The translations under genes and the position numbers were made by a program. Below, piece by piece: positions 1-64,000 of a stretch of 64,000 nt of DNA. This DNA comes from Microvirga lotononidis (lineage in GTDB: Bacteria > Pseudomonadota > Alphaproteobacteria > Rhizobiales > Beijerinckiaceae): assembly GCF_034627025.1 (NCBI RefSeq), contig NZ_CP141048.1, positions 2,058,001 to 2,122,000 on the forward strand, given 5' to 3'. Position 1 is the stretch's first letter; every line of letters starts with the position of its first letter. Under the pieces are notes generated by a model that saw only the letters and a program-made list of their open reading frames with translations, did no database searches and had not been told where the DNA came from.

Positions 1-383
1 GCGGAAGAGCAGTCCGGCGCGATCGGAGCCATTCTCGACAAGGTCGGCATTTCTGGCCTCGCGGGCAATTTCATCCGCCTCGTCGCGTCCAAGCGCCGGC
101 TCTTCGCGCTTCCCGACATGATCCGCGCCTTCCAGAACCTGGTGTCCGACGCGAAGGGGATCGTTCGGGCGCAGGTCGTCCTGGCGGAGGCGCCCTCCGA
201 CACCGTTCTCAACGAAATCAAGGCGGCGCTGCGCGACGTCGCCAAGGCTGACGTCTCCGTCGACGTCAAAATCGACCCGAGCCTCATCGGCGGTCTCATC
301 GTGAAGATGGGGTCCCGCATGGTGGATGCCTCGGTGCGCACCAAACTCAATTCCATTCGTCTAGCGATGAAAGAGGTCCGCTG

Positions 384-384
<1 letters not shown>
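1..384 (+). CDS. atpH: ATP synthase F1 subunit delta, 5'-truncated
   Basis: The reading frame is open from the first base of the window and encodes the last 127 residues of the delta (OSCP-like) subunit, the peripheral-stalk link between F1 and the membrane sector. The family is usually about 185 residues, so roughly 60 N-terminal residues lie outside the window. The C-terminal part is typical: a conserved stretch near [14 protein letters not shown], then a terminal helix with VRTKL. Its TGA overlaps the ATG of atpA by one base (TGATG), which indicates translational coupling inside the atp operon. Identity rests on this C-terminal signature and on the following atpAGDC genes. Confidence 0.96.
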
Positions 385-1913
<1,529 letters not shown>

Positions 1914-1968
1914 AGGCTTGGGTTCTCATACAGATCGAACCGGGATACCGGAGAGGTAGGGCTGCTCG

Positions 1969-2841
1969 ATGCCGAGCTTGAAAGACCTTCGTAACCGCAT
2001 CGCCTCGGTCAAGGCGACGCAGAAGATCACCAAGGCCATGCAGATGGTGGCCGCCGCGAAGCTGCGCCGCGCGCAGACCGCGGCGGAAGCCGCGCGTCCC
2101 TATGCGGAGCGTATGGCGGTGGTGCTCGGCAACATCGCGTCCGGCATCACCGTCGGGCCGGAGACGCCGCGTCTTCTGGCCGGGACCGGCTCCGACCGCG
2201 TTCATCTGCTGATCGTCTGCACCGCAGAGCGTGGCCTCTGCGGCGCCTTCAACTCCTCGATCGCCCGTCTCGCCCGCGACCATGCCAATCGGCTGCTCGC
2301 CGAAGGCAAGACGGTGAAGATCGTCTGCGTCGGCAAGAAGGGCTACGACATCCTGCGTCGCCAATTCGCCGAGCAGATCATCGAGTTCGTGGACCTGCGC
2401 TCCGTGCGCCAGATCGGATTCGAGCAGGCGGACATGATCGCCCAGAAGGTGCTCGCCCGCTTCGAAGCCGGCGAGTTCGACGTGGCGACCCTGTTCTACT
2501 CGCGCTTCCGCTCGGTGATCGCCCAGATCCCGACCGCGCAGCAGATCATCCCGGCCCAGATCGAGGCCAGCGCCGGCGCGCCCGACGCGGTCTACGAGTA
2601 CGAGCCCGAGGAAGGCGAGATCCTGACGACGCTCCTGCCGCGGAACCTCACCGTGCAGATCTTCCGCGCGCTGCTCGAGAACGCCGCTTCCGAACAGGGC
2701 GCCCGCATGAGCGCCATGGACAACGCGACCCGCAACGCGGGCGAGATGATCAAGAAGCAGACGATGACCTACAACCGGTCGCGTCAGGCGATGATCACCA
2801 AGGAACTGATCGAAATCATTTCGGGCGCCGAAGCGCTCTGA
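1969..2841 (+). CDS. atpG: ATP synthase F1 subunit gamma
   Basis: Encodes the 290-residue central-stalk subunit whose rotation couples proton flow to catalysis in the alpha3beta3 head. The N-terminal coiled-coil region begins [23 protein letters not shown], shortened here as the family hallmark around residues 2-24. The C-terminal helix carries the conserved [17 protein letters not shown] stretch. An upstream GGAGAGGTAG sequence provides a ribosome-binding site for this ATG. The gene sits between atpA and atpD, 21 bp before the latter. Nothing unusual is seen. Confidence 0.98.
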
Positions 2842-4317
<1,476 letters not shown>

Positions 4318-4331
4318 TCGCCATCAAGCAC

Positions 4332-4364
4332 CATCCCGGAGCCGTGTCCGCACGCTCCGGGATG
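4332..4364 (+). promoter_or_regulatory. Intra-operon hairpin between atpD and atpC
   Basis: An 11-bp perfect inverted repeat (CATCCCGGAGC and GCTCCGGGATG), extended inside by GTG/CAC, forms a long stem just after atpD. The tail (TTCTTGT) is only partly U-rich, so it may be an mRNA-stabilising hairpin or a leaky terminator that sets the beta to epsilon ratio. The structure is seen directly; its role is inferred. Confidence 0.55.
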
Positions 4365-4447
4365 TTCTTGTCCAAAAGACCTTTTCAAAGCGTATCTCCC
4401 AAACGATTCCCGGCCGTTCACCGGTCACGGGATGACGAGGAGCTCAG

Positions 4448-4849
4448 ATGGCTACCTTCACTTTCGAACTCGTCTCTCCCGAGCGCGTGCTGTTCTCCGG
4501 CGAGGTCGACGCCGTGGTGCTGCCGGCGACCGAAGGCGACATGACGGTTCTGGCCGGCCATTCGCCCGTGATGACGACCCTGAAGACCGGGTTCCTCGTC
4601 GTCACCAGCACACCCGGTAACGGCCGGCGTGTTCTCGTTCGCGGCGGCTTCGCCGACATCAGCCAGAACGGCCTCACGGTCCTCGCCGAGCGCGCGCTCC
4701 CGGAGGAAGAGATCACCCAGGATATCCTCGACCAGGAAATCCTGACCGCCGAAATGCACTATGACGCGGCAACCGAGCCGGCCGCGAAGCACGTGGCCGA
4801 AGCGGCCATCGCGCAACTCCGCGAAGCCAAGGCTGCGCTGAACTTCTGA
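4448..4849 (+). CDS. atpC: ATP synthase F1 subunit epsilon
   Basis: Encodes the 133-residue epsilon subunit, which binds gamma in the central stalk and can inhibit ATP hydrolysis. The N-terminal beta-sandwich begins FTFELVSPERVLFSGEVD and includes the conserved LAGHSP turn. The C-terminal helical part is alanine and glutamate rich, as in other alphaproteobacteria. A GAGGAG ribosome-binding site precedes the ATG. This is the last gene of the operon, followed directly by an intrinsic terminator. Confidence 0.97.
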   Translation: MATFTFELVSPERVLFSGEVDAVVLPATEGDMTVLAGHSPVMTTLKTGFLVVTSTPGNGRRVLVRGGFADISQNGLTVLAERALPEEEITQDILDQEILTAEMHYDAATEPAAKHVAEAAIAQLREAKAALNF

Positions 4850-4858
4850 ACCTGAAAC

Positions 4859-4887
4859 AACCCGGCCCCAAGCCGGGTTTTTCTTTC
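4859..4887 (+). terminator. Rho-independent terminator of the atp operon
   Basis: Stem AACCCGGC / GCCGGGTT with loop CCCAA, followed by a T-rich tract (TTTTTCTTTC). It lies 10 bp after the atpC stop and ends right at the ATG of the next gene. Confidence 0.9.
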
Positions 4888-5400
4888 ATGGAACCTGTCG
4901 CGCCGCTCATTCTCACGCTCCAGTTCGACGAACGATCCTTCGCCTTCTTCGATGCGCAGCGACGGCGCTATTTTCCGCCCCAGCGGAACTTCATCCCGGC
5001 CCACCTGACGCTGTTTCATGCACTGCCCGGCGAGCACCTGTCGCGGATCGAGCAGGACATCGAGACCAGCTCTTCGCACCACTCATCTTTCACGCTCGAC
5101 GTTACGGGCCTGCGGCCCCTCGGACGTGGCGTTGCCTACGCCCTCGCATCCACGGAACTGACGGCACTGCGCCGCGAACTCGCCCTCTGCTGGAACGACT
5201 GGCTCAAGCCACAGGACCGGCAGAACCACCAGCCGCACGTGACCGTGCAAAACAAGGTCCACCCATCTGCCGCCTGGGCTCTGCTGGACGAACTGCGCGA
5301 CGGATTCAAGCCCTTCCGGGTCGAGGCCAGAGGGTTGGACCTGTGGTGGTATCGGGGAGGGCCGTGGGAGAAGGTGCGGAGTTTTGGATTTTCCCGGTGA
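4888..5400 (+). CDS. 2'-5' RNA ligase family (2H phosphoesterase) protein
   Basis: A 170-residue protein with the two H-x-T/S-x motifs of the 2H phosphoesterase superfamily: HLTL at residues 39-42 and HVTV at residues 117-120. These form a symmetric active site for 2'-5' RNA ligase or 2',3'-cyclic phosphodiesterase chemistry. The N-terminus PLILTLQFDE and the middle fit cytosolic LigT/YjhA-like proteins. The start codon directly abuts the atp terminator U-tract and has no ribosome-binding site, yet no better in-frame start exists downstream before the first motif. It may be translated inefficiently or from read-through transcripts. The natural substrate cannot be read from sequence. Confidence 0.85.
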   Translation: MEPVAPLILTLQFDERSFAFFDAQRRRYFPPQRNFIPAHLTLFHALPGEHLSRIEQDIETSSSHHSSFTLDVTGLRPLGRGVAYALASTELTALRRELALCWNDWLKPQDRQNHQPHVTVQNKVHPSAAWALLDELRDGFKPFRVEARGLDLWWYRGGPWEKVRSFGFSR

Positions 5401-5522
5401 TATCAACCTCACGCCATCCCGGTGCACGAGGTGCGGGAAGGGGATCCATCGCGTTGCGCCTGATCGTGGATTCCCTTCCTCTCCGCTGACGCTCCAGCCG
5501 GGGATGGCACGCACGACGTCTT

Positions 5523-5605
5523 GGCCGGGCTTGTCCCGGCCATGCCGATTCGTTGAAGCACCGCGTTTTCCTGATCGAGATCACCGGCACAAGGCCGGTG
5601 ATGAC
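5523..5605. repeat. Two-hairpin intergenic repeat, copy A
   Basis: Hairpin GGCCGGG-CTTGT-CCCGGCC (5523-5541), a linker related to copy B, then hairpin TCACCGGC-ACAAG-GCCGGTGA (5581-5601). The overall layout and linker match the element at 9390-9480. It fills the centre of the 295-bp gap between the 2H phosphoesterase gene and the convergent putA; I see no gene in the rest of that gap. Confidence 0.75.
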
Positions 5606-5695
5606 GTTAGGGTAGGTACGCCCGGCGTGACGTGGTGAGGACCGTATTGCAGAATGTGTCCCCTCGTCAGGCCAGAAAAGCGAGCACGTGAGTGC

Positions 5696-8600
5696 TCACT
5701 CCCCCATGGCGATCAGGTTGGCATTTCCGCCCGCGGCCGCCGTGTTGATCGTCACCGTCTGTTCGGTGGCGAAGCGCAGGAGGTAGTGCGGGCCGCCGGC
5801 CTTCGGACCCGTGCCGGAGAGCCCGTGCCCGCCGAAGGGCTGCACGCCGACCACCGCGCCGATCATGTTGCGGTTCACATAGACGTTGCCGACGGACAGG
5901 GCCTGCACGACCCGCGCGACCGTCGCGTCGATCCGCGAATGCACGCCGAGCGTCAGCCCGTAGCCGGTGCCCTCGATGGCGCGCAGCACATCCTCCAGGC
6001 GGTCCGCCTTGTAGCGCACCACATGCAGGACCGGGCCGAACACCTCCTGGGCGAGATCATGCGGCCTGTCGAGCTCGAAGATATGCGGCGCCACATAGGT
6101 CCCGGTCGCGGGCGCCTCTCCGGCATAGCGCACTTTCGCCGCGCGCTTCATCGCCTCGATATGCGCGTCCAGCTTGTCCTTCGCCTCCCGGTCGATCACG
6201 GGACCCACATGGGTCGAGACCTCGCGCGGATCGGCGATCTTCAGCTCGCGGGCATTGCCGGCGATCATCTCGATCATGCGGTCGGCCACGTCGTCCTGGA
6301 CGCAGAGCAGGCGCAGGGCCGAGCAGCGCTGTCCTGCCGAGCGGAAGGCCGACATCACCACGTCGTCGGCCACCTGCTCGGGCAGGGCGGTCGCATCCAC
6401 GATCATCGCGTTGATGCCGCCCGTCTCGGCGATCAGCGGCACGATGGCCGCATCCTTGTTCGCGAGTGTGCGGTTGATGATGCGGGCGACCTCCGTCGAA
6501 CCGGTGAAGACCACGCCCGCCACGTCCTTGTGTTCCACGAGGCGCGCGCCCACGCGCCCGTCGCCCGGCATGAGATGAAGGGCCGTCTTCGGCACGCCCG
6601 CCTCGTGCAGGATGCGCACGGCGAGATCGGCGATCAGCGGCGTCTGCTCGGCGGGCTTAGCCACCACGGCGTTACCCGCCATCAGGGCGGCGCTGACCTG
6701 GCCGAGGAAGATGGCGAGCGGGAAGTTCCACGGCGAGATCGCCACAAACACGCCGCGACCGCGCAGGCGCAGCACGTTGCTCTCGCCCGTCGGCCCCGGC
6801 ATCGTGTCGCCCGCACCAAAAAGCGTGCGGCCCTGGACGGCGTAATAGCGCAGGAAGTCGATCGCCTCGCGGACCTCGGAGAGCGCATCGTCGAGGGTCT
6901 TGCCGGCCTCCACCTGCAGGAGGTGAAGCAGGGCGCCGCGCCGCTCTTCCAGGAGATCGGCTGCTCGTTGCAGTGCCTGAGCCCGGGTCTTGGCATCCGT
7001 GCGGCTCCAGTTGACGAAGCCGGCCTGCGCGGCCGCCATCGCGCGGTCGGCCACCTCCGGCGCCGCTTCCGTCACCTGGCCGACCACGGTCGTGCCGTCG
7101 ATGGGGCTGACGACCGGGCGTGCCGCGCCCGACGCCGCCTTGCCGTCGATCAGCGGCTCGGCCTTGAAGCTCTGCTGCCGTCCCTTCTCGATCTCGGCGA
7201 GAAGCGCATCGAGCGACGCCCGATGACCGAACTCCACGCCCCTCGAATTCGCGCGCTCTGGCCCGTAGAGATCGCGGGGCAGTGGCAGCTTGGGATGGCG
7301 CGCCTTGTCGGCCGACACGATGATGTCGGCAGGGCGCTTCAACAGCGCCTCGACCGGCACGTTCGGATCGGCCGCCACCGACACGAAGGACGAGTTCGCA
7401 CCGTTCTCCAACAGGCGTCGCACGAGATAGGCCAGTAGGTCGCGATGGCCGCCCACCGGCGCATAGGCGCGGCAGGCGAGGCCCGGATTGTCCTCGAGCA
7501 GGCGCGCATAGAGCGCCTCGCCCATGCCGTGCAGGCGCTGGAACTCGTAGCCTTCGGTGCCGCCGGCGCGCTCGATGATGGACGCAACGGTGAGCGCATT
7601 GTGCGTGGCGAATTGCGGATAGATGCGCGGGCGCAAAGCCAGCATCTTCTCGGCGCAGGCCATGTAGTGCAGGTCCGTCATCGCCTTGCGGGTGAAGACC
7701 GGATAATCGTCGAGCCCGCGCTCCTGGGCCCGCTTCACCTCCGTGTCCCAATAGGCGCCCTTCACGAGACGCACCATCAGCTGGCGGTCGTATTTCTCGG
7801 CCATGGCCGCGATGGCATCGACCACGGAGCCGGCACGCTTCTGGTAAGCCTGAATGGCGAGCCCGAAGCCCTTCCAGCCGGCGAGCGAGGAATCGGCCAG
7901 CACGGCCTCGATCACCTCGAGGGACAATTCGAGCCGGTCGGCCTCTTCCGCATCGACCGTGAAGTTGAGATCGTAGGATTTCGCCTTTTGCGCCAGCGCG
8001 ATCACGAGCGGCACCAGCTCGCGCATCACCCGCTCACGGCTCGTGGCTTCGTAGCGCGGATGGAGGGCCGAGAGCTTCACCGAGATGCCGGGACGGTTCG
8101 GCAGCGGCTCGTTGCCCGCCGAGCGGCCGATGGCGTCGATGGCGGAGGCATAGGAATCGAAATAGCGGCGCGCATCCTCGGCCGTGCGCGCGCCTTCGCC
8201 CAGCATGTCGAAGGAGTAGCGGTAGATCCGGCCCTTGGACGAGGTGGCGCGCTTGAGCGCCTCCTCGATGGTTTGGCCGAGCACGAAGTGATTGCCCATG
8301 ACCCGCATGGCTTGGCGGGTGGCGGTGCGCACGGCCGGCAGACCAAGGCGCTTGGTGAGTTGGCCCAGGATGCTCTCCGGGGTCTCGCCGGGCTGGATGA
8401 TCCGAGCAGTGATGCCGAGCGCCCAGGCCGAGGCCGAGACCAGGAAGGCATCGGACTTGGCCTCGTGCCCGGCAAAATCGGCTTGTCCCAGCTTGTCCTC
8501 GATCAGCCGGTCGGAGGTGGCGGCATCCGGCACCCGTAGCAGGGCCTCGGCGAGGACCATGAGGGCAAGGCCCTCCTTGGTGGACAGCGCATATTCCCGC

Positions 8601-8794
8601 AGCATCTCCTCGACGCCGCCGAGCCCGCCGCCCTTGGCGCGAATCGCCTCGATCAGGCGGGTGGCCTGCTCGTCCACGCGCTTCTCGCGTTCCGGCGAGA
8701 GACGGGAACTCGCCAGCAGGCGGGTCGCAAGGGCCTTGTCGTCTTCGGCGAAGGGCGGGTTGAAGGGCAGGGGGGCAACGGGGGCAGGGCTCAT
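5696..8794 (-). CDS. putA: Bifunctional proline dehydrogenase / delta-1-pyrroline-5-carboxylate dehydrogenase
   Basis: Encodes a 1032-residue PutA that oxidises proline to glutamate in two steps with FAD and NAD+. The N-terminal two fifths is the FAD-binding proline dehydrogenase barrel. The C-terminal half is an aldehyde dehydrogenase with the catalytic cysteine in GQRCS (Cys824), the upstream AETGG glutamate motif and the NAD-site FTGSTEVA. The chosen ATG (MSPAPVAPL) lies inside the regulatory region shared with the divergent Lrp-type gene; upstream open frame is not conserved-looking. There is no N-terminal ribbon-helix-helix DNA-binding domain, so it is not a self-repressing PutA. The length fits rhizobial PutA. 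Expression is probably proline-induced through the divergent regulator. Confidence 0.96.
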   Translation of the reverse strand: MSPAPVAPLPFNPPFAEDDKALATRLLASSRLSPEREKRVDEQATRLIEAIRAKGGGLGGVEEMLREYALSTKEGLALMVLAEALLRVPDAATSDRLIEDKLGQADFAGHEAKSDAFLVSASAWALGITARIIQPGETPESILGQLTKRLGLPAVRTATRQAMRVMGNHFVLGQTIEEALKRATSSKGRIYRYSFDMLGEGARTAEDARRYFDSYASAIDAIGRSAGNEPLPNRPGISVKLSALHPRYEATSRERVMRELVPLVIALAQKAKSYDLNFTVDAEEADRLELSLEVIEAVLADSSLAGWKGFGLAIQAYQKRAGSVVDAIAAMAEKYDRQLMVRLVKGAYWDTEVKRAQERGLDDYPVFTRKAMTDLHYMACAEKMLALRPRIYPQFATHNALTVASIIERAGGTEGYEFQRLHGMGEALYARLLEDNPGLACRAYAPVGGHRDLLAYLVRRLLENGANSSFVSVAADPNVPVEALLKRPADIIVSADKARHPKLPLPRDLYGPERANSRGVEFGHRASLDALLAEIEKGRQQSFKAEPLIDGKAASGAARPVVSPIDGTTVVGQVTEAAPEVADRAMAAAQAGFVNWSRTDAKTRAQALQRAADLLEERRGALLHLLQVEAGKTLDDALSEVREAIDFLRYYAVQGRTLFGAGDTMPGPTGESNVLRLRGRGVFVAISPWNFPLAIFLGQVSAALMAGNAVVAKPAEQTPLIADLAVRILHEAGVPKTALHLMPGDGRVGARLVEHKDVAGVVFTGSTEVARIINRTLANKDAAIVPLIAETGGINAMIVDATALPEQVADDVVMSAFRSAGQRCSALRLLCVQDDVADRMIEMIAGNARELKIADPREVSTHVGPVIDREAKDKLDAHIEAMKRAAKVRYAGEAPATGTYVAPHIFELDRPHDLAQEVFGPVLHVVRYKADRLEDVLRAIEGTGYGLTLGVHSRIDATVARVVQALSVGNVYVNRNMIGAVVGVQPFGGHGLSGTGPKAGGPHYLLRFATEQTVTINTAAAGGNANLIAMGE

Positions 8795-8795
8795 C

Positions 8796-8825
8796 GATAA
8801 TCCTCTGGATATTATCCCGGAATAT
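8796..8825. promoter_or_regulatory. Overlapping AT-rich dyads, candidate PutR operator
   Basis: Two overlapping inverted repeats lie in the 114-bp putA-putR divergent region: GATAAT-N9-ATTATC (8796-8816) and ATATT-N7-AATAT (8809-8825). They are AT-rich inside GC-rich sequence, as is usual for Lrp/AsnC sites, and cover the putA ribosome-binding region. The dyads are seen; regulator binding is inferred. Confidence 0.45.
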
Positions 8826-8908
8826 ATGGAGCCGCCGGCCGTGTTTCGATGGCGAAATTGACGGTCTCGCCTTATGAACGGCGGCAAGATCGTAGAAAGA
8901 CCGTGAAA

Positions 8909-9370
8909 ATGACGGATTTGGACAGGATCGATCGCAAGATCCTCAAGGCGCTTCAGGCCGATGGCCGCATCGCCACCGTGGAGCTGGCCGAAAAGGTGGG
9001 GTTGTCGCCAACCTCCACGGGGGAGCGCGTCAAGCGCCTCCAGCGCGAAGGGGTCATCGCCGGCTACGGGGCCCGGCTCGATCCGCACCGGCTCGGGCTC
9101 GAACTGCTGGTCTTCGTGGAGGTCTCCCTCGACAAGACGACGCCCGACGTGTTCGAGAAATTCGCCGCCGCCGTGAAGCGGGCGCCGGAGGTCCTCGAAT
9201 GCCACATGGTGGCGGGCGGCTTCGATTATCTGGTCAAGACCCGCGTGGCCGACATGGCCTCCTATCGCCACTTCCTCGGCGAGATCCTCCTGGCGCTCCC
9301 GGGCGTGAAGGAAACCCGCACCTATGCGGTGATGGAGGAGGTGAAGAGCGACGGGATGCTGCCGGTGTGA
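8909..9370 (+). CDS. putR: Lrp/AsnC family transcriptional regulator (PutR-like)
   Basis: A 153-residue Lrp/AsnC protein: an N-terminal winged helix-turn-helix (LDRIDRKILKALQADGRI, then VELAEKVGLSPTSTGERVKRL) and a C-terminal RAM ligand-binding and oligomerisation domain. The internal ATG (MTDLDRIDRK) is chosen over an upstream in-frame ATG at 8849 because family members begin within a few residues of this motif. Divergent transcription from putA is the arrangement known for rhizobial and Agrobacterium PutR, the proline-responsive activator of putA. The role is assigned from context and family and is likely, though the effector is not shown by sequence. Confidence 0.88.
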   Translation: MTDLDRIDRKILKALQADGRIATVELAEKVGLSPTSTGERVKRLQREGVIAGYGARLDPHRLGLELLVFVEVSLDKTTPDVFEKFAAAVKRAPEVLECHMVAGGFDYLVKTRVADMASYRHFLGEILLALPGVKETRTYAVMEEVKSDGMLPV

Positions 9371-9389
9371 GGGTCGGGGCGTCCTCTTA

Positions 9390-9480
9390 CGTCATCACCG
9401 GCCTCGTGCCGGTGATCCCGATGGGTTGAGGCGCAGCGCTTCACGGAAACGAGATGGCCGGCGCAAGGCCGGCCATGACA
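9390..9480. repeat. Two-hairpin intergenic repeat, copy B
   Basis: Hairpin ATCACCGGC-CTCGT-GCCGGTGAT (9394-9416), linker, hairpin ATGGCCGGC-GCAAG-GCCGGCCAT (9454-9476). The linker resembles that of copy A (CCGAT..GTTGA.GC...GCG) and both end ATGAC. It sits between the convergent putR and terC-family genes, where it could act as a bidirectional terminator. Confidence 0.75.
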
Positions 9481-9493
9481 GGACAGAAATGCC

Positions 9494-10501
9494 TTACCCG
9501 GAAATCGTCTCCGGCTCGTTCTTCGTCTTCCAGAGCGAGAACACGACGCCGCCGGCGATCAGGGCGAAGGTGACGCCGAGCGAGATCGTGGGATCGAGCT
9601 TGCCGACGAGCTGGTTCCAGAAGATCTTGCCGCCGATGAAGACGAGAACCAGGGCCAGCGCATATTTCAGGTAGTGGAACCGGTGCACCATGGCGGCGAG
9701 CGCGAAGTAGAGCGCGCGCAGGCCGAGGATCGCCATGATGTTCGCCGTATAGACCACGAAGGTGTCCGTCGTGATGGCGAAGATTGCCGGTACCGAATCG
9801 ACCGCGAAGATCAGGTCGGCCACGTTGATCACCACCAGGGCGAGGAAGAGCGGCGTCGCCCAGGTGACGATCCGGCCTGTCTTCGGATCGGGCTCCCGCA
9901 CGAAGAAGCGCTGTTCGTGCAGGCGGTCCGAAACCCGCATGTGCCGGCGCAAGAAGCGCACCATGGCGTTGTTGTCGATGTTCGGCTCGCTCTCGGGCAC
10001 GAGCAGCATCTTGACGCCGGTCACGATGAGGAACGCGCCGAAGAGATAAAGCATCCAGGCGTATTCCTGCACGAGCGCCGCGCCCACGGCGATCATGATG
10101 CCGCGCAGGACGATGACGCCGATGATGCCCCACACGAGGGCCCGGTACTGGTATTTCCGGGGGATGGCGAAATAGCTGAAGATCAGCGAGATCACGAAGA
10201 CGTTATCGATGGACAGGGACTTCTCGATGAAGAAGCCCGTGAAATAGGCGACGCCCGCATGGCTGCCGTCCTGCGTCACTAGGAGGCCGGTCTCGAACGA
10301 CCACCAGATATAGGCGCCGAAGAGCGCCGCGATACCGATATAGAAGGCGGACAGGAGAAGACTCTCCTTCACGCCGAGTTCCCGGTCCTTCCTGTTCAGG
10401 ACACCGAGATCGAAGGCGAGAAGAAACACGACAAGGCTCAAGAAAGCCGTCCACATCCAGACGGGCTTTCCCAGCCATTCCACGAGCAGGAATTCTGGCA
10501 T
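9494..10501 (-). CDS. TerC/Alx family integral membrane protein
   Basis: A 335-residue polytopic protein with about nine membrane segments and the TerC signature acidic motifs: FIEKSLSIDNVFV near residue 100 and VINVADLIFAVDSVPA near residue 230. TerC/Alx proteins are inner-membrane transporters linked to manganese export and metallation of exported enzymes in bacteria. The start MPEFLLVEW is chosen as the typical N-terminus; about 33 further in-frame upstream residues look unlike the family. A structured leader lies upstream on the same strand. It was probably named 'tellurium resistance' historically, but a tellurite role is not implied. Confidence 0.9.
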   Translation of the reverse strand: MPEFLLVEWLGKPVWMWTAFLSLVVFLLAFDLGVLNRKDRELGVKESLLLSAFYIGIAALFGAYIWWSFETGLLVTQDGSHAGVAYFTGFFIEKSLSIDNVFVISLIFSYFAIPRKYQYRALVWGIIGVIVLRGIMIAVGAALVQEYAWMLYLFGAFLIVTGVKMLLVPESEPNIDNNAMVRFLRRHMRVSDRLHEQRFFVREPDPKTGRIVTWATPLFLALVVINVADLIFAVDSVPAIFAITTDTFVVYTANIMAILGLRALYFALAAMVHRFHYLKYALALVLVFIGGKIFWNQLVGKLDPTISLGVTFALIAGGVVFSLWKTKNEPETISG

Positions 10502-10805
10502 AACCGGACCTATGATTGCTTTTCGTACAAGCATCGGCTCCGACATCACAGTCGTGCGCGCACGTCCTGCCAGAGGGGCCCGGTCGCCGATGGAGGTCAC
10601 GTGGGGAGCCCTGCCGCGACCGTCAAGGGTTCCGGGTCATAGCTCGTCTGCTCAATTTTCCGTCAGATGCCTGCCCCAGGGGCAGTGATGCCTGGGCAAG
10701 AGACTTGACCCGGAGGGCGGATCTGGTTGCATGGTCAAGAACCGGGCAGGCGTCCAGGAAGAGCGCCACAAAGCTCCCGACCATAAAAAAGCAGAGGTGA
10801 CGGTA
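10502..10805. other. Divergent intergenic region, terC-family gene / ABC importer
   Basis: This 304-bp gap has no gene I can support. It holds the terC leader on the minus strand, a 7-bp-arm inverted repeat CTGCCCC-A-GGGGCAG at 10671-10685 that could be an operator, a possible -35 box TTGACC at 10705-10710 with only a poor -10 match near 10727, and a ribosome-binding site (AGAGG) before the ATG at 10806. Confidence 0.4.
10532..10592 (-). promoter_or_regulatory. Structured leader of the terC-family gene
   Basis: Upstream of the ATG the transcript can form a long-range stem (CATCGGC with GCCGATG, arms at 10532-10538 and 10586-10592) that encloses a 12-bp self-complementary CGTGCGCGCACG at 10553-10564. 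This is suggestive of a structured 5' UTR. I cannot match it base by base to the manganese yybP-ykoY riboswitch known upstream of some terC/alx genes. Confidence 0.3.
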
Positions 10806-11843
10806 ATGTTTGCGGATCGTGCGACGAAGGCGGCGTGGATCAGGGGGATGCTGGCCGGGGCGGCCGTGCTTCTCGGGTCCGCCGCGGCCCAGGCTCAGAC
10901 CCCGGTGCGGTTCTCCCTGGACTGGCGCTGGGAGGGGCCGGCCGCGCCCTTCGCCGTGGCGATCGACAAGGGCTACTTCAAGGCCGAGGGTCTCGACGTG
11001 ACCATCGACCCGGCTGCGGGCTCCCGCGAGCCGATCTCGCGCGTGGCGTCGGGTACCTACGACGTGGGCTTCGGCGATGTGAACTCTCTCGTGCGCTTCC
11101 GCGACGAGAATCCCGGCACGGACATCAAGGCCGTGATGGTGATCTACGACCGGCCGCCCTTCGCCATCATCGGACGCAAGAGCCGCGGCGTCACCAAGGA
11201 CGTGTCGAGCCTGCAGGGCCGAAAATTCGGTGCTCCGGCGGCGGACGGCGCCTACGCGCAATGGCCGATCTTCAAGGCCGTCAACAAGATCGACGATTCC
11301 ACCATGAAGTTCGAGAATGTGGGCTTTCCGGTCCGTGAGCCCATGCTGGCGCAGGGCGAGGTCGATGCGGTGTTCGGCTTCTCGATGTCGTCCTACATCA
11401 ACCTGAAATCCCGCGGCGTGCCGGCGGACGACATCGTCGTGCTGCTCATGAGCGATTACGGCGTCGATCTTTACGGCAACACCATCATCGTGTCGCAGAA
11501 GTTCGCCCAGGAGAAGCCGGAGGCCGTGAAGGGCCTGCTGCGCGCCATCATGAAGGGCGTGCAGGACACGGTGAAGGATCCGTCGAGCGCGGTGGATTCG
11601 GTGATCAAGCGCAACGACGTGGCCAAGAAGGACGTGGAGCTCGAGCGCCTCAAGATGGTGCTGGAGCAGAACATGATCACGCCCTGGGTGAAGGAGAACG
11701 GCTTCGGCGGCATCGACAAGGACCGCTTCGCCAAGGCCCTCGACCAGATCGGCCTGACCTTCACCTACAAGGCGAAGCCCGAAGTCGGCGCCGTGTTCAC
11801 GGAGGAATTCCTCCCCGCGGCCGACCAGCGCAAGGTGAATTGA
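10806..11843 (+). CDS. ABC importer periplasmic substrate-binding protein, NitT/TauT (SsuA/THI5-like) type
   Basis: A 345-residue exported protein: a signal peptide covers about residues 1-31 (charged start, AGAAVLLGSAAAQAQ end), followed by the NMT1/THI5-like binding fold (SLDWRWEGPAAPFAVAIDKGYF, here residues about 36-57 in two segments). This family captures nitrate, sulfonates, taurine, or thiamine-precursor pyrimidines for import. It is the first of three genes with ATPase and permease downstream. An intrinsic terminator after the stop suggests the binding protein is made in excess of the membrane parts, a common arrangement. The substrate cannot be assigned from sequence alone. Confidence 0.9.
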   Translation: MFADRATKAAWIRGMLAGAAVLLGSAAAQAQTPVRFSLDWRWEGPAAPFAVAIDKGYFKAEGLDVTIDPAAGSREPISRVASGTYDVGFGDVNSLVRFRDENPGTDIKAVMVIYDRPPFAIIGRKSRGVTKDVSSLQGRKFGAPAADGAYAQWPIFKAVNKIDDSTMKFENVGFPVREPMLAQGEVDAVFGFSMSSYINLKSRGVPADDIVVLLMSDYGVDLYGNTIIVSQKFAQEKPEAVKGLLRAIMKGVQDTVKDPSSAVDSVIKRNDVAKKDVELERLKMVLEQNMITPWVKENGFGGIDKDRFAKALDQIGLTFTYKAKPEVGAVFTEEFLPAADQRKVN

Positions 11844-11850
11844 TCCCGCA

Positions 11851-11884
11851 AGCCCGGCTGCTCAACAGCCGGGCTCTTCTTTTG
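11851..11884 (+). terminator. Intra-operon terminator/attenuator in the ABC operon
   Basis: Perfect 10-bp stem AGCCCGGCTG / CAGCCGGGCT with loop CTCAA, then CTTCTTTT. It lies between the binding-protein stop and the ATPase ATG at 11903, so it probably lowers expression of the downstream genes. Confidence 0.8.
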
Positions 11885-11902
11885 GCTCGCCGGCTTCCTG
11901 TC

Positions 11903-12694
11903 ATGAAACCCTTTGTCGATATTCACGACGTCACCCACGTCTATGCGCGGGCCGAGGACGGACTGCCTGCGGTCAGGAACCTCACCCTCAAGGTAAACGA
12001 GGGCGAGTTCGCCGCCATCGTCGGCCCTTCCGGCTGCGGCAAGTCCACTCTCATGAAGCTCGCCACCGGGCTGCAGTTCCCCCGCGAGGGAACGGTCATC
12101 GTCGATGGCAAGCAGGTGGGAGCTCCTGTCAAGCTCGCTGGCATGGCCTTCCAGAATCCTACCATGCTGCCCTGGCGCACCACCCTCGACAATATTCTCC
12201 TGCCGCTCGAGATCGTGGAGCCGCACCGCTCGCGCCTGCGTCGCCACAAGGCAGAGTACGTGGCCAAGGCAGAGGCTCTGCTGGAGCAGGTCGGCCTGAA
12301 GGGCCAGGGGCACAAATTTCCCTGGCAGCTCTCCGGCGGGATGCAGCAGCGCGCCTCCCTCTGCCGCGCGCTGATCCATGAGCCGAAGCTCCTGATGCTC
12401 GACGAGCCCTTCGGCGCGCTCGACAGCTTCACACGCGAGGAATTGTGGTGCGTGATGCGCGACCTCCATGCGGCCCAGAAGGTCACGATCATTCTCGTCA
12501 CCCACGATCTGCGCGAGGCCGCGTTCCTGTCGGATCGGATCTTCTGCATGAGCGCGCGCCCGGGCCGGATCGTCGCCGAGCGGGAAGTGGAGTTTCCGCG
12601 GCCGCGCGATCTCGAGATCGCCTACGCGCCGGAATTCTCTGCCCTGGTCCATGAATTGCGCGGGCATATCGCGCAGGCGCGCAAGGCGGCTTGA
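11903..12694 (+). CDS. ABC importer ATPase subunit, NitT/TauT type
   Basis: A 263-residue ABC ATPase. Walker A is GPSGCGKST (residues 41-49), the Q-loop is FQNPTMLPW, the signature is LSGGMQQR, Walker B is LLMLDEPFGALD, and the H-loop is LVTHDLREA. It energises uptake with the adjacent permease and binding protein; the closest group is the SsuB/TauB/NrtD ATPases. The start MKPFVDIHDVTH is chosen because the upstream in-frame stretch is read from the terminator hairpin. The stop overlaps the region of the permease start (TTGA), so the two are likely translationally coupled. Confidence 0.94.
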   Translation: MKPFVDIHDVTHVYARAEDGLPAVRNLTLKVNEGEFAAIVGPSGCGKSTLMKLATGLQFPREGTVIVDGKQVGAPVKLAGMAFQNPTMLPWRTTLDNILLPLEIVEPHRSRLRRHKAEYVAKAEALLEQVGLKGQGHKFPWQLSGGMQQRASLCRALIHEPKLLMLDEPFGALDSFTREELWCVMRDLHAAQKVTIILVTHDLREAAFLSDRIFCMSARPGRIVAEREVEFPRPRDLEIAYAPEFSALVHELRGHIAQARKAA

Positions 12695-12699
12695 AACCC

Positions 12700-13467
12700 A
12701 TGAAAACCAAGAACCAGCTTGCCCTTGCTCCCTGGATCTTCACCATCGGGTTCTTCGTGCTGTGGGAGATCGTCTGCCGCGTCCTGAAGGTGTCGAGCTT
12801 CATCCTTCCGGCGCCCTCCACGATCCTTCTCGCCGTGTGGGAATACCGGACCCAGCTCGCCTATCACGCCATGCATACCCTCTGGATGACGCTGGCCGGT
12901 TTCGGCCTCGCGGTCGCGTTCGGCCTGCTCCTCGGCATGGTGCTCGGCTCCTCGCGGCTCATCAATGCGGGGTCCTATCCGCTGCTCGTGGGCTTCAACT
13001 CGATCCCGAAGGTGGCCGTGGTGCCGATCCTCGTGTTCTGGTTCGGGGTCGGCTGGGTGCCGCCAGTGATGACGGCTTTCCTGATCTCGTTCTTCCCCAT
13101 CGTGGTGAACGTGGCCACCGGCATCTCCACGGTGGAACCGGAAATGGAGGACGTGCTGCGGGCGCTCGGCGCCTCGAAGCGCGACATCGTGCTCAAGGTC
13201 GGCGTGCCCCGCGCCATGCCGTATTTCTTCGGCTCCCTGAAGGTCGGGATCACGCTCGCCTATGTGGGCTCCGTCATCGGCGAGCAGAACGCGTCCAATG
13301 TGGGCATCGGCAACCTGCTCACCCGTGCCTCGGCAGCCTTCGAGGTGCCGCTGGTGTGGGCGGCCCTCCTGGTGCTCGCGGTTTTGGGCGTCGTCATGTA
13401 CGCGATCACGGCCTATGTGGAGCGCTCCATGACCGGCTGGGCGCAGCGCTCGCAGATGGCCGCGTAG
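12700..13467 (+). CDS. ABC importer permease subunit, NitT/TauT type
   Basis: A 255-residue inner-membrane permease with about six transmembrane helices and the BPD_transp_1 coupling region EPEMEDVLRALGASKRDI (the EAA loop, near residue 145) that contacts the ATPase. It forms the channel of the importer encoded with 10806-11843 and 11903-12694. An in-frame TTG at 12691 overlaps the ATPase stop and could be the true coupled start; the ATG at 12700 is the conservative choice. Confidence 0.92.
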   Translation: MKTKNQLALAPWIFTIGFFVLWEIVCRVLKVSSFILPAPSTILLAVWEYRTQLAYHAMHTLWMTLAGFGLAVAFGLLLGMVLGSSRLINAGSYPLLVGFNSIPKVAVVPILVFWFGVGWVPPVMTAFLISFFPIVVNVATGISTVEPEMEDVLRALGASKRDIVLKVGVPRAMPYFFGSLKVGITLAYVGSVIGEQNASNVGIGNLLTRASAAFEVPLVWAALLVLAVLGVVMYAITAYVERSMTGWAQRSQMAA

Positions 13468-13489
13468 GCACAGAGCGGCGCGTCCGCGC

Positions 13490-14485
13490 TCACTGATCCG
13501 GCAAGGCCGCGCCCGCCTTGTAGCCTTCCGTGAGGCTCCAGGTCATGGTGACCTTGACGCTGCCCTTGTAGGAGGCGTTGGCCAGCGGGAGAACCAGGAT
13601 GGGCCTGGTCAGATTGATCGTCTCGCTGTTCGTGCCGGAGAGGGGCGCACCCTTGAGTGTCTTGGCCGCCCACGCGGCGATTTCCCCGGGAACGGCCGTG
13701 GTGACGGCACCCATGCTCTTCTGCACGGCGGGAATTTCCGGAAACAGGAAGCCCGGGAGAAAGAGCGTCCCGGCTTCCTCGTTCACGACCGACATCGGAT
13801 AGGACAGGCACAGGGACGACTTGGCCTGCGCGATGTCGAACCTGGCTTCGTGGTTCCAGGGCTTCGACGCGCCTACGTCGGCGACGGAGCCCTGGCTGAC
13901 GTCGTTGCGGGTGGCCCTGAACTTGCCGGGGCAGCCCTCAACGCCGAACCATTGCCGGTAGACCGCCCTCTCCTCCGGGGATGCCGTTGAGGTATCCGGG
14001 ATGCCGGGCTTCATGGTGGCCCCGGGAGGCGGGGTCATCAGGCCGGGGTTCGACTGCATCACGGCGGCCTTGATGCAGGCCTCGTCGCCCTTGCATCTGG
14101 CATAGGACTGCATGATCGCCTGGTTGACCTGCTGCTGCATGGCGGCATTCGGAGCTGCTGCGGGCGCCAGAGCCCTGTTGCGGTCCTGGATCTTCTGGAC
14201 GTTGGCGATCTGCCGGGCGCTGGTTTCCTGTGCCTTGCGGATGGAATCCGGGTCGAGGGGATTCATGGCGTCCAGGCTGTCGCTCGGCTCCAGGACGGTC
14301 GCCAGGAAGAAGCGCTCCGAGATCGTGCCCTTCTCGGAACTGACCTTGGTCTGCCAGCCCTCCGAGCCTTCCACTCGCAGGTCGATCTTCAGGATGCGGG
14401 GGCCGGGAAGCTGCTTCGCCTGAGCCGGAACGGCCAGAGCGGTGCCGCACAGAAGAACGGCCCGGACGAATATCGAACCCCGCAT
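13490..14485 (-). CDS. Secreted protein of unknown function
   Basis: A 331-residue protein with a clear signal peptide (about residues 1-23, ending PAQAKQ). I do not recognise the family. Visible features are a conserved-looking N-terminal strand region (GPRILKIDLRVEGSEGWQTK), a helical middle with a small CxxxxxC pair (CKGDEACIKAAVMQ), further cysteines around EGCPGKF and SSLCLS, and a C-terminal region ending in a beta-like KVTMTWSLTEGY. The four cysteines could form periplasmic disulfides. It stands alone, 75 bp downstream of the COG0523 GTPase on the same strand, with an inverted repeat in that gap. Confidence 0.7.
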   Translation of the reverse strand: MRGSIFVRAVLLCGTALAVPAQAKQLPGPRILKIDLRVEGSEGWQTKVSSEKGTISERFFLATVLEPSDSLDAMNPLDPDSIRKAQETSARQIANVQKIQDRNRALAPAAAPNAAMQQQVNQAIMQSYARCKGDEACIKAAVMQSNPGLMTPPPGATMKPGIPDTSTASPEERAVYRQWFGVEGCPGKFRATRNDVSQGSVADVGASKPWNHEARFDIAQAKSSLCLSYPMSVVNEEAGTLFLPGFLFPEIPAVQKSMGAVTTAVPGEIAAWAAKTLKGAPLSGTNSETINLTRPILVLPLANASYKGSVKVTMTWSLTEGYKAGAALPDQ

Positions 14486-14509
14486 CGCAATCAGCCCTAC
14501 AGAATCATC

Positions 14510-14530
14510 GTTATGGAATTTTTATAACGT
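14510..14530. promoter_or_regulatory. Inverted repeat upstream of the secreted unknown
   Basis: CGTTAT-N9-ATAACG, an AT-rich dyad 25 bp before the start of the gene at 14485 on the minus strand. It may be an operator or promoter element. Its function is not established. Confidence 0.3.
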
Positions 14531-14560
14531 ATCAGAATGGCGAGGCTTGCGGAAGTGCCT

Positions 14561-15703
14561 TCAGCGTCGAAGAGACAGCGGGTTGTCCGAGAGGGCAGCC
14601 GCATCGGGGGCATCGATGGCCGGGCGCCCGAGAAAGGCGTTCCAGAGCTTTTCTACCGTTTCGCGCTCCAGGTCGTCGACGATGAAGACGATACGGCTGC
14701 GACGATCGTCGCTTGGCCAGCGCGGCAGAACGGCGGGAACATGGATCACATGCTGCACGCCGTGGATGACCACCGGATGTTCGGGATCCTCGGCCAGAGC
14801 CACGAGACCCTTCACCCGCAGCAGCTTCGCGCCTTGGGACGAGCGCAGGAGGTCCAGGAACATGTCGAGCGTGCCCTGGCGGATCGGCTGGTCGCTGGTC
14901 AGGCAGAAGGAATGGATCCTGTCGTCGTGCCGGTTCACGTCGTGATGATGGTGGTGATGATCGTGCCCATGGCCGTGATGGTGATGGCTGTGCTGATGGG
15001 CGTGGCTCTCGCGCTCCGCCTCCTCAACGGCCTCCGTCTTCAGCCATTGGGCCACATCGGCGATCTTGCCGTCGAGGCCGAAGAGACCGCCCGAGATGAC
15101 GGCTTTGGCCGGCGCATCGGCCTCCAGGAGGGCGGCGCCGGGATTGAGCTGATGCAGCCGCTCGCGCAGCCGGTCGAGACCCTGCCGGTCATCCACGAGG
15201 TCGGTCTTGGTGACGACGATCCGCTCGGCGACGGCCGCCTGCTTCACGGCCTCCCGATGGGCGTCCAGGGTGGCCACTCCATTAACAGCGTCGACCGTTG
15301 TCACCACGCCTTCCACGGCGTAGCGCATCGAGAGATAGGGGTGGTACAGCACCGCGTGGAGGATCGGCGCCGGGTCGGCGAGGCCAGTGGTCTCGATGAT
15401 CACGCGCCTGAACGGCAGGATGCGGCCGTTGTCGCGTTTGCGCAGGAGATCCTCCAGGGTCGCGATGAGGTCGCCGCGCACGGTGCAGCAGAGGCATCCG
15501 GCGGAGAGCAGCACCATGCCTTCGTCCACGGTCTCCACCAGCAGGTGATCGAGGCCGATCTCGCCGAACTCGTTCATGATGACCACCGTGTCCCGCAGGG
15601 CCGGATCCTTCAGGAGCCGATTGAGCAGCGTCGTTTTCCCGGAGCCCAGGAAGCCGGTGAGGATGGTGAGCGGAATTGGCGCGGGAGGGGTCATGGTCGT
15701 CAT
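14561..15703 (-). CDS. COG0523/G3E family GTPase with histidine-rich metal-binding loop (CobW/ZNG-like)
   Basis: A 380-residue metallochaperone GTPase. The P-loop GFLGSGKTT is at residues 17-25, the metal-binding CxCC motif ([11 protein letters not shown]) lies near residue 75, and a TKTD guanine motif lies near residue 180. Between the two domains, about residues 231-257, is an insert with 16 histidines and several aspartates. A CobW C-terminal domain follows. COG0523 proteins deliver zinc, cobalt or nickel to client enzymes or act under metal starvation. The true CobW of cobalamin synthesis is one possibility since cobST lie in the same window, but they are 8 kb away in another unit. A zinc chaperone is equally likely. 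Confidence 0.88.
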
Positions 15704-15759
15704 CGTGTCAGTCCGCAACAGGTACCGAAGCATCGGATATGCATTGGCGTCCGGTGCTT

Positions 15760-16710
15760 TCAGTTTCGGGTTTCTCGCATCTCTTCACGCAAAACGGGTT
15801 CCCGCTTTTGCCTTCGATGCTTCGGCATATCCTTCAGGCGCCGTTGGTCCAAGAGAACGTTGGCCATGATGGCGGCCAGCACAAGAGCCCCGCCGGCGAT
15901 TTGCATCGGCGCCAGCGTCTCGTTCAGGATGAAGGCCGAGGACAGGGCCGCCACCACCGGCTCGGTACAGAAGATGATCCCGGCCGCCACCGCCGTGACG
16001 CGTCCGAGCGCCAGGAATTGCAGGACGAACCCGCCGATGTAGCCGGCGATCGTCATCGTCACGGCAAAGGGCGCCAGAGCCAGGATCGATGGGGGCGCCA
16101 GTTGTCCGACAGTGAGGCTGATGAGGATCGCGGTCGGCAGGATGATCAGCTGAATCCAGAACACCTTGGCCACCACGCCCGTCCTCGTGCAGCGCGCCGC
16201 GGCGAAGAACTGGATGGCCGTGGCGATGCTGGCGCCGAATGCAAGGGCAAGGCCACGCCAGTCGAGATCGGAAAAGGCGGGCCCCACCACCAGACAGACG
16301 CCGAGGGTCGCGACGGCGACGATCCCAACGAGGGCCGGGGTCAGAGGCGTCCTTTCCACGAAGGGGCTCGCGAGGACGATGATGATGGGATAGGTGTAGA
16401 AGACGACCGCCGCAACCGTCACCGGAATGAACGCAACGGACGACAGGTAGCCGATCCCCTGCAGGGCGCTGGAAATCCCGAGGACGATCAGCTTTCCCCG
16501 CTCCTCCCGCGCCATGGCGAGCGAGCGTCTCGCGACGGCCGCCACGATGCCGACCAGCACCAGCATCAGGAGCACCCGATAGACCACGATGGCCGAGCCG
16601 CTGGCTCCGGCAAAGGAGGCCATCCGGGCATAGACGATGTTGAAGCCGTAGAGGCTGGCCGAGGCAAGGGCGAAGAGGAGACCGTCGGCGGAGGAGGGGG
16701 AGCGGATCAT
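15760..16710 (-). CDS. EamA/DMT family transporter
   Basis: A 316-residue protein with ten predicted transmembrane helices arranged as two EamA repeats, typical of drug/metabolite transporters such as RhaT/YdcZ relatives. The first repeat begins [19 protein letters not shown] and the second begins near [19 protein letters not shown]. The substrate is unknown. The C-terminal tail is basic (KHRRQKREP). It lies between the D,D-carboxypeptidase gene and the COG0523 GTPase gene, all on the minus strand, separated from the former by a terminator. Confidence 0.88.
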
Positions 16711-16786
16711 CAGGCACGCGGACTATGCGGACTATTTAGGCTCCGCACCGTTCGCGCGGATTGCACCGGAAAGCAAGGGAGCAAGC

Positions 16787-16814
16787 AAAACGCCCGGTCG
16801 TGGACCGGGCGTTT
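16787..16814 (-). terminator. Terminator after the D,D-carboxypeptidase gene
   Basis: Stem AAACGCCCGGTC / GACCGGGCGTTT around a GTG loop. On the minus strand it follows the stop at 16838 and ends in a short T run. It separates the carboxypeptidase from the EamA gene. Confidence 0.75.
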
Positions 16815-16837
16815 CAGGGGAATGGCCGTCTCAAGGA

Positions 16838-18211
16838 TCAGTTCGCGACGGATTTGGGCTTCCCGTTGGCGTCGGCTTTTTGAGGGGCTTTCGCGGAGGC
16901 CTTGGAAGCGGGCTTGGCATTGCCGCTCACCGGCTTGACCGCCACACTGGCGCGGCCGTGGTCCTTGCCCTTCGCCGTGGACTTCACGGGCTCCTTGTCG
17001 GCCGTCTCGCTCTCGTCCGCCGCCTTGGCATCGGTCTTCTTGGCCGGCGCCTTCTTGGAAGCGGTGGCCTTCTTGGTCTTCGCCTTGCGGGCCTGCTCGG
17101 CGGCTTCCTCCGCGGCGGCCTGCGCGGCGAGCTCGGCCTCGGACGGAGGATTGAGACCGATCCAGACGCGCTCCGGCTGAACCGCCGCGCGGGGGCCGAG
17201 CACGGTGCGTACCGGCTTCTCGGCCGTGTCCCCGGCGAAGGCCATGACCTCGGAGGAGAACAGGTTCGGGATGTTGCTGTCCGTCTCGGCGACGGCCGGG
17301 GCGTCCTCTTCCTGCGGCATCGGCCCGCGACGGTCGCAGATGACGGGGCGCATGTCCGGCGGCGTGGTGTTGCTGGAAACCGGGAGGGCCGCGAGTTCCG
17401 GATTGGTGAAGTTCACCTTGCTGCTGAAGCCGCGGTCGAACAGCTCGGCCGCTTTGATCGTGCGCTCGTTGGCCGATTGGGCGCCGAGCACCACCGTGAT
17501 CAGGTGGCGGCCGCTGCGCGTGGCGCTCGCCACAACGTTGAAGCCGGCCGAGCAGATGAAGCCGGTCTTCATGCCGTCGGCGCCCGGATAGCGGCCGATG
17601 AGACCGTTCGTGTTGCGCATGATACGACGGCCGAACTGAACCGCCCCGATATCGAACAGCTCCCTGTCCTGCGGGAACTCGAGCAGAAGCGCCCGGGCCA
17701 GGATCGCCATGTCGCGGGCCGAGGTCTGGTTGCGCTCGTCGGGCAGGCCGTGGGGGTTGACGAAATGACTGCTGACCATGCCGAGGCGCTGGGCATGGGC
17801 GTTCATCAGGTCGGCGAAGCCGTCGATCGAGCCGCCGATATTCTCCGCGATGGTCGCGGCGATGTCGTTTGCCGACTTCACCATCATGATCTTGAGGGCG
17901 TTGTCGAGGCGGATCTGCGTGCCGGGCTTGAAGCCCATCTTGGACGGCGGCAGGGCGGCCGCGCCGTCGGTGACGGTGAGCAGCGTCTCCATGCTCATCT
18001 GGCCGGAGCGCACCTTGTCGAGGGCCACATAGGCCGTCATCAGCTTGGTGATCGAAGCCGGAAACCAGGGGTCGGTCGCCCGTTCCGCGTGCAGGACGCG
18101 GCCCGATTCGAGTTCAACGACAAGAGCAGGGCCGCCGGCCGCCAGCGCCGAACCGCTGAACAAGGCGGCAAAGGCAAAGGCTGTCGCGCGGAGGGCACGG
18201 CTAACGTTCAT
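16838..18211 (-). CDS. D-alanyl-D-alanine carboxypeptidase (PBP5-type, S11 family) with lysine/alanine-rich tail
   Basis: A 457-residue periplasmic peptidoglycan enzyme that trims the terminal D-Ala of stem peptides. The signal peptide spans residues 1-24. Catalytic motifs are intact: SITK (Ser53, Lys56), SAN (Ser113, Asn115) and KTG (Lys215-Gly217). After the catalytic domain, the usual PBP5 C-terminal beta domain with amphipathic anchor is not evident; instead, from about residue 350, the chain becomes a low-complexity Lys/Ala/Glu-rich tail. The ATG with AAGGAG upstream (MNVSRALRA) is preferred over an in-frame codon nine residues earlier. The tail may bind the anionic cell wall, which is inference. 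Confidence 0.92.
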   Translation of the reverse strand: MNVSRALRATAFAFAALFSGSALAAGGPALVVELESGRVLHAERATDPWFPASITKLMTAYVALDKVRSGQMSMETLLTVTDGAAALPPSKMGFKPGTQIRLDNALKIMMVKSANDIAATIAENIGGSIDGFADLMNAHAQRLGMVSSHFVNPHGLPDERNQTSARDMAILARALLLEFPQDRELFDIGAVQFGRRIMRNTNGLIGRYPGADGMKTGFICSAGFNVVASATRSGRHLITVVLGAQSANERTIKAAELFDRGFSSKVNFTNPELAALPVSSNTTPPDMRPVICDRRGPMPQEEDAPAVAETDSNIPNLFSSEVMAFAGDTAEKPVRTVLGPRAAVQPERVWIGLNPPSEAELAAQAAAEEAAEQARKAKTKKATASKKAPAKKTDAKAADESETADKEPVKSTAKGKDHGRASVAVKPVSGNAKPASKASAKAPQKADANGKPKSVAN

Positions 18212-18402
18212 GCGGAACGACTCCTTGGCTTCGTCCAACGATAGGAGAGGATCTCGATGAGGCCCCGCCTGTCAGCTGGGCCATTTGTAGGGCCAATCCC
18301 TAGCCTTGGCTAGGTTGGCCGGATTTTTGACAGTTTATACCGCCCTTCTTAACGAAATTCGTGTCAAGAGAGTGGCAAGAGCGGCGCGGTTTGAAGATCG
18401 AT

Positions 18403-19305
18403 ATGACAACATCCCTCCTCTGGATCCCGGTGACCCTGGCCGCAGCCGCGGCCCAGACCGGCCGCAACGCCACCCAGCGGCGCCTGACCGAGACCATCGG
18501 GACCGTGGGCGCGACCCAGGTTCGATTCCTCTATGGGTTTCCCTTCGCCCTCCTGGCCCTGGCCGTAATGAACCTTGTGACCGGAGAGGTTGTTCCAGGG
18601 CCCAATGCGACCTTCCTGGCCTATGCCCTTACCGGAGCGGTCACCCAGATCCTGGCCACGGCCCTCATGCTCGCGGCCATGCGGGAGCGCGCCTTCTCGG
18701 TGGTCACGGCCTACACCAAGACCGAGCCGGTCCAGGTGGCCCTGTTCGGGCTGGTGCTGCTCGGCGATCATCTCACGCTCGCCATGGCGCTCGCTATAGC
18801 GGTTGCGACCTCGGGCGTTCTGCTCATGTCCGTGAAGCCGGGCACGAGCCTCACGTCCTCGGGCGCGAAGCCGGTTGTCTTCGGCCTCGCCTCGGGCGCT
18901 TTCTTCGCCCTGGCGGCCATCGGCTTTCGCGGCGCCATCCTGTCGCTCGACCAGGGCTCTCCGCTGATCCGGGCCTCCACGACCCTGGTCTGGGGCTTGG
19001 GCCTGCAGACGGTTATTCTCATGATCTGGCTTGGGCTTCTGGACCGCAAGGCCCTGGTCGCGAGCTTCAAAGCCTGGCGCCCCTCGCTGGGAGCAGGGTT
19101 CCTCGGGGCGCTGGCCTCCCAGTTCTGGTTCATCGGCTTCGCGCTCACGACGGCCGCCAATGTGCGCACGCTCGCTCTCGTCGAGGTCCTGATGGCGCAG
19201 GCCGTATCCCACCGCTTCCTGGCGCAGGCGACGACGCGGCGGGAGCTGGCCGGAATGCTGCTGATCCTCGCAGGCGTCGGCCTCCTGCTCTTGGCGCAAA
19301 GGTAA
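18403..19305 (+). CDS. EamA/DMT family transporter
   Basis: A 300-residue integral membrane protein with about ten helices and two EamA-like halves (second half from about SGAFFALAAIGFRGAIL). The substrate is not predictable. The ATG (MTTSLLWIPV) is preferred over an in-frame GTG 14 residues upstream, whose extension is charged and unlike a membrane start. The gene is transcribed divergently from the carboxypeptidase. Its stop codon lies inside the first unit of a tandem 14-bp repeat. Confidence 0.88.
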   Translation: MTTSLLWIPVTLAAAAAQTGRNATQRRLTETIGTVGATQVRFLYGFPFALLALAVMNLVTGEVVPGPNATFLAYALTGAVTQILATALMLAAMRERAFSVVTAYTKTEPVQVALFGLVLLGDHLTLAMALAIAVATSGVLLMSVKPGTSLTSSGAKPVVFGLASGAFFALAAIGFRGAILSLDQGSPLIRASTTLVWGLGLQTVILMIWLGLLDRKALVASFKAWRPSLGAGFLGALASQFWFIGFALTTAANVRTLALVEVLMAQAVSHRFLAQATTRRELAGMLLILAGVGLLLLAQR

Positions 19306-19324
19306 GATCCTGGCGCAAAGGTAA
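19292..19324 (+). repeat. Tandem 14-bp direct repeat
   Basis: TGGCGCAAAGGTAA occurs at 19292-19305 and again at 19311-19324, with a partial third copy (ACAAAGGTA) near 19337. The first unit contains the stop codon of the preceding EamA gene. It lies about 70 bp before the next gene and may be a local duplication or an operator array. Confidence 0.7.
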
Positions 19325-19394
19325 CTTGCCGCTGTGACAAAGGTACCATAATAAACGAGATACCATATCGCTCTGCCGTGCCTGGACTGTATTG

Positions 19395-20549
19395 ATGATC
19401 GATTCCGCCGCTTCCGAAACCGTACAACCGGCCTACCGCATCCTCCAGGCCGGTGATCCGGTTCCCTGGTTCAAGCAGAATTCGACCAGCAACCCGCGGT
19501 TCAGCTTCGATACGGTGGCCGGGCGCTACATCGTCCTGTGCTTCTATGGAACGGGTTCGGACGAGATCGGCAGCGCGACTCTGGCGTCGTTCCAGGAGAC
19601 GCACCGCGACCTGTTCGACGACGACAGGATCGCGATCTTCGGTGTGAGCGTCGATCCCTCGGACGAGGCGGAAGCGCGGGCCAAGCAGGTCATCCCCGGC
19701 ATTCGCCATTTCTGGGATTTCGACGGCGCGATCGGGCGCCTCTACGGGGCTCTCCCGCGCAACATCTCGCCCGAGCAGTCGCAGGTCCCCATCCGCCGCT
19801 TCTGGATGGTCCTCAACCCCACCCTGCGCGTACGCGCCATGTTCCCGTTCGAACCGGACGGCAGCGATCGGGAGAAGGTGATGGCCTACCTGCGCGACCT
19901 GCCGCCGGTGGACCGGTTCGCCGGGTTCGAGATCCCGGCGCCCGTGCTCGTGATTCCGGACGTATTCGAGCCGGAATTCTGCCGGCACCTGATCGGCCTC
20001 TATGAGCAGCATGGCGGGCAGGAATCGGGCTTCATGCGCGAGGTCGACGGCAAGACCGTCGCGGCCCATGATCCGAACCACAAGCGCCGCAAGGACTACA
20101 CGATCGAAGACCCGAACCTGATCCGGCAGGTGCAGCACCGCATCATCCGCCGCATCAATCCGGAGATCGAGCGGGTGCACTTCTTCAAGCCGACCCGCAT
20201 GGAGCGCTATATCGTCTCCTGCTACGCGGCGGAGGATGGCGGGCACTTCCGCGCGCACCGCGACAACACGACGAGCGGCACGGCCCATCGCCACTTCGCG
20301 GTCTCCATCAACCTCAACGACGATTTCGATGGCGGGGAGGTGAGCTTCCCCGAATACGGATCGCGCAGCTACAAGGCTTCGCCCGGCGGCGCGGTGGTGT
20401 TCTCCTGCCCGCTGCTGCACGCGGTGTCACGCGTGACCGAAGGGCGCCGCTTCGCCTTCCTGCCCTTCCTCTACGACGAGGAAGCCGCCAGGATCCGCGA
20501 GGCGAACAACGCCCATCTCAGCGAGGATGTGGGCGCCTACAAGGCCTGA
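19395..20549 (+). CDS. Fusion: degenerate AhpC/TSA-like thioredoxin fold + 2OG-Fe(II) prolyl-4-hydroxylase-like dioxygenase
   Basis: A 384-residue two-domain protein. Residues 15-165 resemble an AhpC/TSA peroxiredoxin (GDPVPWF start, GRYIVLCFYGTG, later FGVSVDP and a RRFWMVLNP strand). The segment after FYGTG, where peroxiredoxins carry the peroxidatic cysteine, reads SDEIGS, so that residue is absent. Residues 175-384 are a P4H-type 2OG-Fe(II) oxygenase with iron ligands His288 and Asp290 (HRD) and His342, and an Arg near 352 for 2-oxoglutarate. The N-terminal domain is probably structural or substrate-binding; the C-terminal one should be active. The substrate is unknown. Its 3' end overlaps the convergent NUDIX gene by 13 bp. 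Confidence 0.87.
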   Translation: MIDSAASETVQPAYRILQAGDPVPWFKQNSTSNPRFSFDTVAGRYIVLCFYGTGSDEIGSATLASFQETHRDLFDDDRIAIFGVSVDPSDEAEARAKQVIPGIRHFWDFDGAIGRLYGALPRNISPEQSQVPIRRFWMVLNPTLRVRAMFPFEPDGSDREKVMAYLRDLPPVDRFAGFEIPAPVLVIPDVFEPEFCRHLIGLYEQHGGQESGFMREVDGKTVAAHDPNHKRRKDYTIEDPNLIRQVQHRIIRRINPEIERVHFFKPTRMERYIVSCYAAEDGGHFRAHRDNTTSGTAHRHFAVSINLNDDFDGGEVSFPEYGSRSYKASPGGAVVFSCPLLHAVSRVTEGRRFAFLPFLYDEEAARIREANNAHLSEDVGAYKA

Positions 20550-20947
20550 TCGCTCTCGTTCAGGGACTGGGCGAGAGGCAGGACGGTGTCCCGCGTGAGC
20601 GGTGCCAGCGGCGTGTCGCCCGGTTCGCGCGGGTCGATCCAGACATGGTCTTCGATCTCGGCCTTGCAGGAGATGACGCCCTCAAGACGGGCCGCGTAGA
20701 TGGCGGCCCGCACCCGTTGCCCTGGTTCGTTCGCCGCCGGAGCCTCGAAGATTCCGAGCTTGCTCGCGGAACCCGGAACGAGACCGCAGCCGAGTTCCTC
20801 GGAAAGTTCCCGTGCCAATGATTCCAGATCGCTCTCGCCCGGTTCGCGCTTACCGCCCGGTTGCATGAAGCTCGCCGTGCCGCGCTTGCGCACGAGCGGA
20901 ACATGCCCATGCGGGTCGCGAACCAGGGCGGTGACGATCTCGATCAC
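20537..20947 (-). CDS. NUDIX hydrolase
   Basis: A 136-residue protein with a perfect Nudix box (G-x5-E-x7-REL-x-EE-x-G, residues about 32-54), which binds Mg2+ and cleaves nucleoside diphosphate-linked substrates. The GTG start is chosen because it overlaps the upstream LOG-family stop as GTGA, the normal coupled arrangement; an in-frame ATG lies seven codons earlier inside the LOG gene. Co-transcription with a LOG nucleotide phosphoribohydrolase suggests housecleaning of modified nucleotides. The exact substrate is unknown. Confidence 0.88.
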   Translation of the reverse strand: MIEIVTALVRDPHGHVPLVRKRGTASFMQPGGKREPGESDLESLARELSEELGCGLVPGSASKLGIFEAPAANEPGQRVRAAIYAARLEGVISCKAEIEDHVWIDPREPGDTPLAPLTRDTVLPLAQSLNESDQAL

Positions 20948-21522
20948 CGCTCGCCCGCCTTGATCCACTTGTCGACCTTCGGCGGCTCGTAGGCGCGAAC
21001 GGCCGCGATCAGCGCGACAGGCTCCTCCTCGACGATCAGCATCGCCCGGTGGATCGGCTTCACGAAACCGCGCTCGACCACATCGTCCAGGAAATCCGTC
21101 AGCTTGTCGTAGAAGCCGCCGGCATTCAGGAGAGCGCAGGGCTTGCGATGGTAGCCGAGCTGCGCCCAGGTCCAGACCTCGAACAATTCCTCAAAGGTGC
21201 CTAAGCCCCCGGGCAGGGCGATGAAGCCGTCCGAGAGTTCCGCCATCAGGGCCTTGCGCTCGTGCATGGAGCTCACCACCCGCATGTCGCTCAGGGAGCG
21301 ATGGGCGATCTCCTTGTCCACCAGCGCCTGCGGCATGACGCCGATCACATGGCCGCCCTTTTCGAGGGCCGCATCGGCGACCGCGCCCATGAGCCCGACC
21401 GAGGCGCCGCCATAGACCAGCTCGATCCCCTGAGCCGCCAAGGCCTCGCCGAGCGACCGGGCGGCTGCGAGGTAAACGGGATCCTGGCCGCTGCTGGACC
21501 CGCAGAAGACACACAGGCGCAT
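20944..21522 (-). CDS. LOG family protein (TIGR00730), nucleotide 5'-monophosphate phosphoribohydrolase
   Basis: A 192-residue Rossmann-like protein with the LOG signature: the N-terminal CVFCGSSSG, the GGASVGLMG loop, and the PGGLGTFEE catalytic motif near residue 105. LOG enzymes hydrolyse the N-glycosidic bond of (cytokinin) nucleoside monophosphates; in bacteria many act on AMP or related nucleotides rather than making a hormone. It is coupled to the downstream NUDIX gene by a 4-bp overlap and is divergent from the thiolase gene. Confidence 0.92.
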   Translation of the reverse strand: MRLCVFCGSSSGQDPVYLAAARSLGEALAAQGIELVYGGASVGLMGAVADAALEKGGHVIGVMPQALVDKEIAHRSLSDMRVVSSMHERKALMAELSDGFIALPGGLGTFEELFEVWTWAQLGYHRKPCALLNAGGFYDKLTDFLDDVVERGFVKPIHRAMLIVEEEPVALIAAVRAYEPPKVDKWIKAGER

Positions 21523-21680
21523 GGGATTGTCCTTCGTGATTCGCGTAAGCCACCGATGAACGACAGGAACGGGCCAGGCTCAAGACCCGATCCAGGCCCG
21601 GGCATGGAATGTCCGACTTGCTGAAGGCCCCAAAGAGGGCCACCTTGTCGTTCAACAACACGATCCCCGAGGAGACATCC

Positions 21681-22847
21681 ATGACTGCCTGCATCGTCGG
21701 CTGGGCCCATACCCCCTTCGGCAAGCTCGACACCGAGTCCGTCGAAAGCCTGATCGTCCGCGTCACCAACGAGGCGCTGGAGCATGCGGGCCTCGGCCCG
21801 GAGGACGTGGACGAGGTGGTGCTCGGCCATTTCAACGGGGGCTTCTCGGCCCAGGATTTCACCGCCTCCCTGGTCTTCCAGGCCAGCGACAGGTTTCGCT
21901 TCAAGCCGGCGACACGGGTCGAGAATGCCTGCGCAACGGGATCGGCCGCGGTGCACCAGGCGATCAAGGCCATCGAGGCGCGCCGCGCCAAGACCGTGCT
22001 GGTGGTCGGCGTGGAGCAGATGACGAAGACGCCGGGGCCGGAGATCGGCAACATCCTGCTCAAGGCCTCCTACCTGCCGGAGGACGGCGGCACGCCGGGC
22101 GGTTTCGCGGGCGTGTTCGGCAAGATCGCCGGCACTTACTTCCAGCGTTACGGGGACCAGTCGGATGCGCTTGCCCTGATCGCGGCCAAGAACCACAGGA
22201 ACGGCGTCGACAACCCTTACGCGCAGATGCGCAAGGATCTGGGCTTCGATTTCTGCCGTGCCGAGAGCGAGAAGAACCCTTACGTCGCCGGTCCCCTGAA
22301 GCGCACCGATTGCTCGCTCGTGTCCGACGGAGCCGCCGCCCTGATCCTGGCCGATACCGAGACGGCGCTTCGCATGAAGCGGGCGGTGGCCTTCCGGGCT
22401 ACGGCCCATGCGCAGGATTTCCTGCCCATGTCGAAGCGCGACATCGTCCAGTTCGAGGGCTGCGCGGAGGCCTGGCGGAGGGCCCTGTCCCAGGCGGGCG
22501 TTCAGCTCACCGATCTCTCCTTCGTCGAGACCCACGACTGCTTCACCATCGCGGAGCTCATCGAGTACGAGGCCATGGGCCTGACGGCCCCCGGTCAGGG
22601 TGCGATAGCCGTCAAGGAAGGCTGGACGAACCGGGACGGCAGGCTGCCCGTGAACCCCTCCGGGGGCCTCAAGGCCAAGGGCCATCCCATCGGGGCCACC
22701 GGCGTCTCGATGCACGCGCTCTCCGCCATGCAACTCTGCGAGGAGGCCGGCGGCATCCAGGTGAGGAACCCGAAGCTCGGCGGCATCTTCAACATGGGCG
22801 GCGCGGCCGTGGCGAATTACGTAAGCGTGCTCGAGCGGATCAAGTGA
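21681..22847 (+). CDS. Thiolase / acetyl-CoA acetyltransferase (SCP-x-like)
   Basis: A 388-residue thiolase-superfamily enzyme. The nucleophilic cysteine is Cys84 in NACATGS, and the C-terminal GGLKAKGHPIGATG and ETHDCFT segments provide the other conserved residues. The divergent N-terminus and HDCFT motif fit the SCP2/SCP-x group, which cleaves or condenses acyl-CoA chains, rather than canonical PhaA/AtoB. A GAGGAGA ribosome-binding site precedes the ATG. It has no obvious beta-oxidation partner nearby, so its pathway is open. Confidence 0.9.
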   Translation: MTACIVGWAHTPFGKLDTESVESLIVRVTNEALEHAGLGPEDVDEVVLGHFNGGFSAQDFTASLVFQASDRFRFKPATRVENACATGSAAVHQAIKAIEARRAKTVLVVGVEQMTKTPGPEIGNILLKASYLPEDGGTPGGFAGVFGKIAGTYFQRYGDQSDALALIAAKNHRNGVDNPYAQMRKDLGFDFCRAESEKNPYVAGPLKRTDCSLVSDGAAALILADTETALRMKRAVAFRATAHAQDFLPMSKRDIVQFEGCAEAWRRALSQAGVQLTDLSFVETHDCFTIAELIEYEAMGLTAPGQGAIAVKEGWTNRDGRLPVNPSGGLKAKGHPIGATGVSMHALSAMQLCEEAGGIQVRNPKLGGIFNMGGAAVANYVSVLERIK

Positions 22848-22885
22848 CGAAGCCGCATAGCTCCGTCCTGTGAGAATACCCGCGA

Positions 22886-22960
22886 CGTCGTCACCGGCTT
22901 TGTGCCGGTGATGGCGTGAGCGGGCGTCAGTCCCGGCCGTCGCTTCGGTCGGGAATGACG
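22886..22960. repeat. Two-hairpin intergenic repeat, copy C
   Basis: Hairpin TCACCGGC-TTTGT-GCCGGTGA (22891-22911), then after a short linker TCCCGGCCG-N6-CGGTCGGGA (22931-22954), ending ATGAC. It lies between the convergent thiolase and bolA genes. It shares the first hairpin type with copies A and B but has a shorter linker. Confidence 0.65.
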
Positions 22961-22968
22961 CTCGAGGC

Positions 22969-23235
22969 TTACTCCCCCGGCGCCTTGGCCTGGATCGCCA
23001 AGGCGTGCAGCCCCCTGTCGAAGGCGCCTTTCAAGACCCCGTTCACGAGCCGGTGACGCTCGACCCGGCTCTTGCCGGAGAAGACCTGCGACACGATATA
23101 AACCTGGAAATGAGTTTCCCCGCCTTCCCGCCACCCGGCATGGCCGTGATGCTTTTCTGATTCGTCGATGACGGTCAGCTCGGTCGGCTGCAGGCTCTCC
23201 TGCAAAGTCTGTGTGATCCAGTGCTGAAGGGTCAT
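22969..23235 (-). CDS. bolA: BolA family protein
   Basis: An 88-residue BolA-fold protein with the FxVxIVSxxF core and the conserved RHRLVNGVL helix, preceded by SEKHHGHAG, which supplies the histidines used to share a [2Fe-2S] cluster with monothiol glutaredoxins. BolA proteins act in iron-sulfur trafficking and stress responses. It is divergent from the J-domain gene across a 90-bp gap. BolA-family versus IbaG subtype cannot be settled from the sequence alone; the His positions favour BolA1-like. Confidence 0.9.
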   Translation of the reverse strand: MTLQHWITQTLQESLQPTELTVIDESEKHHGHAGWREGGETHFQVYIVSQVFSGKSRVERHRLVNGVLKGAFDRGLHALAIQAKAPGE

Positions 23236-23255
23236 GCTGATTTGTAAAACCTTTT

Positions 23256-23281
23256 TGAACGGGTCTGCGGCGAAAAGCGTT
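23256..23281 (+). promoter_or_regulatory. Weak EcfG-type promoter match upstream of the J-domain gene
   Basis: TGAAC-N17-CGTT, one mismatch from the GGAAC-N16/17-CGTT general-stress consensus of alphaproteobacteria, placed about 45 bp before the ATG at 23326. This is a sequence match only. Confidence 0.3.
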
Positions 23282-23325
23282 CAGGCCTTGGCTCAAGGCC
23301 CCAAGCCACTCATAATCACTGAATC

Positions 23326-23955
23326 ATGGATCTCAACTCGCCTTTTTTCGACCGTATCCGGATCAAGCCTTCCTGCGAAGAGCCGCAGGAGGCCAAGGGT
23401 CCCGTTTGCGAGCATCCGTCCTGCAAGGCGGCAGGAGAATACCGCGCGCCCAAGGGGCGGGATCGGGAGGGCCAGTACTGGCGCTTCTGCCTCCAGCACG
23501 TGCGCGAATACAACGCCTCGTACAATTACTTCGCCGGCATGTCGGATTCTGCCGTCGCGGCCTTCCAGAAGGATTCCATCATCGGCCACCGTCCGACCTG
23601 GACCATGGGCATGAACGGGTCCGGCCAGGGCGAGGAGCAGAATGCCAAGGCCGAACCGCGGGATTGGGGCTATTTTGATCCCCTCGGCATCCTCAAGGGC
23701 GAGGACTTCACCCAGGCTCGGACCAGTCGGGCCAAGCCCGAGCCGAAACGCCCGCGCTACAGCGGGGCCGTGCGCCGGGCGCTGGACATCCTCGGGCTCG
23801 ACGAGACCGCCGACGGTCCCGCCATCAAGGCTCAGTACAAGTCCCTGGTGAAGCGCTTCCACCCGGATGCCAACGGCGGCGACCGATCCTTCGAGGAGCG
23901 CCTGCGCGACATCATCAAGGCGCACGATGCCCTCAAGAGCGCCGGCCTGTGCTGA
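23326..23955 (+). CDS. DnaJ (J) domain-containing protein with N-terminal Cys-rich segment
   Basis: A 209-residue protein. The C-terminal 65 residues form a J domain (ALDILGLDETADGPAIKAQYKSL, here about residues 150-172) with the essential HPD at residues 179-181, which stimulates DnaK-type ATPases. The N-terminal part has a CEHPSC pair and a later CLQH, consistent with a small zinc-binding module. This domain order, with the J domain at the C-terminus, is seen in alphaproteobacterial DnaJ-like proteins of unknown client. It precedes cobST by 116 bp but no link is evident. Confidence 0.87.
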   Translation: MDLNSPFFDRIRIKPSCEEPQEAKGPVCEHPSCKAAGEYRAPKGRDREGQYWRFCLQHVREYNASYNYFAGMSDSAVAAFQKDSIIGHRPTWTMGMNGSGQGEEQNAKAEPRDWGYFDPLGILKGEDFTQARTSRAKPEPKRPRYSGAVRRALDILGLDETADGPAIKAQYKSLVKRFHPDANGGDRSFEERLRDIIKAHDALKSAGLC

Positions 23956-24071
23956 AATGGTAGCCTTTTAGGCAAGGCAGACGCGCGCATTAGGAAATTG
24001 CGCCATTCCGTCATGGAGGTTAAGAAGCCCGTGACGTTTTCGAGACAAACTTCAAAGACCGAGAGGCCCCT

Positions 24072-25061
24072 ATGACGGCACAAACCGAGACAGCGACCCT
24101 TCTGCCTGACATGAAGGTGTCCGTGCGACAGGTCTTCGGGATCGACTCGGATCTGGAAGTTCCTGCCTTTTCGCAAGCCGAGCAGCACGTGCCGGATCTC
24201 GATCCCGATTATCTCTTCGACCGGGATACGACCCTTGCCATCCTGGCCGGCTTCGCGCGCAACCGCCGCGTCATGATCACGGGCTATCACGGCACCGGCA
24301 AGTCGACCCATATCGAGCAGGTGGCGGCTCGCCTCAACTGGCCTTGCGTGCGCGTGAACCTGGACAGCCACGTGTCGCGTATCGACCTCGTCGGTAAGGA
24401 CGCCATCGTGCTGCAGGACGGCAAGCAGGTCACCGCCTTCCAGGACGGCATCCTGCCCTGGGCCCTGCAGAACAACGTGGCCCTCGTGTTCGACGAATAC
24501 GATGCCGGCCGCCCGGACGTGATGTTCGTGATCCAGCGCGTGCTGGAGCAGTCTGGCAAGCTCACCCTGCTCGACCAGAAGCGCGTGATCCGGCCTCACC
24601 CGGCCTTCCGCCTCTTCGCCACCGCCAACACGGTTGGCCTCGGCGACACGTCGGGCCTCTACCACGGCACGCAGCAGATCAACCAGGGCCAGATGGACCG
24701 CTGGTCCATCGTCACGACGCTCAACTACCTGCCGCACGACAAGGAAGTGGACATCGTCCTCTCCAAGGCGAAGCACTACCAGGAGGATGCGTCCGGCCGG
24801 GATATCGTCAACAAGATGGTGCGCGTGGCCGACCTCACCCGCTCGGCCTTCATGAACGGCGATCTCTCGACCGTCATGAGCCCGCGCACGGTGATCACCT
24901 GGGCCGAGAATGCCGAGATCTTCGGCGACACGGGCTTCGCGTTCCGCGTGACGTTCCTCAACAAGTGCGATGAGCTCGAGCGCACCCTCGTGGCCGAGTT
25001 CTATCAGCGCTCCTTCGGCAAGGAACTGCCGGAGAGCGCCGTGAATATGGTGCTGTCGTAA
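24072..25061 (+). CDS. cobS: Cobaltochelatase AAA+ subunit CobS
   Basis: A 329-residue AAA+ ATPase subunit of the aerobic cobaltochelatase CobNST, which inserts Co2+ into hydrogenobyrinate a,c-diamide. Walker A is GYHGTGKST (near residue 75), Walker B is [11 protein letters not shown], and the sensor region is [15 protein letters not shown]-terminal [13 protein letters not shown] is the normal CobS start. Its partner cobT follows on the same strand after 161 bp that contain repeat hairpins. The large CobN subunit is not in the window. Confidence 0.96.
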
Positions 25062-25075
25062 AACCAGCCCTGTCG

Positions 25076-25193
25076 TTCCGGGCCGGCCCAAGCCGGGCCC
25101 GGAATCCTGAAACGCCAACGTTTCAGGATCAGATGGATACGCAGCAACCATCCCCATGCTGTCGTGGTGATGGATCCCCGCTTCCGCGGGGAT
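25076..25193. repeat. Composite three-hairpin intergenic repeat, copy D, between cobS and cobT
   Basis: Hairpins TTCCGGGCC/GGCCCGGAA (25076-25104), ATCCTGAAACG-CCAA-CGTTTCAGGAT (25104-25129, 11-bp perfect), and ATCCCCGC-TTCC-GCGGGGAT (25174-25193) followed by GACAC. The last resembles mobile palindromes common in Hyphomicrobiales genomes. It interrupts the cobST operon. Confidence 0.7.
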
Positions 25194-25222
25194 GACACGA
25201 AACGGGCGTCAGGAGAGGTGAG

Positions 25223-27121
25223 ATGTCCATCTCGAACCGCAAGCCGGGTGAGAAGAAGGAAGCGCCGGCGGAGCCGCTGAAGCGCTCCATCGCCGGCACC
25301 ATGAAGGCGATCGCCCGCAAGCCCGACCTCGAGGTCGCCTACGCGTCCGACCGTCCGGTGCTCATGGGGCAGGACAAGGCGCGCCTGCCGGAGCCGCCCC
25401 GGCGGCTGACCTCGCAGGACGTGGCGGTGCTGCGCGGCAATGCCGACGCCATGGCACTTCGCCTCGCCTGCCACGACACCGCCCTGCACCGGAAACTCGC
25501 CCCCGAGGGGCAGGCGGCCCGCGCGGTGTTCGATGCGGTCGAGCAGGCGCGCGTGGAATCCATCGGCTCGCGGCGCATGGCCGGCATCTCGTCCAACATC
25601 TCGGCCATGCTGGAGGACCGCTACCATCGCGGCGGCAAGTACGAGGAGATCACCGACCGGGCCGATGCGCCGCTCGAGGATGCACTCGCCCTCATGGTGC
25701 GCGAGCGCCTGACCGGCGAGAAGCCACCCGCGTCGGCCACCAAGATCGTCGATCTCTGGCGCGACTTCATCGAGGACCGCGCCGGGCACGATCTCGACGG
25801 TCTTCTCAAGAACATCGAGAACCAGCGCAGCTTCGCCCGCAACATCCGCGACATGCTCTCCTCCCTCGACATGGCCGACGAAGCGGCCCTCGATTCCGAG
25901 GACGAGGAGAACGAGGACGAGAACGAATCCGAGGAGCAGGAGAGCCAGGGCGAAGGCGAATCCGAGCAGGAGAGCCAGGGCGACCGCGCCGACGTGGAGA
26001 TCAGCGAGGATTCGAGCGACGAGATGGAGGACGGCGCGACGGAAGAGGCCGATGGTCCTTCCGGAGAGATGCCCGAGGAATCCGAGGAAGCGGATTCTGA
26101 AGATGCCGGCGAGTCCTGGCGTCCGCCGTCGCGCTCCAACGAGGCCCGCGGCCCGGACTACAAGGCCTACACCAACAAGTTCGACGAGATCATCCACGCG
26201 GAGGATCTCTGCGATGCGGACGAGCTCACGCGCCTTCGTGCCTATCTCGACAAGCAGCTCGCCCATCTCCAGGGCGTGGTCGGGCGTCTCGCGAACCGCC
26301 TGCAGCGCCGCCTGATGGCGCAGCAGAACCGCTCCTGGGAATTCGACCTGGAGGAGGGAACCCTCGATCCCGTGCGCCTGCCGCGCATCATCATGGATCC
26401 GTACCAGCCCCTGAGCTTCAAGCAGGAGCAGGACACGAACTTCCGCGACACGGTGGTGACGCTGCTCCTCGACAATTCCGGCTCCATGCGCGGGCGCCCG
26501 ATCACGGTCGCGGCTACCTGCGCGGACATTCTCGCCCGTACCCTTGAGCGCTGCGGCGTGAAGGTCGAGATCCTCGGCTTCACGACGCGCGCCTGGAAGG
26601 GCGGCCAATCCCGCGAGATGTGGCTGCAGAACGGCAAGCCGGCCAATCCCGGCCGCCTGAACGATCTGCGCCACATCATCTACAAGTCGGCGGATGCGCC
26701 CTGGCGGCGTGCGCGCAAGAATCTCGGCCTGATGATGCGCGAGGGCCTGCTCAAGGAAAACATCGACGGCGAGGCGCTTGATTGGGCGCACAAGCGCCTA
26801 CTGGGTCGGCCCGAGCAGCGGCGCATCCTGATGGTGATCTCGGACGGCGCGCCGGTGGACGACTCGACCCTGTCGGTCAATCCCGGCAACTATCTCGAGC
26901 GGCACCTGCGCTTCATCATCGAGGAGATCGAGACCCGCTCGCCCGTGGAGCTCATCGCCATCGGCATCGGTCACGACGTGACCCGCTATTACCGCCGCGC
27001 GGTGACCATCGTCGACGCGGAGGAACTCGGCGGCGTCATGACCGAGAAGCTTGCGGAGCTGTTCGAGGAGAACGCAGCGCCCCCGTCCCGCGGAGCATTC
27101 CGCCGCAGGGCCGTCGCTTGA
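25223..27121 (+). CDS. cobT: Cobaltochelatase VWA subunit CobT
   Basis: A 632-residue CobT. The N-terminal half is helical and leads to a long acidic low-complexity stretch (about residues 220-300, rich in Glu, Ser and Asp) typical of CobT/ChlD proteins. The C-terminal von Willebrand A domain has an intact MIDAS DNSGSM near residue 417 and the later ISDGAPVDD. CobT and CobS form the chaperone-like two-tiered ring that drives CobN. GAGAGGTGAG before the ATG is a good ribosome-binding site. The stop overlaps the TTG start of the next gene. Confidence 0.96.
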
Positions 27122-28122
27122 GGCTGACCCGGCGGAATTTCCTGATCGGCGGCGGTGCTGCCGCCGCGACCCTGGCCTGCACGGGCGTCGCTCTCGCGCA
27201 GCGGCCGCAAGCTTTCCGGAGCGCGACCTCCATCGACGTGGAGGCGCGGCCGATCAGCCGCCTCTCCACCACCGATCCTGATCGCTCCCGCTTCGGCGCC
27301 CTGATGTTCCGCTCCGGAATCGATCTGCGCTCGCGGGTGTCGGCCTTCGGCGGCTTTTCCGGGCTCTGGCGCTCGCCCGACGGGCAGGACCTCATTGCGC
27401 TCGCCGACAATGCGCAGGTGCTGAAGGCCCGGGTCGAGACATCGGACGGACGGCTCTCGGGCCTGTCGAACCCAGTGCTGTCGCCCCTGATTTTGAGCAA
27501 CGGCGTTCCGTTGCGGCGTTCGCGCTATTACGACACGGAGAGCCTCGCGCTTGCGGGCAATGCCGCCTATGTCGGCGTCGAGCGCAACCACGCGGTGATC
27601 AAATTCGAGCGGACGGATACGGGCAGCATCGTTCGCGGCGTTCCGATTCCCGTGCCGCAGGCGGTGAAGGATCTGCCGAGCAACGGCGGCCTGGAGGCTC
27701 TCGGCGTTGCGCCCCGGCGCTCGCCCTTGAATGGAGCGCTCGTCGGAATCGCCGAAGGCGGCAGCGGTTTCATCCTGACGGGCCCGCGGCAGGGCGCTTT
27801 CGAGATCGCTCTTTCCGGCGGCTATGCGGTGACCGATCTCGCTTTCCTTCCCGAAGGCGATGCGGTGATCCTGGAGCGCCGCTTCTCGCTATTCGGCTTT
27901 TTCGGCTGCCGCCTTCGCCGCATCGAGGCGGCTGCGCTGAAGGCAGGGGCCCGTGTCGACGGCAACGTTCTCTACGAGAGCGAAGCCTCGCATCAGGTCG
28001 ACAACATGGAGGGGCTGGCGATCCATAGGGAAGGCCGAGATACCGTTCTGTCCCTCATCTCCGACGACAATTTCAGCTCTCTGCAGAAAACCGTGCTGCT
28101 CGAGTTTTCCCTTCTCGGCTGA
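27118..28122 (+). CDS. Tat-exported esterase-like activity of phytase (PF13449-type) protein
   Basis: A 334-residue protein with a twin-arginine signal ([16 protein letters not shown], cleavage after ALAQ near residue 27), so it is probably exported folded. The body resembles phytase-like esterase beta-propellers: repeated [10 protein letters not shown], [19 protein letters not shown] and [15 protein letters not shown] blades. The TTG at 27118 is the only start that places the RR motif at the N-terminus, and it overlaps the cobT stop (TTGA). Its link to cobaltochelatase is probably positional only. Substrate unknown. Confidence 0.83.
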
Positions 28123-28192
28123 CCCTGCCTTACGCATAGGCAATTCGCCTTTTTTCTCATCATTCTTTGCCTGCCTCTATCCTTCGTCGTGC

Positions 28193-28219
28193 TTGAAACG
28201 TCGGGTTTCACGATACTAA
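28193..28219 (+). promoter_or_regulatory. Candidate promoter and dyad operator of the Anbu module
   Basis: A -35-like TTGAAA (28193-28198) and -10-like TACTAA (28214-28219) with 15-bp spacing flank the inverted repeat TGAAAC-N5-GTTTCA (28194-28210), placed as a repressor site would be. The ATP-grasp gene starts 70 bp downstream. This is a sequence-based proposal. Confidence 0.35.
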
Positions 28220-28288
28220 GCTCCCTTCACGCGGGCCCGTTGCCAATTTTTGCGCCGGGTGTCCGCCTTCGAGGCTTGAGGAGATCCG

Positions 28289-29713
28289 GTGGCGGCACGG
28301 GCGGTCTTCGACGAGATGAGCGGCCATGACGGCCAGAGCAGGGATGCCTACCGGATCCTCCAGGACTGGCTGAAATCCGCCCCGCCGCACTTGCTGGAGC
28401 ATCGCCGCGAGGAAGCGGAGCTCTTCTTCCGCAGGGTCGGGATCACCTTCGCGGTCTACGGCAACACGGAAGCCGAGGAGCGGCTGATCCCTTTCGACAT
28501 CATCCCGCGCATCCTCTCGGGCAAGGAATGGAAGCGACTCTCGCAGGGCCTCGAACAGCGCGTGAAGGCCCTCAACCTGTTCCTGAAGGACATCTACGGG
28601 CCGCGGGAGATCCTGCGCGCCGGAATCATTCCGCCGGAGCTCGTCTATCTCAATCCCTATTACCGCCCGCAGATGCACGGGCTGTCCCTGAACAGCGACA
28701 TCTACGTGCAGGTGGCGGGGATCGACATCGTCCGGGTCGACGACCAGGATTTCTATGTGCTCGAGGACAACCTGCGTACGCCCTCCGGGGTCTCCTACAT
28801 GCTGGAGAACCGGGAGGTGATGATGCGCCTCTTCCCCGAACTCGTGGGAATGCAGCGCATCCGGCCTATCGAGAATTATATCGACGAGCTTTTGGGCACC
28901 CTCAAATCGGTCGCGCCGGCGAGTTCTCCCTGGGATCCGACCGTGGTTCTCCTCACGCCCGGTTCGCTCAATTCCGCCTATTACGAGCACAGCTTCCTGG
29001 CCGACCGGATGGGCGTGGAACTGGTCGAGGGACGTGACCTCTTCGTGCGCGACGAGATGGTCTACATGCGCACCACCGAGGGGCCGAAGCGCGTCGACGT
29101 GATCTACAGCCGCATCGACGACGACTTCCTCGACCCGCTGGTCTTCCGTCCGGATTCCGCCCTGGGTGTGCCGGGCCTGATCGCCGCCTATCGCGCCGGT
29201 AACGTCGCCATCGCCAATGCGCCCGGAACGGGGGTAGCCGACGACAAGGCCATGTACTCCTACGTGCCCGACATCGTGCGCTTCTACATGGGCGAGGAAC
29301 CGATCCTGAAGAACGTGCCGACCTGGCGCTGCCGCGAGCGGGAGGCGCTGTCCTACGTGCTCGACAACCTGCACGAACTCGTCGTGAAGGAGGTCAACGG
29401 CTCGGGCGGCTACGGCATGCTGGTGGGACCGCATGCGAGCGCGGAAGCCCGCGAGCATTTCAAGGCGCGGATCCTCGCCAATCCGGACAATTACATTGCC
29501 CAGCCGACGCTGGCCCTCTCGACGAGCCCGATCTTCACCGAGAAGGGGCTGGCGCCCCGCCACGTGGATCTGCGCCCCTTCGTCCTGACGGGCCGCGACG
29601 GCGTCAGGCTCGTGCCCGGCGGGCTCACCCGCGTGGCCCTGACCGAAGGGTCGCTCGTGGTCAATTCGAGCCAGGGCGGCGGAACCAAGGATACCTGGGT
29701 GCTGAGTGAATGA
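28289..29713 (+). CDS. Circularly permuted ATP-grasp protein (DUF404/DUF407-type)
   Basis: A 474-residue protein of the circularly permuted ATP-grasp type 2 family: conserved NPYYRPQMHGLS, VLEDNLRTPSGVSYMLENR (near residues 165-183), GVELVEGRDLFV and the late VKEVNGSGGYGMLVGP nucleotide-binding loop. ATP-grasp enzymes join a carboxylate to an amine via acyl-phosphate. Here the family always travels with alpha-E, transglutaminase and Anbu genes, which suggests peptide synthesis or tagging. The GTG start is preceded by GAGGAGAT; an ATG nine codons later is possible. The product of this enzyme is not known. Confidence 0.9.
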   Translation: MAARAVFDEMSGHDGQSRDAYRILQDWLKSAPPHLLEHRREEAELFFRRVGITFAVYGNTEAEERLIPFDIIPRILSGKEWKRLSQGLEQRVKALNLFLKDIYGPREILRAGIIPPELVYLNPYYRPQMHGLSLNSDIYVQVAGIDIVRVDDQDFYVLEDNLRTPSGVSYMLENREVMMRLFPELVGMQRIRPIENYIDELLGTLKSVAPASSPWDPTVVLLTPGSLNSAYYEHSFLADRMGVELVEGRDLFVRDEMVYMRTTEGPKRVDVIYSRIDDDFLDPLVFRPDSALGVPGLIAAYRAGNVAIANAPGTGVADDKAMYSYVPDIVRFYMGEEPILKNVPTWRCREREALSYVLDNLHELVVKEVNGSGGYGMLVGPHASAEAREHFKARILANPDNYIAQPTLALSTSPIFTEKGLAPRHVDLRPFVLTGRDGVRLVPGGLTRVALTEGSLVVNSSQGGGTKDTWVLSE

Positions 29714-29728
29714 GCGGGAGCGTTTCGC

Positions 29729-30673
29729 GTGCTGAGTCGTGATGCCGACAGCCTTTACTGGCTCTCCCGCTACGTGGAGCGGGCCGAGAACACGGCGCGC
29801 ATTCTCGATGTCGCCTATCGCATGGCCTCGATGCCGATCTCCTATAACGGCGTCGAGACCAACGAATGGGAATCGGCCCTCGTCACGGCCGGCGGCATCG
29901 ATCAGTTCCGCGCCGTCCATGGGGATGCGACGCCCGAGAACGTGATCGAGTTCCTGGCCTTCTCCGAGGCCAATCCGTCGAGCATCCAGAGCAGCTTCGA
30001 CACGGCGCGGCAGAATGCCCGCTCCGTGCGGTCCGCGCTCACCTCCGAGATGTGGGAGGCGATCAACTCCGCCTGGCTCGACCTGCGCCGCTACCGGTCG
30101 AAGAAGATCAACGTCGAGGATCTTCCCCGTTTCCTGAACCTCGTGAAGGAAGCCTCGCTGCGCTACGACGGCTCGGCCATGCGAACGATGCTGCGCAACG
30201 ATGCCTATTGGTTCTCGCGGCTCGGCGTCTACATCGAGCGCGCCGACAACACCGCGCGGGTGCTGGATGTGAAGTATCACGTGCTCCTGCCGCAGGATGC
30301 GGCGGTGGGCGGCGGCATCGATTATTACCAATGGGCCGCCATCCTGCGCTCGGTCTCGGCGCTGGTGAGCTATCAATGGGTCTATCACCAGAACCTGCGG
30401 CCCTGGCTCGTGGCGGATCTGCTGATCCTGCGCGAGGAGATGCCGCGCTCACTCGCCGCCTGCTACGCGTTCCTGTCCCGCCACCTGGACGACATCTCTC
30501 ACCGTTACGGAACGTCGGGTGCGGCCCAGCGACAGGCGCGGGCGACGCATGCGCGCCTCGCGAACCAGAACATCGAGGACATCTTCCAGCACGGGCTGCA
30601 CGAGTTCCTGCAGGACTTTCTTGCCGAGAACAACCGGCTCGGGCAGGCCATCACGAACCAGTATCTGTGCTGA
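29729..30673 (+). CDS. Alpha-E domain-containing protein (DUF403)
   Basis: A 314-residue all-helical protein with the family's hallmark start MLSRDADSLYWLSRYVERAENTAR and repeated WFSRLGVYIERADNTARVLD around residue 160. Alpha-E proteins have no demonstrated catalysis. They are found next to, or fused with, circularly permuted ATP-grasp proteins and are thought to be partners in the same ligase complex. The GTG start lies 16 bp after the ATP-grasp stop, and the next gene follows after 3 bp, so it is embedded in one operon. Confidence 0.92.
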   Translation: MLSRDADSLYWLSRYVERAENTARILDVAYRMASMPISYNGVETNEWESALVTAGGIDQFRAVHGDATPENVIEFLAFSEANPSSIQSSFDTARQNARSVRSALTSEMWEAINSAWLDLRRYRSKKINVEDLPRFLNLVKEASLRYDGSAMRTMLRNDAYWFSRLGVYIERADNTARVLDVKYHVLLPQDAAVGGGIDYYQWAAILRSVSALVSYQWVYHQNLRPWLVADLLILREEMPRSLAACYAFLSRHLDDISHRYGTSGAAQRQARATHARLANQNIEDIFQHGLHEFLQDFLAENNRLGQAITNQYLC

Positions 30674-30676
30674 GCC

Positions 30677-31495
30677 ATGCGCATCCGCATCACTCACGAG
30701 ACGGTCTATCACTACAGCGAGCCCGCCAAGTCGGCGATCCAGCTCCTGCGGCTGACGCCGCGAGGCTGCGACAGCCAGACCGTCCTGTCCTGGAACATCG
30801 ACATGGACGGCGATGCCCGGCTGATGCGCCGGGAGGACTGGTACGGCAACATCGTCCACAGCCTGTCCGTCTCCGGTCCCCTGAGCCAGATCACCCTGCA
30901 TGTGGCCGGCGAGATCGAGACCACGGACACGGCCGGGATCATCCGGGGAGGGGTGGAACGCTTCCCCGAGATCTTCTACCTGCGGGATACGCCGCTGACC
31001 CGGGCCGACGCCGCCATTCGCGAGTTCGCCGAGCTCACGGCGGGCCGTTTCACCAATCCGCTCGACCAGGCCCATGCGCTCCTCGGCGCCATCCCCGCGC
31101 GCCTGCGCTTCGACACGCAGGCCACCAGCGCCACGACCACGGGCGCGGACGCTTTCGCGGCAGGCCATGGGGTCTGTCAGGACTTCACCCATGTTTTCCT
31201 GAGCGCGGCACGCTGCCTCGAGATCCCCGCCCGCTATGTTTCCGGTTATCTGCATAAGCCCGGCGAGATTGAGCAGGAGGCCGGCCATGCCTGGGTCGAG
31301 GCCTATATTCCGGATCTCGGCTGGGTGAGTTTCGACCCTGCCAATGCTGTTTCCGCAACAGAACATTATGTCCGACTGGCCATCGGACTCGATTATCTTG
31401 ATGCGGCCCCGGTTCGAGGAAGCTATTACGGTATCACCCGTGAAGCGCTCGACGTTCGTTTGAGGATCGAAAGCGCCCGTCAATCACAGGCGTGA
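30677..31495 (+). CDS. Transglutaminase-like cysteine peptidase, bacterial N-terminal type
   Basis: A 272-residue protein with a bacterial transglutaminase-like N-terminal beta domain (MRIRITHETVYHYSEPAK) and a transglutaminase core. The catalytic triad is intact: Cys167 in GHGVCQDF, His204 in GHAWVEAY and Asp220 in SFDPANA. Such proteins usually act as peptidases or acyltransferases. Within this module it may cleave or transfer the peptide made by the ATP-grasp enzyme. No signal peptide is visible, so it is probably cytosolic. Confidence 0.92.
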   Translation: MRIRITHETVYHYSEPAKSAIQLLRLTPRGCDSQTVLSWNIDMDGDARLMRREDWYGNIVHSLSVSGPLSQITLHVAGEIETTDTAGIIRGGVERFPEIFYLRDTPLTRADAAIREFAELTAGRFTNPLDQAHALLGAIPARLRFDTQATSATTTGADAFAAGHGVCQDFTHVFLSAARCLEIPARYVSGYLHKPGEIEQEAGHAWVEAYIPDLGWVSFDPANAVSATEHYVRLAIGLDYLDAAPVRGSYYGITREALDVRLRIESARQSQA

Positions 31496-31548
31496 GAATG
31501 GCCTCGACAACAGAGCAACTCGACCAGAGGGCCCCAGGAGGAACACCC

Positions 31549-32298
31549 ATGACGTATTGTGTCGGCATCCTGGTGCGGGACGGCCTCGTCATGATCGCGG
31601 ATACGCGCACCAATGCGGGCGTCGACAACATCGCGACCTTCCGCAAGCTGCACCTGTTCGAGAACCCCGGCGAGCGCATCATCACGCTCGCCACCGCCGG
31701 CAATCTGTCGGCCAGCCAGTCCGTCATGTCGCTCTTGACCGAAGGGCTCGAGAATTCCGAAACCGGCGTGGTCGAGACACTCCTGACGGTGCCCAGCATG
31801 TTCAAGGCGGCCCAGCTCGTCGGCCGCGCCATCCGTCAGGTCTACGAGGTGGACGGGGTCGAGATCGAGAAGCGCCAGATGACCTTCGACGTCACCATGC
31901 TGCTCGGCGGGCAGATCGGATCGAGCCCCATGCGGCTCTATCAGGTCTATTCCGCCGGCAATGCCATCGAGGCCACCGTCGATACGCCCTTCCTGCAGAT
32001 CGGGGAGCCGAAATACGGCAAGCCGATCCTCGACCGGGCGATCTCCCACGGCACCAGCCTCGTGGAGGCCCTGAAGCTTGGCCTCATCTCGATGGATTCG
32101 ACCCTGAAGTCCAATCTCGGCGTCGGCCTGCCGATCGACATCGTGGTGGCGAGGCGCGATGCCCTGAAGGCGCAGGTGACCTACCGGATCCAGGAAGACG
32201 AGCCGTATTTCCGCGACCTGCGCGAGCGGTGGTCGGCGGCCCTGCGCGCGGCCCATCAGGCCATTCCCCACCCGCCTTATGCGGAAGAGGTTCTCTGA
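31549..32298 (+). CDS. Anbu (proteasome-type protease, COG3484)
   Basis: A 249-residue Ntn-hydrolase of the Anbu (ancestral beta subunit) group related to HslV and proteasome beta subunits. The start MTYCVGIL follows a textbook AGGAGGAACACC ribosome-binding site, so Thr2 becomes N-terminal after Met removal, as needed for the nucleophile. The conserved DTRTNAGVDNIATFRK block follows. Anbu assembles into open helical or ring particles and its substrates are unknown. It closes the ATP-grasp, alpha-E, transglutaminase series, the context in which Anbu is normally found. Confidence 0.94.
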   Translation: MTYCVGILVRDGLVMIADTRTNAGVDNIATFRKLHLFENPGERIITLATAGNLSASQSVMSLLTEGLENSETGVVETLLTVPSMFKAAQLVGRAIRQVYEVDGVEIEKRQMTFDVTMLLGGQIGSSPMRLYQVYSAGNAIEATVDTPFLQIGEPKYGKPILDRAISHGTSLVEALKLGLISMDSTLKSNLGVGLPIDIVVARRDALKAQVTYRIQEDEPYFRDLRERWSAALRAAHQAIPHPPYAEEVL

Positions 32299-32331
32299 CG
32301 GTCAGCTCGGTGAGCGGCGCCTTGTGGGCTG

Positions 32332-32985
32332 ATGGTGAACGAGGGCTTCGTGATGGCGCCGTGCCGGCCTCGTAAGCTCTCCCGCCTTTGTCAGGCGCTG
32401 GCCACGCTTGACGCGATTCTCATGCCGGATTGGGATCTGCGCTACCACTCCTTCAATGCGCATTGGGGAGAGGGCGAGATGATGGCTTCGATGCGGAACG
32501 GCGAGGGCGACAACTGCTTCATCCTCTTCAATCCCCATGGCGTGTTCGTCAGGGGACATGCGGTTGGGATGCGCATGGAGCGCCCGTCCACCGAACCGAG
32601 CCTGCTCCAAACCGTTCCGGCGGAATTCCATGCCGCTCTTCAAGAGCCCGCCTTCAGTTTCGAGAAGGCGACGTTCTGCCGATGGGCAACGTGGGAAAGC
32701 GAGGGATGGGGCGGCTGGCCGGCGCGACACTCATCGCATGGCGATCGGAATGAGGCGCGACGTGTTCTATCCATCTTGGATGGTAATCCGCGCACTTATC
32801 AGGCCTGGGCGGAGGGGTATTACGGGAAGGCTCTGGTGGCATCGGCCATCGACGCGATCTATGCCCACCGAACGCTCGAATCGGACCTCGTCCACGCACT
32901 GAACCCGGATCGGAGCATGACCGACCTCGCAGAAGAGATCCGCGAGATCGGCTATCCTTCGACTCTTCCTGGCGGAGGTTCGTAA
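32332..32985 (+). CDS. Conserved protein of unknown function downstream of Anbu
   Basis: A 217-residue protein, no family name recognised. Distinct blocks are PDWDLRYHSFNAHWGEGEMMASMRNGEGD (about residues 32-60, given here only as its ends PDWD and NGEGD would show), aromatic-rich WATWESEGWGGWPA, and a C-terminal helical part with YGKALVASAIDAIY. It looks like a single-domain cytosolic protein with many Trp and His residues. It starts 34 bp after the Anbu stop on the same strand and so may belong to that operon. The true start could be the ATG at the MPDWD residue. Confidence 0.65.
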   Translation: MVNEGFVMAPCRPRKLSRLCQALATLDAILMPDWDLRYHSFNAHWGEGEMMASMRNGEGDNCFILFNPHGVFVRGHAVGMRMERPSTEPSLLQTVPAEFHAALQEPAFSFEKATFCRWATWESEGWGGWPARHSSHGDRNEARRVLSILDGNPRTYQAWAEGYYGKALVASAIDAIYAHRTLESDLVHALNPDRSMTDLAEEIREIGYPSTLPGGGS

Positions 32986-33001
32986 GATCCCGGCGCGGTG
33001 C

Positions 33002-33640
33002 TCAAGCGGTCCGGTGGTGGTGACGCTTCGCGTCGTAGCGCATGAGCTGCAGGACCGCCCCATAGGGAGCAATCGCAATCGCCGCGAGCGCGAGCTTCAC
33101 CAGATAGTCGGCCACCGCCAGATTGGTCCAGGGCAGGGCGATGCACTGATCCGCGATGCCGACATGTCCGAGCGCGTCGCTGATGGTGAGGCCGAGGCCG
33201 GGCACCACGCCGCAATAGAAGGCGAAGGAGAAGAAGATCGCCGTGTCCAGGGCCGAGGAAATCACGGAAGACACGAAGGGCGGCATCCACCAGGCATGAC
33301 CGCGCAGGCGGAAGAAGATCTGGATGTCGAGGAGCTGAGAGGTCAGGAAGGCCGCCCCCGAGGCGATCGCGATGCGAGGCGATGCGAGGATGACCGAGAG
33401 TGCCACCGCCAGCGCGAAGCCGACATAAACCACCCGGCGGGCGCCTTGAGGGCCAAAGCGCCGGCTCGCCAGATCGGTGACCAGGAACGAGAACGGATAG
33501 CTGAAGGCGCCCCAGGTCAGGTAATTGTCCAGGCCCAAGTGCTGGAAGGGATATTGGACCAGAATGTTCGACGAGAGGACGACGAGGGTCATTGCCGCAA
33601 GGGCAATGAGAAAGTCGCGGCGGTCGAGCTTTGTCATCAT
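33002..33640 (-). CDS. Queuosine precursor transporter (YhhQ/VUT family)
   Basis: A 212-residue inner-membrane protein of the VUT (COG1738) family, with about six helices, the TLVVLSSNILVQYP first segment, WGAFSYPFSFLVTDL (the family's F-x-x-TDL motif) and DALGHVGIADQC loop. YhhQ imports preQ0/preQ1 for tRNA queuosine modification. The ATG at 33640 (MMTKLDRRDFL) is preferred over an in-frame TTG upstream. It lies downstream of rpmB on the same strand but behind a terminator. No preQ1 riboswitch is visible. Confidence 0.9.
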   Translation of the reverse strand: MMTKLDRRDFLIALAAMTLVVLSSNILVQYPFQHLGLDNYLTWGAFSYPFSFLVTDLASRRFGPQGARRVVYVGFALAVALSVILASPRIAIASGAAFLTSQLLDIQIFFRLRGHAWWMPPFVSSVISSALDTAIFFSFAFYCGVVPGLGLTISDALGHVGIADQCIALPWTNLAVADYLVKLALAAIAIAPYGAVLQLMRYDAKRHHHRTA

Positions 33641-33680
33641 CGGTTTCTCTTGAGCCAACAGCTAAGGCTTCATGCAACGC

Positions 33681-33706
33681 AAAACGGGCGGCACCGAGGC
33701 CGCCCG
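33681..33706 (-). terminator. Rho-independent terminator of rpmB
   Basis: Stem CGGGCGGC / GCCGCCCG (8 bp, 33685-33706) followed on the minus strand by TTTTGCG. It lies 28 bp after the rpmB stop. Confidence 0.85.
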
Positions 33707-33733
33707 CAAAGCCGATTCACTGACGATCGGAGA

Positions 33734-34024
33734 TCAGCTCGCTGCAGCGAGCTTCTTCTCGATCTCGCGCTTCACAGCGAGGGCGGTGGTGGAGAGCTCT
33801 CCAGCCTTGGCCTTGGCCAGGAAGGCGTCGAGGCCGCCGCGATGCTCGACCGAGCGGAGCGCATTGGCGGAGACGCGCAGGCGCACGGAGCGCTGCAGGG
33901 TGTCAGATTGGAGCGTGACGTTGCAGAGGTTCGGCAGGAACTTCCGCTTCGTCTTGCGGTTCGAGTGGCTCACCAGGTGGCCACTCAGCACGGCCTTGCC
34001 GGTCAATTCGCAACGGCGCGACAT
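33734..34024 (-). CDS. rpmB: 50S ribosomal protein L28
   Basis: A 96-residue L28, longer than the E. coli 78-residue form as usual in alphaproteobacteria because of a C-terminal extension ending [11 protein letters not shown]. The N-terminus [12 protein letters not shown] and the [13 protein letters not shown] motif are diagnostic. It is monocistronic: a promoter lies about 110 bp upstream and a strong terminator lies just downstream. Confidence 0.97.
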
Positions 34025-34130
34025 GGGTTCAATCCTATTCGTCTATAAAGGGTCGCGACCTCGAATTCGCGGGTTTGCCTGATCGCAGATCCCGCGCGGC
34101 CGGACACCAGAAGTCCTTGGAAGGTGCGAG

Positions 34131-34160
34131 CCTATAGGCCAAAAAAGGGGAGGACGTCAA
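34131..34160 (-). promoter_or_regulatory. Promoter of rpmB
   Basis: On the minus strand, -35 TTGACG (34155-34160, within CTTGACG) and -10 TATAGG (34131-34136) are separated by 18 bp, close to the alphaproteobacterial sigma-70 pattern. The start codon of rpmB is about 107 bp downstream. Confidence 0.6.
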
Positions 34161-34210
34161 GAATAGTGCGACGCCGCATCTCGTTTTTTTGAAGCACCGA
34201 GGTCATGATT

Positions 34211-34241
34211 TATTCCGAATCTCGTGCGATGCAACGGAATA
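34211..34241. promoter_or_regulatory. Inverted repeat upstream of the DUF3108 gene
   Basis: TATTCCG-N17-CGGAATA, perfect 7-bp arms, ending 19 bp before the ATG at 34261. It could be an operator or part of the 5' UTR. No regulator is assigned. Confidence 0.3.
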
Positions 34242-34260
34242 GACTATCAGGACAGCCTCC

Positions 34261-35136
34261 ATGCGCCTCATCGCCTCAGCTCTCATGACCTTGGCTTTCG
34301 CCGGATCGGGCGCGCTCGCGCAAGCCCAGACGGGGCCGGCCCAGACCCTGAAAGTGAGCTATGACATCACCCTGGCAGGTCTGCCCTTGGGTAAGGCCGA
34401 CCTGTCGTCGTCCTTCAAGGGACCGAAATACGAGATGGAGGGGCGGGCGAAGCTGACCGGGCTCGCCATGATCCTGACCGGCGGCCGGGGCGAGGCCAAT
34501 GCCTCCGGCACCCTGGACGGCGATGCGCCGCCCCGTTCGAACACCTTCTCCGTGGTGTCGAAGACCTCGGACAACCAGCGCGTCGTCCGCATGGGGATCA
34601 GGAGCGGCCGGGTGGCCCAGGTCGAGATCGATCCGCCCTTGGAGCCCAAGCCCGACCGGGTTCCCGTCAAGGCAGCCGACAAGAAGGGCGTGGTCGATCC
34701 CATGAGTGCCCTGCTCATGCCGGCCATGGCGTCGAAGAACCTGACCGACCCGGCCAATTGCGACCGGACCATCCCGGTCTTCGACGGCGCCTCCCGCCTG
34801 AACGTGGTCCTCTCCTATGCGGAGACGAAGAAGGTCGAGGTACCGGGTTATTCCGGGCCTGTCCTGGTATGCAATGCCCGTTACGTGCCGATTTCCGGGC
34901 ACCGGAGCGAACGTCCCGGCACGAAATTCATGCAGGACAACAAGGACATGTCCGTATGGCTGGCGCCCGTCGAAGGACCGCGCGTGCTCTTTCCGCTCAA
35001 GGTCTCGGTGCGTACCATGATCGGCATGGGCGAGATGCAGGCTTCTCTCTGGTCCCTGGAGGACGGGAAATCGCCTGCACCGTCCCGAAAGACCATGAAG
35101 GCCGACGAGACCATCAAGGCGGAGGTCGTCCAGTAA
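34261..35136 (+). CDS. DUF3108 domain-containing periplasmic protein
   Basis: A 291-residue exported protein: signal peptide through about residue 23 (ALAQAQTG), then a DUF3108 beta-rich domain with the typical LKVSYDITLAGLPLGKADL entry, the DPMSALLMPA motif near residue 143 and cysteines in PANCDRTI and VLVCNARYVPI that could pair. DUF3108 proteins are periplasmic and of unknown biochemical role; an outer-membrane or cell-envelope function is likely. It is a single-gene unit, divergent from rpmB. Confidence 0.85.
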   Translation: MRLIASALMTLAFAGSGALAQAQTGPAQTLKVSYDITLAGLPLGKADLSSSFKGPKYEMEGRAKLTGLAMILTGGRGEANASGTLDGDAPPRSNTFSVVSKTSDNQRVVRMGIRSGRVAQVEIDPPLEPKPDRVPVKAADKKGVVDPMSALLMPAMASKNLTDPANCDRTIPVFDGASRLNVVLSYAETKKVEVPGYSGPVLVCNARYVPISGHRSERPGTKFMQDNKDMSVWLAPVEGPRVLFPLKVSVRTMIGMGEMQASLWSLEDGKSPAPSRKTMKADETIKAEVVQ

Positions 35137-35180
35137 GTCCTGAAAACCCCTCGCGATTCATGTTGTTTCAGGTAGCGAAA

Positions 35181-35220
35181 GCGGGCTGCGGCACCATATA
35201 AGGGGCTAACCGCAGCCTGC
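35181..35220 (+). terminator. Long hairpin between the DUF3108 gene and the helicase
   Basis: GCGGGCTGCGG pairs with CCGCAGCCTGC over 11 bp (one G-U) around an 18-nt loop. There is no T-tract, so it may be a Rho-independent-like terminator lacking the U run, or a 5' UTR element of the helicase gene. Confidence 0.35.
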
Positions 35221-35330
35221 CGCATGGGCCCGAGGCTGCTTCGTAGGGAAGGCTCCTGGCGCCGGTCTCCGGCTCTAAAGCCTCTCGGCTCTCACTCCGG
35301 GACCTTTTCAGCATTACCCGTCATCCAGGC

Positions 35331-38300
35331 ATGTCCCGTCGTTCCCTTCCTCCGCAAGTGCGTGCGCGCGGCGTGACCGCCGTGCTCGGCCCCACCAACA
35401 CCGGCAAGACCCATCTGGCCATCGAGCGCATGCTCGGCCACGACAGCGGCATGATCGGCCTGCCCCTGCGCCTCCTGGCGCGCGAGGTCTACAACCGCGT
35501 GGTGGAGAAGGCGGGGCATCACAACGTCGCCCTGGTGACGGGCGAGGAGAAGATCAAGCCGGACCGGCCGCGCTACTGGATCTCCACCGTCGAAGCCATG
35601 CCGCGGGATCTCGATCTCGCCTTCGTGGCCGTGGACGAGATCCAGCTCGCCAGCGATCTGGACCGGGGGCACGTGTTCACCGACCGCCTCCTGAACCAGC
35701 GCGGACGCGAGGAGACGCTTCTCATCGGCTCGGCCACCATGCGCCCCCTGATCGAGGCGCTGATCCCCGGTGTGCACGTGGTCACGCGGCCGCGCCTGTC
35801 GAAGCTGTCCTTCGCAGGCGAGAAGAAGGTTTCGCGCCTGCCCCGCCGCTCGGCCATCGTGGCCTTCTCGGCCGAGGAGGTCTACGGCATCGCCGAGCTG
35901 ATCCGCCGCCAGAGCGGCGGCGCCGCTGTGGTGCTGGGCGCCCTGTCGCCCCGGACCCGCAACGCCCAGGTCGAGCTCTACCAGAACGGGGACGTGGATT
36001 ACCTCATCGCCACCGATGCCATCGGCATGGGGCTCAATCTCGACGTGGACCATGTGGCGTTCGCGTCCGACAAGAAGTTCGATGGGTTCCAGTTCCGCAA
36101 GCTCAACAATCCGGAACTCGCCCAGATCGCCGGCCGCGCCGGCCGTTACATGCGCGACGGCACCTTCGGCTCCACGGGCCGTTGTCCGCCTTTCGATGCG
36201 GAAACCGTCGAGGCGCTCGAAAATCATACCTTCGACCCGGTGCGGATCCTGCAATGGCGCAATCCGGACCTGGATTTCTCCTCGCTCGCCCGCCTGCGCG
36301 ATTCCCTCGGGACGCAGCCGAGGGAGCACGGTCTCGTGCGGGCGCCCACCGGCGAGGATGTGACCGCCCTCGAGGTCCTGGCCCGGGAGGACGACATCCG
36401 GGCCATGACCCGCACCCAATATGCCGTGGAACGGCTCTGGCAGATCTGCCAGGTGCCGGATTACCGGAAGGTTTCCCCGCAGACTCATGCGGATCTCGTC
36501 GGCCAGCTCTATCGTTTCCTCATGAAGGATGGGGCCATCCCGGCCGACTGGTTCGCCCGCCATCTGTCCGCCATGGACCGGACCGATGGGGATATCGACA
36601 CCCTCTCCAACCGCATCGCCCAGGTCCGGACCTGGTCCTTCGTCGCTAACCGTCCCGACTGGTTGAAGGATCCAGAGCATTGGCAGGATGTTGCGCGTCA
36701 GGTAGAGGACAAGCTATCGGATGCGCTCCATGAACGCCTCGCCCAACGATTCATCGACCGGCGGACGAGCGTTCTCATGCGGCGCTTGAGAGAGAAAACG
36801 ATGCTCGAAGCGGAAATTACGACCACCGGCGACGTCACCGTCGAGGGTCAGCATATCGGTCACCTGCACGGCTTTCATTTCGTGCCCGATCCCCAGGCCG
36901 ACACCACGGAGGCCAAGACCCTGCGCAACGCGGCCAGCAAGGCCCTGGCCGGGGAGATCGAAGCGCGGGCTGACCGGTTCGCCGAGGCTCCCGATGCCAT
37001 GCTCGTGCTGTCGAACGACGGCACGATCCGCTGGATGGGCGACCCGGTCGCCAAGCTGGAGGCCGGCGACAAGCTGTTCGAGCCCCGCGTGCGCATCCTC
37101 TCGGACGAGCACCTCACGGGCTCGGCCCGGGAGAAAGTGGACACACGCCTGCGCGCCTGGCTGAAGGCCTATGTCGTGCGCCTGCTCGGACCGCTGCTGC
37201 AGCTCGAGGACAGCGCCGAGCTGACGGGCCTTGCCCGCGGCATCGGGTTCCAGATCGGCGAGGCCCTGGGCGTTCTGGAGCGCGCGAAGGTCCTCAACGA
37301 CGTGCGCAGCCTCGACCAGGATGCCCGCGGTGCCCTGCGCAAGGCCGGCATCCGGTTCGGCGCCTATCACCTCTACCTGCCCGCTCTCCTGAAGCCGGCG
37401 CCCCGCGTCCTGGCGACCCAGCTCTGGGCCCTGCGGAACGGCGGCCTCGACCAGAAGGGCATCGACGAGATCGCCCATCTCGCCCAGTCCGGCCGGACCT
37501 CGATCCCGGTCGATCCCGAGATCGCCCACGGACTCTATCGCGCGGCCGGCTTCCGCGTGCTCGGCGGCCGCGCCGTGCGCGTCGACATCCTGGAGCGCTT
37601 GGCTGACCTGATCCGTCCCGCCATCGCCTACCGTCCCGGCATCACCCCTGGCGAGCCCCCGGCCGGTGCGGCCGACGGGGAGAGCTTCGTCCCGACCGTG
37701 TCCATGACCTCGCTCGTGGGCTGCGCCGGCGAGGACTTCGCCACGATCCTCAAGTCCCTCGGCTACGTGATGGACCGCCGGCCCGGACCCGCCATCACCG
37801 TCCCGCTCGTCGAGGCTCCGAAGGTCGTCGAGCCGCAGGCCGCTGCTGTCGAGAGTGACATTGCCGCTCCGACCGAGACCACCGAAACCGCTGTCGGTAC
37901 GGAAGAGATCGGGGCCGTCGCGGTGGCCGAGCCTGAGGCGAGCGTCTCGGAGCAGGAGTTGGCGACGAGCGCCGCCGAGGCCGTGGCTTCCCCCGAAGGC
38001 CAGTTGCTGGCTCCCGTCGAGGCTTCGTCCGAGGTTCCTGCGGCTGAAACCCCGGCCGAGCCTGAGATGATCGAGGTCTGGCGCCAGGGTCGCCGCCACC
38101 ACGAGGGCGGGCAGGCCCGGCATGGCCGCGACGCCCGCGGCGGACGTCACCAGGAGCGCGGCGAGCGTCGCCAGCGTCATGGCGGCGAAGCCCAGGGCGA
38201 GCCCGGCGAGCGCCGTCCGCGTCCCGAGCGCCGCGAGGCGCAAGGGGAGGGCGGGCGTCCGCAGAACCGCCTGCCGCGCGGCCCCGGCCGTGGGGAGGAT

Positions 38301-38456
38301 CGTCGCGGCGAGGAACGTCGTGGACCCCGTCCCGACAAGCGCCCCGACAACCGCCGGGAGGGTGGACACGAGCGTCGCGAGAAGCAGCCGGACCCGAACT
38401 CGCCCTTCGCCAAGCTGATGGCCCTCAAGGCGCAGCTCGAAGACAACAAGAAGTGA
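35331..38456 (+). CDS. SUV3-like ATP-dependent RNA helicase with low-complexity C-terminal tail
   Basis: A 1041-residue superfamily 2 helicase most like mitochondrial SUV3. Motif I is GPTNTGKT (residues 20-27), motif II is DEIQ (residues 102-105), motif III region GSATM lies near residue 137, and motif VI is QIAGRAGR near residue 266. SUV3 homologues unwind RNA and support RNA turnover. After the helicase and winged-helix-like parts, from about residue 825, a Glu/Ala/Pro-rich linker gives way to an Arg/Gly/His-rich tail (from about residue 925), probably for RNA binding. It heads a run with an S4 protein and FdxA on the same strand. Confidence 0.92.
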   Translation: MSRRSLPPQVRARGVTAVLGPTNTGKTHLAIERMLGHDSGMIGLPLRLLAREVYNRVVEKAGHHNVALVTGEEKIKPDRPRYWISTVEAMPRDLDLAFVAVDEIQLASDLDRGHVFTDRLLNQRGREETLLIGSATMRPLIEALIPGVHVVTRPRLSKLSFAGEKKVSRLPRRSAIVAFSAEEVYGIAELIRRQSGGAAVVLGALSPRTRNAQVELYQNGDVDYLIATDAIGMGLNLDVDHVAFASDKKFDGFQFRKLNNPELAQIAGRAGRYMRDGTFGSTGRCPPFDAETVEALENHTFDPVRILQWRNPDLDFSSLARLRDSLGTQPREHGLVRAPTGEDVTALEVLAREDDIRAMTRTQYAVERLWQICQVPDYRKVSPQTHADLVGQLYRFLMKDGAIPADWFARHLSAMDRTDGDIDTLSNRIAQVRTWSFVANRPDWLKDPEHWQDVARQVEDKLSDALHERLAQRFIDRRTSVLMRRLREKTMLEAEITTTGDVTVEGQHIGHLHGFHFVPDPQADTTEAKTLRNAASKALAGEIEARADRFAEAPDAMLVLSNDGTIRWMGDPVAKLEAGDKLFEPRVRILSDEHLTGSAREKVDTRLRAWLKAYVVRLLGPLLQLEDSAELTGLARGIGFQIGEALGVLERAKVLNDVRSLDQDARGALRKAGIRFGAYHLYLPALLKPAPRVLATQLWALRNGGLDQKGIDEIAHLAQSGRTSIPVDPEIAHGLYRAAGFRVLGGRAVRVDILERLADLIRPAIAYRPGITPGEPPAGAADGESFVPTVSMTSLVGCAGEDFATILKSLGYVMDRRPGPAITVPLVEAPKVVEPQAAAVESDIAAPTETTETAVGTEEIGAVAVAEPEASVSEQELATSAAEAVASPEGQLLAPVEASSEVPAAETPAEPEMIEVWRQGRRHHEGGQARHGRDARGGRHQERGERRQRHGGEAQGEPGERRPRPERREAQGEGGRPQNRLPRGPGRGEDRRGEERRGPRPDKRPDNRREGGHERREKQPDPNSPFAKLMALKAQLEDNKK

Positions 38457-38469
38457 GGATGTGACGTGC

Positions 38470-38772
38470 ATGCGTGAGGACCGGCAGCGGCTCGACAAGT
38501 GGCTGTGGTTCGCGCGCTTCGCGAAGACCAGGACGCTGGCGGCCAAGCTGGTCGCCGGCGGCTTCGTCCGGCTCAACGGCCAGCGCACCGACAATGCCGC
38601 CAAGGCGGTTGCCATCGGTGACGTGATCACTCTCGCGCTGGCCCGGACGACCCTGGTGGTCCGGGTCGAAAGCCTCGGCGAGCGGCGCGGCCCTGCGCCC
38701 GAAGCAAGGCAGCTCTACATAGACCTCAACCAGGACAACGCAGCGCTTGTCAGCGACCCCGACAAGGGCTAG
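38470..38772 (+). CDS. S4 domain RNA-binding protein (HslR/Hsp15-like)
   Basis: A 100-residue S4-fold protein. [22 protein letters not shown] is the typical alphaL-RNA-binding start, followed by [18 protein letters not shown]. HslR/Hsp15 binds stalled 50S subunits with attached peptidyl-tRNA after heat stress. The GTG at 38461 is a possible alternative start; the ATG gives the family N-terminus. It follows the helicase by 13 bp, so co-transcription with an RNA helicase is likely. Confidence 0.88.
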
Positions 38773-38828
38773 AGCGGCGGCATAACGCCGTTTCGTTGAC
38801 TTTCGAACAGACCCTCGAAGGACCGTGC

Positions 38829-39167
38829 ATGACCTACGTCGTCACTGAAAATTGCATCAAGTGCAAATACATGGACTGCGTCGAGGTATGCCCGGTCGAT
38901 TGCTTCTACGAGGGCGAGAACATGCTCGTCATCCATCCCGACGAGTGCATCGATTGCGGCGTCTGCGAGCCGGAATGCCCCGCCGAGGCGATCAAGCCGG
39001 ATGCGGAGCCGGGCCTTGAGCAATGGCTCAAGCTCAATGCCGACATGGCCAAGAGCTGGCCCAACATCACCATCAAGAAGGATGCGCCTGCCGACGCCAA
39101 GGAGTTCGACGGCGTTGCGGGCAAGTTCGAGACGTATTTCTCGGCCAATCCGGGTGAGGGCGACTAA
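38829..39167 (+). CDS. fdxA: Seven-iron ferredoxin FdxA
   Basis: A 112-residue bacterial ferredoxin with both cluster motifs: the first cysteines in [19 protein letters not shown] (residues about 8-26; the spacing matches a [3Fe-4S] plus [4Fe-4S] type) and the second [12 protein letters not shown]. The C-terminal helical extension is normal for the FdxA family. The start MTYVVTENC is chosen because family members begin there. FdxA transfers electrons to unknown redox partners and is often next to the helicase-S4 pair in alphaproteobacteria. Confidence 0.95.
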
Positions 39168-39629
39168 TAGCGGACCCGGGGAGGCCGCCGCCTAGGACGC
39201 CTCCCGTCCGCTTCGCATCCCGACCTGCCGGCAGCGGAACGCGGAACCAGTTTCCTTACGATGCGTTAGATTTCAAAGCGCGGCCATAAAGGGCCTGCTT
39301 TACGCTGCCCGTTGAAATATTTTTGCTTTTTCGGCCGGACTGTGATAGGGTCCGCAAATGCCGTCGCTTGCGCTCAAGCCGTGCACCGTCTCTGCAGACC
39401 GGCGGTTCGCATAATTGAAGCAAAGATTCGCGTCCTTTGACTTAAGGGAGCGTCGCTGCCTTGGTCAAGGGTATGAGCGTATTTAGCCGCTGGCTTACAT
39501 CAGGGAGACGAGCGGAATAGTCAAGTTCCGTGATGCTCAATCTCGATCCTCGTTCCCCTGGGTCCCTGCCCAGTGGAACCACAGCTTCCTCGCTGCCAAG
39601 CGAGGACCATGCAAGGAGGCCTCTCTCGC
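39168..39629. other. 462-bp gap between fdxA and carD
   Basis: No supported protein gene lies here. It holds a perfect EcfG-type promoter match at 39243-39267, a possible sigma-70 promoter (TTGCTT-N17-TAGGGT near 39324-39352), and the AGGAGG ribosome-binding site of carD at 39614-39619. A short 18-codon frame (ATG at 39358) has no ribosome-binding site. A long leader or an sRNA could be encoded. Confidence 0.5.
39243..39267 (+). promoter_or_regulatory. EcfG-type general-stress promoter
   Basis: GGAAC-N16-CGTT, a full match to the -35/-10 consensus used by the alphaproteobacterial general-stress sigma factor EcfG. The start site would be near 39274, giving a 355-nt leader for carD or a separate transcript. 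Sequence match only. Confidence 0.5.
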
Positions 39630-40202
39630 ATGACAACCGCCAAGAAGTCCGCCCAGCGCCTTGGGTTCAAGTCCGGTGAAGCGATTGTGTATCCCGCTCA
39701 CGGTGTCGGCCGCATCACGGCCATCGAAGAGCAGGAAATTGCAGGCTTCAAGCTGGAGCTCTACGTGGTCTCCTTCGACAAGGACAAGATGGTCCTTCGC
39801 GTTCCGACCGGTAAAGCTTCCAGCGTGGGCATGCGCAAGCTTGCCGAACCGGCCCTGGTGCAAAAGGCTCTGGACGTGCTGACGGGTCGTGCTCGCGTGA
39901 AGCGCACCATGTGGTCGCGCCGCGCGCAGGAATACGAGGCGAAGATCAATTCCGGCGACCTGATCGCCGTCACGGAGGTCGTGCGCGATCTCTATCGCTC
40001 CGAGGCTCAGCCCGAGCAATCCTACAGCGAGCGCCAGCTCTACGAATCCGCCCTCGACCGCGTGGTTCGCGAGATCGCCGCAGTGAACAAGATCACGGAC
40101 ACGGAAGCCCTCAAGCTCATCGAGCAGAGCCTTGCCAAGTCCCCGCGTCGTGCCAAGGGCGCCGAAGCCGAAGGCGACGACCTTCAGGAAGAAGCCGCCT
40201 GA
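39630..40202 (+). CDS. CarD/CdnL family transcriptional regulator
   Basis: A 190-residue CarD-like RNA polymerase-binding protein. The N-terminal Tudor-like RNAP-interaction domain begins with LGFKSGEAIVYPAHGVGRITAIE, and the C-terminal helical DNA-binding domain ends in an acidic tail (EAEGDDLQEEAA). CdnL stabilises open complexes, particularly at rRNA and growth promoters. AAGGAGG precedes the ATG. A strong terminator follows. Neighbouring rpoH strengthens the view of a transcription-control locus. Confidence 0.94.
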   Translation: MTTAKKSAQRLGFKSGEAIVYPAHGVGRITAIEEQEIAGFKLELYVVSFDKDKMVLRVPTGKASSVGMRKLAEPALVQKALDVLTGRARVKRTMWSRRAQEYEAKINSGDLIAVTEVVRDLYRSEAQPEQSYSERQLYESALDRVVREIAAVNKITDTEALKLIEQSLAKSPRRAKGAEAEGDDLQEEAA

Positions 40203-40224
40203 TCCGAGGCGCCTTCCATCCCGC

Positions 40225-40256
40225 AAAAAGCCCGGCTCCAAGCCGGGCTTTTTCTT
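40225..40256 (+). terminator. Terminator after carD
   Basis: Stem AAAAAGCCCGGCT / AGCCGGGCTTTTT with a CCA loop, then CTTTG. It is 23 bp past the carD stop. A second small hairpin AGCCTTG-N5-CAAGGCT lies at 40263-40281. Confidence 0.9.
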
Positions 40257-40314
40257 TGCCGAAGCCTTGTTTTCCAAGGCTCGGAATCTATTTTGCAAAA
40301 CTTGGCTGTGAGAA

Positions 40315-40340
40315 GTGAACTTTTCGCGGCCTCGCTCGTT
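40315..40340 (+). promoter_or_regulatory. Candidate EcfG-type promoter of rpoH
   Basis: GTGAAC-N16-CGTT is one mismatch from the GGAAC-N16/17-CGTT consensus. It lies 26 bp before the rpoH ATG, which fits a short leader. In other rhizobia rpoH2 is controlled by the general-stress sigma factor, which agrees. Sequence match only. Confidence 0.45.
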
Positions 40341-40366
40341 GTGTCTCTGCCAAGGGAGAGCACACA

Positions 40367-41239
40367 ATGGGAGAAATCTCAGGGGTTCGCCGCCGGTTCG
40401 TCCGCGCTGCCATGAATGCACCTTTTCTCGAAAGGGAAGAGGAGCATCTTCTTGCTGTGCGCTGGAAAGAGAACCGCGATGAAGCGGCGCTTCATCAACT
40501 GACTGCTGCCCACATGCGCCTCGTGATCGCGCTGGCAGCCCGTTTCCGTCACTACGGCCTGCCGATGGCCGATCTCGTTCAGGAAGGCCATGTGGGGCTT
40601 CTCGAAGCCGCCGCTCGCTTCGAGCCTGAACGCGAAGTTCGTTTCTCGACCTATGCGACCTGGTGGATCCGCGCCTCCGTGCAAGATTACATCCTTCGCA
40701 ATTGGTCAATCGTCCGCGGAGGAACGAGTTCCGCCCAGAAAGCGCTTTTCTTCAATCTGCGCCGCCTGCGCGCCCGCCTGACTCGTGGTGGCGAGGAGCG
40801 GATCTCGTCGGACGTGCATGCGAAGATCGCCGAGGCGATCGGCGTGTCCAAAGCCGACGTGGCCCTCATGGACGCCCGTCTCTCGGCGCCCGACACGTCC
40901 CTCAATGCGCCCGTCCTGGACGCCGACGCATCCAATTCCGCCGAACGCGTCGAGTTCCTGGTCGACAACAGCCCGCTGCCCGACGAGAGCGTCACCGACG
41001 TGATCGACACCGAGCGCCGCGTGCGCTGGCTGCAGCAGGCGCTGGAAGTGCTCAACGAGCGCGAATTGCGGATCCTGCGCGCTCGTCGTCTCGACGACGA
41101 GCAGGTGACCTTGGAGTTCCTGGGCGACCGGCTCGGCATCTCGAAGGAGCGCGTGCGCCAGATCGAGAACCGGGCCCTGGAAAAGCTCAAGCGCGCTCTG
41201 GTCGAAAAATACCCCCAGGCCTCGGGCGCATTCGTTTAA
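40367..41239 (+). CDS. rpoH: RNA polymerase heat-shock sigma factor RpoH (sigma-32 type)
   Basis: A 290-residue sigma-70 family factor. Region 2 includes MADLVQEGHVGLLEAAARFEPERE (near residue 70) and the YATWWIRASVQDYILRN -10 recognition helix. The RpoH box signature QKALFFNLRRLR lies near residue 123, which separates RpoH from housekeeping sigma. Region 4.2 is the helix-turn-helix LGDRLGISKERVRQIENRAL. It is likely a second RpoH (RpoH2-type), which in rhizobia responds to general stress, because of its promoter. A terminator follows. Confidence 0.93.
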   Translation: MGEISGVRRRFVRAAMNAPFLEREEEHLLAVRWKENRDEAALHQLTAAHMRLVIALAARFRHYGLPMADLVQEGHVGLLEAAARFEPEREVRFSTYATWWIRASVQDYILRNWSIVRGGTSSAQKALFFNLRRLRARLTRGGEERISSDVHAKIAEAIGVSKADVALMDARLSAPDTSLNAPVLDADASNSAERVEFLVDNSPLPDESVTDVIDTERRVRWLQQALEVLNERELRILRARRLDDEQVTLEFLGDRLGISKERVRQIENRALEKLKRALVEKYPQASGAFV

Positions 41240-41266
41240 GAGCTGAAAAAGATCAGGATTTCGAAC

Positions 41267-41300
41267 GGCGAGGCGGGCAACCACCTCGCCGATTTCTTTT
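41267..41300 (+). terminator. Terminator after rpoH
   Basis: Stem GGCGAGG / CCTCGCC with a 10-nt loop, followed by GATTTCTTTT, 27 bp past the rpoH stop. It is shared with or adjacent to the 3' end of the convergent M48 protease gene. Confidence 0.7.
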
Positions 41301-41315
41301 GTCGATCCTGAACGC

Positions 41316-42740
41316 CTACTCGACGACGATCTTGTAGCGCTCGCCGATCTTGATCGTGTCGTTCCTGTTGAGACCATTGAGCAGCAGGAACTTGTCGAGT
41401 GCCCGGTCGACGGGCATCCGGGCCGCCAGGTTCTGGACCGTGTCGCCGCGCTGGGCGGTGACGATCTGCAGCTTCAGCGGCCTGATCCGGCGGGCCTCGT
41501 CGGGCTGCACCTGGCGGACGCTGTTGAGGGTCTGCTGGAAGATGGCTTCCAGGTCTCCCCTGTTCCCCCGGGTCGCCATGATGAGCCGGAACGTGGTATT
41601 GCCGATCCGGATGGCTGAGAGGCGGAAGGTCCATTCCTTGCCGTTCGACAGGGCGGTGACCACGGGCAGGCCGTTCACCGTGCCGATCGTCAGGGTGCCG
41701 GGCTCGATCGTATCCGTCCAGGTTGACCGCAGCACGTCCTCCAAGCTCTGACCGAGCGGCGTATCGGCGGCATCGAACAGGAGGCGGCGCTCGCTGTCGC
41801 CGGAAGAGCCCAGCACGGCCTGGGAGGTATTCTCCAGGGTGAAGCCCTCCGGTGCCTCGAAGGCGACGCCGAGCCTCGAATGGATGAAACGGCGGCCCTT
41901 CACGACGCCGTCGGCCGGATCATCGCCATAGGAGAGGCCGTCGAGGGCCGTCAGATAGGCGAGGCGACCCGTTTCGCCTGTTCCCTCCATGCCCGTCCGC
42001 CGCGCCGCCTGGAGCGCTCGCGCCACCCGGTCGTCCGTCCTCGGGTGGGAAGCGTTCCGTTCGGCGGTCGACGAATCCGAACTGGCGCTCGAGCGTCCGA
42101 GGGCCGTCAGGAAGCGCGGAGCCCCGTAGGGGTCGAACCCCGCCCGCGCCAGGACCTTCACGCCGGTCTGATCCGCCTCGAGCTCCTGCGCCCGCGAGAA
42201 GCTGGCCAGGGCCGAACGGGCCTGGCTCTGGGCCATGGCAGCCTCTTCGGCATCGTTCAGCACGTTCTCGGCCACGCGTTCGATCAGGTCCGAGCGGGCC
42301 TGCAATTCGCTGCGCTGGGATGCATGACGGAGGGTGACGTGCGCGATCTCGTGCGAGAGCACGGCCGCAACCTCCGAGGTGTCGTTGGCGAGCGCCAGGA
42401 GCCCTCGCGTCACGTAAAGCCGTCCGTTCGGCAGCGCGAAGGCATTGACCACCGGCGAGTTGAGGATCGTCACCTGGAAGGCCTCGTCGGGCCTGTCGGT
42501 GGCCATCACGAGCCGGTTGGTCACGTCGGTCAGCATCTGCTGGAGCTGCGGGGCCCGGCCTTCGCCGCCGAACGCCCTCACGAGCCGGAGGTGATCCCGG
42601 TCTCGGTCCGGGCCGAGGACCCGCGGTGCATTGGCCGGCAGCGAGACGTCGTTGCCGAAGCCCGAGCAGCCCGCGACAAGAGCTGCAAGCAGGACGCTGC
42701 CAAGTAACGAAAAGCTACCTCTCTGACGTATTGTGCTCAT
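41316..42740 (-). CDS. Lipoprotein M48 family metalloprotease with C-terminal LysM-like domain
   Basis: A 474-residue envelope protease. The N-terminus has a lipobox LVAGC (Cys25), so it is probably anchored to a periplasmic membrane face. The zinc site is HEIAH (His130, Glu131, His134) with the third ligand expected in the later QELEADQ segment. The C-terminal about 45 residues (IVTAQRGDTVQNLAARM...GERYKIVVE) look like a LysM-type peptidoglycan-binding fold. BepA-like proteases of this kind degrade misassembled outer-membrane proteins. It is the second gene of a pair with the nuclease-like gene 6 bp upstream. Confidence 0.9.
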   Translation of the reverse strand: MSTIRQRGSFSLLGSVLLAALVAGCSGFGNDVSLPANAPRVLGPDRDRDHLRLVRAFGGEGRAPQLQQMLTDVTNRLVMATDRPDEAFQVTILNSPVVNAFALPNGRLYVTRGLLALANDTSEVAAVLSHEIAHVTLRHASQRSELQARSDLIERVAENVLNDAEEAAMAQSQARSALASFSRAQELEADQTGVKVLARAGFDPYGAPRFLTALGRSSASSDSSTAERNASHPRTDDRVARALQAARRTGMEGTGETGRLAYLTALDGLSYGDDPADGVVKGRRFIHSRLGVAFEAPEGFTLENTSQAVLGSSGDSERRLLFDAADTPLGQSLEDVLRSTWTDTIEPGTLTIGTVNGLPVVTALSNGKEWTFRLSAIRIGNTTFRLIMATRGNRGDLEAIFQQTLNSVRQVQPDEARRIRPLKLQIVTAQRGDTVQNLAARMPVDRALDKFLLLNGLNRNDTIKIGERYKIVVE

Positions 42741-42746
42741 GCTCGT

Positions 42747-43571
42747 TCATCGTGGCAGGCGGCCGCCTTCAAGGCGTTCGATCATGTCCGGAACGACAAT
42801 GGAGAAGGCTGTCCCCTGCCAAGGCTGCAAAACGCCTCGGGCCCTGATCCGCTGGCCTCTGAGCGCCTCGGCGCCCATGCCCCGGTCGGACATCTGCTTC
42901 CAGGTATTCCTAGGAATGATGATCGTGAAGTCTTCTGCCCAGTGCCCCCCGAAGTTCAAATAGGTCCGCTGCTTGCGCTCGCCGATGCTTCTGACGCGAC
43001 CCTCGACCAGGATGAAGTTGCCGATTCGGTCCCGCAGACGCTCGGGTTGATTGACGTCCATGGGCTTATAGCGGTCATCGGCCCAAAGACCAAGGTGTCG
43101 TTCGCGGGCAGTGGCCTCGAGAGCGAGCAATTCCCGCTGGCAAAAGGGGGCATCCAGGCCGGCATCCGTGATCGCGAGACCGGCCTCGATGAGGCTGTGG
43201 CTCCAATCGAGGGAAGGCATCGTGCCGACGGACCGGATCCGGACGGATTTGCGGCCCCAGCGGTCGGCATGCCCCGTGTCTTGAACGAGGCTGGGCTCGC
43301 CTGCGCGGTCCCGCAGCCAGGCCAGGGCCTGGTCGCGATGGGGAGGCCCTTCAGGGAGCCGGATGCCGGCGAGACGGGCCGGGCCGAGGGAGGTCAGAAC
43401 AAGATCCCCTTCCGGAGAGAGATCCTGCAGGCGATCCGGCCGCGCCTCGGCGGTGCAGACGGTTACGGGGCGCCCGCTCGCGGCAGGCTGCGCCCGCCCG
43501 CTCGACGCGGCGAATGCGAGACCTAAGCCGAGGCCGATGGTCACCAATGTCCGTAGGGCTGATCCCGTCAT
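42747..43571 (-). CDS. Exported thermonuclease-family (SNase-like OB-fold) protein
   Basis: A 274-residue protein with a signal peptide (about residues 1-27, ending GRAQ) and an SNase-like OB fold: LTSLGPARLAGIRLPEG and TGHADRWGRKSVRIR correspond to the core strands around the nuclease active site. The classic catalytic Arg/Glu/Arg set is only partly recognisable, so activity is uncertain. A second small OB-like part (NFILVEGRVRSIGERKQRTYLNFGGHW) follows at residues about 185-210. It is in an operon with the M48 lipoprotein, so it may be an envelope or degradation factor. Confidence 0.8.
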   Translation of the reverse strand: MTGSALRTLVTIGLGLGLAFAASSGRAQPAASGRPVTVCTAEARPDRLQDLSPEGDLVLTSLGPARLAGIRLPEGPPHRDQALAWLRDRAGEPSLVQDTGHADRWGRKSVRIRSVGTMPSLDWSHSLIEAGLAITDAGLDAPFCQRELLALEATARERHLGLWADDRYKPMDVNQPERLRDRIGNFILVEGRVRSIGERKQRTYLNFGGHWAEDFTIIIPRNTWKQMSDRGMGAEALRGQRIRARGVLQPWQGTAFSIVVPDMIERLEGGRLPR

Positions 43572-43766
43572 GAGACGGGATCATACCCATTCAGAGCAAA
43601 ACGGCTACGCTTGGGGGCCGGTTCAGCGCCTTTCCTGTGCCGGATGGTGCTGCTGCGGTTCATATCCGCCGTGCCCGGAATTGTCGTGCTTGTTGGCGTC
43701 ACGGGTCTCCTGATCGGACGCGCCGCCCTGCCTGCCGCCGGCAACGAGTTCTCCCTTTCCGGGTTC

Positions 43767-43979
43767 CTACCACCGGATCACCACGACCCTCTCGCGTCCG
43801 TTGCCCAGCTCGACCGCTTCCAGGCCTTCCGTCTTGCGGTTCTGCGCCTTCGCATCCTCGATGATTTCGATCTCGGCCACATGGGCCGCGAAGGCCTCGT
43901 CCACCTCGGCGACACAGAGCAGGGTGTCGGGGGGAAGATTCTCGATCTGTTTCAGGAAATCGCGAAGCGTCTGCGCCAT
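43767..43979 (-). CDS. Small conserved protein, unknown function
   Basis: A 70-residue acidic cytosolic protein (MAQTLRDFLKQIENLPPDTLLCVAE start, then a helix and a C-terminal strand ERVVVIRW). No family name recognised. The ATG with a purine-rich AGGCAT-upstream region fits better than an in-frame start 25 codons earlier. It is a single-gene unit with a weak stress-promoter-like match upstream. The frame on the opposite strand over the same region is longer but lacks family features, so I take this one as real. Confidence 0.55.
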   Translation of the reverse strand: MAQTLRDFLKQIENLPPDTLLCVAEVDEAFAAHVAEIEIIEDAKAQNRKTEGLEAVELGNGRERVVVIRW

Positions 43980-44126
43980 GATATGCCTCCGGTTCCTTCT
44001 CAACCTGATCGGGCCAAGCAGAGTTCCTTGGGGCCTCGTCAGGGCAGGTTGCAAAGGGCTCTCCCCTCAAATGCCCTGCAGGCGTAGAATGAGAGGTGCC
44101 GGTCGCGCAGCAACAGGAGGTGGGCC

Positions 44127-44723
44127 ATGAATGGGCATCGCACTCTCGTCTGGTTCGCGTGCAGCGTCATCTCGACATTCGGCTTCATCCCTGTGGTATT
44201 CGCCCAGCATCAGGGCATAGCGGGCTCCATGAGCGATGAGGACATCATCAAGAGCGCCATGGCGGCGGCGCCGCCCGCCGTCGCCAAGGACGCGACCATC
44301 GTGGATGTCTCTCCGGACGGGAAAACCCGCGTCGTCCGCAAGGGGACGAACGGCTTCACCTGTCTGGCGGACAATCCGAACACGCCTGGGCCGGACCCCA
44401 TGTGCGGCGACAAGAACGCCATGGAATGGGCGCAGGCCTGGCTCGAGAAGAAGGAGCCGCCGCGCAACAAGGTCGGCTTCATGTACATGCTCTCCGGCGG
44501 AACGGATGCCAGCAACACCGACCCCTATGCGCAGAAACCGGAACCCAACAACAACTGGATCGAGACCGGGCCTCATGTGATGGTGGTCGGGGCCAAAGGC
44601 ATGATGGAGGGATATCCCCGCACCCCGAAGCCCGACACCACGCAGCCTTACGTGATGTGGCCGGATACGCCCTACGAGCACCTGATGCTCCCGGTCCGGT
44701 CGCCGGAAGCCGCGACCCGGTAA
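44127..44723 (+). CDS. Secreted conserved protein of unknown function
   Basis: A 198-residue protein with a signal peptide (residues about 1-26, ending VFAQ). The mature part has a small-residue-rich start (MSDEDIIKSAMAAAPPAVAKDATIVD), a paired cysteine region (FTCLADNP...DPMCGD), a helical WAQAWLEKKEPPR, and a conserved C-terminus MWPDTPYEHLMLPV. I recognise it as a recurrent secreted family but no function. It is alone on its strand between the small minus-strand gene and the tRNA gene. Confidence 0.72.
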   Translation: MNGHRTLVWFACSVISTFGFIPVVFAQHQGIAGSMSDEDIIKSAMAAAPPAVAKDATIVDVSPDGKTRVVRKGTNGFTCLADNPNTPGPDPMCGDKNAMEWAQAWLEKKEPPRNKVGFMYMLSGGTDASNTDPYAQKPEPNNNWIETGPHVMVVGAKGMMEGYPRTPKPDTTQPYVMWPDTPYEHLMLPVRSPEAATR

Positions 44724-44864
44724 GGCCTCCGTCCGGGCCGCTGTGCCCCTGGCCGGCGACACGGCGGCCCGCCCAGGCACGATCTCGTCGTCACTTGCTG
44801 ATCCCAAGGGCACGAACCCCCTGGAATGACCCTGCCGACCGTGCTAAATCCCCTCGTCTCAAGC

Positions 44865-44941
44865 GGTCCCGTAGCTCAGCAGGACAGAGCAGCGGTTTCC
44901 TAAACCGAAGGTCGGAAGTTCGAGTCTTCCCGGGATCGCCA
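44865..44941 (+). tRNA. tRNA-Arg (anticodon CCT)
   Basis: A 77-nt tRNA with a 7-bp acceptor stem (GGTCCCG / CGGGATC), D-arm GCTC-N9-GAGC, anticodon loop TTCCTAA (anticodon CCT, so codon AGG), T-arm GGAAG-TTCGAGT-CTTCC, discriminator G and encoded CCA. AGG is a rare codon in GC-rich alphaproteobacteria. Confidence 0.95.
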
Positions 44942-44963
44942 GTATTTCAGCCCATATGGTCTC

Positions 44964-45803
44964 TTATCGCGCCACCCGCGCGACGGCCGCCTTCGCGTCG
45001 TCGAGATCGGGCGCGTCGATGTGGCGGTAGCGGGCCTGGACGAGCCCGAAGAGGCCGAAGGCGAAGAGGCCCAGGGCCGTCAGGGCCAGGAGCACCCAGC
45101 CATAAGGTTGCCGCTGCAGGGCCTGCAGCGCGCCGCCCAGCCCATGGACGTCCGAGGACGAGGCGTGGAGGGCCGCCAGGACCAGGAAGCCGCCGATCAT
45201 CAGGAACACGACGCCGCGGGCGGCAAAGCCCATGCGGCCGATCGTGATGAACCAGTCACGCTTGTCGCCAGGCAGCGAGAGGCGTTCCGCCACTTTCCCC
45301 TGCCAGGCTTTCCAGAGGAAGGCGAGGCCCGCTCCCGCCACGGCAAGACCCACGAGGCCGACCAGCCATTGGCCGAAGGGCTGGTTCATGAGCCACGCGG
45401 TCCAGTCCTGGGCCGCCTTGTCCTCGCCGCCGCCCGAACCGCGTCCGAGGGCGAGATTGAGCGCCGAGACGGCAAGTCCCGCATAGATGATGCCGCTGAT
45501 CAGATGGGCTCCCCTGACGCCCCATCCCTTCGCGTCGGAACCGCGATGATCGGCATCGGTCAGCGCCTCCAGCACCCGCCAAGCGCAAAAGCCGAAGAGG
45601 CCCATGGCGATCAGGATCAGCCAGAGCTTGCCGAATGGCTGCGTGAGCAAGGTCTGCAGGGCGCTGCGGCTGCCTCCCGTCTGTCCGCCCGAGCCGATGG
45701 CGGCGAGAAGGGCAAGGCCCCCGACCAGTCCATAGACCACCCCCCGCGCTCCATAGCCGAAACGGGCCAGGGCCTCGACGGGGTTGGGACTGATCCGGGA
45801 CAT
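44964..45803 (-). CDS. DUF1206 domain-containing membrane protein
   Basis: A 279-residue membrane protein with three DUF1206 repeats, each of two helices and a Gly-rich linker: ARFGYGARGVVYGLVGG, WGVRGAHLISGIIYAGLA, then GRMGFAARGVVFLMIGG. Function is unknown. The ATG at MSRISPNPVEAL is chosen because the upstream in-frame 16 residues carry no repeat. It is followed upstream on the same strand by the AI-2E family gene at 45858, with 54 bp between. Confidence 0.86.
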   Translation of the reverse strand: MSRISPNPVEALARFGYGARGVVYGLVGGLALLAAIGSGGQTGGSRSALQTLLTQPFGKLWLILIAMGLFGFCAWRVLEALTDADHRGSDAKGWGVRGAHLISGIIYAGLAVSALNLALGRGSGGGEDKAAQDWTAWLMNQPFGQWLVGLVGLAVAGAGLAFLWKAWQGKVAERLSLPGDKRDWFITIGRMGFAARGVVFLMIGGFLVLAALHASSSDVHGLGGALQALQRQPYGWVLLALTALGLFAFGLFGLVQARYRHIDAPDLDDAKAAVARVAR

Positions 45804-45857
45804 GACGAGCGGCTCCTTTGTGTCAGAGGTGAACCGCCCAGCCTTCGTCAATGTTCC

Positions 45858-46961
45858 TCAAGGCACTTGGTCAGGAACGGGCCTGCTCTGCTGGCGCCAG
45901 ATCGTCAGGAGGGCGGCCATGAGGACGGGGCCGACGAAGAGCCCGATCAGGCCGAAGGTTTCCAGGCCGCCGAGAATGCCGAAAAGGGTCCACAGGAAGG
46001 GAATATGAGCCGCTCCGCCGATCAGGGCCGGCTGAACGAGATTGTCGCCGATCAGCATCACGGCGGCGCCCCATCCCACGACGCCCGCGGCCGCGAGAAG
46101 GGAGCCACCGCCGAGAACCAGCACGATCGCGGCGGCCACGAAGGCGAACCAGGCTCCCATCGGCAGCATGGCGAAGGCGGCGGTCAGGAATGCGAACAGC
46201 ACGGCATGCGGCACGCCCGCGGCCACGAAGCCGATCCCGATCAGGACGGCTTCGCCCACGGCCACGAGGATCGTCCCGTTCACCGTTCCGCGCACGGCCG
46301 ATGCCATGGTCTCCGCCAGGCGCTCGCCCGGTGCGCCGAACCAGCGGTCGATGGCGGCGAGCACGTGCTGCCCGATCTCGCGGCCGTGGCGCAGGAGGAT
46401 GAACAGGACCAGGAAGGTCAGGAAGGTATGGAGAACGCGCGTCGCCAGTGCACCGCCGAGGGTCCTCGACCACTCGGTCAGCGTCTCGCTGTCGATGCCG
46501 CTCAGGAGCTGGCCGGCGGATTCCGGCCGCCCCAGATGCGCCTGCCACCATGTATCCAAGTGCTGTCCGAAGAGCGGCAGGCGATGGACCCAGTCCGGCA
46601 CAGGCATGCCGTTCTGCTGCAGCCGCGCCAGCCATTCCATGACGAACTGGCTTTCCCGGCCGATCTCGGTCAGGACGAGGGCGACCGGCACGAGAAGGAG
46701 CACGGCGAGCCCGATCGTCATCAGCAGGGGGGCGATGAGGCGCGAGCCTCCCAGGCGGGCCTGGAACCGGCGATGAAGCGGCCAGACGCTGATGGCGATG
46801 ATTGCCGCCCAGCCGATCGTGGTGAGATAGGAGCCGATCATCCAGAGAGCGAGCCCGACGAGCGCCGCCGCACCGATGAGGCGCGTGACCCGCCGGGCGC
46901 GGGCATCGGGAGCATCGCCGTCGAACGGCTGGGAAAAAGGAGCCGCGGCTTTCTCTTGCAT
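45858..46961 (-). CDS. AI-2E family transporter
   Basis: A 367-residue protein with about seven to eight transmembrane helices. It begins with a soluble tail, then the LIGAAALVGLALWMIGSYL helix, and ends with the GLFVGPVLMAALLTIWRQQ helix that is typical of the AI-2E (PF01594/TqsA-YdiK) family. These proteins are proposed exporters or sodium/proton-linked permeases; the AI-2 link is historical. It lies in a minus-strand series of membrane-protein genes without obvious functional relationship. Confidence 0.88.
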   Translation of the reverse strand: MQEKAAAPFSQPFDGDAPDARARRVTRLIGAAALVGLALWMIGSYLTTIGWAAIIAISVWPLHRRFQARLGGSRLIAPLLMTIGLAVLLLVPVALVLTEIGRESQFVMEWLARLQQNGMPVPDWVHRLPLFGQHLDTWWQAHLGRPESAGQLLSGIDSETLTEWSRTLGGALATRVLHTFLTFLVLFILLRHGREIGQHVLAAIDRWFGAPGERLAETMASAVRGTVNGTILVAVGEAVLIGIGFVAAGVPHAVLFAFLTAAFAMLPMGAWFAFVAAAIVLVLGGGSLLAAAGVVGWGAAVMLIGDNLVQPALIGGAAHIPFLWTLFGILGGLETFGLIGLFVGPVLMAALLTIWRQQSRPVPDQVP

Positions 46962-47002
46962 GGAAGGAATCTAGGTTTCTTCCGCCTCAAGCCAATGGCG
47001 CG

Positions 47003-47794
47003 TCAGCGCTTCGTCATCCGGCGGGCCAGGGTCGCGGCATCCTCCGCGAGCGGCGGCCCCGCCAGCAGGAGCAACAGGAGAGCGAAAGGCAGCGCGAACA
47101 GGAAGCCGATATGGCTGAACCCGATGGCGCCGATGACGCCCCCGATGAAGAACGAGGTGAGCAGCAGGACGAGCAGGCGCAACTTCTCGCGATCGGCCAT
47201 GATCCGATCCGGATTGTGGGCATTCCGGTTCCAGTAGAGGAGCTTGCCGAGCTCGATGCCGATATCCGTGACGATGCCGGTCACATGGGTGGTGCGCATG
47301 CGCGCGCCGGAGATCTTCGTGACGGTGGCGTTCTGCAGGCCCATGATGAAGCAGAGCAGGGGAATCGCGACCGCGACGAAAACCGGCGACGGATGGGCGA
47401 GCCAGCCCAGGATCCCGAACCCGAGAAGCAGGAAGGATTCGACCATCAGCGGCATCGCGTAGCGGCTGCCCAGGTGATGCCGCCGGCCCCAGTTGATCAG
47501 CATGGCCGAGCAGGCCGCACCCATGACGAAGGGCACTAAGCCCAGGAGCCCCAGGCTCGCCAGCCCGAGCGAGCCGAGAGCGAGATTGTCGGCCATGGAT
47601 GAGAAGATGCCCGACATATGCGACGTGTATTGGCCGACGGCGAGGAAGCCGCCGGCATTGATGGCTCCGGCCACGAAGGTGAGAGACATTCCCAGCAGGG
47701 TATCCGTCACGTTCGTCCGCTCGAAAGCCGCGATGGTCTTCACCGCCCGCATGGTGAAGTCGCGCGTTTCCGGCTTTGTCGACTGGGCGCTCAT
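47003..47794 (-). CDS. YoaK family (DUF1275) membrane protein
   Basis: A 263-residue protein with about six helices of the DUF1275 family. The VAGAINAGGFLAVGQYTSHMSG motif (near residue 40) and the QNATVTKISGARMRTTHVTGIVTDIG motif (near residue 158) are the two family hallmarks. Function is unknown. Upstream it abuts nothing on the same strand; its start is 93 bp before the end of the beta-glucosidase gene. Confidence 0.9.
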   Translation of the reverse strand: MSAQSTKPETRDFTMRAVKTIAAFERTNVTDTLLGMSLTFVAGAINAGGFLAVGQYTSHMSGIFSSMADNLALGSLGLASLGLLGLVPFVMGAACSAMLINWGRRHHLGSRYAMPLMVESFLLLGFGILGWLAHPSPVFVAVAIPLLCFIMGLQNATVTKISGARMRTTHVTGIVTDIGIELGKLLYWNRNAHNPDRIMADREKLRLLVLLLTSFFIGGVIGAIGFSHIGFLFALPFALLLLLLAGPPLAEDAATLARRMTKR

Positions 47795-47887
47795 GGCCGC
47801 CAGCTTAGCGCATCATGCGGAAAAGGGGATCCGGTTTTCCGCATCCACGATGCGCCGAGCGGTCAGGAAACGAATCGTCTCCGTCCT

Positions 47888-50143
47888 TTACTGCGCAACG
47901 CCGGTCGAGGCGGAGGCACGTCGCTCCATGGGTGGGATGCGGAAGGTCTTGAGGATCTCGGCCTCGCCGACCTGATCCGCGAGCGACGAGCCGCCGACGA
48001 AGACCTGGATGGCGCCGGCCTCGACCAGATAGGTGCCGTCATCGAGATGGAAGCCGAGGGACTCGACGGGTACGCGCAGGGTCACGCGCTTCGTTTCGCC
48101 GGACTTGAGGGCGATCTTCTCGAAGGCCTTCAGCTCGCGTAAGGGGCGGCTGCGGCTGGCCACCGGGTCGCGGGTGTAGAGCTGCACGACCTCCTGGCCG
48201 TCCCGCGCCCCCGTGTTCTTCACATCGAGGGAAACCTCCAGAACCTGCCCCTCGTCGAGCTGCCGGCTCGCGATCCTCGCGTCGGAATAGGCGAAGTGCG
48301 TGTAGCTCAGGCCCCAGCCGAAGGGGTAGAGCGGCGCGATGCTCTCATCGATGTAGTGCAGGGTGAAGCGGTTGTTGGCCAGGGTGGGGCGCCCCGTGGG
48401 AAGCCGGTTGTAATAGAGCGGCAGCTGTCCCGTGGCGCGCGGCCAGGTGAGTGGAAGCTTGCCGCTCGGGCTCACGTCGCCGAACAGCACGTCGGCCACC
48501 GCGGGTCCTGCCTCCGTCCCAGGATACCAGGCCATCAGGATCGACGGGATTCGATCCGCCACCGGCCCCAGAACCTGAGGACGCCCGCCCATGATGACGA
48601 GAGCGACGGGCTTGCCGGTCTTGGCGAGTTCCTCCAGCACCTCGATCTGCTTGCCGTTGAGTTCCATGTTGGCCCGGGAGGCGGCCTCGCCGGACAATTC
48701 CTGCGGCTCGCCGAAAACGGCGATCACGAAATCCGACTGCCTGGCAGCCTCGAGCGCCCCGGGCAGCGCGTCCGTGTTGCGGCAGAATAGGTCGCAGCCC
48801 GGAGCATGCCGGACCGCGATGCCTGCGCTCTGCGCGCGGCGGCGAATGCCTTCGAGGATCGTGACGCTGTCCTCCTTGTGGCCACGCGCCGCGTGAGGCC
48901 CCATCTGGTCCTGCGGCGCATCGGCGAGAGGTCCGACGACCGCTATGGAGCGAACCTTCGACGGGATCGGCAGCACATCGTCCCGGTTCTGCAGCAGCAC
49001 GAAGGTTTCGCGGGCGACCTCGCGGGCAGCCTGGCGCGATTCCGGCGATGGGAATTCCGAATCAAGATGAGAGGAATCGACATCGGGACGATCGAACAGG
49101 CCCAGGCGGAACTTGGTGCGCAGAACGCGCCGCACGGATTCGTCGATCACGCTCTCCGGCACCCGGCCGGCGCGCACCTCGTCGGGAAGATGGTTGATGT
49201 AGAGCTGGCCCATCATGTCCATGTCGACACCGGCGAGGATCGCCTTGCGGGCGGCCTCCGCGCCGTCGGCCGCGATGCCGTGGTTGACGAGTTCGCCGAT
49301 CCCGACCCAATCGGAGGTGACGAAGCCGTCGAAGCCCCATTGAGTGCGCAGCACATCCGTCAGCAGCCACGGATTCGCCGTCGAGGGCTCGCCGTTCAGG
49401 GCGTTGAACGCGGCCATGAAGCTCGCCGTGCCCGCTTCCACCGCGGCGCGGAACGGCGGCAGATAAGTGTCGTACATCTCCGCGCGCGGGATATAGGTCG
49501 TGTCGTAGTCACGCCCGCCCTGCGGAGCGCCGTAGCCTGCGAAATGCTTGGCCGCCGCCGCGAGACCGCCTTTGCGGAAGCCTTCCACGCGGGCCGCCGT
49601 GAGGGCGGCGCCGAGGGTGGGATCCTCGCCGAAACCTTCGACGATGCGGCCCCAGCGGCTGTCGCGCGACAGGTCGGCCATGGGTGCGAAGGTCCAGTTC
49701 ACGCCGACATAGGACGCTTCCCGGGCGGCCCATTCGGAGGCGAGCCGGGAGACGCGTGGGCTGAAGGCCGCGGCCTCACCGAGAGGCAAAGGAAACTGGG
49801 TGCGGAACCCGTGCAGGACGTCGAGGCCGAAGAGCAGCGGAATCTTCAGGTGGCTTTCACGGACCAGCGCTTGAGCGCGCGCCACATCCTCGGCGCTGTT
49901 GAAGTTCAGAACGGCTCCGGCCTTCCCCTCGGAGATGTCCTCCCAGCGCAGCGGCGGGCCGTGGGAGACAAGATTCAGCTGGCCGACCTTCTCTTCGAGG
50001 GTCATGCGACCGAGAAGCTCGTTCACGCGGCGCTCGATGGCCTGTTCTTGGGATTCCTGGGCACCTGCCGTTGGGAGAAACGAGACCGTGAGGGCGAATG
50101 CAAGCACCAGTTGCGTCAAGCCAGGGACATCAGAAAGCCGCAC
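47888..50143 (-). CDS. bglX: Glycoside hydrolase family 3 beta-glucosidase (BglX-like)
   Basis: A 751-residue periplasmic beta-glucosidase. The signal peptide ends near residue 28 (TAGAQE). The GH3 N-terminal barrel carries the nucleophile Asp278 in VTSDWVG, and KHFAGYG plus GFGEDP mark substrate-binding regions; the general acid lies in the GH3 C-domain. A C-terminal fibronectin III-like domain (LDVKNTGARDGQEVVQLYT) follows from about residue 650. It releases glucose from oligosaccharides. It is divergent from the pseudokinase gene at 50278. Confidence 0.95.
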   Translation of the reverse strand: MRLSDVPGLTQLVLAFALTVSFLPTAGAQESQEQAIERRVNELLGRMTLEEKVGQLNLVSHGPPLRWEDISEGKAGAVLNFNSAEDVARAQALVRESHLKIPLLFGLDVLHGFRTQFPLPLGEAAAFSPRVSRLASEWAAREASYVGVNWTFAPMADLSRDSRWGRIVEGFGEDPTLGAALTAARVEGFRKGGLAAAAKHFAGYGAPQGGRDYDTTYIPRAEMYDTYLPPFRAAVEAGTASFMAAFNALNGEPSTANPWLLTDVLRTQWGFDGFVTSDWVGIGELVNHGIAADGAEAARKAILAGVDMDMMGQLYINHLPDEVRAGRVPESVIDESVRRVLRTKFRLGLFDRPDVDSSHLDSEFPSPESRQAAREVARETFVLLQNRDDVLPIPSKVRSIAVVGPLADAPQDQMGPHAARGHKEDSVTILEGIRRRAQSAGIAVRHAPGCDLFCRNTDALPGALEAARQSDFVIAVFGEPQELSGEAASRANMELNGKQIEVLEELAKTGKPVALVIMGGRPQVLGPVADRIPSILMAWYPGTEAGPAVADVLFGDVSPSGKLPLTWPRATGQLPLYYNRLPTGRPTLANNRFTLHYIDESIAPLYPFGWGLSYTHFAYSDARIASRQLDEGQVLEVSLDVKNTGARDGQEVVQLYTRDPVASRSRPLRELKAFEKIALKSGETKRVTLRVPVESLGFHLDDGTYLVEAGAIQVFVGGSSLADQVGEAEILKTFRIPPMERRASASTGVAQ

Positions 50144-50277
50144 AATTATCTCCTTTATGGAACAGTAACACTTAATCGCGAGGTCGCCCTCGCTTGCCGC
50201 CTGCTCGTGCTACACAAGATAGGTCTGCAAGTGGCGTCTGGGGTCCGTCAGGTCAAATCATATTTTAGAAAAGCCTT

Positions 50278-51798
50278 ATGCATCTGCTGCCAGTCTCATT
50301 GAAGCTGTCTCTGCTGAGCCTGTCCGGCGCCTTGATCATGTCGGGCTTCGCGCTGGCGGCTGCGGCCTATGTCAGGAATTCGGCCCTCATTGCCGCGGCA
50401 GCGGGGCTTTTCCTCTTGATTGCCGCCGGAGCTCCCCTGCTGATCGGACGGCAGATCAAGCAGGCCTTCCGCCATAGAGATGACGGTGCGTCCGACGAGT
50501 TCACCGTGTTCGACGACGTGACGGCCGCTCCCTTCGAGCCGCCCGCCGAGACACTCCTGTCCTTTGCCGAGTTTTCCGCCTTCGAGGAAGCGCCGGCTCC
50601 TGAAGAAGACGACGCGCTGCGCCGCCTGCAGAAGGCGCAGGCCGTAGACCGGCTCCGGGACGGCATCGCTCACGATCTCAACAACCGGCTTATGGTGATC
50701 AGCGCCAATATCGATGCGGCGGCCCGCCAGCTGAAGGATCAGCCGATCCTGCAGCGCAAGCTGCTCTCCGCTCTCGTAGCCTCCGACCAGGCCGCCAAGC
50801 TCATCGCCCAATCGACGGCCTTCGCCCGGCAGGGCGAGGCCAAGGTGCAATATGTGAATATCGCAGAGCAGGTGAGTTCGGTGGCCGATCTCCTGAGCCA
50901 TTCCCTGCTGCGCGACACGGTCGAGCTGCGCGTCTCCTTGGCGGAGGATCTCTGGTCCATCAAGGCCAACCCGGACGATATCCAGACCGCCATCGTGACC
51001 TTGAGCGCCCATGTCCGGGATGCTCTGCCCCAGGGTGGCACCATTACGCTCGAAGCCCGGAACGTGCAGGTCGAAAAAGGTTCGCTGCCGGATCTCACCC
51101 GCGAGGGCGACTTCGTGCAGCTCGCGATCCGCAGCGCCGGCCTCTCCGAGGAGGTGCGTCACGCTCCGGAGACCGATCTGGAGCAATCCTTCTCCGTGCG
51201 GGATCTCGACCTGTCCTCCTGGCTGTCCCTGCGCCAGAGCCTGCATTTCCTGCAGGATCTCGGCGGCGCATCGGAAGTGCGGCGGGACGGGGGAGAAACC
51301 TCGATCCTCCTCTACATCCCGCGGACCGATGCCGCGACCCTGTTGCCGTCGAACTCGTTGAACGAGGACGACACGCCGGATGAGAGCGTGCAGGGCCATA
51401 CGGAAATCCTCGTCGTCGACGACGAGCTCGAAGTCGCGCTCGCGCTGCAATCGACCCTGGAAGAGTTCGGCTATGTCACCAGCATCGCGACCGATGCGGC
51501 GCAGGCGGTGAAATCCTTGAGCGTGCGCAGGCCCGCCCTCGTGCTGGCCGACGTTGCCATGCCCGGCAGCATGAATGGCGTCATGCTGGCGCGCGAAGTG
51601 CGGCAGGTCTTCCCGAGCCTGCCCGTGCTGCTGATCACCGGCAATCCCGATGTCGCCGGCGGAGACAGCGAGTTTCCGCTGCTTCAGAAGCCCATCGTCA
51701 GCCGCGACCTGCATGTGGCGATCCAGCGGCACCTGAACGTGCACAGCGACAACAAGGTCATTCCGCTGTTCCCGCGCACGTCGCGACGGGCGCGCTGA
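50278..51798 (+). CDS. Membrane-anchored degenerate histidine kinase fused to a receiver domain
   Basis: A 506-residue protein: two N-terminal membrane segments (residues about 8-60), a proline/acid-rich linker, a dimerisation helix with a histidine H-box (IAHDLNNR, His132), a region that looks like a histidine-kinase CA domain but lacks its ATP-binding motifs, and a receiver domain. In the N-box position, where the family reads NARDA, this protein reads HVRDA, and no DxGxG (G1) box or GTGLG (G2) box follows. The receiver is intact: Asp381, Asp382, phosphoacceptor Asp425, Lys471. The protein probably senses via the receiver without kinase activity of its own. Cognate partners are not nearby. 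Confidence 0.85.
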   Translation: MHLLPVSLKLSLLSLSGALIMSGFALAAAAYVRNSALIAAAAGLFLLIAAGAPLLIGRQIKQAFRHRDDGASDEFTVFDDVTAAPFEPPAETLLSFAEFSAFEEAPAPEEDDALRRLQKAQAVDRLRDGIAHDLNNRLMVISANIDAAARQLKDQPILQRKLLSALVASDQAAKLIAQSTAFARQGEAKVQYVNIAEQVSSVADLLSHSLLRDTVELRVSLAEDLWSIKANPDDIQTAIVTLSAHVRDALPQGGTITLEARNVQVEKGSLPDLTREGDFVQLAIRSAGLSEEVRHAPETDLEQSFSVRDLDLSSWLSLRQSLHFLQDLGGASEVRRDGGETSILLYIPRTDAATLLPSNSLNEDDTPDESVQGHTEILVVDDELEVALALQSTLEEFGYVTSIATDAAQAVKSLSVRRPALVLADVAMPGSMNGVMLAREVRQVFPSLPVLLITGNPDVAGGDSEFPLLQKPIVSRDLHVAIQRHLNVHSDNKVIPLFPRTSRRAR

Positions 51799-51799
51799 G

Positions 51800-52501
51800 T
51801 CACAGGGCGAGCGCCGTCGCGGAGAGCGGAACCGTAGCCTCGCGCGCGGCGTCTGTCAGGGCTGCGAACAATCGCTGCTGCGGCTTCTTCCAGACCAGGA
51901 GCTCCGGATGCCATTGCACGCCGAGCAGGAACGGCGCGCTGTCGCTCTCGATGGCCTGCACGATCCCGCTCTCGTCGCACGCGGCGATTCTCAATCCCCG
52001 ACCGAGACGGTCGACCGACTGGTGATGCAGGGCGTTCACCTGACAGGGATTGCAGCTCAGGATCCGGCCCAGCCGGGAGCCTCGCTCGATGGTCACGGTC
52101 TTGCGCGGCAGAACCGTGCGCATTTTCGGCGCCTGGACATAGACCTCATAGATGTCCGTGTGCAGCGTGCCGCCGAGCGCCACATTGATCATCTGCGATC
52201 CGCGGCAGATGCCGAGGATCGGCAGCCCTGCCGGGAGCGCCGCCTTCAGCAGGCCGAGCTCCAGCTTGTCGCGCTCAGGGTCGATGCGCACGTCCGGCAG
52301 GACCTGCCCGCCGTAGATCTCCGCGCCGATATCGTCGCCGCCGCCGATCACCAGTCCTTGCAGCGGCTCCGTCGGCAGCGGATGGCCGGGCATCAGGCGC
52401 ACGGCGCGCGCGCCCGCACGGTAGAGCGCCAGCCGGTGCATGAGGTAGCTGCGCCATCCGCCACGTCTCGACGTGGTGACGCCGATCAGGGGGCTCGTCA
52501 T
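51800..52501 (-). CDS. Class I glutamine amidotransferase-like protein (gamma-glutamyl-GABA hydrolase / PuuD-like)
   Basis: A 233-residue single-domain protein of the peptidase C26 / class I GATase group. The catalytic cysteine is Cys99 in GICRGSQ; the His198 and Glu200 in WHPE complete the triad. PuuD-type enzymes hydrolyse gamma-glutamyl bonds, for example in gamma-glutamyl-GABA. Here the ATG overlaps the stop of the amidoligase gene (ATGA), so the two work as a unit. It likely hydrolyses or trims a gamma-glutamyl-type conjugate made by the amidoligase. The longer in-frame upstream region belongs to the amidoligase coding region and is not part of this protein. Confidence 0.87.
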   Translation of the reverse strand: MTSPLIGVTTSRRGGWRSYLMHRLALYRAGARAVRLMPGHPLPTEPLQGLVIGGGDDIGAEIYGGQVLPDVRIDPERDKLELGLLKAALPAGLPILGICRGSQMINVALGGTLHTDIYEVYVQAPKMRTVLPRKTVTIERGSRLGRILSCNPCQVNALHHQSVDRLGRGLRIAACDESGIVQAIESDSAPFLLGVQWHPELLVWKKPQQRLFAALTDAAREATVPLSATALAL

Positions 52502-53475
52502 GACCTTACGATCTGCTCCACCACATTGGCCCAGCTCTTGTCCTCGCCTTCGAACGACAGGTAGGCGGCACCCACCGCATCCAGCTTCTCGCGGTCCGCG
52601 GCGAGCCGCTCGACGCAGACCCAGCGGTTCCAATCCGGCGCGATGCTCCAGCCGGGATCGCTCACCCGGGCATCGGGCAGGCGGTAATGGAAGGTGGGGC
52701 GGCCGTTGATCTTCTCGTTCGGCAGGACGGCACGGACCCGGGTCGCGTCGAAGTCGTGCAGGAGCGGCAGAAGATCGAGATCCCGGTTTCGTGTCGCATT
52801 GTAGGCGAGGTAGTCGTCGATGAAGCCGGGCATGTCCGGCCAGTAATACGGATCGCCGATCCGGCGGACATATTCGGCCGGGAAAGGATCGGCAAAGCCC
52901 AGGAGATTGCGCGTGGCGTCCGGCGAAGCCTCGCGCCGGAGCCACGGATTAAGCAGAGCGAAGCTCTTCATGAAGGCCGTGAGGGTCGCTACATCCCGAC
53001 GCGGGATCTCCGGGTTGAAGTGCAGGCCGAAGGCATAAAAGGGTCCATCCTGCGTGCCCTTGGCGCCGACCCCGCGCAGGATCGCCAGGATACGATTGAG
53101 TTCCTGAAGCCGGTCGACCGGGATCGGTGCCGTGACCAGCTCGCAGGGAACGAGATAACGGGCCGCGAAGCCGAACAGGGCCGCGATCTTGGGCAGGACG
53201 CCCTTCTGCGTCCCGGCCTGCTTGCCCGGGTGCAGGATCCGGCTGTCGAGTTCGACGGTCAGGTCGCCGATGGCCGATTCCTTCAAGGCGAAGGCATGCG
53301 GATCCTCCTCGATGAGCCGGCCGCCCAGCGCCTCCTGCAAGGCCTGGACGGTCCTTTCGGCAGACGGACCCACGAACTCGATCTCAATCCCGACCGTGCG
53401 CATCTGCCCCTGCTCGTTGAGCAGGACCGGCGGCAGGGCAAAATCGATCTCGGTTGAAAGCGCCGGTTGCGCCAT
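52498..53475 (-). CDS. Amidoligase family protein (PF12224-like, glutamine-synthetase/GCS-fold)
   Basis: A 325-residue putative ATP-dependent amide ligase. The GIEIEFVGPSAERT motif at residues 29-42 contains the paired acidic metal-binding residues (Glu31, Glu33), and GDLTVELDSR and YAFGLHFNPEIP supply further conserved acidic and His residues. The family resembles glutamate-cysteine ligase/glutamine synthetase folds and is predicted to join carboxylates and amines in uncharacterised peptide or metabolite synthesis. It is coupled to a GATase-like hydrolase. The start at MAQPALST is taken because it follows a GAGAAC/purine-rich tract; an in-frame start lies 12 codons upstream. Confidence 0.85.
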   Translation of the reverse strand: MAQPALSTEIDFALPPVLLNEQGQMRTVGIEIEFVGPSAERTVQALQEALGGRLIEEDPHAFALKESAIGDLTVELDSRILHPGKQAGTQKGVLPKIAALFGFAARYLVPCELVTAPIPVDRLQELNRILAILRGVGAKGTQDGPFYAFGLHFNPEIPRRDVATLTAFMKSFALLNPWLRREASPDATRNLLGFADPFPAEYVRRIGDPYYWPDMPGFIDDYLAYNATRNRDLDLLPLLHDFDATRVRAVLPNEKINGRPTFHYRLPDARVSDPGWSIAPDWNRWVCVERLAADREKLDAVGAAYLSFEGEDKSWANVVEQIVRS

Positions 53476-53618
53476 CGAGAACTCCGAAAAATAACACGGA
53501 AACGTGAGCAATGGGATGAACGGGCGCGCTTCCGCTCAGGTTCCTTGCCATTTGGGTGCTTCCTGGTCTCTCGGCAGGTGTGGCATTCCAGCTTCGGGTT
53601 GTATACAACCGCGCCATC

Positions 53619-55040
53619 ATGATCTCGAGAGAATCGACCTTCGAGCGCGCCGCCTGGATGACGGAGCTGCGTGCGACCCTGGCCCTCGGCTGGCCCCTGG
53701 TTCTTGCAACGATTGCACAGAACGCCCTGATCACGTCCGACGTCATTCTGATGGGCTGGATGGGATCGGACGCCCTGGCGGCGGGTGCGCTCGGCACCAA
53801 TCTCTACTTCGCCTTCCTGATCTTCGGGATCGGCCTCGTCAATGCGACCTCGCCGATGATCGCCGAGGAACTCGGCCGCAAGCGCCATTCCGTCCGCGAG
53901 GTGCGACGCACCGTGCGCCAGGGCTTCTGGGCCTCCGTCACCGTCGCCGTCCCGATTTGGCTCGTGGCCTGGAACGGAGAGGCGATCCTGCTCGCCATCG
54001 GACAGGCGCCCGTCCTCGCCCACAATGCGGGCCAATATATCCGCGCCCTGCAATGGAGCCTTCTGCCGTTCCTGCTCTTCTTGGTGCTGCGCTCGTTCCT
54101 GGCCGCCCTGGAGCGCCCCGGCTGGGCCCTGTTCATCGGCCTGCTCGCCATCCCGGTCAATTTCGGCGCGGCCTATGCGCTGATGTTCGGCGCCCTCGGC
54201 CTGCCGGCTCTTGGGCTCGTCGGGGCGGGTCTCGGCACGGTGATCTCGAGCGCCTTCATGTTCGTGGCGCTCGCCGTAGTGATCGTCCTCCATCCCCGGC
54301 TCAAGCGCTATCATATCTTCGGGCGCTTCTGGCGGCCCGACTGGCCGCGCTATCGCACCCTCTGGCAGATCGGCCTCCCGATTGGCCTGACGCTGATGTT
54401 CGAGGTCACGATCTTCAACGCGGCCGCCATGCTGATGGGCCGGATCGGCGAGAGCGAGCTGGCCGCCCATGCCATTGCCCTGCAGATCGCGTCCTTCTGC
54501 TTCTCCGTCCCGCTCGGCATCGGACAGGCCGTGACGGTGCGTGTGGGCCGCGCCTATGGCGCCCAGGATACGGCAGGCGTCACCCGAGCCGGCTGGACGT
54601 CGTTCGCGCTGGGCACCGGCTTCATGACCGTCACTGCATCGCTCATGCTGTTCGCTCCGCACCTGTTGCTCGGCGTCTTCCTCGACGTGGCCGATCCCAA
54701 GAACGCGCTCGTCATCGATCTGGCGCGCACCTTCCTGGTGGTGGCCGCCATCTTCCAGCTGGTGGACGGCGCGCAGGCGGTCGGGGCCGGAATGCTGCGC
54801 GGGTTGCAGGATACCCGCGTGCCGATGATCTACGCGGCGCTCGGCTATTGGGGCGTGGGCCTGCCGCTTGGCGCGACCCTGGCCTTCGGCACGTCGCTGC
54901 GGGGAGTCGGCATCTGGATCGGGCTGGCCAGCGGGCTCGCCGTCGTGGCCTGCCTGATGCTCTGGCGCTGGGTGCGCCGCGACAGGCTGGGGCTGGTCAC
55001 GGCGACGCCGCGGGACGTTCAGGAGGCGTTCGCGAGCTGA
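53619..55040 (+). CDS. MATE family efflux transporter (NorM-like)
   Basis: A 473-residue inner-membrane exporter with twelve predicted helices in two MATE halves. The first half begins [29 protein letters not shown] and the second near [15 protein letters not shown]. NorM proteins export cationic drugs coupled to Na+ or H+. The start MISRESTF is preferred over an in-frame ATG 21 codons upstream. It is transcribed divergently from the amidoligase gene, and its 3' end overlaps ispH on the other strand by 22 bp. Whether it exports the amidoligase product is open. Confidence 0.9.
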
Positions 55041-55987
55041 GGAACGAGGTGCGAGAGATCCACGGGGGCGAACTGGGCGTCCTCGCGGGTGACGCGCACC
55101 TCCTCCACCGTGAGCCGCCGCCATTGCGCGAGCTGGGCCAGGGCCTCCTGCACCAAATCTTCGGGAGCGGAGGCGCCTGCGGTCAGGCCGATCACGGCGG
55201 CGCCGTCGATGAAGGAGAGCGTCAGGTCCTTCGGATCCTGCATGAGGAGCGCCTGGCGCCCCTCGTTGACGGCCACCTCGCACAGGCGGTTGGTGTTCGA
55301 CGAGTTGCGCGCGCCGCATACGATGATCCGCTCCGCGCGCCTGGCGATCACGCGCACAGCCATCTGCCGGTTCTGCGTCGCATAGCAGATCGTCTTGATG
55401 TCGGGCCCCTGAACGGCCGGAAAGCGCTTCTTCAGGGCCGCGATGATCTCGCGGGTATCGTCGACGGAGAGCGTCGTCTGGGTGATGTAGGCGATGCGCT
55501 CCGGGTTCAGAACCCGAACGGTCAGCGCTTCCGCAACGCTTTCGATCACATGGACGGTACCGTCGATCTGCCCGGTGGTTCCCTCGATCTCCACATGGCC
55601 GCGATGGCCGATGACGATGACCTCGCGGCCGGCTTTGGAATGGCGCTGTCCTTCGAGATGGACGCGGCGCACGAGCGGGCAGGTGGCGTCGAGCACGGAC
55701 AGGCCCCGGCTCGCCGCTTCCCGTTCCACTGCGCGCGAAACGCCGTGGGCGCTGAAGATGGCGACGGCCCCGTCCGGGATGTCCGCCAGATCCTCGACGA
55801 AGATCGCACCCTTGCGCTTCAGGTCTTCCACCACGCGGTCGTTATGCACGATCTCGTGGCGCACATAGACGGGTCTGCCCGTCCGGTCGAGGGCCTCCTC
55901 GACGGCCCGTATGGCGCGTTCGACTCCGGCACAGAAACTGCGCGGGGCGGCGAGCAGAACAGTCAGCGGGGAATGGTCCTGGATCAT
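55019..55987 (-). CDS. ispH: 4-hydroxy-3-methylbut-2-enyl diphosphate reductase IspH (LytB)
   Basis: A 322-residue [4Fe-4S] enzyme for the last step of the MEP isoprenoid pathway, making IPP and DMAPP. The three cluster cysteines sit in RSFCAGVER (Cys19), DATCPLVRR (near 102) and ICYATQNRQ (near 198), and the SSNTNRL substrate motif follows. It is the terminal gene of the squalene/carotenoid operon, linked to hpnE by an ATGA overlap. The placement suggests it supplies C5 units for the pathway, possibly in addition to another ispH copy; this is inference. Confidence 0.95.
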
Positions 55988-57270
55988 GCCGCATTCTCCG
56001 TCTTCAAGGGGCGGTCGCGCGGAGCGGTCTGGCGGCTGCAGCGGACATGCCGCAGCAGGGAGGCGGCGTGCTCGCCTGCCATCACGGCGCTCTCGATGGT
56101 GGCCGGAAGAGAGCCGATCCAGTCTCCGGCCAGGGCGAGGTTAGTCAGAGGCCGCAAGGGAGGCTGCGGGAGCTCCTCGGCAGCTTGGCGGATGGTCGCG
56201 CGTTTCTCCTTCACCACCCGGCTCTCGGGCTGACGACCGGTTTCCGCATCGAGCCCGAGACGGCGCAGGGCCGGCGCGATGTCGCTCCAGATTCTTGCAG
56301 CCACGTCGTCGACATGGTGGTCCATCACCGCATCGGCGGCCGAAACCGTGACGCTCACATGAGAGGGACGGACCAGGGCCCATTGCGCCAGCGTGCCGCT
56401 GAAACCGATGAAGCGCGGGCTCGCCAGGCCCTTCATGCGATAATGCACGTTGAGGATCGGCTCGAAAGAGGTCGGCACGGGCAGCGCGGGAAGAAGCCGC
56501 CCCACCTCGTAGGGCGGCAATGCGAGGATCACGCGGTCTTCGGGGCCGAGCATCACGGTGCGGTCCGGCAGCGCCAACCCGATGACGCGCTCCTGGCTGG
56601 TCAGAAGCCGGCGCAGGCGCTGCCCGGTGTGAACGGCAGCGCCTCTCGCTGTGAGGGTCGCAACAGCGGGCTCGATCAGGTCTTCGCTCAGGCCGTTGCG
56701 CGCCACGAGCAGGCGTCCGGCACCGGGCCGGATGAGCCGCCGCAAGGCGCAGGCGAGGCGCTGCGAGGAGGCCTGCGCGGGGGGCGTATTGAGCACAGCC
56801 ACCGTCAGCGGCTCGATGAGGCTGTCCATGATCGGACGATCGCCGATGATGGACGCGACCGGACAATCCTTCGCGGTGAAGACGAGGCGCAGGATCCGCG
56901 CGAGATCGGGCAGGGTTAGGCCGTGCGGTCGCCGTGAGGGAAACAGCCACGACCAGGGCGAGAGTCCCACCCGTTGGATCTCGCCCGTTCGTCCATCGTA
57001 GAGCGGAAGCCCTTTGGGTTCCGGCTCGAACCAGCGGTCGCGGGCACCGATGACCTCGAGGAGATCGAGCGTACGTCCATTGGCCGTGAACAGCACATGG
57101 GTGCCGTTGTCATGGATGAAGCCGTCGGCAGGCTGCAGGGTCCGGCAGCGTCCGCCCGGCTGCGGCGCGGCCTCGTAGACGACGGCCGCGCCGCCATCGG
57201 CCGTGACGGCGAGCGCAGCGCTCAAGCCGGCGACCCCCGCTCCGACGATATGGGTGCGCCTGACCGTCAT
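55984..57270 (-). CDS. hpnE: Hydroxysqualene dehydroxylase HpnE
   Basis: A 428-residue FAD-dependent desaturase-like enzyme of the squalene-associated type, which reduces hydroxysqualene to squalene. The GAGVAGLSAALA FAD motif (residues 10-21) begins the chain. The later DRVILALPPYEVGRLLP and LALAGDWIGSLPATIESAVMAGEHAA segments (the latter binds FAD near residue 395) are standard. It is coupled to the upstream hpnC-hpnD fusion by ATGA (57267-57270) and to ispH downstream. The operon's HpnC, HpnD and HpnE make squalene from farnesyl diphosphate. Confidence 0.94.
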   Translation of the reverse strand: MTVRRTHIVGAGVAGLSAALAVTADGGAAVVYEAAPQPGGRCRTLQPADGFIHDNGTHVLFTANGRTLDLLEVIGARDRWFEPEPKGLPLYDGRTGEIQRVGLSPWSWLFPSRRPHGLTLPDLARILRLVFTAKDCPVASIIGDRPIMDSLIEPLTVAVLNTPPAQASSQRLACALRRLIRPGAGRLLVARNGLSEDLIEPAVATLTARGAAVHTGQRLRRLLTSQERVIGLALPDRTVMLGPEDRVILALPPYEVGRLLPALPVPTSFEPILNVHYRMKGLASPRFIGFSGTLAQWALVRPSHVSVTVSAADAVMDHHVDDVAARIWSDIAPALRRLGLDAETGRQPESRVVKEKRATIRQAAEELPQPPLRPLTNLALAGDWIGSLPATIESAVMAGEHAASLLRHVRCSRQTAPRDRPLKTENAA

Positions 57271-58925
57271 GCGGGCCTCATGGCGCGGGTGATGAGATGC
57301 AATCGATCGGCCGTGCTCAGGCGCAGCCTGCCCTGACGTCGGCCCCAGCCGCGCGCCTGCAGCCGGTCGAGCACGCGGCGGTAATTCTCCATCATCAGGA
57401 TCGCGGGTTTCAGCGCCCGGCGATCGAGCCGCATGAGGGCTGTATCCGCTGCGGCAAAGCCGGCGCGGGCCTCTTCGGCGAGACTTTCGCAGACACGGGC
57501 GAAGCGTGGATCTGCCACGAGAGTGGCGGCGGGAGCATCGCTCAAACCGAGCTGCGCAAGCCGCGAAAGAGGAACGTAGACCCGCTCGTGGGCCGCGTCC
57601 TCGTCGACGTCGCGCAGGATGTTCACGAGTTGCAGAGTGCGTCCGAGATTGAGGGCGAAGTCGTGAGCGGACGGAGCGCCGAAGATGCGGATCGAGAGCG
57701 CTCCGACGGATCCCGCGACACGGCGGCCATAGAGCCCGAGCTCATAGTCGCTGGCAAGGCGCACGCGATCAGCACTGTCGGTCTCCATGCCGTCGAGCAG
57801 GGCGTGGCATTCCTCCAGGGGCAGCTTGAACAGGGTCGAGGCGCGGGCGAGCTCGCGTCCGATCGGCGTTTCCGGTGCACGGTGCAGCCGGTCGAGCTCG
57901 CGCCGCCATTCGCGCAGGAAGCCCCGTTTCTCGGAAGCAGGCGCGGCGCCGTCGGCAATATCGTCCACCGCGCGACAGAAGGCATAGACGGCATGAATGG
58001 CGCGGCGGCGCTCGGGAGAGAGACTCTGCATGCCGAGGCGAAAGGACGAGCCCGAACGCCGCACGGCCGCGGCGGTCACGCGATGGTCGCGAGGAGAGGG
58101 CCTCCGGATCGTTCCGGGAAGACCGCACAGGAAGGCGACGCAGGCATCCGGCCTGCTCACCTGCACCCGCTCCAGAACCGGATCGGCTTGCCGCAGACGG
58201 CGGCTCAGGCGCCGGGCGAGGGCGATGGTCGCAAGGCTCTGTGCCCGCAGGCGCGCATTCTGCAGATGCTCGGGCAGGGATTGCGCTTGGTCGATCAGCG
58301 CGTCGACCCGGTCGAGCATGGCGTCGAAAACAGCGCGGCGGAGCGCCGTGCGTGAAGGATCGAAGAATGCCGCCTCGGAGCCCGCCGCCAGCATCCACCG
58401 GATCGGGATGTAGATGCGGCCCATCTGCTCGCGATCCTTGCCGCAATCCTGCAGGTGATTGAGGATCTGCAACGCCGTGCAAAGGGCATCCACCGGCCCA
58501 AAGGCGGAGCTGCGCTCCCCGTGAAGCGTCAGCAGGAAGCGGCCGACCGGGTTGGCGGAATAGCGGCAATAATCGATCAGCTCCGCCCAATCGTTGTAGC
58601 GGGCCTTGACTACGTCCTGACGGAAAGCGCGCAGCAGATCGCGGGCCGGGTCTCGTCCGGCCTTGCGCTGTCCGTCGACTTCGTGAAGGCGCGCGGCCCG
58701 TGGAATCGTCGGATCGCCAGCTAAGAGCGCCTGTTCGAGAGCATCGAGGCGCGCCAGCTTCTCGGCCGCTCCGAGATCGGGTGCGTCGGCGATGTCGTCC
58801 GCCATTCGGGCGAAAGCGTAGAAGGCGAGAACGGCATCCCGGTGCTGGCGCGAGAGCACCAGGGAGGCGACCGGAAAGTTCTCGTCGCTCGGTCGCTTCG
58901 TCGTTCCTGAAAGGTCCACGCTCAT
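57267..58925 (-). CDS. Fused squalene/phytoene synthase-type proteins HpnC-HpnD
   Basis: A 552-residue polypeptide containing two complete trans-isoprenyl synthase domains in one frame. Residues 1-275 begin RPSDENFPVASLVLSR, as HpnC does, with Asp-rich motifs DDIAD (Asp43-Asp47) and QDCGKD (Asp160-Asp164). Residues about 285-552 begin VRRSGSSFRLGM, as HpnD does, with DDIAD (Asp321-325) and RDVDED (Asp439-443). In the known route HpnD makes presqualene diphosphate from FPP and HpnC converts it to hydroxysqualene. These are usually separate adjacent genes; here I see no stop or start at the junction. It is coupled to the GT2 gene (ATGA) and to hpnE. Confidence 0.88.
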   Translation of the reverse strand: MSVDLSGTTKRPSDENFPVASLVLSRQHRDAVLAFYAFARMADDIADAPDLGAAEKLARLDALEQALLAGDPTIPRAARLHEVDGQRKAGRDPARDLLRAFRQDVVKARYNDWAELIDYCRYSANPVGRFLLTLHGERSSAFGPVDALCTALQILNHLQDCGKDREQMGRIYIPIRWMLAAGSEAAFFDPSRTALRRAVFDAMLDRVDALIDQAQSLPEHLQNARLRAQSLATIALARRLSRRLRQADPVLERVQVSRPDACVAFLCGLPGTIRRPSPRDHRVTAAAVRRSGSSFRLGMQSLSPERRRAIHAVYAFCRAVDDIADGAAPASEKRGFLREWRRELDRLHRAPETPIGRELARASTLFKLPLEECHALLDGMETDSADRVRLASDYELGLYGRRVAGSVGALSIRIFGAPSAHDFALNLGRTLQLVNILRDVDEDAAHERVYVPLSRLAQLGLSDAPAATLVADPRFARVCESLAEEARAGFAAADTALMRLDRRALKPAILMMENYRRVLDRLQARGWGRRQGRLRLSTADRLHLITRAMRPA

Positions 58926-60034
58926 GGCTTTTCCTCCAGCGGATAAAGCCTTCCTTTCCATCCCGCGAGGCGCGCCTCGCCGATCCGCAGGAGCACGCTC
59001 CACTGGATCGCAAGGCCGACCAGGATGGTGAGGGGATGAAGAGGGATCGACCAAGGGTTTTCCCGCGTCGCGAAGGTCACGAGACTGCGTGCGCCGAGGG
59101 AAAGAAGGGCCGCCCAGGCGAACAGGATGCTGGGCGCAAACGGCAGGAGCAGGAATGGCAGCACATGGCCGCCGAAAAGAAGAACGGTCCAGACCGGCAA
59201 TGCCACCGGTGTCGCCATGCCCTCGTGGGCATTCTTGGCAAAGCCCACCCAGGCCTCGTCGAACCTCGCATACATGCGGCAGGTGGCGAGGCGCTCACCA
59301 GGGACGAGATCCGTCATCAGGCCCTTGCGTCGGAAGAGCCGGGCCAGCTGGATGCCGTCATGGATGCGCGCTCGGATCGCCGCGTGTCCGCCGCTCGCCC
59401 GATAGGCCTCGCGCTCGACAAGCATGAGCTGGCCGCAGGCTGCTCCCAGTCCCGGATCGCGGGAGAGGCGCATGAAGCCGATGGGAAGATAGCCGAGTAG
59501 GAGCAGGTTGATCGTCGGCACCGTCAGCAATTCGCCGGGCGTGATCATGATCTGGCGCGGCACGGCACTGACGAGGCCGGCATCGGTCGCCTGCGCATGG
59601 CCTGCGAGCGAAGCCGCAGCATGAGGGGAAAGACGCACATCCGCATCCACGAAGAGAAAATGCGTGCCCCGTGCGGCCTCGGAGAGATGGTGGCAGGCAT
59701 GGACCTTGCCGGTCCAGCCCTCATCGAGAGCCGGAGCCGCAAGGAGGCGCACGCGGCTGTCGCGGGCCGCATAGGCGCGGACGATATCGGCGGTCGCATC
59801 CGTCGACCCATCGTCCATGACCAGGACTTCGACCGGGACGCCCATGCTGCCGAGCGCCGCTTCGACAGCGGGGCCTATATTCGCCGCCTCGTTGCGCGCC
59901 GGGATGAGGATGGAAACGAGCATGTCTCCCTGCGGCGCCTGGGGCGGCGTCGCGCGCAGGATGCCCAGGTTCATGAGCGCGAGAACGAACGGGATCGCGG
60001 CCAGTGCAAGCAGGACGAGACCGAGCGCCGTCAT
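58922..60034 (-). CDS. Glycosyltransferase family 2 (carotenoid-cluster type)
   Basis: A 370-residue inner-membrane GT2 enzyme. One N-terminal helix (residues about 4-26) precedes the GT-A domain: VSILIPARNEAANIGPAVEAAL, VLVMDDGSTD, and the DADVRLSP metal-binding site near residue 138. Two or three C-terminal helices follow (from about residue 285). In C30 carotenoid operons such GT2 proteins (CrtQ-like) attach a sugar to the acid end of the carotenoid. The sugar donor is unknown. ATGA overlaps join it to the acyltransferase and to hpnC-hpnD. Confidence 0.86.
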   Translation of the reverse strand: MTALGLVLLALAAIPFVLALMNLGILRATPPQAPQGDMLVSILIPARNEAANIGPAVEAALGSMGVPVEVLVMDDGSTDATADIVRAYAARDSRVRLLAAPALDEGWTGKVHACHHLSEAARGTHFLFVDADVRLSPHAAASLAGHAQATDAGLVSAVPRQIMITPGELLTVPTINLLLLGYLPIGFMRLSRDPGLGAACGQLMLVEREAYRASGGHAAIRARIHDGIQLARLFRRKGLMTDLVPGERLATCRMYARFDEAWVGFAKNAHEGMATPVALPVWTVLLFGGHVLPFLLLPFAPSILFAWAALLSLGARSLVTFATRENPWSIPLHPLTILVGLAIQWSVLLRIGEARLAGWKGRLYPLEEKP

Positions 60035-60870
60035 GATGGCCGTCCCTCATGAGACGGATCGAAGGCGCGCCCGCGCAGGGCCGCCGCCAAGCGCCGCCAT
60101 CCGTCGTAGAGGCCGCCAATCCCGGCGCGGCCTTCGAGCACGGCCCGGAATCGGGCCGGGTCTCGGCTCCGCACGTCGGCGCTCAAGCGATCGAGCGTCG
60201 TCGTCAGCTCACCTTCAAGGCGCTTCAGCCGGTCCGAGCGTGCGAGGTTGAGAAGATCCTGTCCGCGCATCGGTGGCCCGAACGCGATGAAGGCTTCTGC
60301 TCCGCGCTCCAGCCAGAAGCCGTACTCGATGGCGAGCGGAAGGACGGTACATCCGGGCGCACGCTCGAGGAGATATGCCACGCCGGGCTTGAGGCCGAGG
60401 GGCCGCTCGCGCACGTCGCCGAAGCGTCCCTGCGCGGTGATCCAGAGCGCGCGATGGGGAACGGAAAGAATCTCCGATCCGGCCTTGAGGAAATCGGCCG
60501 CACCGCGGGGACTTTCGAGATCAACGCCGAAGGCGCCGATGCGGCCGAAGATGCCGTATTGCCTCAGCATTGCGGCATCGATGGGTGCGTAGCTCTCGTA
60601 GGACGGAAGGAAGCGGTCCGCCGCCAGGACGTAGACGGCCGCGTCCCACCAGGCCGGGTGATTGGAATAGACGATGATCGGACCCTGCTGGGGAGCGGCG
60701 GGCATGCCCCATTGGGCGATCCGCAGGGCGTTCATGTGGCGTGTGAAATAGCGCCGGAAGGTCGAGACCATGAAGCGGTGAAGCAAGGCGGAGCGGCGCG
60801 CGATGGGAGAACCTCCCGCGCGACCGGATGAAGAGCGCTCCGTCCCTGCCTTGCCCGTTTCCTGCCTCAA
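60031..60870 (-). CDS. Lysophospholipid-acyltransferase-like (PlsC family) protein
   Basis: A 279-residue acyltransferase. The catalytic NHPAWWD motif (His71, Asp76) has the NHx4D pattern of PlsC enzymes. A second block (GVDLESPRGAADFL, then RALWITAQGRFGDVRERPLG) marks the substrate-binding region. An N-terminal helix leads into the fold. In staphyloxanthin-type pathways an acyltransferase (CrtO) esterifies the sugar; that role is inferred here from operon position. The gene is coupled to crtN-like and GT2 genes by 4-bp overlaps. Confidence 0.86.
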   Translation of the reverse strand: MRQETGKAGTERSSSGRAGGSPIARRSALLHRFMVSTFRRYFTRHMNALRIAQWGMPAAPQQGPIIVYSNHPAWWDAAVYVLAADRFLPSYESYAPIDAAMLRQYGIFGRIGAFGVDLESPRGAADFLKAGSEILSVPHRALWITAQGRFGDVRERPLGLKPGVAYLLERAPGCTVLPLAIEYGFWLERGAEAFIAFGPPMRGQDLLNLARSDRLKRLEGELTTTLDRLSADVRSRDPARFRAVLEGRAGIGGLYDGWRRLAAALRGRAFDPSHEGRPS

Positions 60871-62402
60871 GACACGTTCCGTAGATTCTCGACCTTGCCA
60901 TCCGCATCGAGCGCGTCGGCGGCGATCCAGCCCGACATCATGACCATCGGCATGCCCGGGCCGGGATGGGCTGCCCCGCCAGCCAGGTAAAGGCCACGCA
61001 CTTGCCGGCTGCGGTTGCCCGGCTTGAACGCCCCCATGAACTTGCCATGGCTCGCCAGACCGTAGATGGCGCCGTTGAGCACTTTGTAGCGGTCATGAAT
61101 ATCCTGCGGCGTCAGGTGGTGTTCGACCACGATGCGCTCCTCGAGATCGCTCATGCCGGCCGTGCGTTTCAGCTTGTCGATGATCACCTGCCGATAGGCG
61201 GGAAACATCTGCGACCAGTCATGGTGGGGGCGAAGATAGGGTGTATGGACGAGCACATACAAAGCCTCGCCGCCTTCCGGGGCAACGCTTGGATCGGTGG
61301 CGGAAGGGGCCGCGAGATAGCAGGTCGGGTCGGGCGCGGGCTCACCGCGCCGATAGATGAAGTCGAACTCCTCCTCCGGATCGCGCGAGAACACGAAATC
61401 GTGATGGAGGATATGGTCGTAGCGCTTGTTCAGGCCGAGATAGAGAACCACGCCCGAGCAGGCAGGCTCGAAGTCCTTGCGGGCGTAGTGCTCGCCCACC
61501 TCGCCGCCGACGAGTTCGCGATAGGTGCGGATCGAATCCATGTTGGAGATGACGTTGTCGTAAGGAACGACATCGCCGCTCGCGAGGACGATGCCCGTCA
61601 CCGCCCCGTTCTCGATCTTGAGTGAAGACACCTCGCTGTCGGTCTTGAACGTGGCGCCGAGTTCGGTCGCCAGTTTCGCCAGGGCCTCCGCGACCGCACG
61701 GGTGCCGCCCATGGGATACCACACGCCGTCCGCCGCCTGCATGTGGGCGATGGCGCAGAGCACGGCGGGCGAGCCATAGGGCGACGAGCCGACATATTGC
61801 GTGAAGTGATCGAGCATCTGCGCCAAGCGTTCGTCCTTCACCTTGGATCGGATGGTGCCTGCAACGGACGAACCCATGCGCAGAGACAAAACATCCCGCA
61901 AGGTTGCGGGATTCATGTTGGCGCGGATGTTGATGGTGTCGAAGAGATCCTCCACCGGCTTCCAGAAGAAGAACCGGTTCGAGATGTCGTGAAGATGTGC
62001 GGAGATTTCCTGGAAGCGCCTGTATCCCTCGCCGGCATTCTTTCCGGGCGCAAAGCGATCCATGGTCTCGGCCATGGCGTCGATGTTTTCCTGCAGGTCG
62101 ATCTGGGTGCCGTCGTCGAAGAAGCAGCGCCATTGCGGATCGAGCCGCACGAGGTCGAGATAGTCGGAGAGATTGCGGCCGGCCTCTGCGAAGATGCGCT
62201 CCAGAACCCGCGGCACCGTCAGTATCGTCGGCCCCATGTCGAAGCGAAAGCCGTCACCATGCAGGACCGCCGCCTTGCCGCCGATCCAGGGGTTCTTGTC
62301 ATAGAGGGTGACCTTGTGCCCGCGGGCCGCTGCGACGCAGGCGGCCGCCAATCCGCCCAATCCTCCGCCGATGACCGCAACCGAAGTGCCTTGAGCGTTC
62401 AC
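60867..62402 (-). CDS. CrtN/CrtI family phytoene-type desaturase
   Basis: A 511-residue FAD-dependent carotene desaturase. The FAD-binding start is AVIGGGLGGLAAACVAAARGHKVTLYDKN, shown here as the GGGLGG motif near residues 12-17. The family C-terminus GLYLAGGAAHPGPGMPMVMMSG (near residue 480) is intact. With squalene synthesis genes downstream in the same operon, it is expected to desaturate squalene (C30) rather than phytoene (C40), by analogy with the CrtN-type enzymes of Methylorubrum and planctomycetes. Whether it is a CrtN-like dehydrogenase or a CrtP-like oxidase cannot be told from sequence alone. Confidence 0.9.
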   Translation of the reverse strand: MNAQGTSVAVIGGGLGGLAAACVAAARGHKVTLYDKNPWIGGKAAVLHGDGFRFDMGPTILTVPRVLERIFAEAGRNLSDYLDLVRLDPQWRCFFDDGTQIDLQENIDAMAETMDRFAPGKNAGEGYRRFQEISAHLHDISNRFFFWKPVEDLFDTINIRANMNPATLRDVLSLRMGSSVAGTIRSKVKDERLAQMLDHFTQYVGSSPYGSPAVLCAIAHMQAADGVWYPMGGTRAVAEALAKLATELGATFKTDSEVSSLKIENGAVTGIVLASGDVVPYDNVISNMDSIRTYRELVGGEVGEHYARKDFEPACSGVVLYLGLNKRYDHILHHDFVFSRDPEEEFDFIYRRGEPAPDPTCYLAAPSATDPSVAPEGGEALYVLVHTPYLRPHHDWSQMFPAYRQVIIDKLKRTAGMSDLEERIVVEHHLTPQDIHDRYKVLNGAIYGLASHGKFMGAFKPGNRSRQVRGLYLAGGAAHPGPGMPMVMMSGWIAADALDADGKVENLRNVS

Positions 62403-62483
62403 GCATTCCTCCCGCGAGGCACGAGCCTGTCCGTCATTCGCCCATGTCCAATCGTGATGGTTCTAGGAAGCCCATGGGCCAGT

Positions 62484-63578
62484 TCAAGACGGATCACGAA
62501 GGATTGGGCGGCGGGCGCAGATCATGCGGAGCGAGTGCCGGCCGGGCGCGCGGATCACCGGACCGAACCCGGCGGCGGCCAGGAGGGGCATCAGGTGGTG
62601 CACGGCGCGCGTATTGCCGCCCCAGAGCAGGTTCTTCAGCCGGTTGACGGCGGAGACCGTTCCGCCGCCTTCCTGGGCCAGGGCGGCCACGAGAAGCCAT
62701 CCTCCCGGCCGCAACGCCCGGAAGATCCGCTCGATGGCCTCCCGGATGATTGCATCCGGCAGGAACATCTGCGGCAGGAAAGCGAGGTCGAAGGCCCGCT
62801 CGTCGACCAGGTCCTCCGCGCGCTGCCGGCGCATGACGACACGATCCTCCAGCCCGGCTTCCCGCACATGGCGTTCGCCGATCTCGGCCGGATGCGGCGC
62901 GGGCTCGAGGGCCACGGCCTTCAGATGAGGAAAATGCCTGCAGAGCACAATCGAAAGACCCGCGGCTCCCGCGCCCACGTCGAGAAGGGCCGCGCCGGGT
63001 TTCTCGAGGCGCGGGACGAGGCCCGGCAGGAATTTCAGTTTCGGCAGGGCCCGGGTAGTCCAGAGCCGGGTCAGGGTGCCCTGGGACTCGATGATGGCGT
63101 CGTCCGTATGGGTCCAGCCATCGAGGGACAGCCTGCGGTCGGCGAGGTTGCGCCGGAAGCTGTCGGCCTGAAGGAGAGGAGCCCGCAGCGACGCACGGAA
63201 GGTCGCCACGCCCTCGGGGGTCGTGAAAGGCATGAGGGCAGGGGCCGCCTGCACCCGGTCCTGCTCCCACACCACGAACCTGTGGCTGGCGAGCACGTCG
63301 ATCAGCGTCCGGACAAGCGCTGGCGACAGCGAGGCGGCGTCCGCCAGCGTGTCGATCGTCGCCGGCTTGTCGAGATGGGCGAGAAGACCTGTCTCGGCGC
63401 AGGCCGAGAGGGCGCTCGCCGACCAGATGGCCGTGTCGGCCTCTTCGAGCACCTTCAGCACGTCGCCCGTTCGCTGGAACGACGGAGCGGCCGGACCGTG
63501 CCAGGACGGCAGGCCGATGGAGCCGAGGCCTATGCGGTCTCCCCCGTGGGACAGAAGAGCATAGGCGCGCCACAGCAT
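62484..63578 (-). CDS. SAM-dependent methyltransferase with N-terminal winged-helix dimerisation domain (O-methyltransferase type)
   Basis: A 364-residue protein. The N-terminal part is a winged-helix dimerisation domain (SALSACAETGLLAHLDKPATIDTLADAA), and the C-terminal Rossmann fold has the SAM motif LDVGAGAAG (near residue 200), followed by VALEPAP. It resembles CrtF/hydroxyneurosporene and acetylserotonin O-methyltransferases. In this cluster it may methylate a carotenoid hydroxyl or carboxyl group, which is inference. It ends 81 bp before crtN and begins 8 bp after the DUF2141 stop. Confidence 0.85.
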   Translation of the reverse strand: MLWRAYALLSHGGDRIGLGSIGLPSWHGPAAPSFQRTGDVLKVLEEADTAIWSASALSACAETGLLAHLDKPATIDTLADAASLSPALVRTLIDVLASHRFVVWEQDRVQAAPALMPFTTPEGVATFRASLRAPLLQADSFRRNLADRRLSLDGWTHTDDAIIESQGTLTRLWTTRALPKLKFLPGLVPRLEKPGAALLDVGAGAAGLSIVLCRHFPHLKAVALEPAPHPAEIGERHVREAGLEDRVVMRRQRAEDLVDERAFDLAFLPQMFLPDAIIREAIERIFRALRPGGWLLVAALAQEGGGTVSAVNRLKNLLWGGNTRAVHHLMPLLAAAGFGPVIRAPGRHSLRMICARRPILRDPS

Positions 63579-63586
63579 GGGGACCT

Positions 63587-63991
63587 CTATCGGATCGGGA
63601 TTACGACGGTCGTCGCAGGCTCCCTGACGACGATGCGGGCGGCGTCGAAATTCGGAGGTCCGCGGCGGCCCACATCGTTCGAGAACCCGTAGGGTTCGCT
63701 CGGAAGGCCGATGAGGTTGCGGTCGAGCTTGCCGTTGCCGTTCACGTCATGAAAAACCGCAATGGCATAGGCGCCCGGCTTCACGTTCCTGATGCGCAGC
63801 TCCACGGTTGCTGCCGTGGCTTGGCCGCGGTCCTTGTAGGGGCAGGTGGACTCCTCGAAGCTGGTGTCGCAGACCCCGGCATAGACCATGTTCCCGTCCG
63901 GCTGAACGCCCTGTGCGCGGATCGTCAGCGTTGCCGCGTGGGCGGATGAGACGGAAAGGAGAAGAAAAGCGGTCAGTCCAGCGCGTCTCAT
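63587..63991 (-). CDS. DUF2141 domain-containing exported protein
   Basis: A 134-residue protein with a signal peptide (residues 1-19, ending AHAA) and a compact DUF2141 beta-sandwich: LTIRAQGVQPDGNMVYAGVCD, GAYAIAVFHDVNGNGKLDRNLIG and GFSNDVGRRGPPNF are the hallmarks. The DVNGNGKLD segment looks like a calcium-binding loop. DUF2141 proteins are periplasmic and of unknown role, but they recur beside carotenoid genes of Methylobacterium-like bacteria. It is the first visible gene of the cluster; the remaining 9 bp to the window end are non-coding or upstream. Confidence 0.87.
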   Translation of the reverse strand: MRRAGLTAFLLLSVSSAHAATLTIRAQGVQPDGNMVYAGVCDTSFEESTCPYKDRGQATAATVELRIRNVKPGAYAIAVFHDVNGNGKLDRNLIGLPSEPYGFSNDVGRRGPPNFDAARIVVREPATTVVIPIR

Positions 63992-64000
63992 CCGGTACCC

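Follow-up and report, generated by a model that had tools for sequence, protein, structure and literature searches.

A fused hpnCD gene in a conserved C30-carotenoid-like gene run of Microvirga lotononidis

Microvirga lotononidis encodes HpnC and HpnD as one polypeptide, from a gene that sits in a conserved run looking like a C30-carotenoid operon. The gene was found in a 64,000-nt stretch of the genome (the window; contig NZ_CP141048.1, positions 2,058,001 to 2,122,000). It forms an unbroken 552-codon frame on the minus strand, with an ATG start at 58925 and a TGA stop ending at 57267, and a ribosome-binding-site-like GGAGG can be read from the sequence at 58933..58937 on the same strand, 7 nt upstream of the ATG. 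The preliminary description of this DNA had proposed a single frame of this length at 57267..58925 but left its strand unstated; the frame is borne out, and the plus-strand reading of the same interval contained stops in the frame tried. With a probability of about 0.85, we read the product as a two-domain enzyme that would convert farnesyl diphosphate (FPP) to hydroxysqualene and supply a pathway to a glycosylated, acylated C30 carotenoid. As fused hpnCD genes are already in print, the kind is known, and the Microvirga fusion is mainly a well-documented new example; the new detail is its place in what looks like a conserved C30-carotenoid run.

The two-domain fusion is confirmed as real. The N-terminal part of the protein (residues 11-266; 58128..58895, minus strand) matched the NCBIfam HpnC model TIGR03464 over profile positions 3-263 of 267 with 356.9 bits, above the curated equivalog cut-off of 250.45, and the C-terminal part (residues 288-548; 57282..58064, minus strand) matched the HpnD model TIGR03465 over positions 2-264 of 267 with 341.7 bits (cut-off 278.6). 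A Pfam search likewise placed SQS_PSY in two stretches, the PF00494 scores of the halves being 197.8 and 181.4 bits; the squalene synthase model TIGR01559 reached 26.1 bits, far under its cut-off (286.75). Domain searches thus recover both synthases, each complete, with HpnC as the first half and HpnD as the second, as had been proposed. Two Asp motifs are a hallmark of the HpnC family and equally of the HpnD family. All four were found exactly at the residues first reported, on the minus strand: DDIAD at residues 43-47 (58785..58799) and DCGKD at 160-164 (58434..58448) in the HpnC half, DDIAD at 321-325 (57951..57965) and DVDED at 439-443 (57597..57611) in the HpnD half. Across 92 aligned fused proteins, hand-chosen from 240 listed, Asp 43, 44, 47, 160, 164, 321, 325 and 443 were kept in 92/92, Asp 322 in 91/92 and Asp 439 in 90/92.

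The same single frame recurs in close genomes. An unbroken frame like that of the window was present at 31 of 55 loci from named genomes, and the full fused frame in 25 of 37 genomes of the genus (own genome counted); the two sets overlap, so these counts are not independent. The other 12 genus genomes comprised one broken copy, one 3′ fragment, one with separate genes only, one with a weak other match and eight with none. In this genus-level search, 0 of 24 genomes outside the genus gave a single unbroken two-domain match. At the junction, the linker between the profile matches (residues 267-287; 58065..58127, minus strand) was compared among Microvirga and Salinarimonas in 32 distinct frames, which were picked for being fused and omit the broken M. 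vignae copy; the frame break of that copy lies near residue 424, away from the junction. Length varied by no more than one residue between residues 258 and 306, and pN/pS was 0.63 for the linker, 0.35 for HpnC and 0.27 for HpnD. The worry that an assembly error or frameshift had joined two genes can be set aside as having a negligible probability. We found no point supporting it, and it was rejected on the recurrence in relatives and on the coding-type substitution pattern over the junction, the same frame at 31 of 55 loci making a sequencing error very unlikely.

A separate HpnD could in principle start from within the frame. Candidate internal starts were an ATG at residue 299 (30/32 frames) and a GTG at residue 288 (25/32), both at or within the HpnD domain. 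A Shine-Dalgarno-like word in codons 255-300 occurred in one of the 32 frames, namely that of the window, where GGAGG at codons 274-275 precedes an in-frame GTG at codon 283 by 21 nt, too distant for a usual start. Because the candidate starts lie at or inside the domain and such a word was present in 1/32 frames, internal initiation appears unlikely from the sequence.

The genes around hpnCD lie on the same minus strand with five successive 4-nt overlaps. Downstream, an hpnE-like amine-oxidase-type gene (55984..57270) overlaps hpnCD by ATGA; its product scored 243.9 bits with TIGR03467, under the curated cut-off of 283.05, and is therefore called HpnE-like, from its best family and its position. 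The gene overlaps in turn, again by ATGA, one of the two ispH copies of the genome (55019..55987; TIGR00216, 297 bits). Upstream, a family 2 glycosyltransferase gene (58922..60034; PF00535), on which the CruG and HpnB models stayed under cut-off, overlaps hpnCD by ATGA. Further upstream lie an acyltransferase-like gene (60031..60870), for which neither Pfam nor NCBIfam gave a match at E 1e-5 and which is named by position and analogy with META1p3664 of Methylobacterium extorquens alone, and a gene for a CrtI-family desaturase/oxidase (60867..62402; TIGR02734, 414.6 bits, cut-off 238.1). The genome has two CrtI-family genes over cut-off, both in this run, one of them just beyond the window. A methyltransferase-domain gene (62484..63578; PF13649) and a DUF2141 gene (63587..63991; PF09912) belong to the same run; neither was detected in every relative. 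A promoter scan of the run found none, and terminator-like sites were about as numerous as expected.

The order crtI1, acyltransferase-like, glycosyltransferase, hpnCD, hpnE, ispH was conserved in 28/28 intact loci (27 Microvirga and one Salinarimonas MAG), and in 3/3 further intact loci, from Roseomonas, Falsiroseomonas and a MAG labelled Frigidibacter, in which ispH was out of view. The acyltransferase-like gene was present in 31/31, and the second CrtI gene could be seen in 22/28 and 3/3. By analogy, this run looks like a C30-carotenoid operon: CrtI-family, glycosyltransferase and HpnC/HpnD genes were matched, the CrtN/CrtP and acyltransferase assignments are putative, and HpnE is under its cut-off. 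A close comparison is M. extorquens AM1, in which the C30 genes META1p3663 (glycosyltransferase), META1p3664 (acyltransferase), META1p3665 (CrtP) and META1p3670 (CrtN) are of the same kinds, judged by gene type. Its tailoring genes lie at a locus separate from hpnCDE, whereas Microvirga has one run with hpnCD, hpnE and ispH. Its HpnC and HpnD (META1p1815/1816) belong to the same families as the fusion halves and presumably catalyze the same reactions, but are encoded by two genes beside shc and feed both hopanoids and carotenoid (PMC10448405). When a glycosyltransferase gene and an acyltransferase gene were deleted, the C30 carotenoid of that strain changed, and more hpnC/hpnD raised its titre, as described in PMC10448405. 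Links between hpn and carotenoid genes are described also for Azospirillum brasilense (hpnCDE and crtNPOQ, but at two loci; PMC13274349) and for Palleronia sp. LCG004, where a "crtIP and hpnCD" cluster holds both together, as here (PMC11638410); in Palleronia sediminis we found hpnC and hpnD separate. A compact gene run of the Microvirga kind may help C30 carotenoid production.

We infer the enzyme activities and the end product, as well as any gain from the fusion, as follows. The C-terminal HpnD half would join two farnesyl diphosphates into presqualene diphosphate, which the N-terminal HpnC half would convert to hydroxysqualene and the adjoining HpnE-like protein to squalene. Squalene would then serve as substrate for both CrtI-family enzymes, the glycosyltransferase and the acyltransferase-like protein, giving a C30 carotenoid that is glycosylated and acylated as in M. 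extorquens. Most simply, the fusion would provide equal amounts of both halves, folded into a single body with its two domains fixed in place. Single-domain squalene synthases of eukaryotes and some bacteria have the same fold and also make squalene from FPP, but use a single active site for the two steps and do so without any HpnE (PMC5462960), whereas here two domains and an HpnE-like protein are present.

HpnC and HpnD are classically known from hopanoid synthesis, and hopanoids have been detected in Microvirga massiliensis (PMC12583986); the fused enzyme of the window strain could accordingly be thought to serve hopanoids and not carotenoids. This is very improbable. The hopene cyclase model TIGR01507 had no match in the window genome at E 0.001, and the carotenoid-type run accompanies the gene in 31/31 intact loci of close relatives. 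There was no second match to the fused protein in the genome, nor was another protein found over the HpnC or HpnD cut-offs. The sole other SQS_PSY protein (G000:C1:4815006-4815773) scored 77.3 bits for HpnC (cut-off 250.45) and 137.2 for HpnD (278.6) and has just one DxxxD word; with PF00494 it reached 220 bits, above either fusion half, so that it may still have a role. Since neither a hopene cyclase nor another protein over the HpnC/HpnD cut-offs was found, the fused gene of this strain probably serves to provide squalene for carotenoid synthesis. Across the genus, five of 48 genomes had TIGR01507 over cut-off, and three of these five retain separate hpnC and hpnD adjoining the cyclase. In one genome (G007), the fused gene lies in a carotenoid-type run and split hpnC and hpnD stand next to the hopene cyclase. 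In another (G036), the cyclase is present and the sole HpnC/HpnD match is the fused gene, for which reason the fusion, taken over the genus, probably serves more than carotenoids. G007 and G036 offer natural pairs for testing how fusion affects flux. The literature examined gave no measured carotenoids for any Microvirga.

Alphaproteobacterial operons had initially been taken to carry hpnC and hpnD only as separate genes. This is contradicted by the fused gene of Rhodospirillum centenum, which PMC5462960 lists together with fusions in Acidobacteria SD2 and in Actinobacteria (Actinopolyspora, Blastococcus), and by public record names ("putative fusion protein of y4aC and y4aD", "squalene synthase HpnD/squalene synthase HpnC"). 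As in those fusions, a single gene roughly twice the length of either encodes both domains of the Microvirga protein, with HpnC first, the order of the SD2 proteins. The likeness is by description; the published fusions come from a study of hopanoid genes, whereas that of Microvirga lies in a C30-carotenoid-type run with no cyclase match. No account of an hpnCD fusion in Microvirga was found in the literature searched, and the 2017 paper's remark on fused hpnCD here becomes a test case.

A survey of the wider class gave an unbroken two-domain match in at least 14 of 384 other genomes, in six families (f40, f77, f147, f149, f158 and f59); one more match runs off its contig. This is a lower bound, as at most three candidates per genome were scored among the matches listed. 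Within the fetched stretches, six of the 14 fusions had shc, so that a fusion in other Alphaproteobacteria can lie near this gene, a point in favor of the hopanoid reading; two had a CrtI gene and six had neither. The preliminary description had remarked that the HpnC-first order runs opposite to the reactions. No meaning of this order finds support: all 52 distinct fused frames collected are C-then-D, which is the common hpnC-hpnD-hpnE cluster order (PMC5462960). HpnD-first order was seen in none of the 96 fused ORF records (52 distinct; two cut by a contig end or frame break), a set retrieved with a C-then-D query that could overlook the reverse.

Trees were built from 35 fused and 21 split rows. 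The pool behind this selection comprised 96 records of fused ORFs and 103 of single-gene ORFs, many of them repeats, plus 11 listed proteins; the concatenated tree omits five long-branch rows (three fused, two split). These were quick searches, and both tested groups were defined after viewing a tree. A recent fusion of Microvirga's own hopanoid hpnC and hpnD was ruled out (AU p 5.8e-60), the separate Microvirga copies not grouping with the fused genes, and a single origin, as one clade, was rejected for the 32 fused rows that the concatenated tree contains (p 0.00067). The fused state has changed more than once. Three changes may equal one gain and two losses, since such counts cannot separate gain from loss, and the starred branches of the single-gene trees force just two changes (HpnC) and one (HpnD). 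The alternation of fused and split states would suit a neutral fusion, in which loss of a stop between neighbors was retained as harmless and brought no kinetic or regulatory gain, as would five fetched pairs in which hpnC and hpnD share a reading frame and are parted by just one stop codon. Against it stand the spread of the window's fused lineage over several families (25 rows, support 93, unstarred) and the near-constant linker length within the genus. We regard neutrality as a serious candidate, falling somewhat short of an even chance. It concerns the added value of the fusion, as does channeling, and both are compatible with the two-domain enzyme supplying a carotenoid pathway.

An AlphaFold2 model of the window protein (pLDDT 91.8, pTM 0.89; block means of pLDDT 82-92 across residues 261-300) and a model from another fused lineage (pTM 0.90), whose alignment also included some window-lineage proteins, suggest a fixed arrangement of the two domains in one body. 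Such predicted bodies in two lineages, together with a short linker (14 residues between the split-protein profile matches in the window, 7-20 over the 52 distinct fused frames), would fit channeling, in which presqualene diphosphate passes from the HpnD to the HpnC site and stays apart from the bulk pool. In Z. mobilis and R. palustris, however, HpnC and HpnD function as separate proteins (Pan et al., 2015, via PMC5462960), and the C-D order merely repeats the common gene order; channeling seems doubtful. Less probable still is a broader proposal, that an old carotenoid-dedicated fusion travels with a self-contained operon from FPP to glycosylated C30 carotenoid among distant Alphaproteobacteria, hands over presqualene diphosphate between its sites and separates pigment from hopanoid flux where split hpnC/hpnD persist. 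PDB matches to the models span one domain, squalene synthases excepted. The human, Trypanosoma and Aspergillus enzymes align with the window model from residue 8-10 up to 354-362 (about 255-282 residues), into the HpnD half; with the second model, squalene synthases align inside the HpnD half only.

The fused hpnCD gene occupies positions 58925-57267 of the minus strand and runs from ATG to TGA over 552 codons. The preliminary description had read it as HpnC followed by HpnD in one frame, with four Asp motifs; all four motifs were found at the residues it had named, and NCBIfam models for both enzymes matched over their curated cut-offs (HpnC, residues 11-266; HpnD, residues 288-548). Home-built profiles of separate HpnC and HpnD proteins (26 and 23, respectively) spanned each half of the fusion nearly completely and left a gap of 14 residues between them (7-20 residues in 52 distinct fused frames). 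Thus, the fusion comprises two full-length enzymes joined by a short linker.

The fused frame is genuine. Its nearest named relatives come from Microvirga species (identity up to 89-90%), and the frame recurs, unbroken, at 31 of 55 loci in named genomes: 27 Microvirga, one Salinarimonas MAG, Roseomonas oleicola, Falsiroseomonas tokyonensis and one MAG labelled Frigidibacter. Of the remaining 24 loci, one (M. vignae) has a broken copy; the rest have separate genes or match only in part. A whole-genome search detected the full frame in 25 of 37 genomes of the genus (absent from 12) and in none of 24 genomes outside it; the named-genome and genus sets overlap, and their counts are not independent. 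Across 32 fused rows, pN/pS of the linker was 0.63 vs. 0.35 for HpnC and 0.27 for HpnD, and linker substitutions are of the coding type but relaxed. Candidate internal starts were seen in the same rows (ATG at residue 299 in 30, GTG at 288 in 25), with a single SD-like word near them, badly positioned, in the window's own copy.

hpnCD lies fourth in a six-gene run (CrtI-family, acyltransferase-like, glycosyltransferase, hpnCD, HpnE-like, ispH) with five 4-nt overlaps, one TTGA and four ATGA. Methyltransferase and DUF2141 genes precede the run, and a second CrtI-family gene lies ahead of it, just beyond the window edge; these two CrtI-family genes are the only ones over the cut-off in the genome. 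The order is kept in all 28 intact Microvirga/Salinarimonas loci and in 3/3 intact loci of other groups, where ispH was not in view. A comparison is offered by M. extorquens AM1, reported to make an acylated, glycosylated C30 carotenoid with similar types of tailoring genes; there, however, these are described as lying away from hpnCDE, whereas in the window both are in one run (PMC10448405).

Presqualene diphosphate would be formed by the HpnD half and converted to hydroxysqualene by the HpnC half (reactions as assigned by Pan et al. 2015, as told in PMC5462960), and the HpnE-like neighbour would complete squalene for use by carotenoid enzymes. Squalene supply for carotenoids is the most likely role in this genome. 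The run's ispH (55019-55987), in the same place in 28/28 intact Microvirga/Salinarimonas loci, is one of two in the genome (the other at G000:C1:3070906-3071754) and is perhaps a dedicated supply step.

No hopene cyclase (TIGR01507) match was found in the genome, and a search with the fused protein gave no second match. A 280-aa SQS_PSY protein (G000:C1:4815006-4815773) is under both the HpnC and HpnD cut-offs, has one DxxxD word only and fits the general Pfam model better than does either half of the fusion. It resembles the NDUFAF6-type family, and the adjoining gene looks like secF.

Within the genus, 5 of 48 genomes have a cyclase over the cut-off. In three (G007, G012, G070) it adjoins separate hpnC and hpnD and an HpnE-like gene, and G007 has, in addition, a carotenoid-type run that includes a fused gene. 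In G001 (1747-4793 of locus L149) hpnD precedes shc, and the stretch read contains neither hpnC nor hpnE. In G036 no hpnC, hpnD or hpnE lies within the 19 kb read around the cyclase, and the fused gene is the genome's sole HpnC/HpnD match, which suggests that the fused enzyme can feed a cyclase too. Hopanoids have also been detected in one member of the genus, M. massiliensis (PMC12583986), and the carotenoid role is accordingly proposed for the present genome rather than for Microvirga as a whole.

In a concatenated tree without five long-branch rows, fused Microvirga genes belong to a 25-row cluster (support 93, not starred) that also contains Salinarimonas, Roseomonas-type and further fused proteins, and lie apart from Microvirga split copies. 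Constrained trees, with groups named after a tree had been seen, rejected one group of Microvirga fused and split sets as well as a single clade of all 32 fused rows (p 0.00067). The latter indicates that genes switched between fused and split more than once; single-gene trees support this more weakly.

Fused hpnCD has been published (PMC5462960), database protein names already include 'fusion', and hpn genes were linked to carotenoids earlier (PMC10448405, PMC13274349, PMC11638410). Added here are its position within a carotenoid-type run, conservation at genus level and coexistence with split copies.

In M. vignae (L061/L151; G018) the fused frame is interrupted near residue 424, the adjoining HpnE frame is fragmented, and GT and CrtI appear as short remnants only; this is either a decaying operon or poor assembly. 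For Microvirga sp. KLBC 81, just the terminal HpnD part (query residues 462-552) was detected, amid CrtI, HpnE and ispH genes. At five loci (L132, L135, L136, L137, L139), separate hpnC and hpnD share a reading frame, with one stop codon between the open frames.
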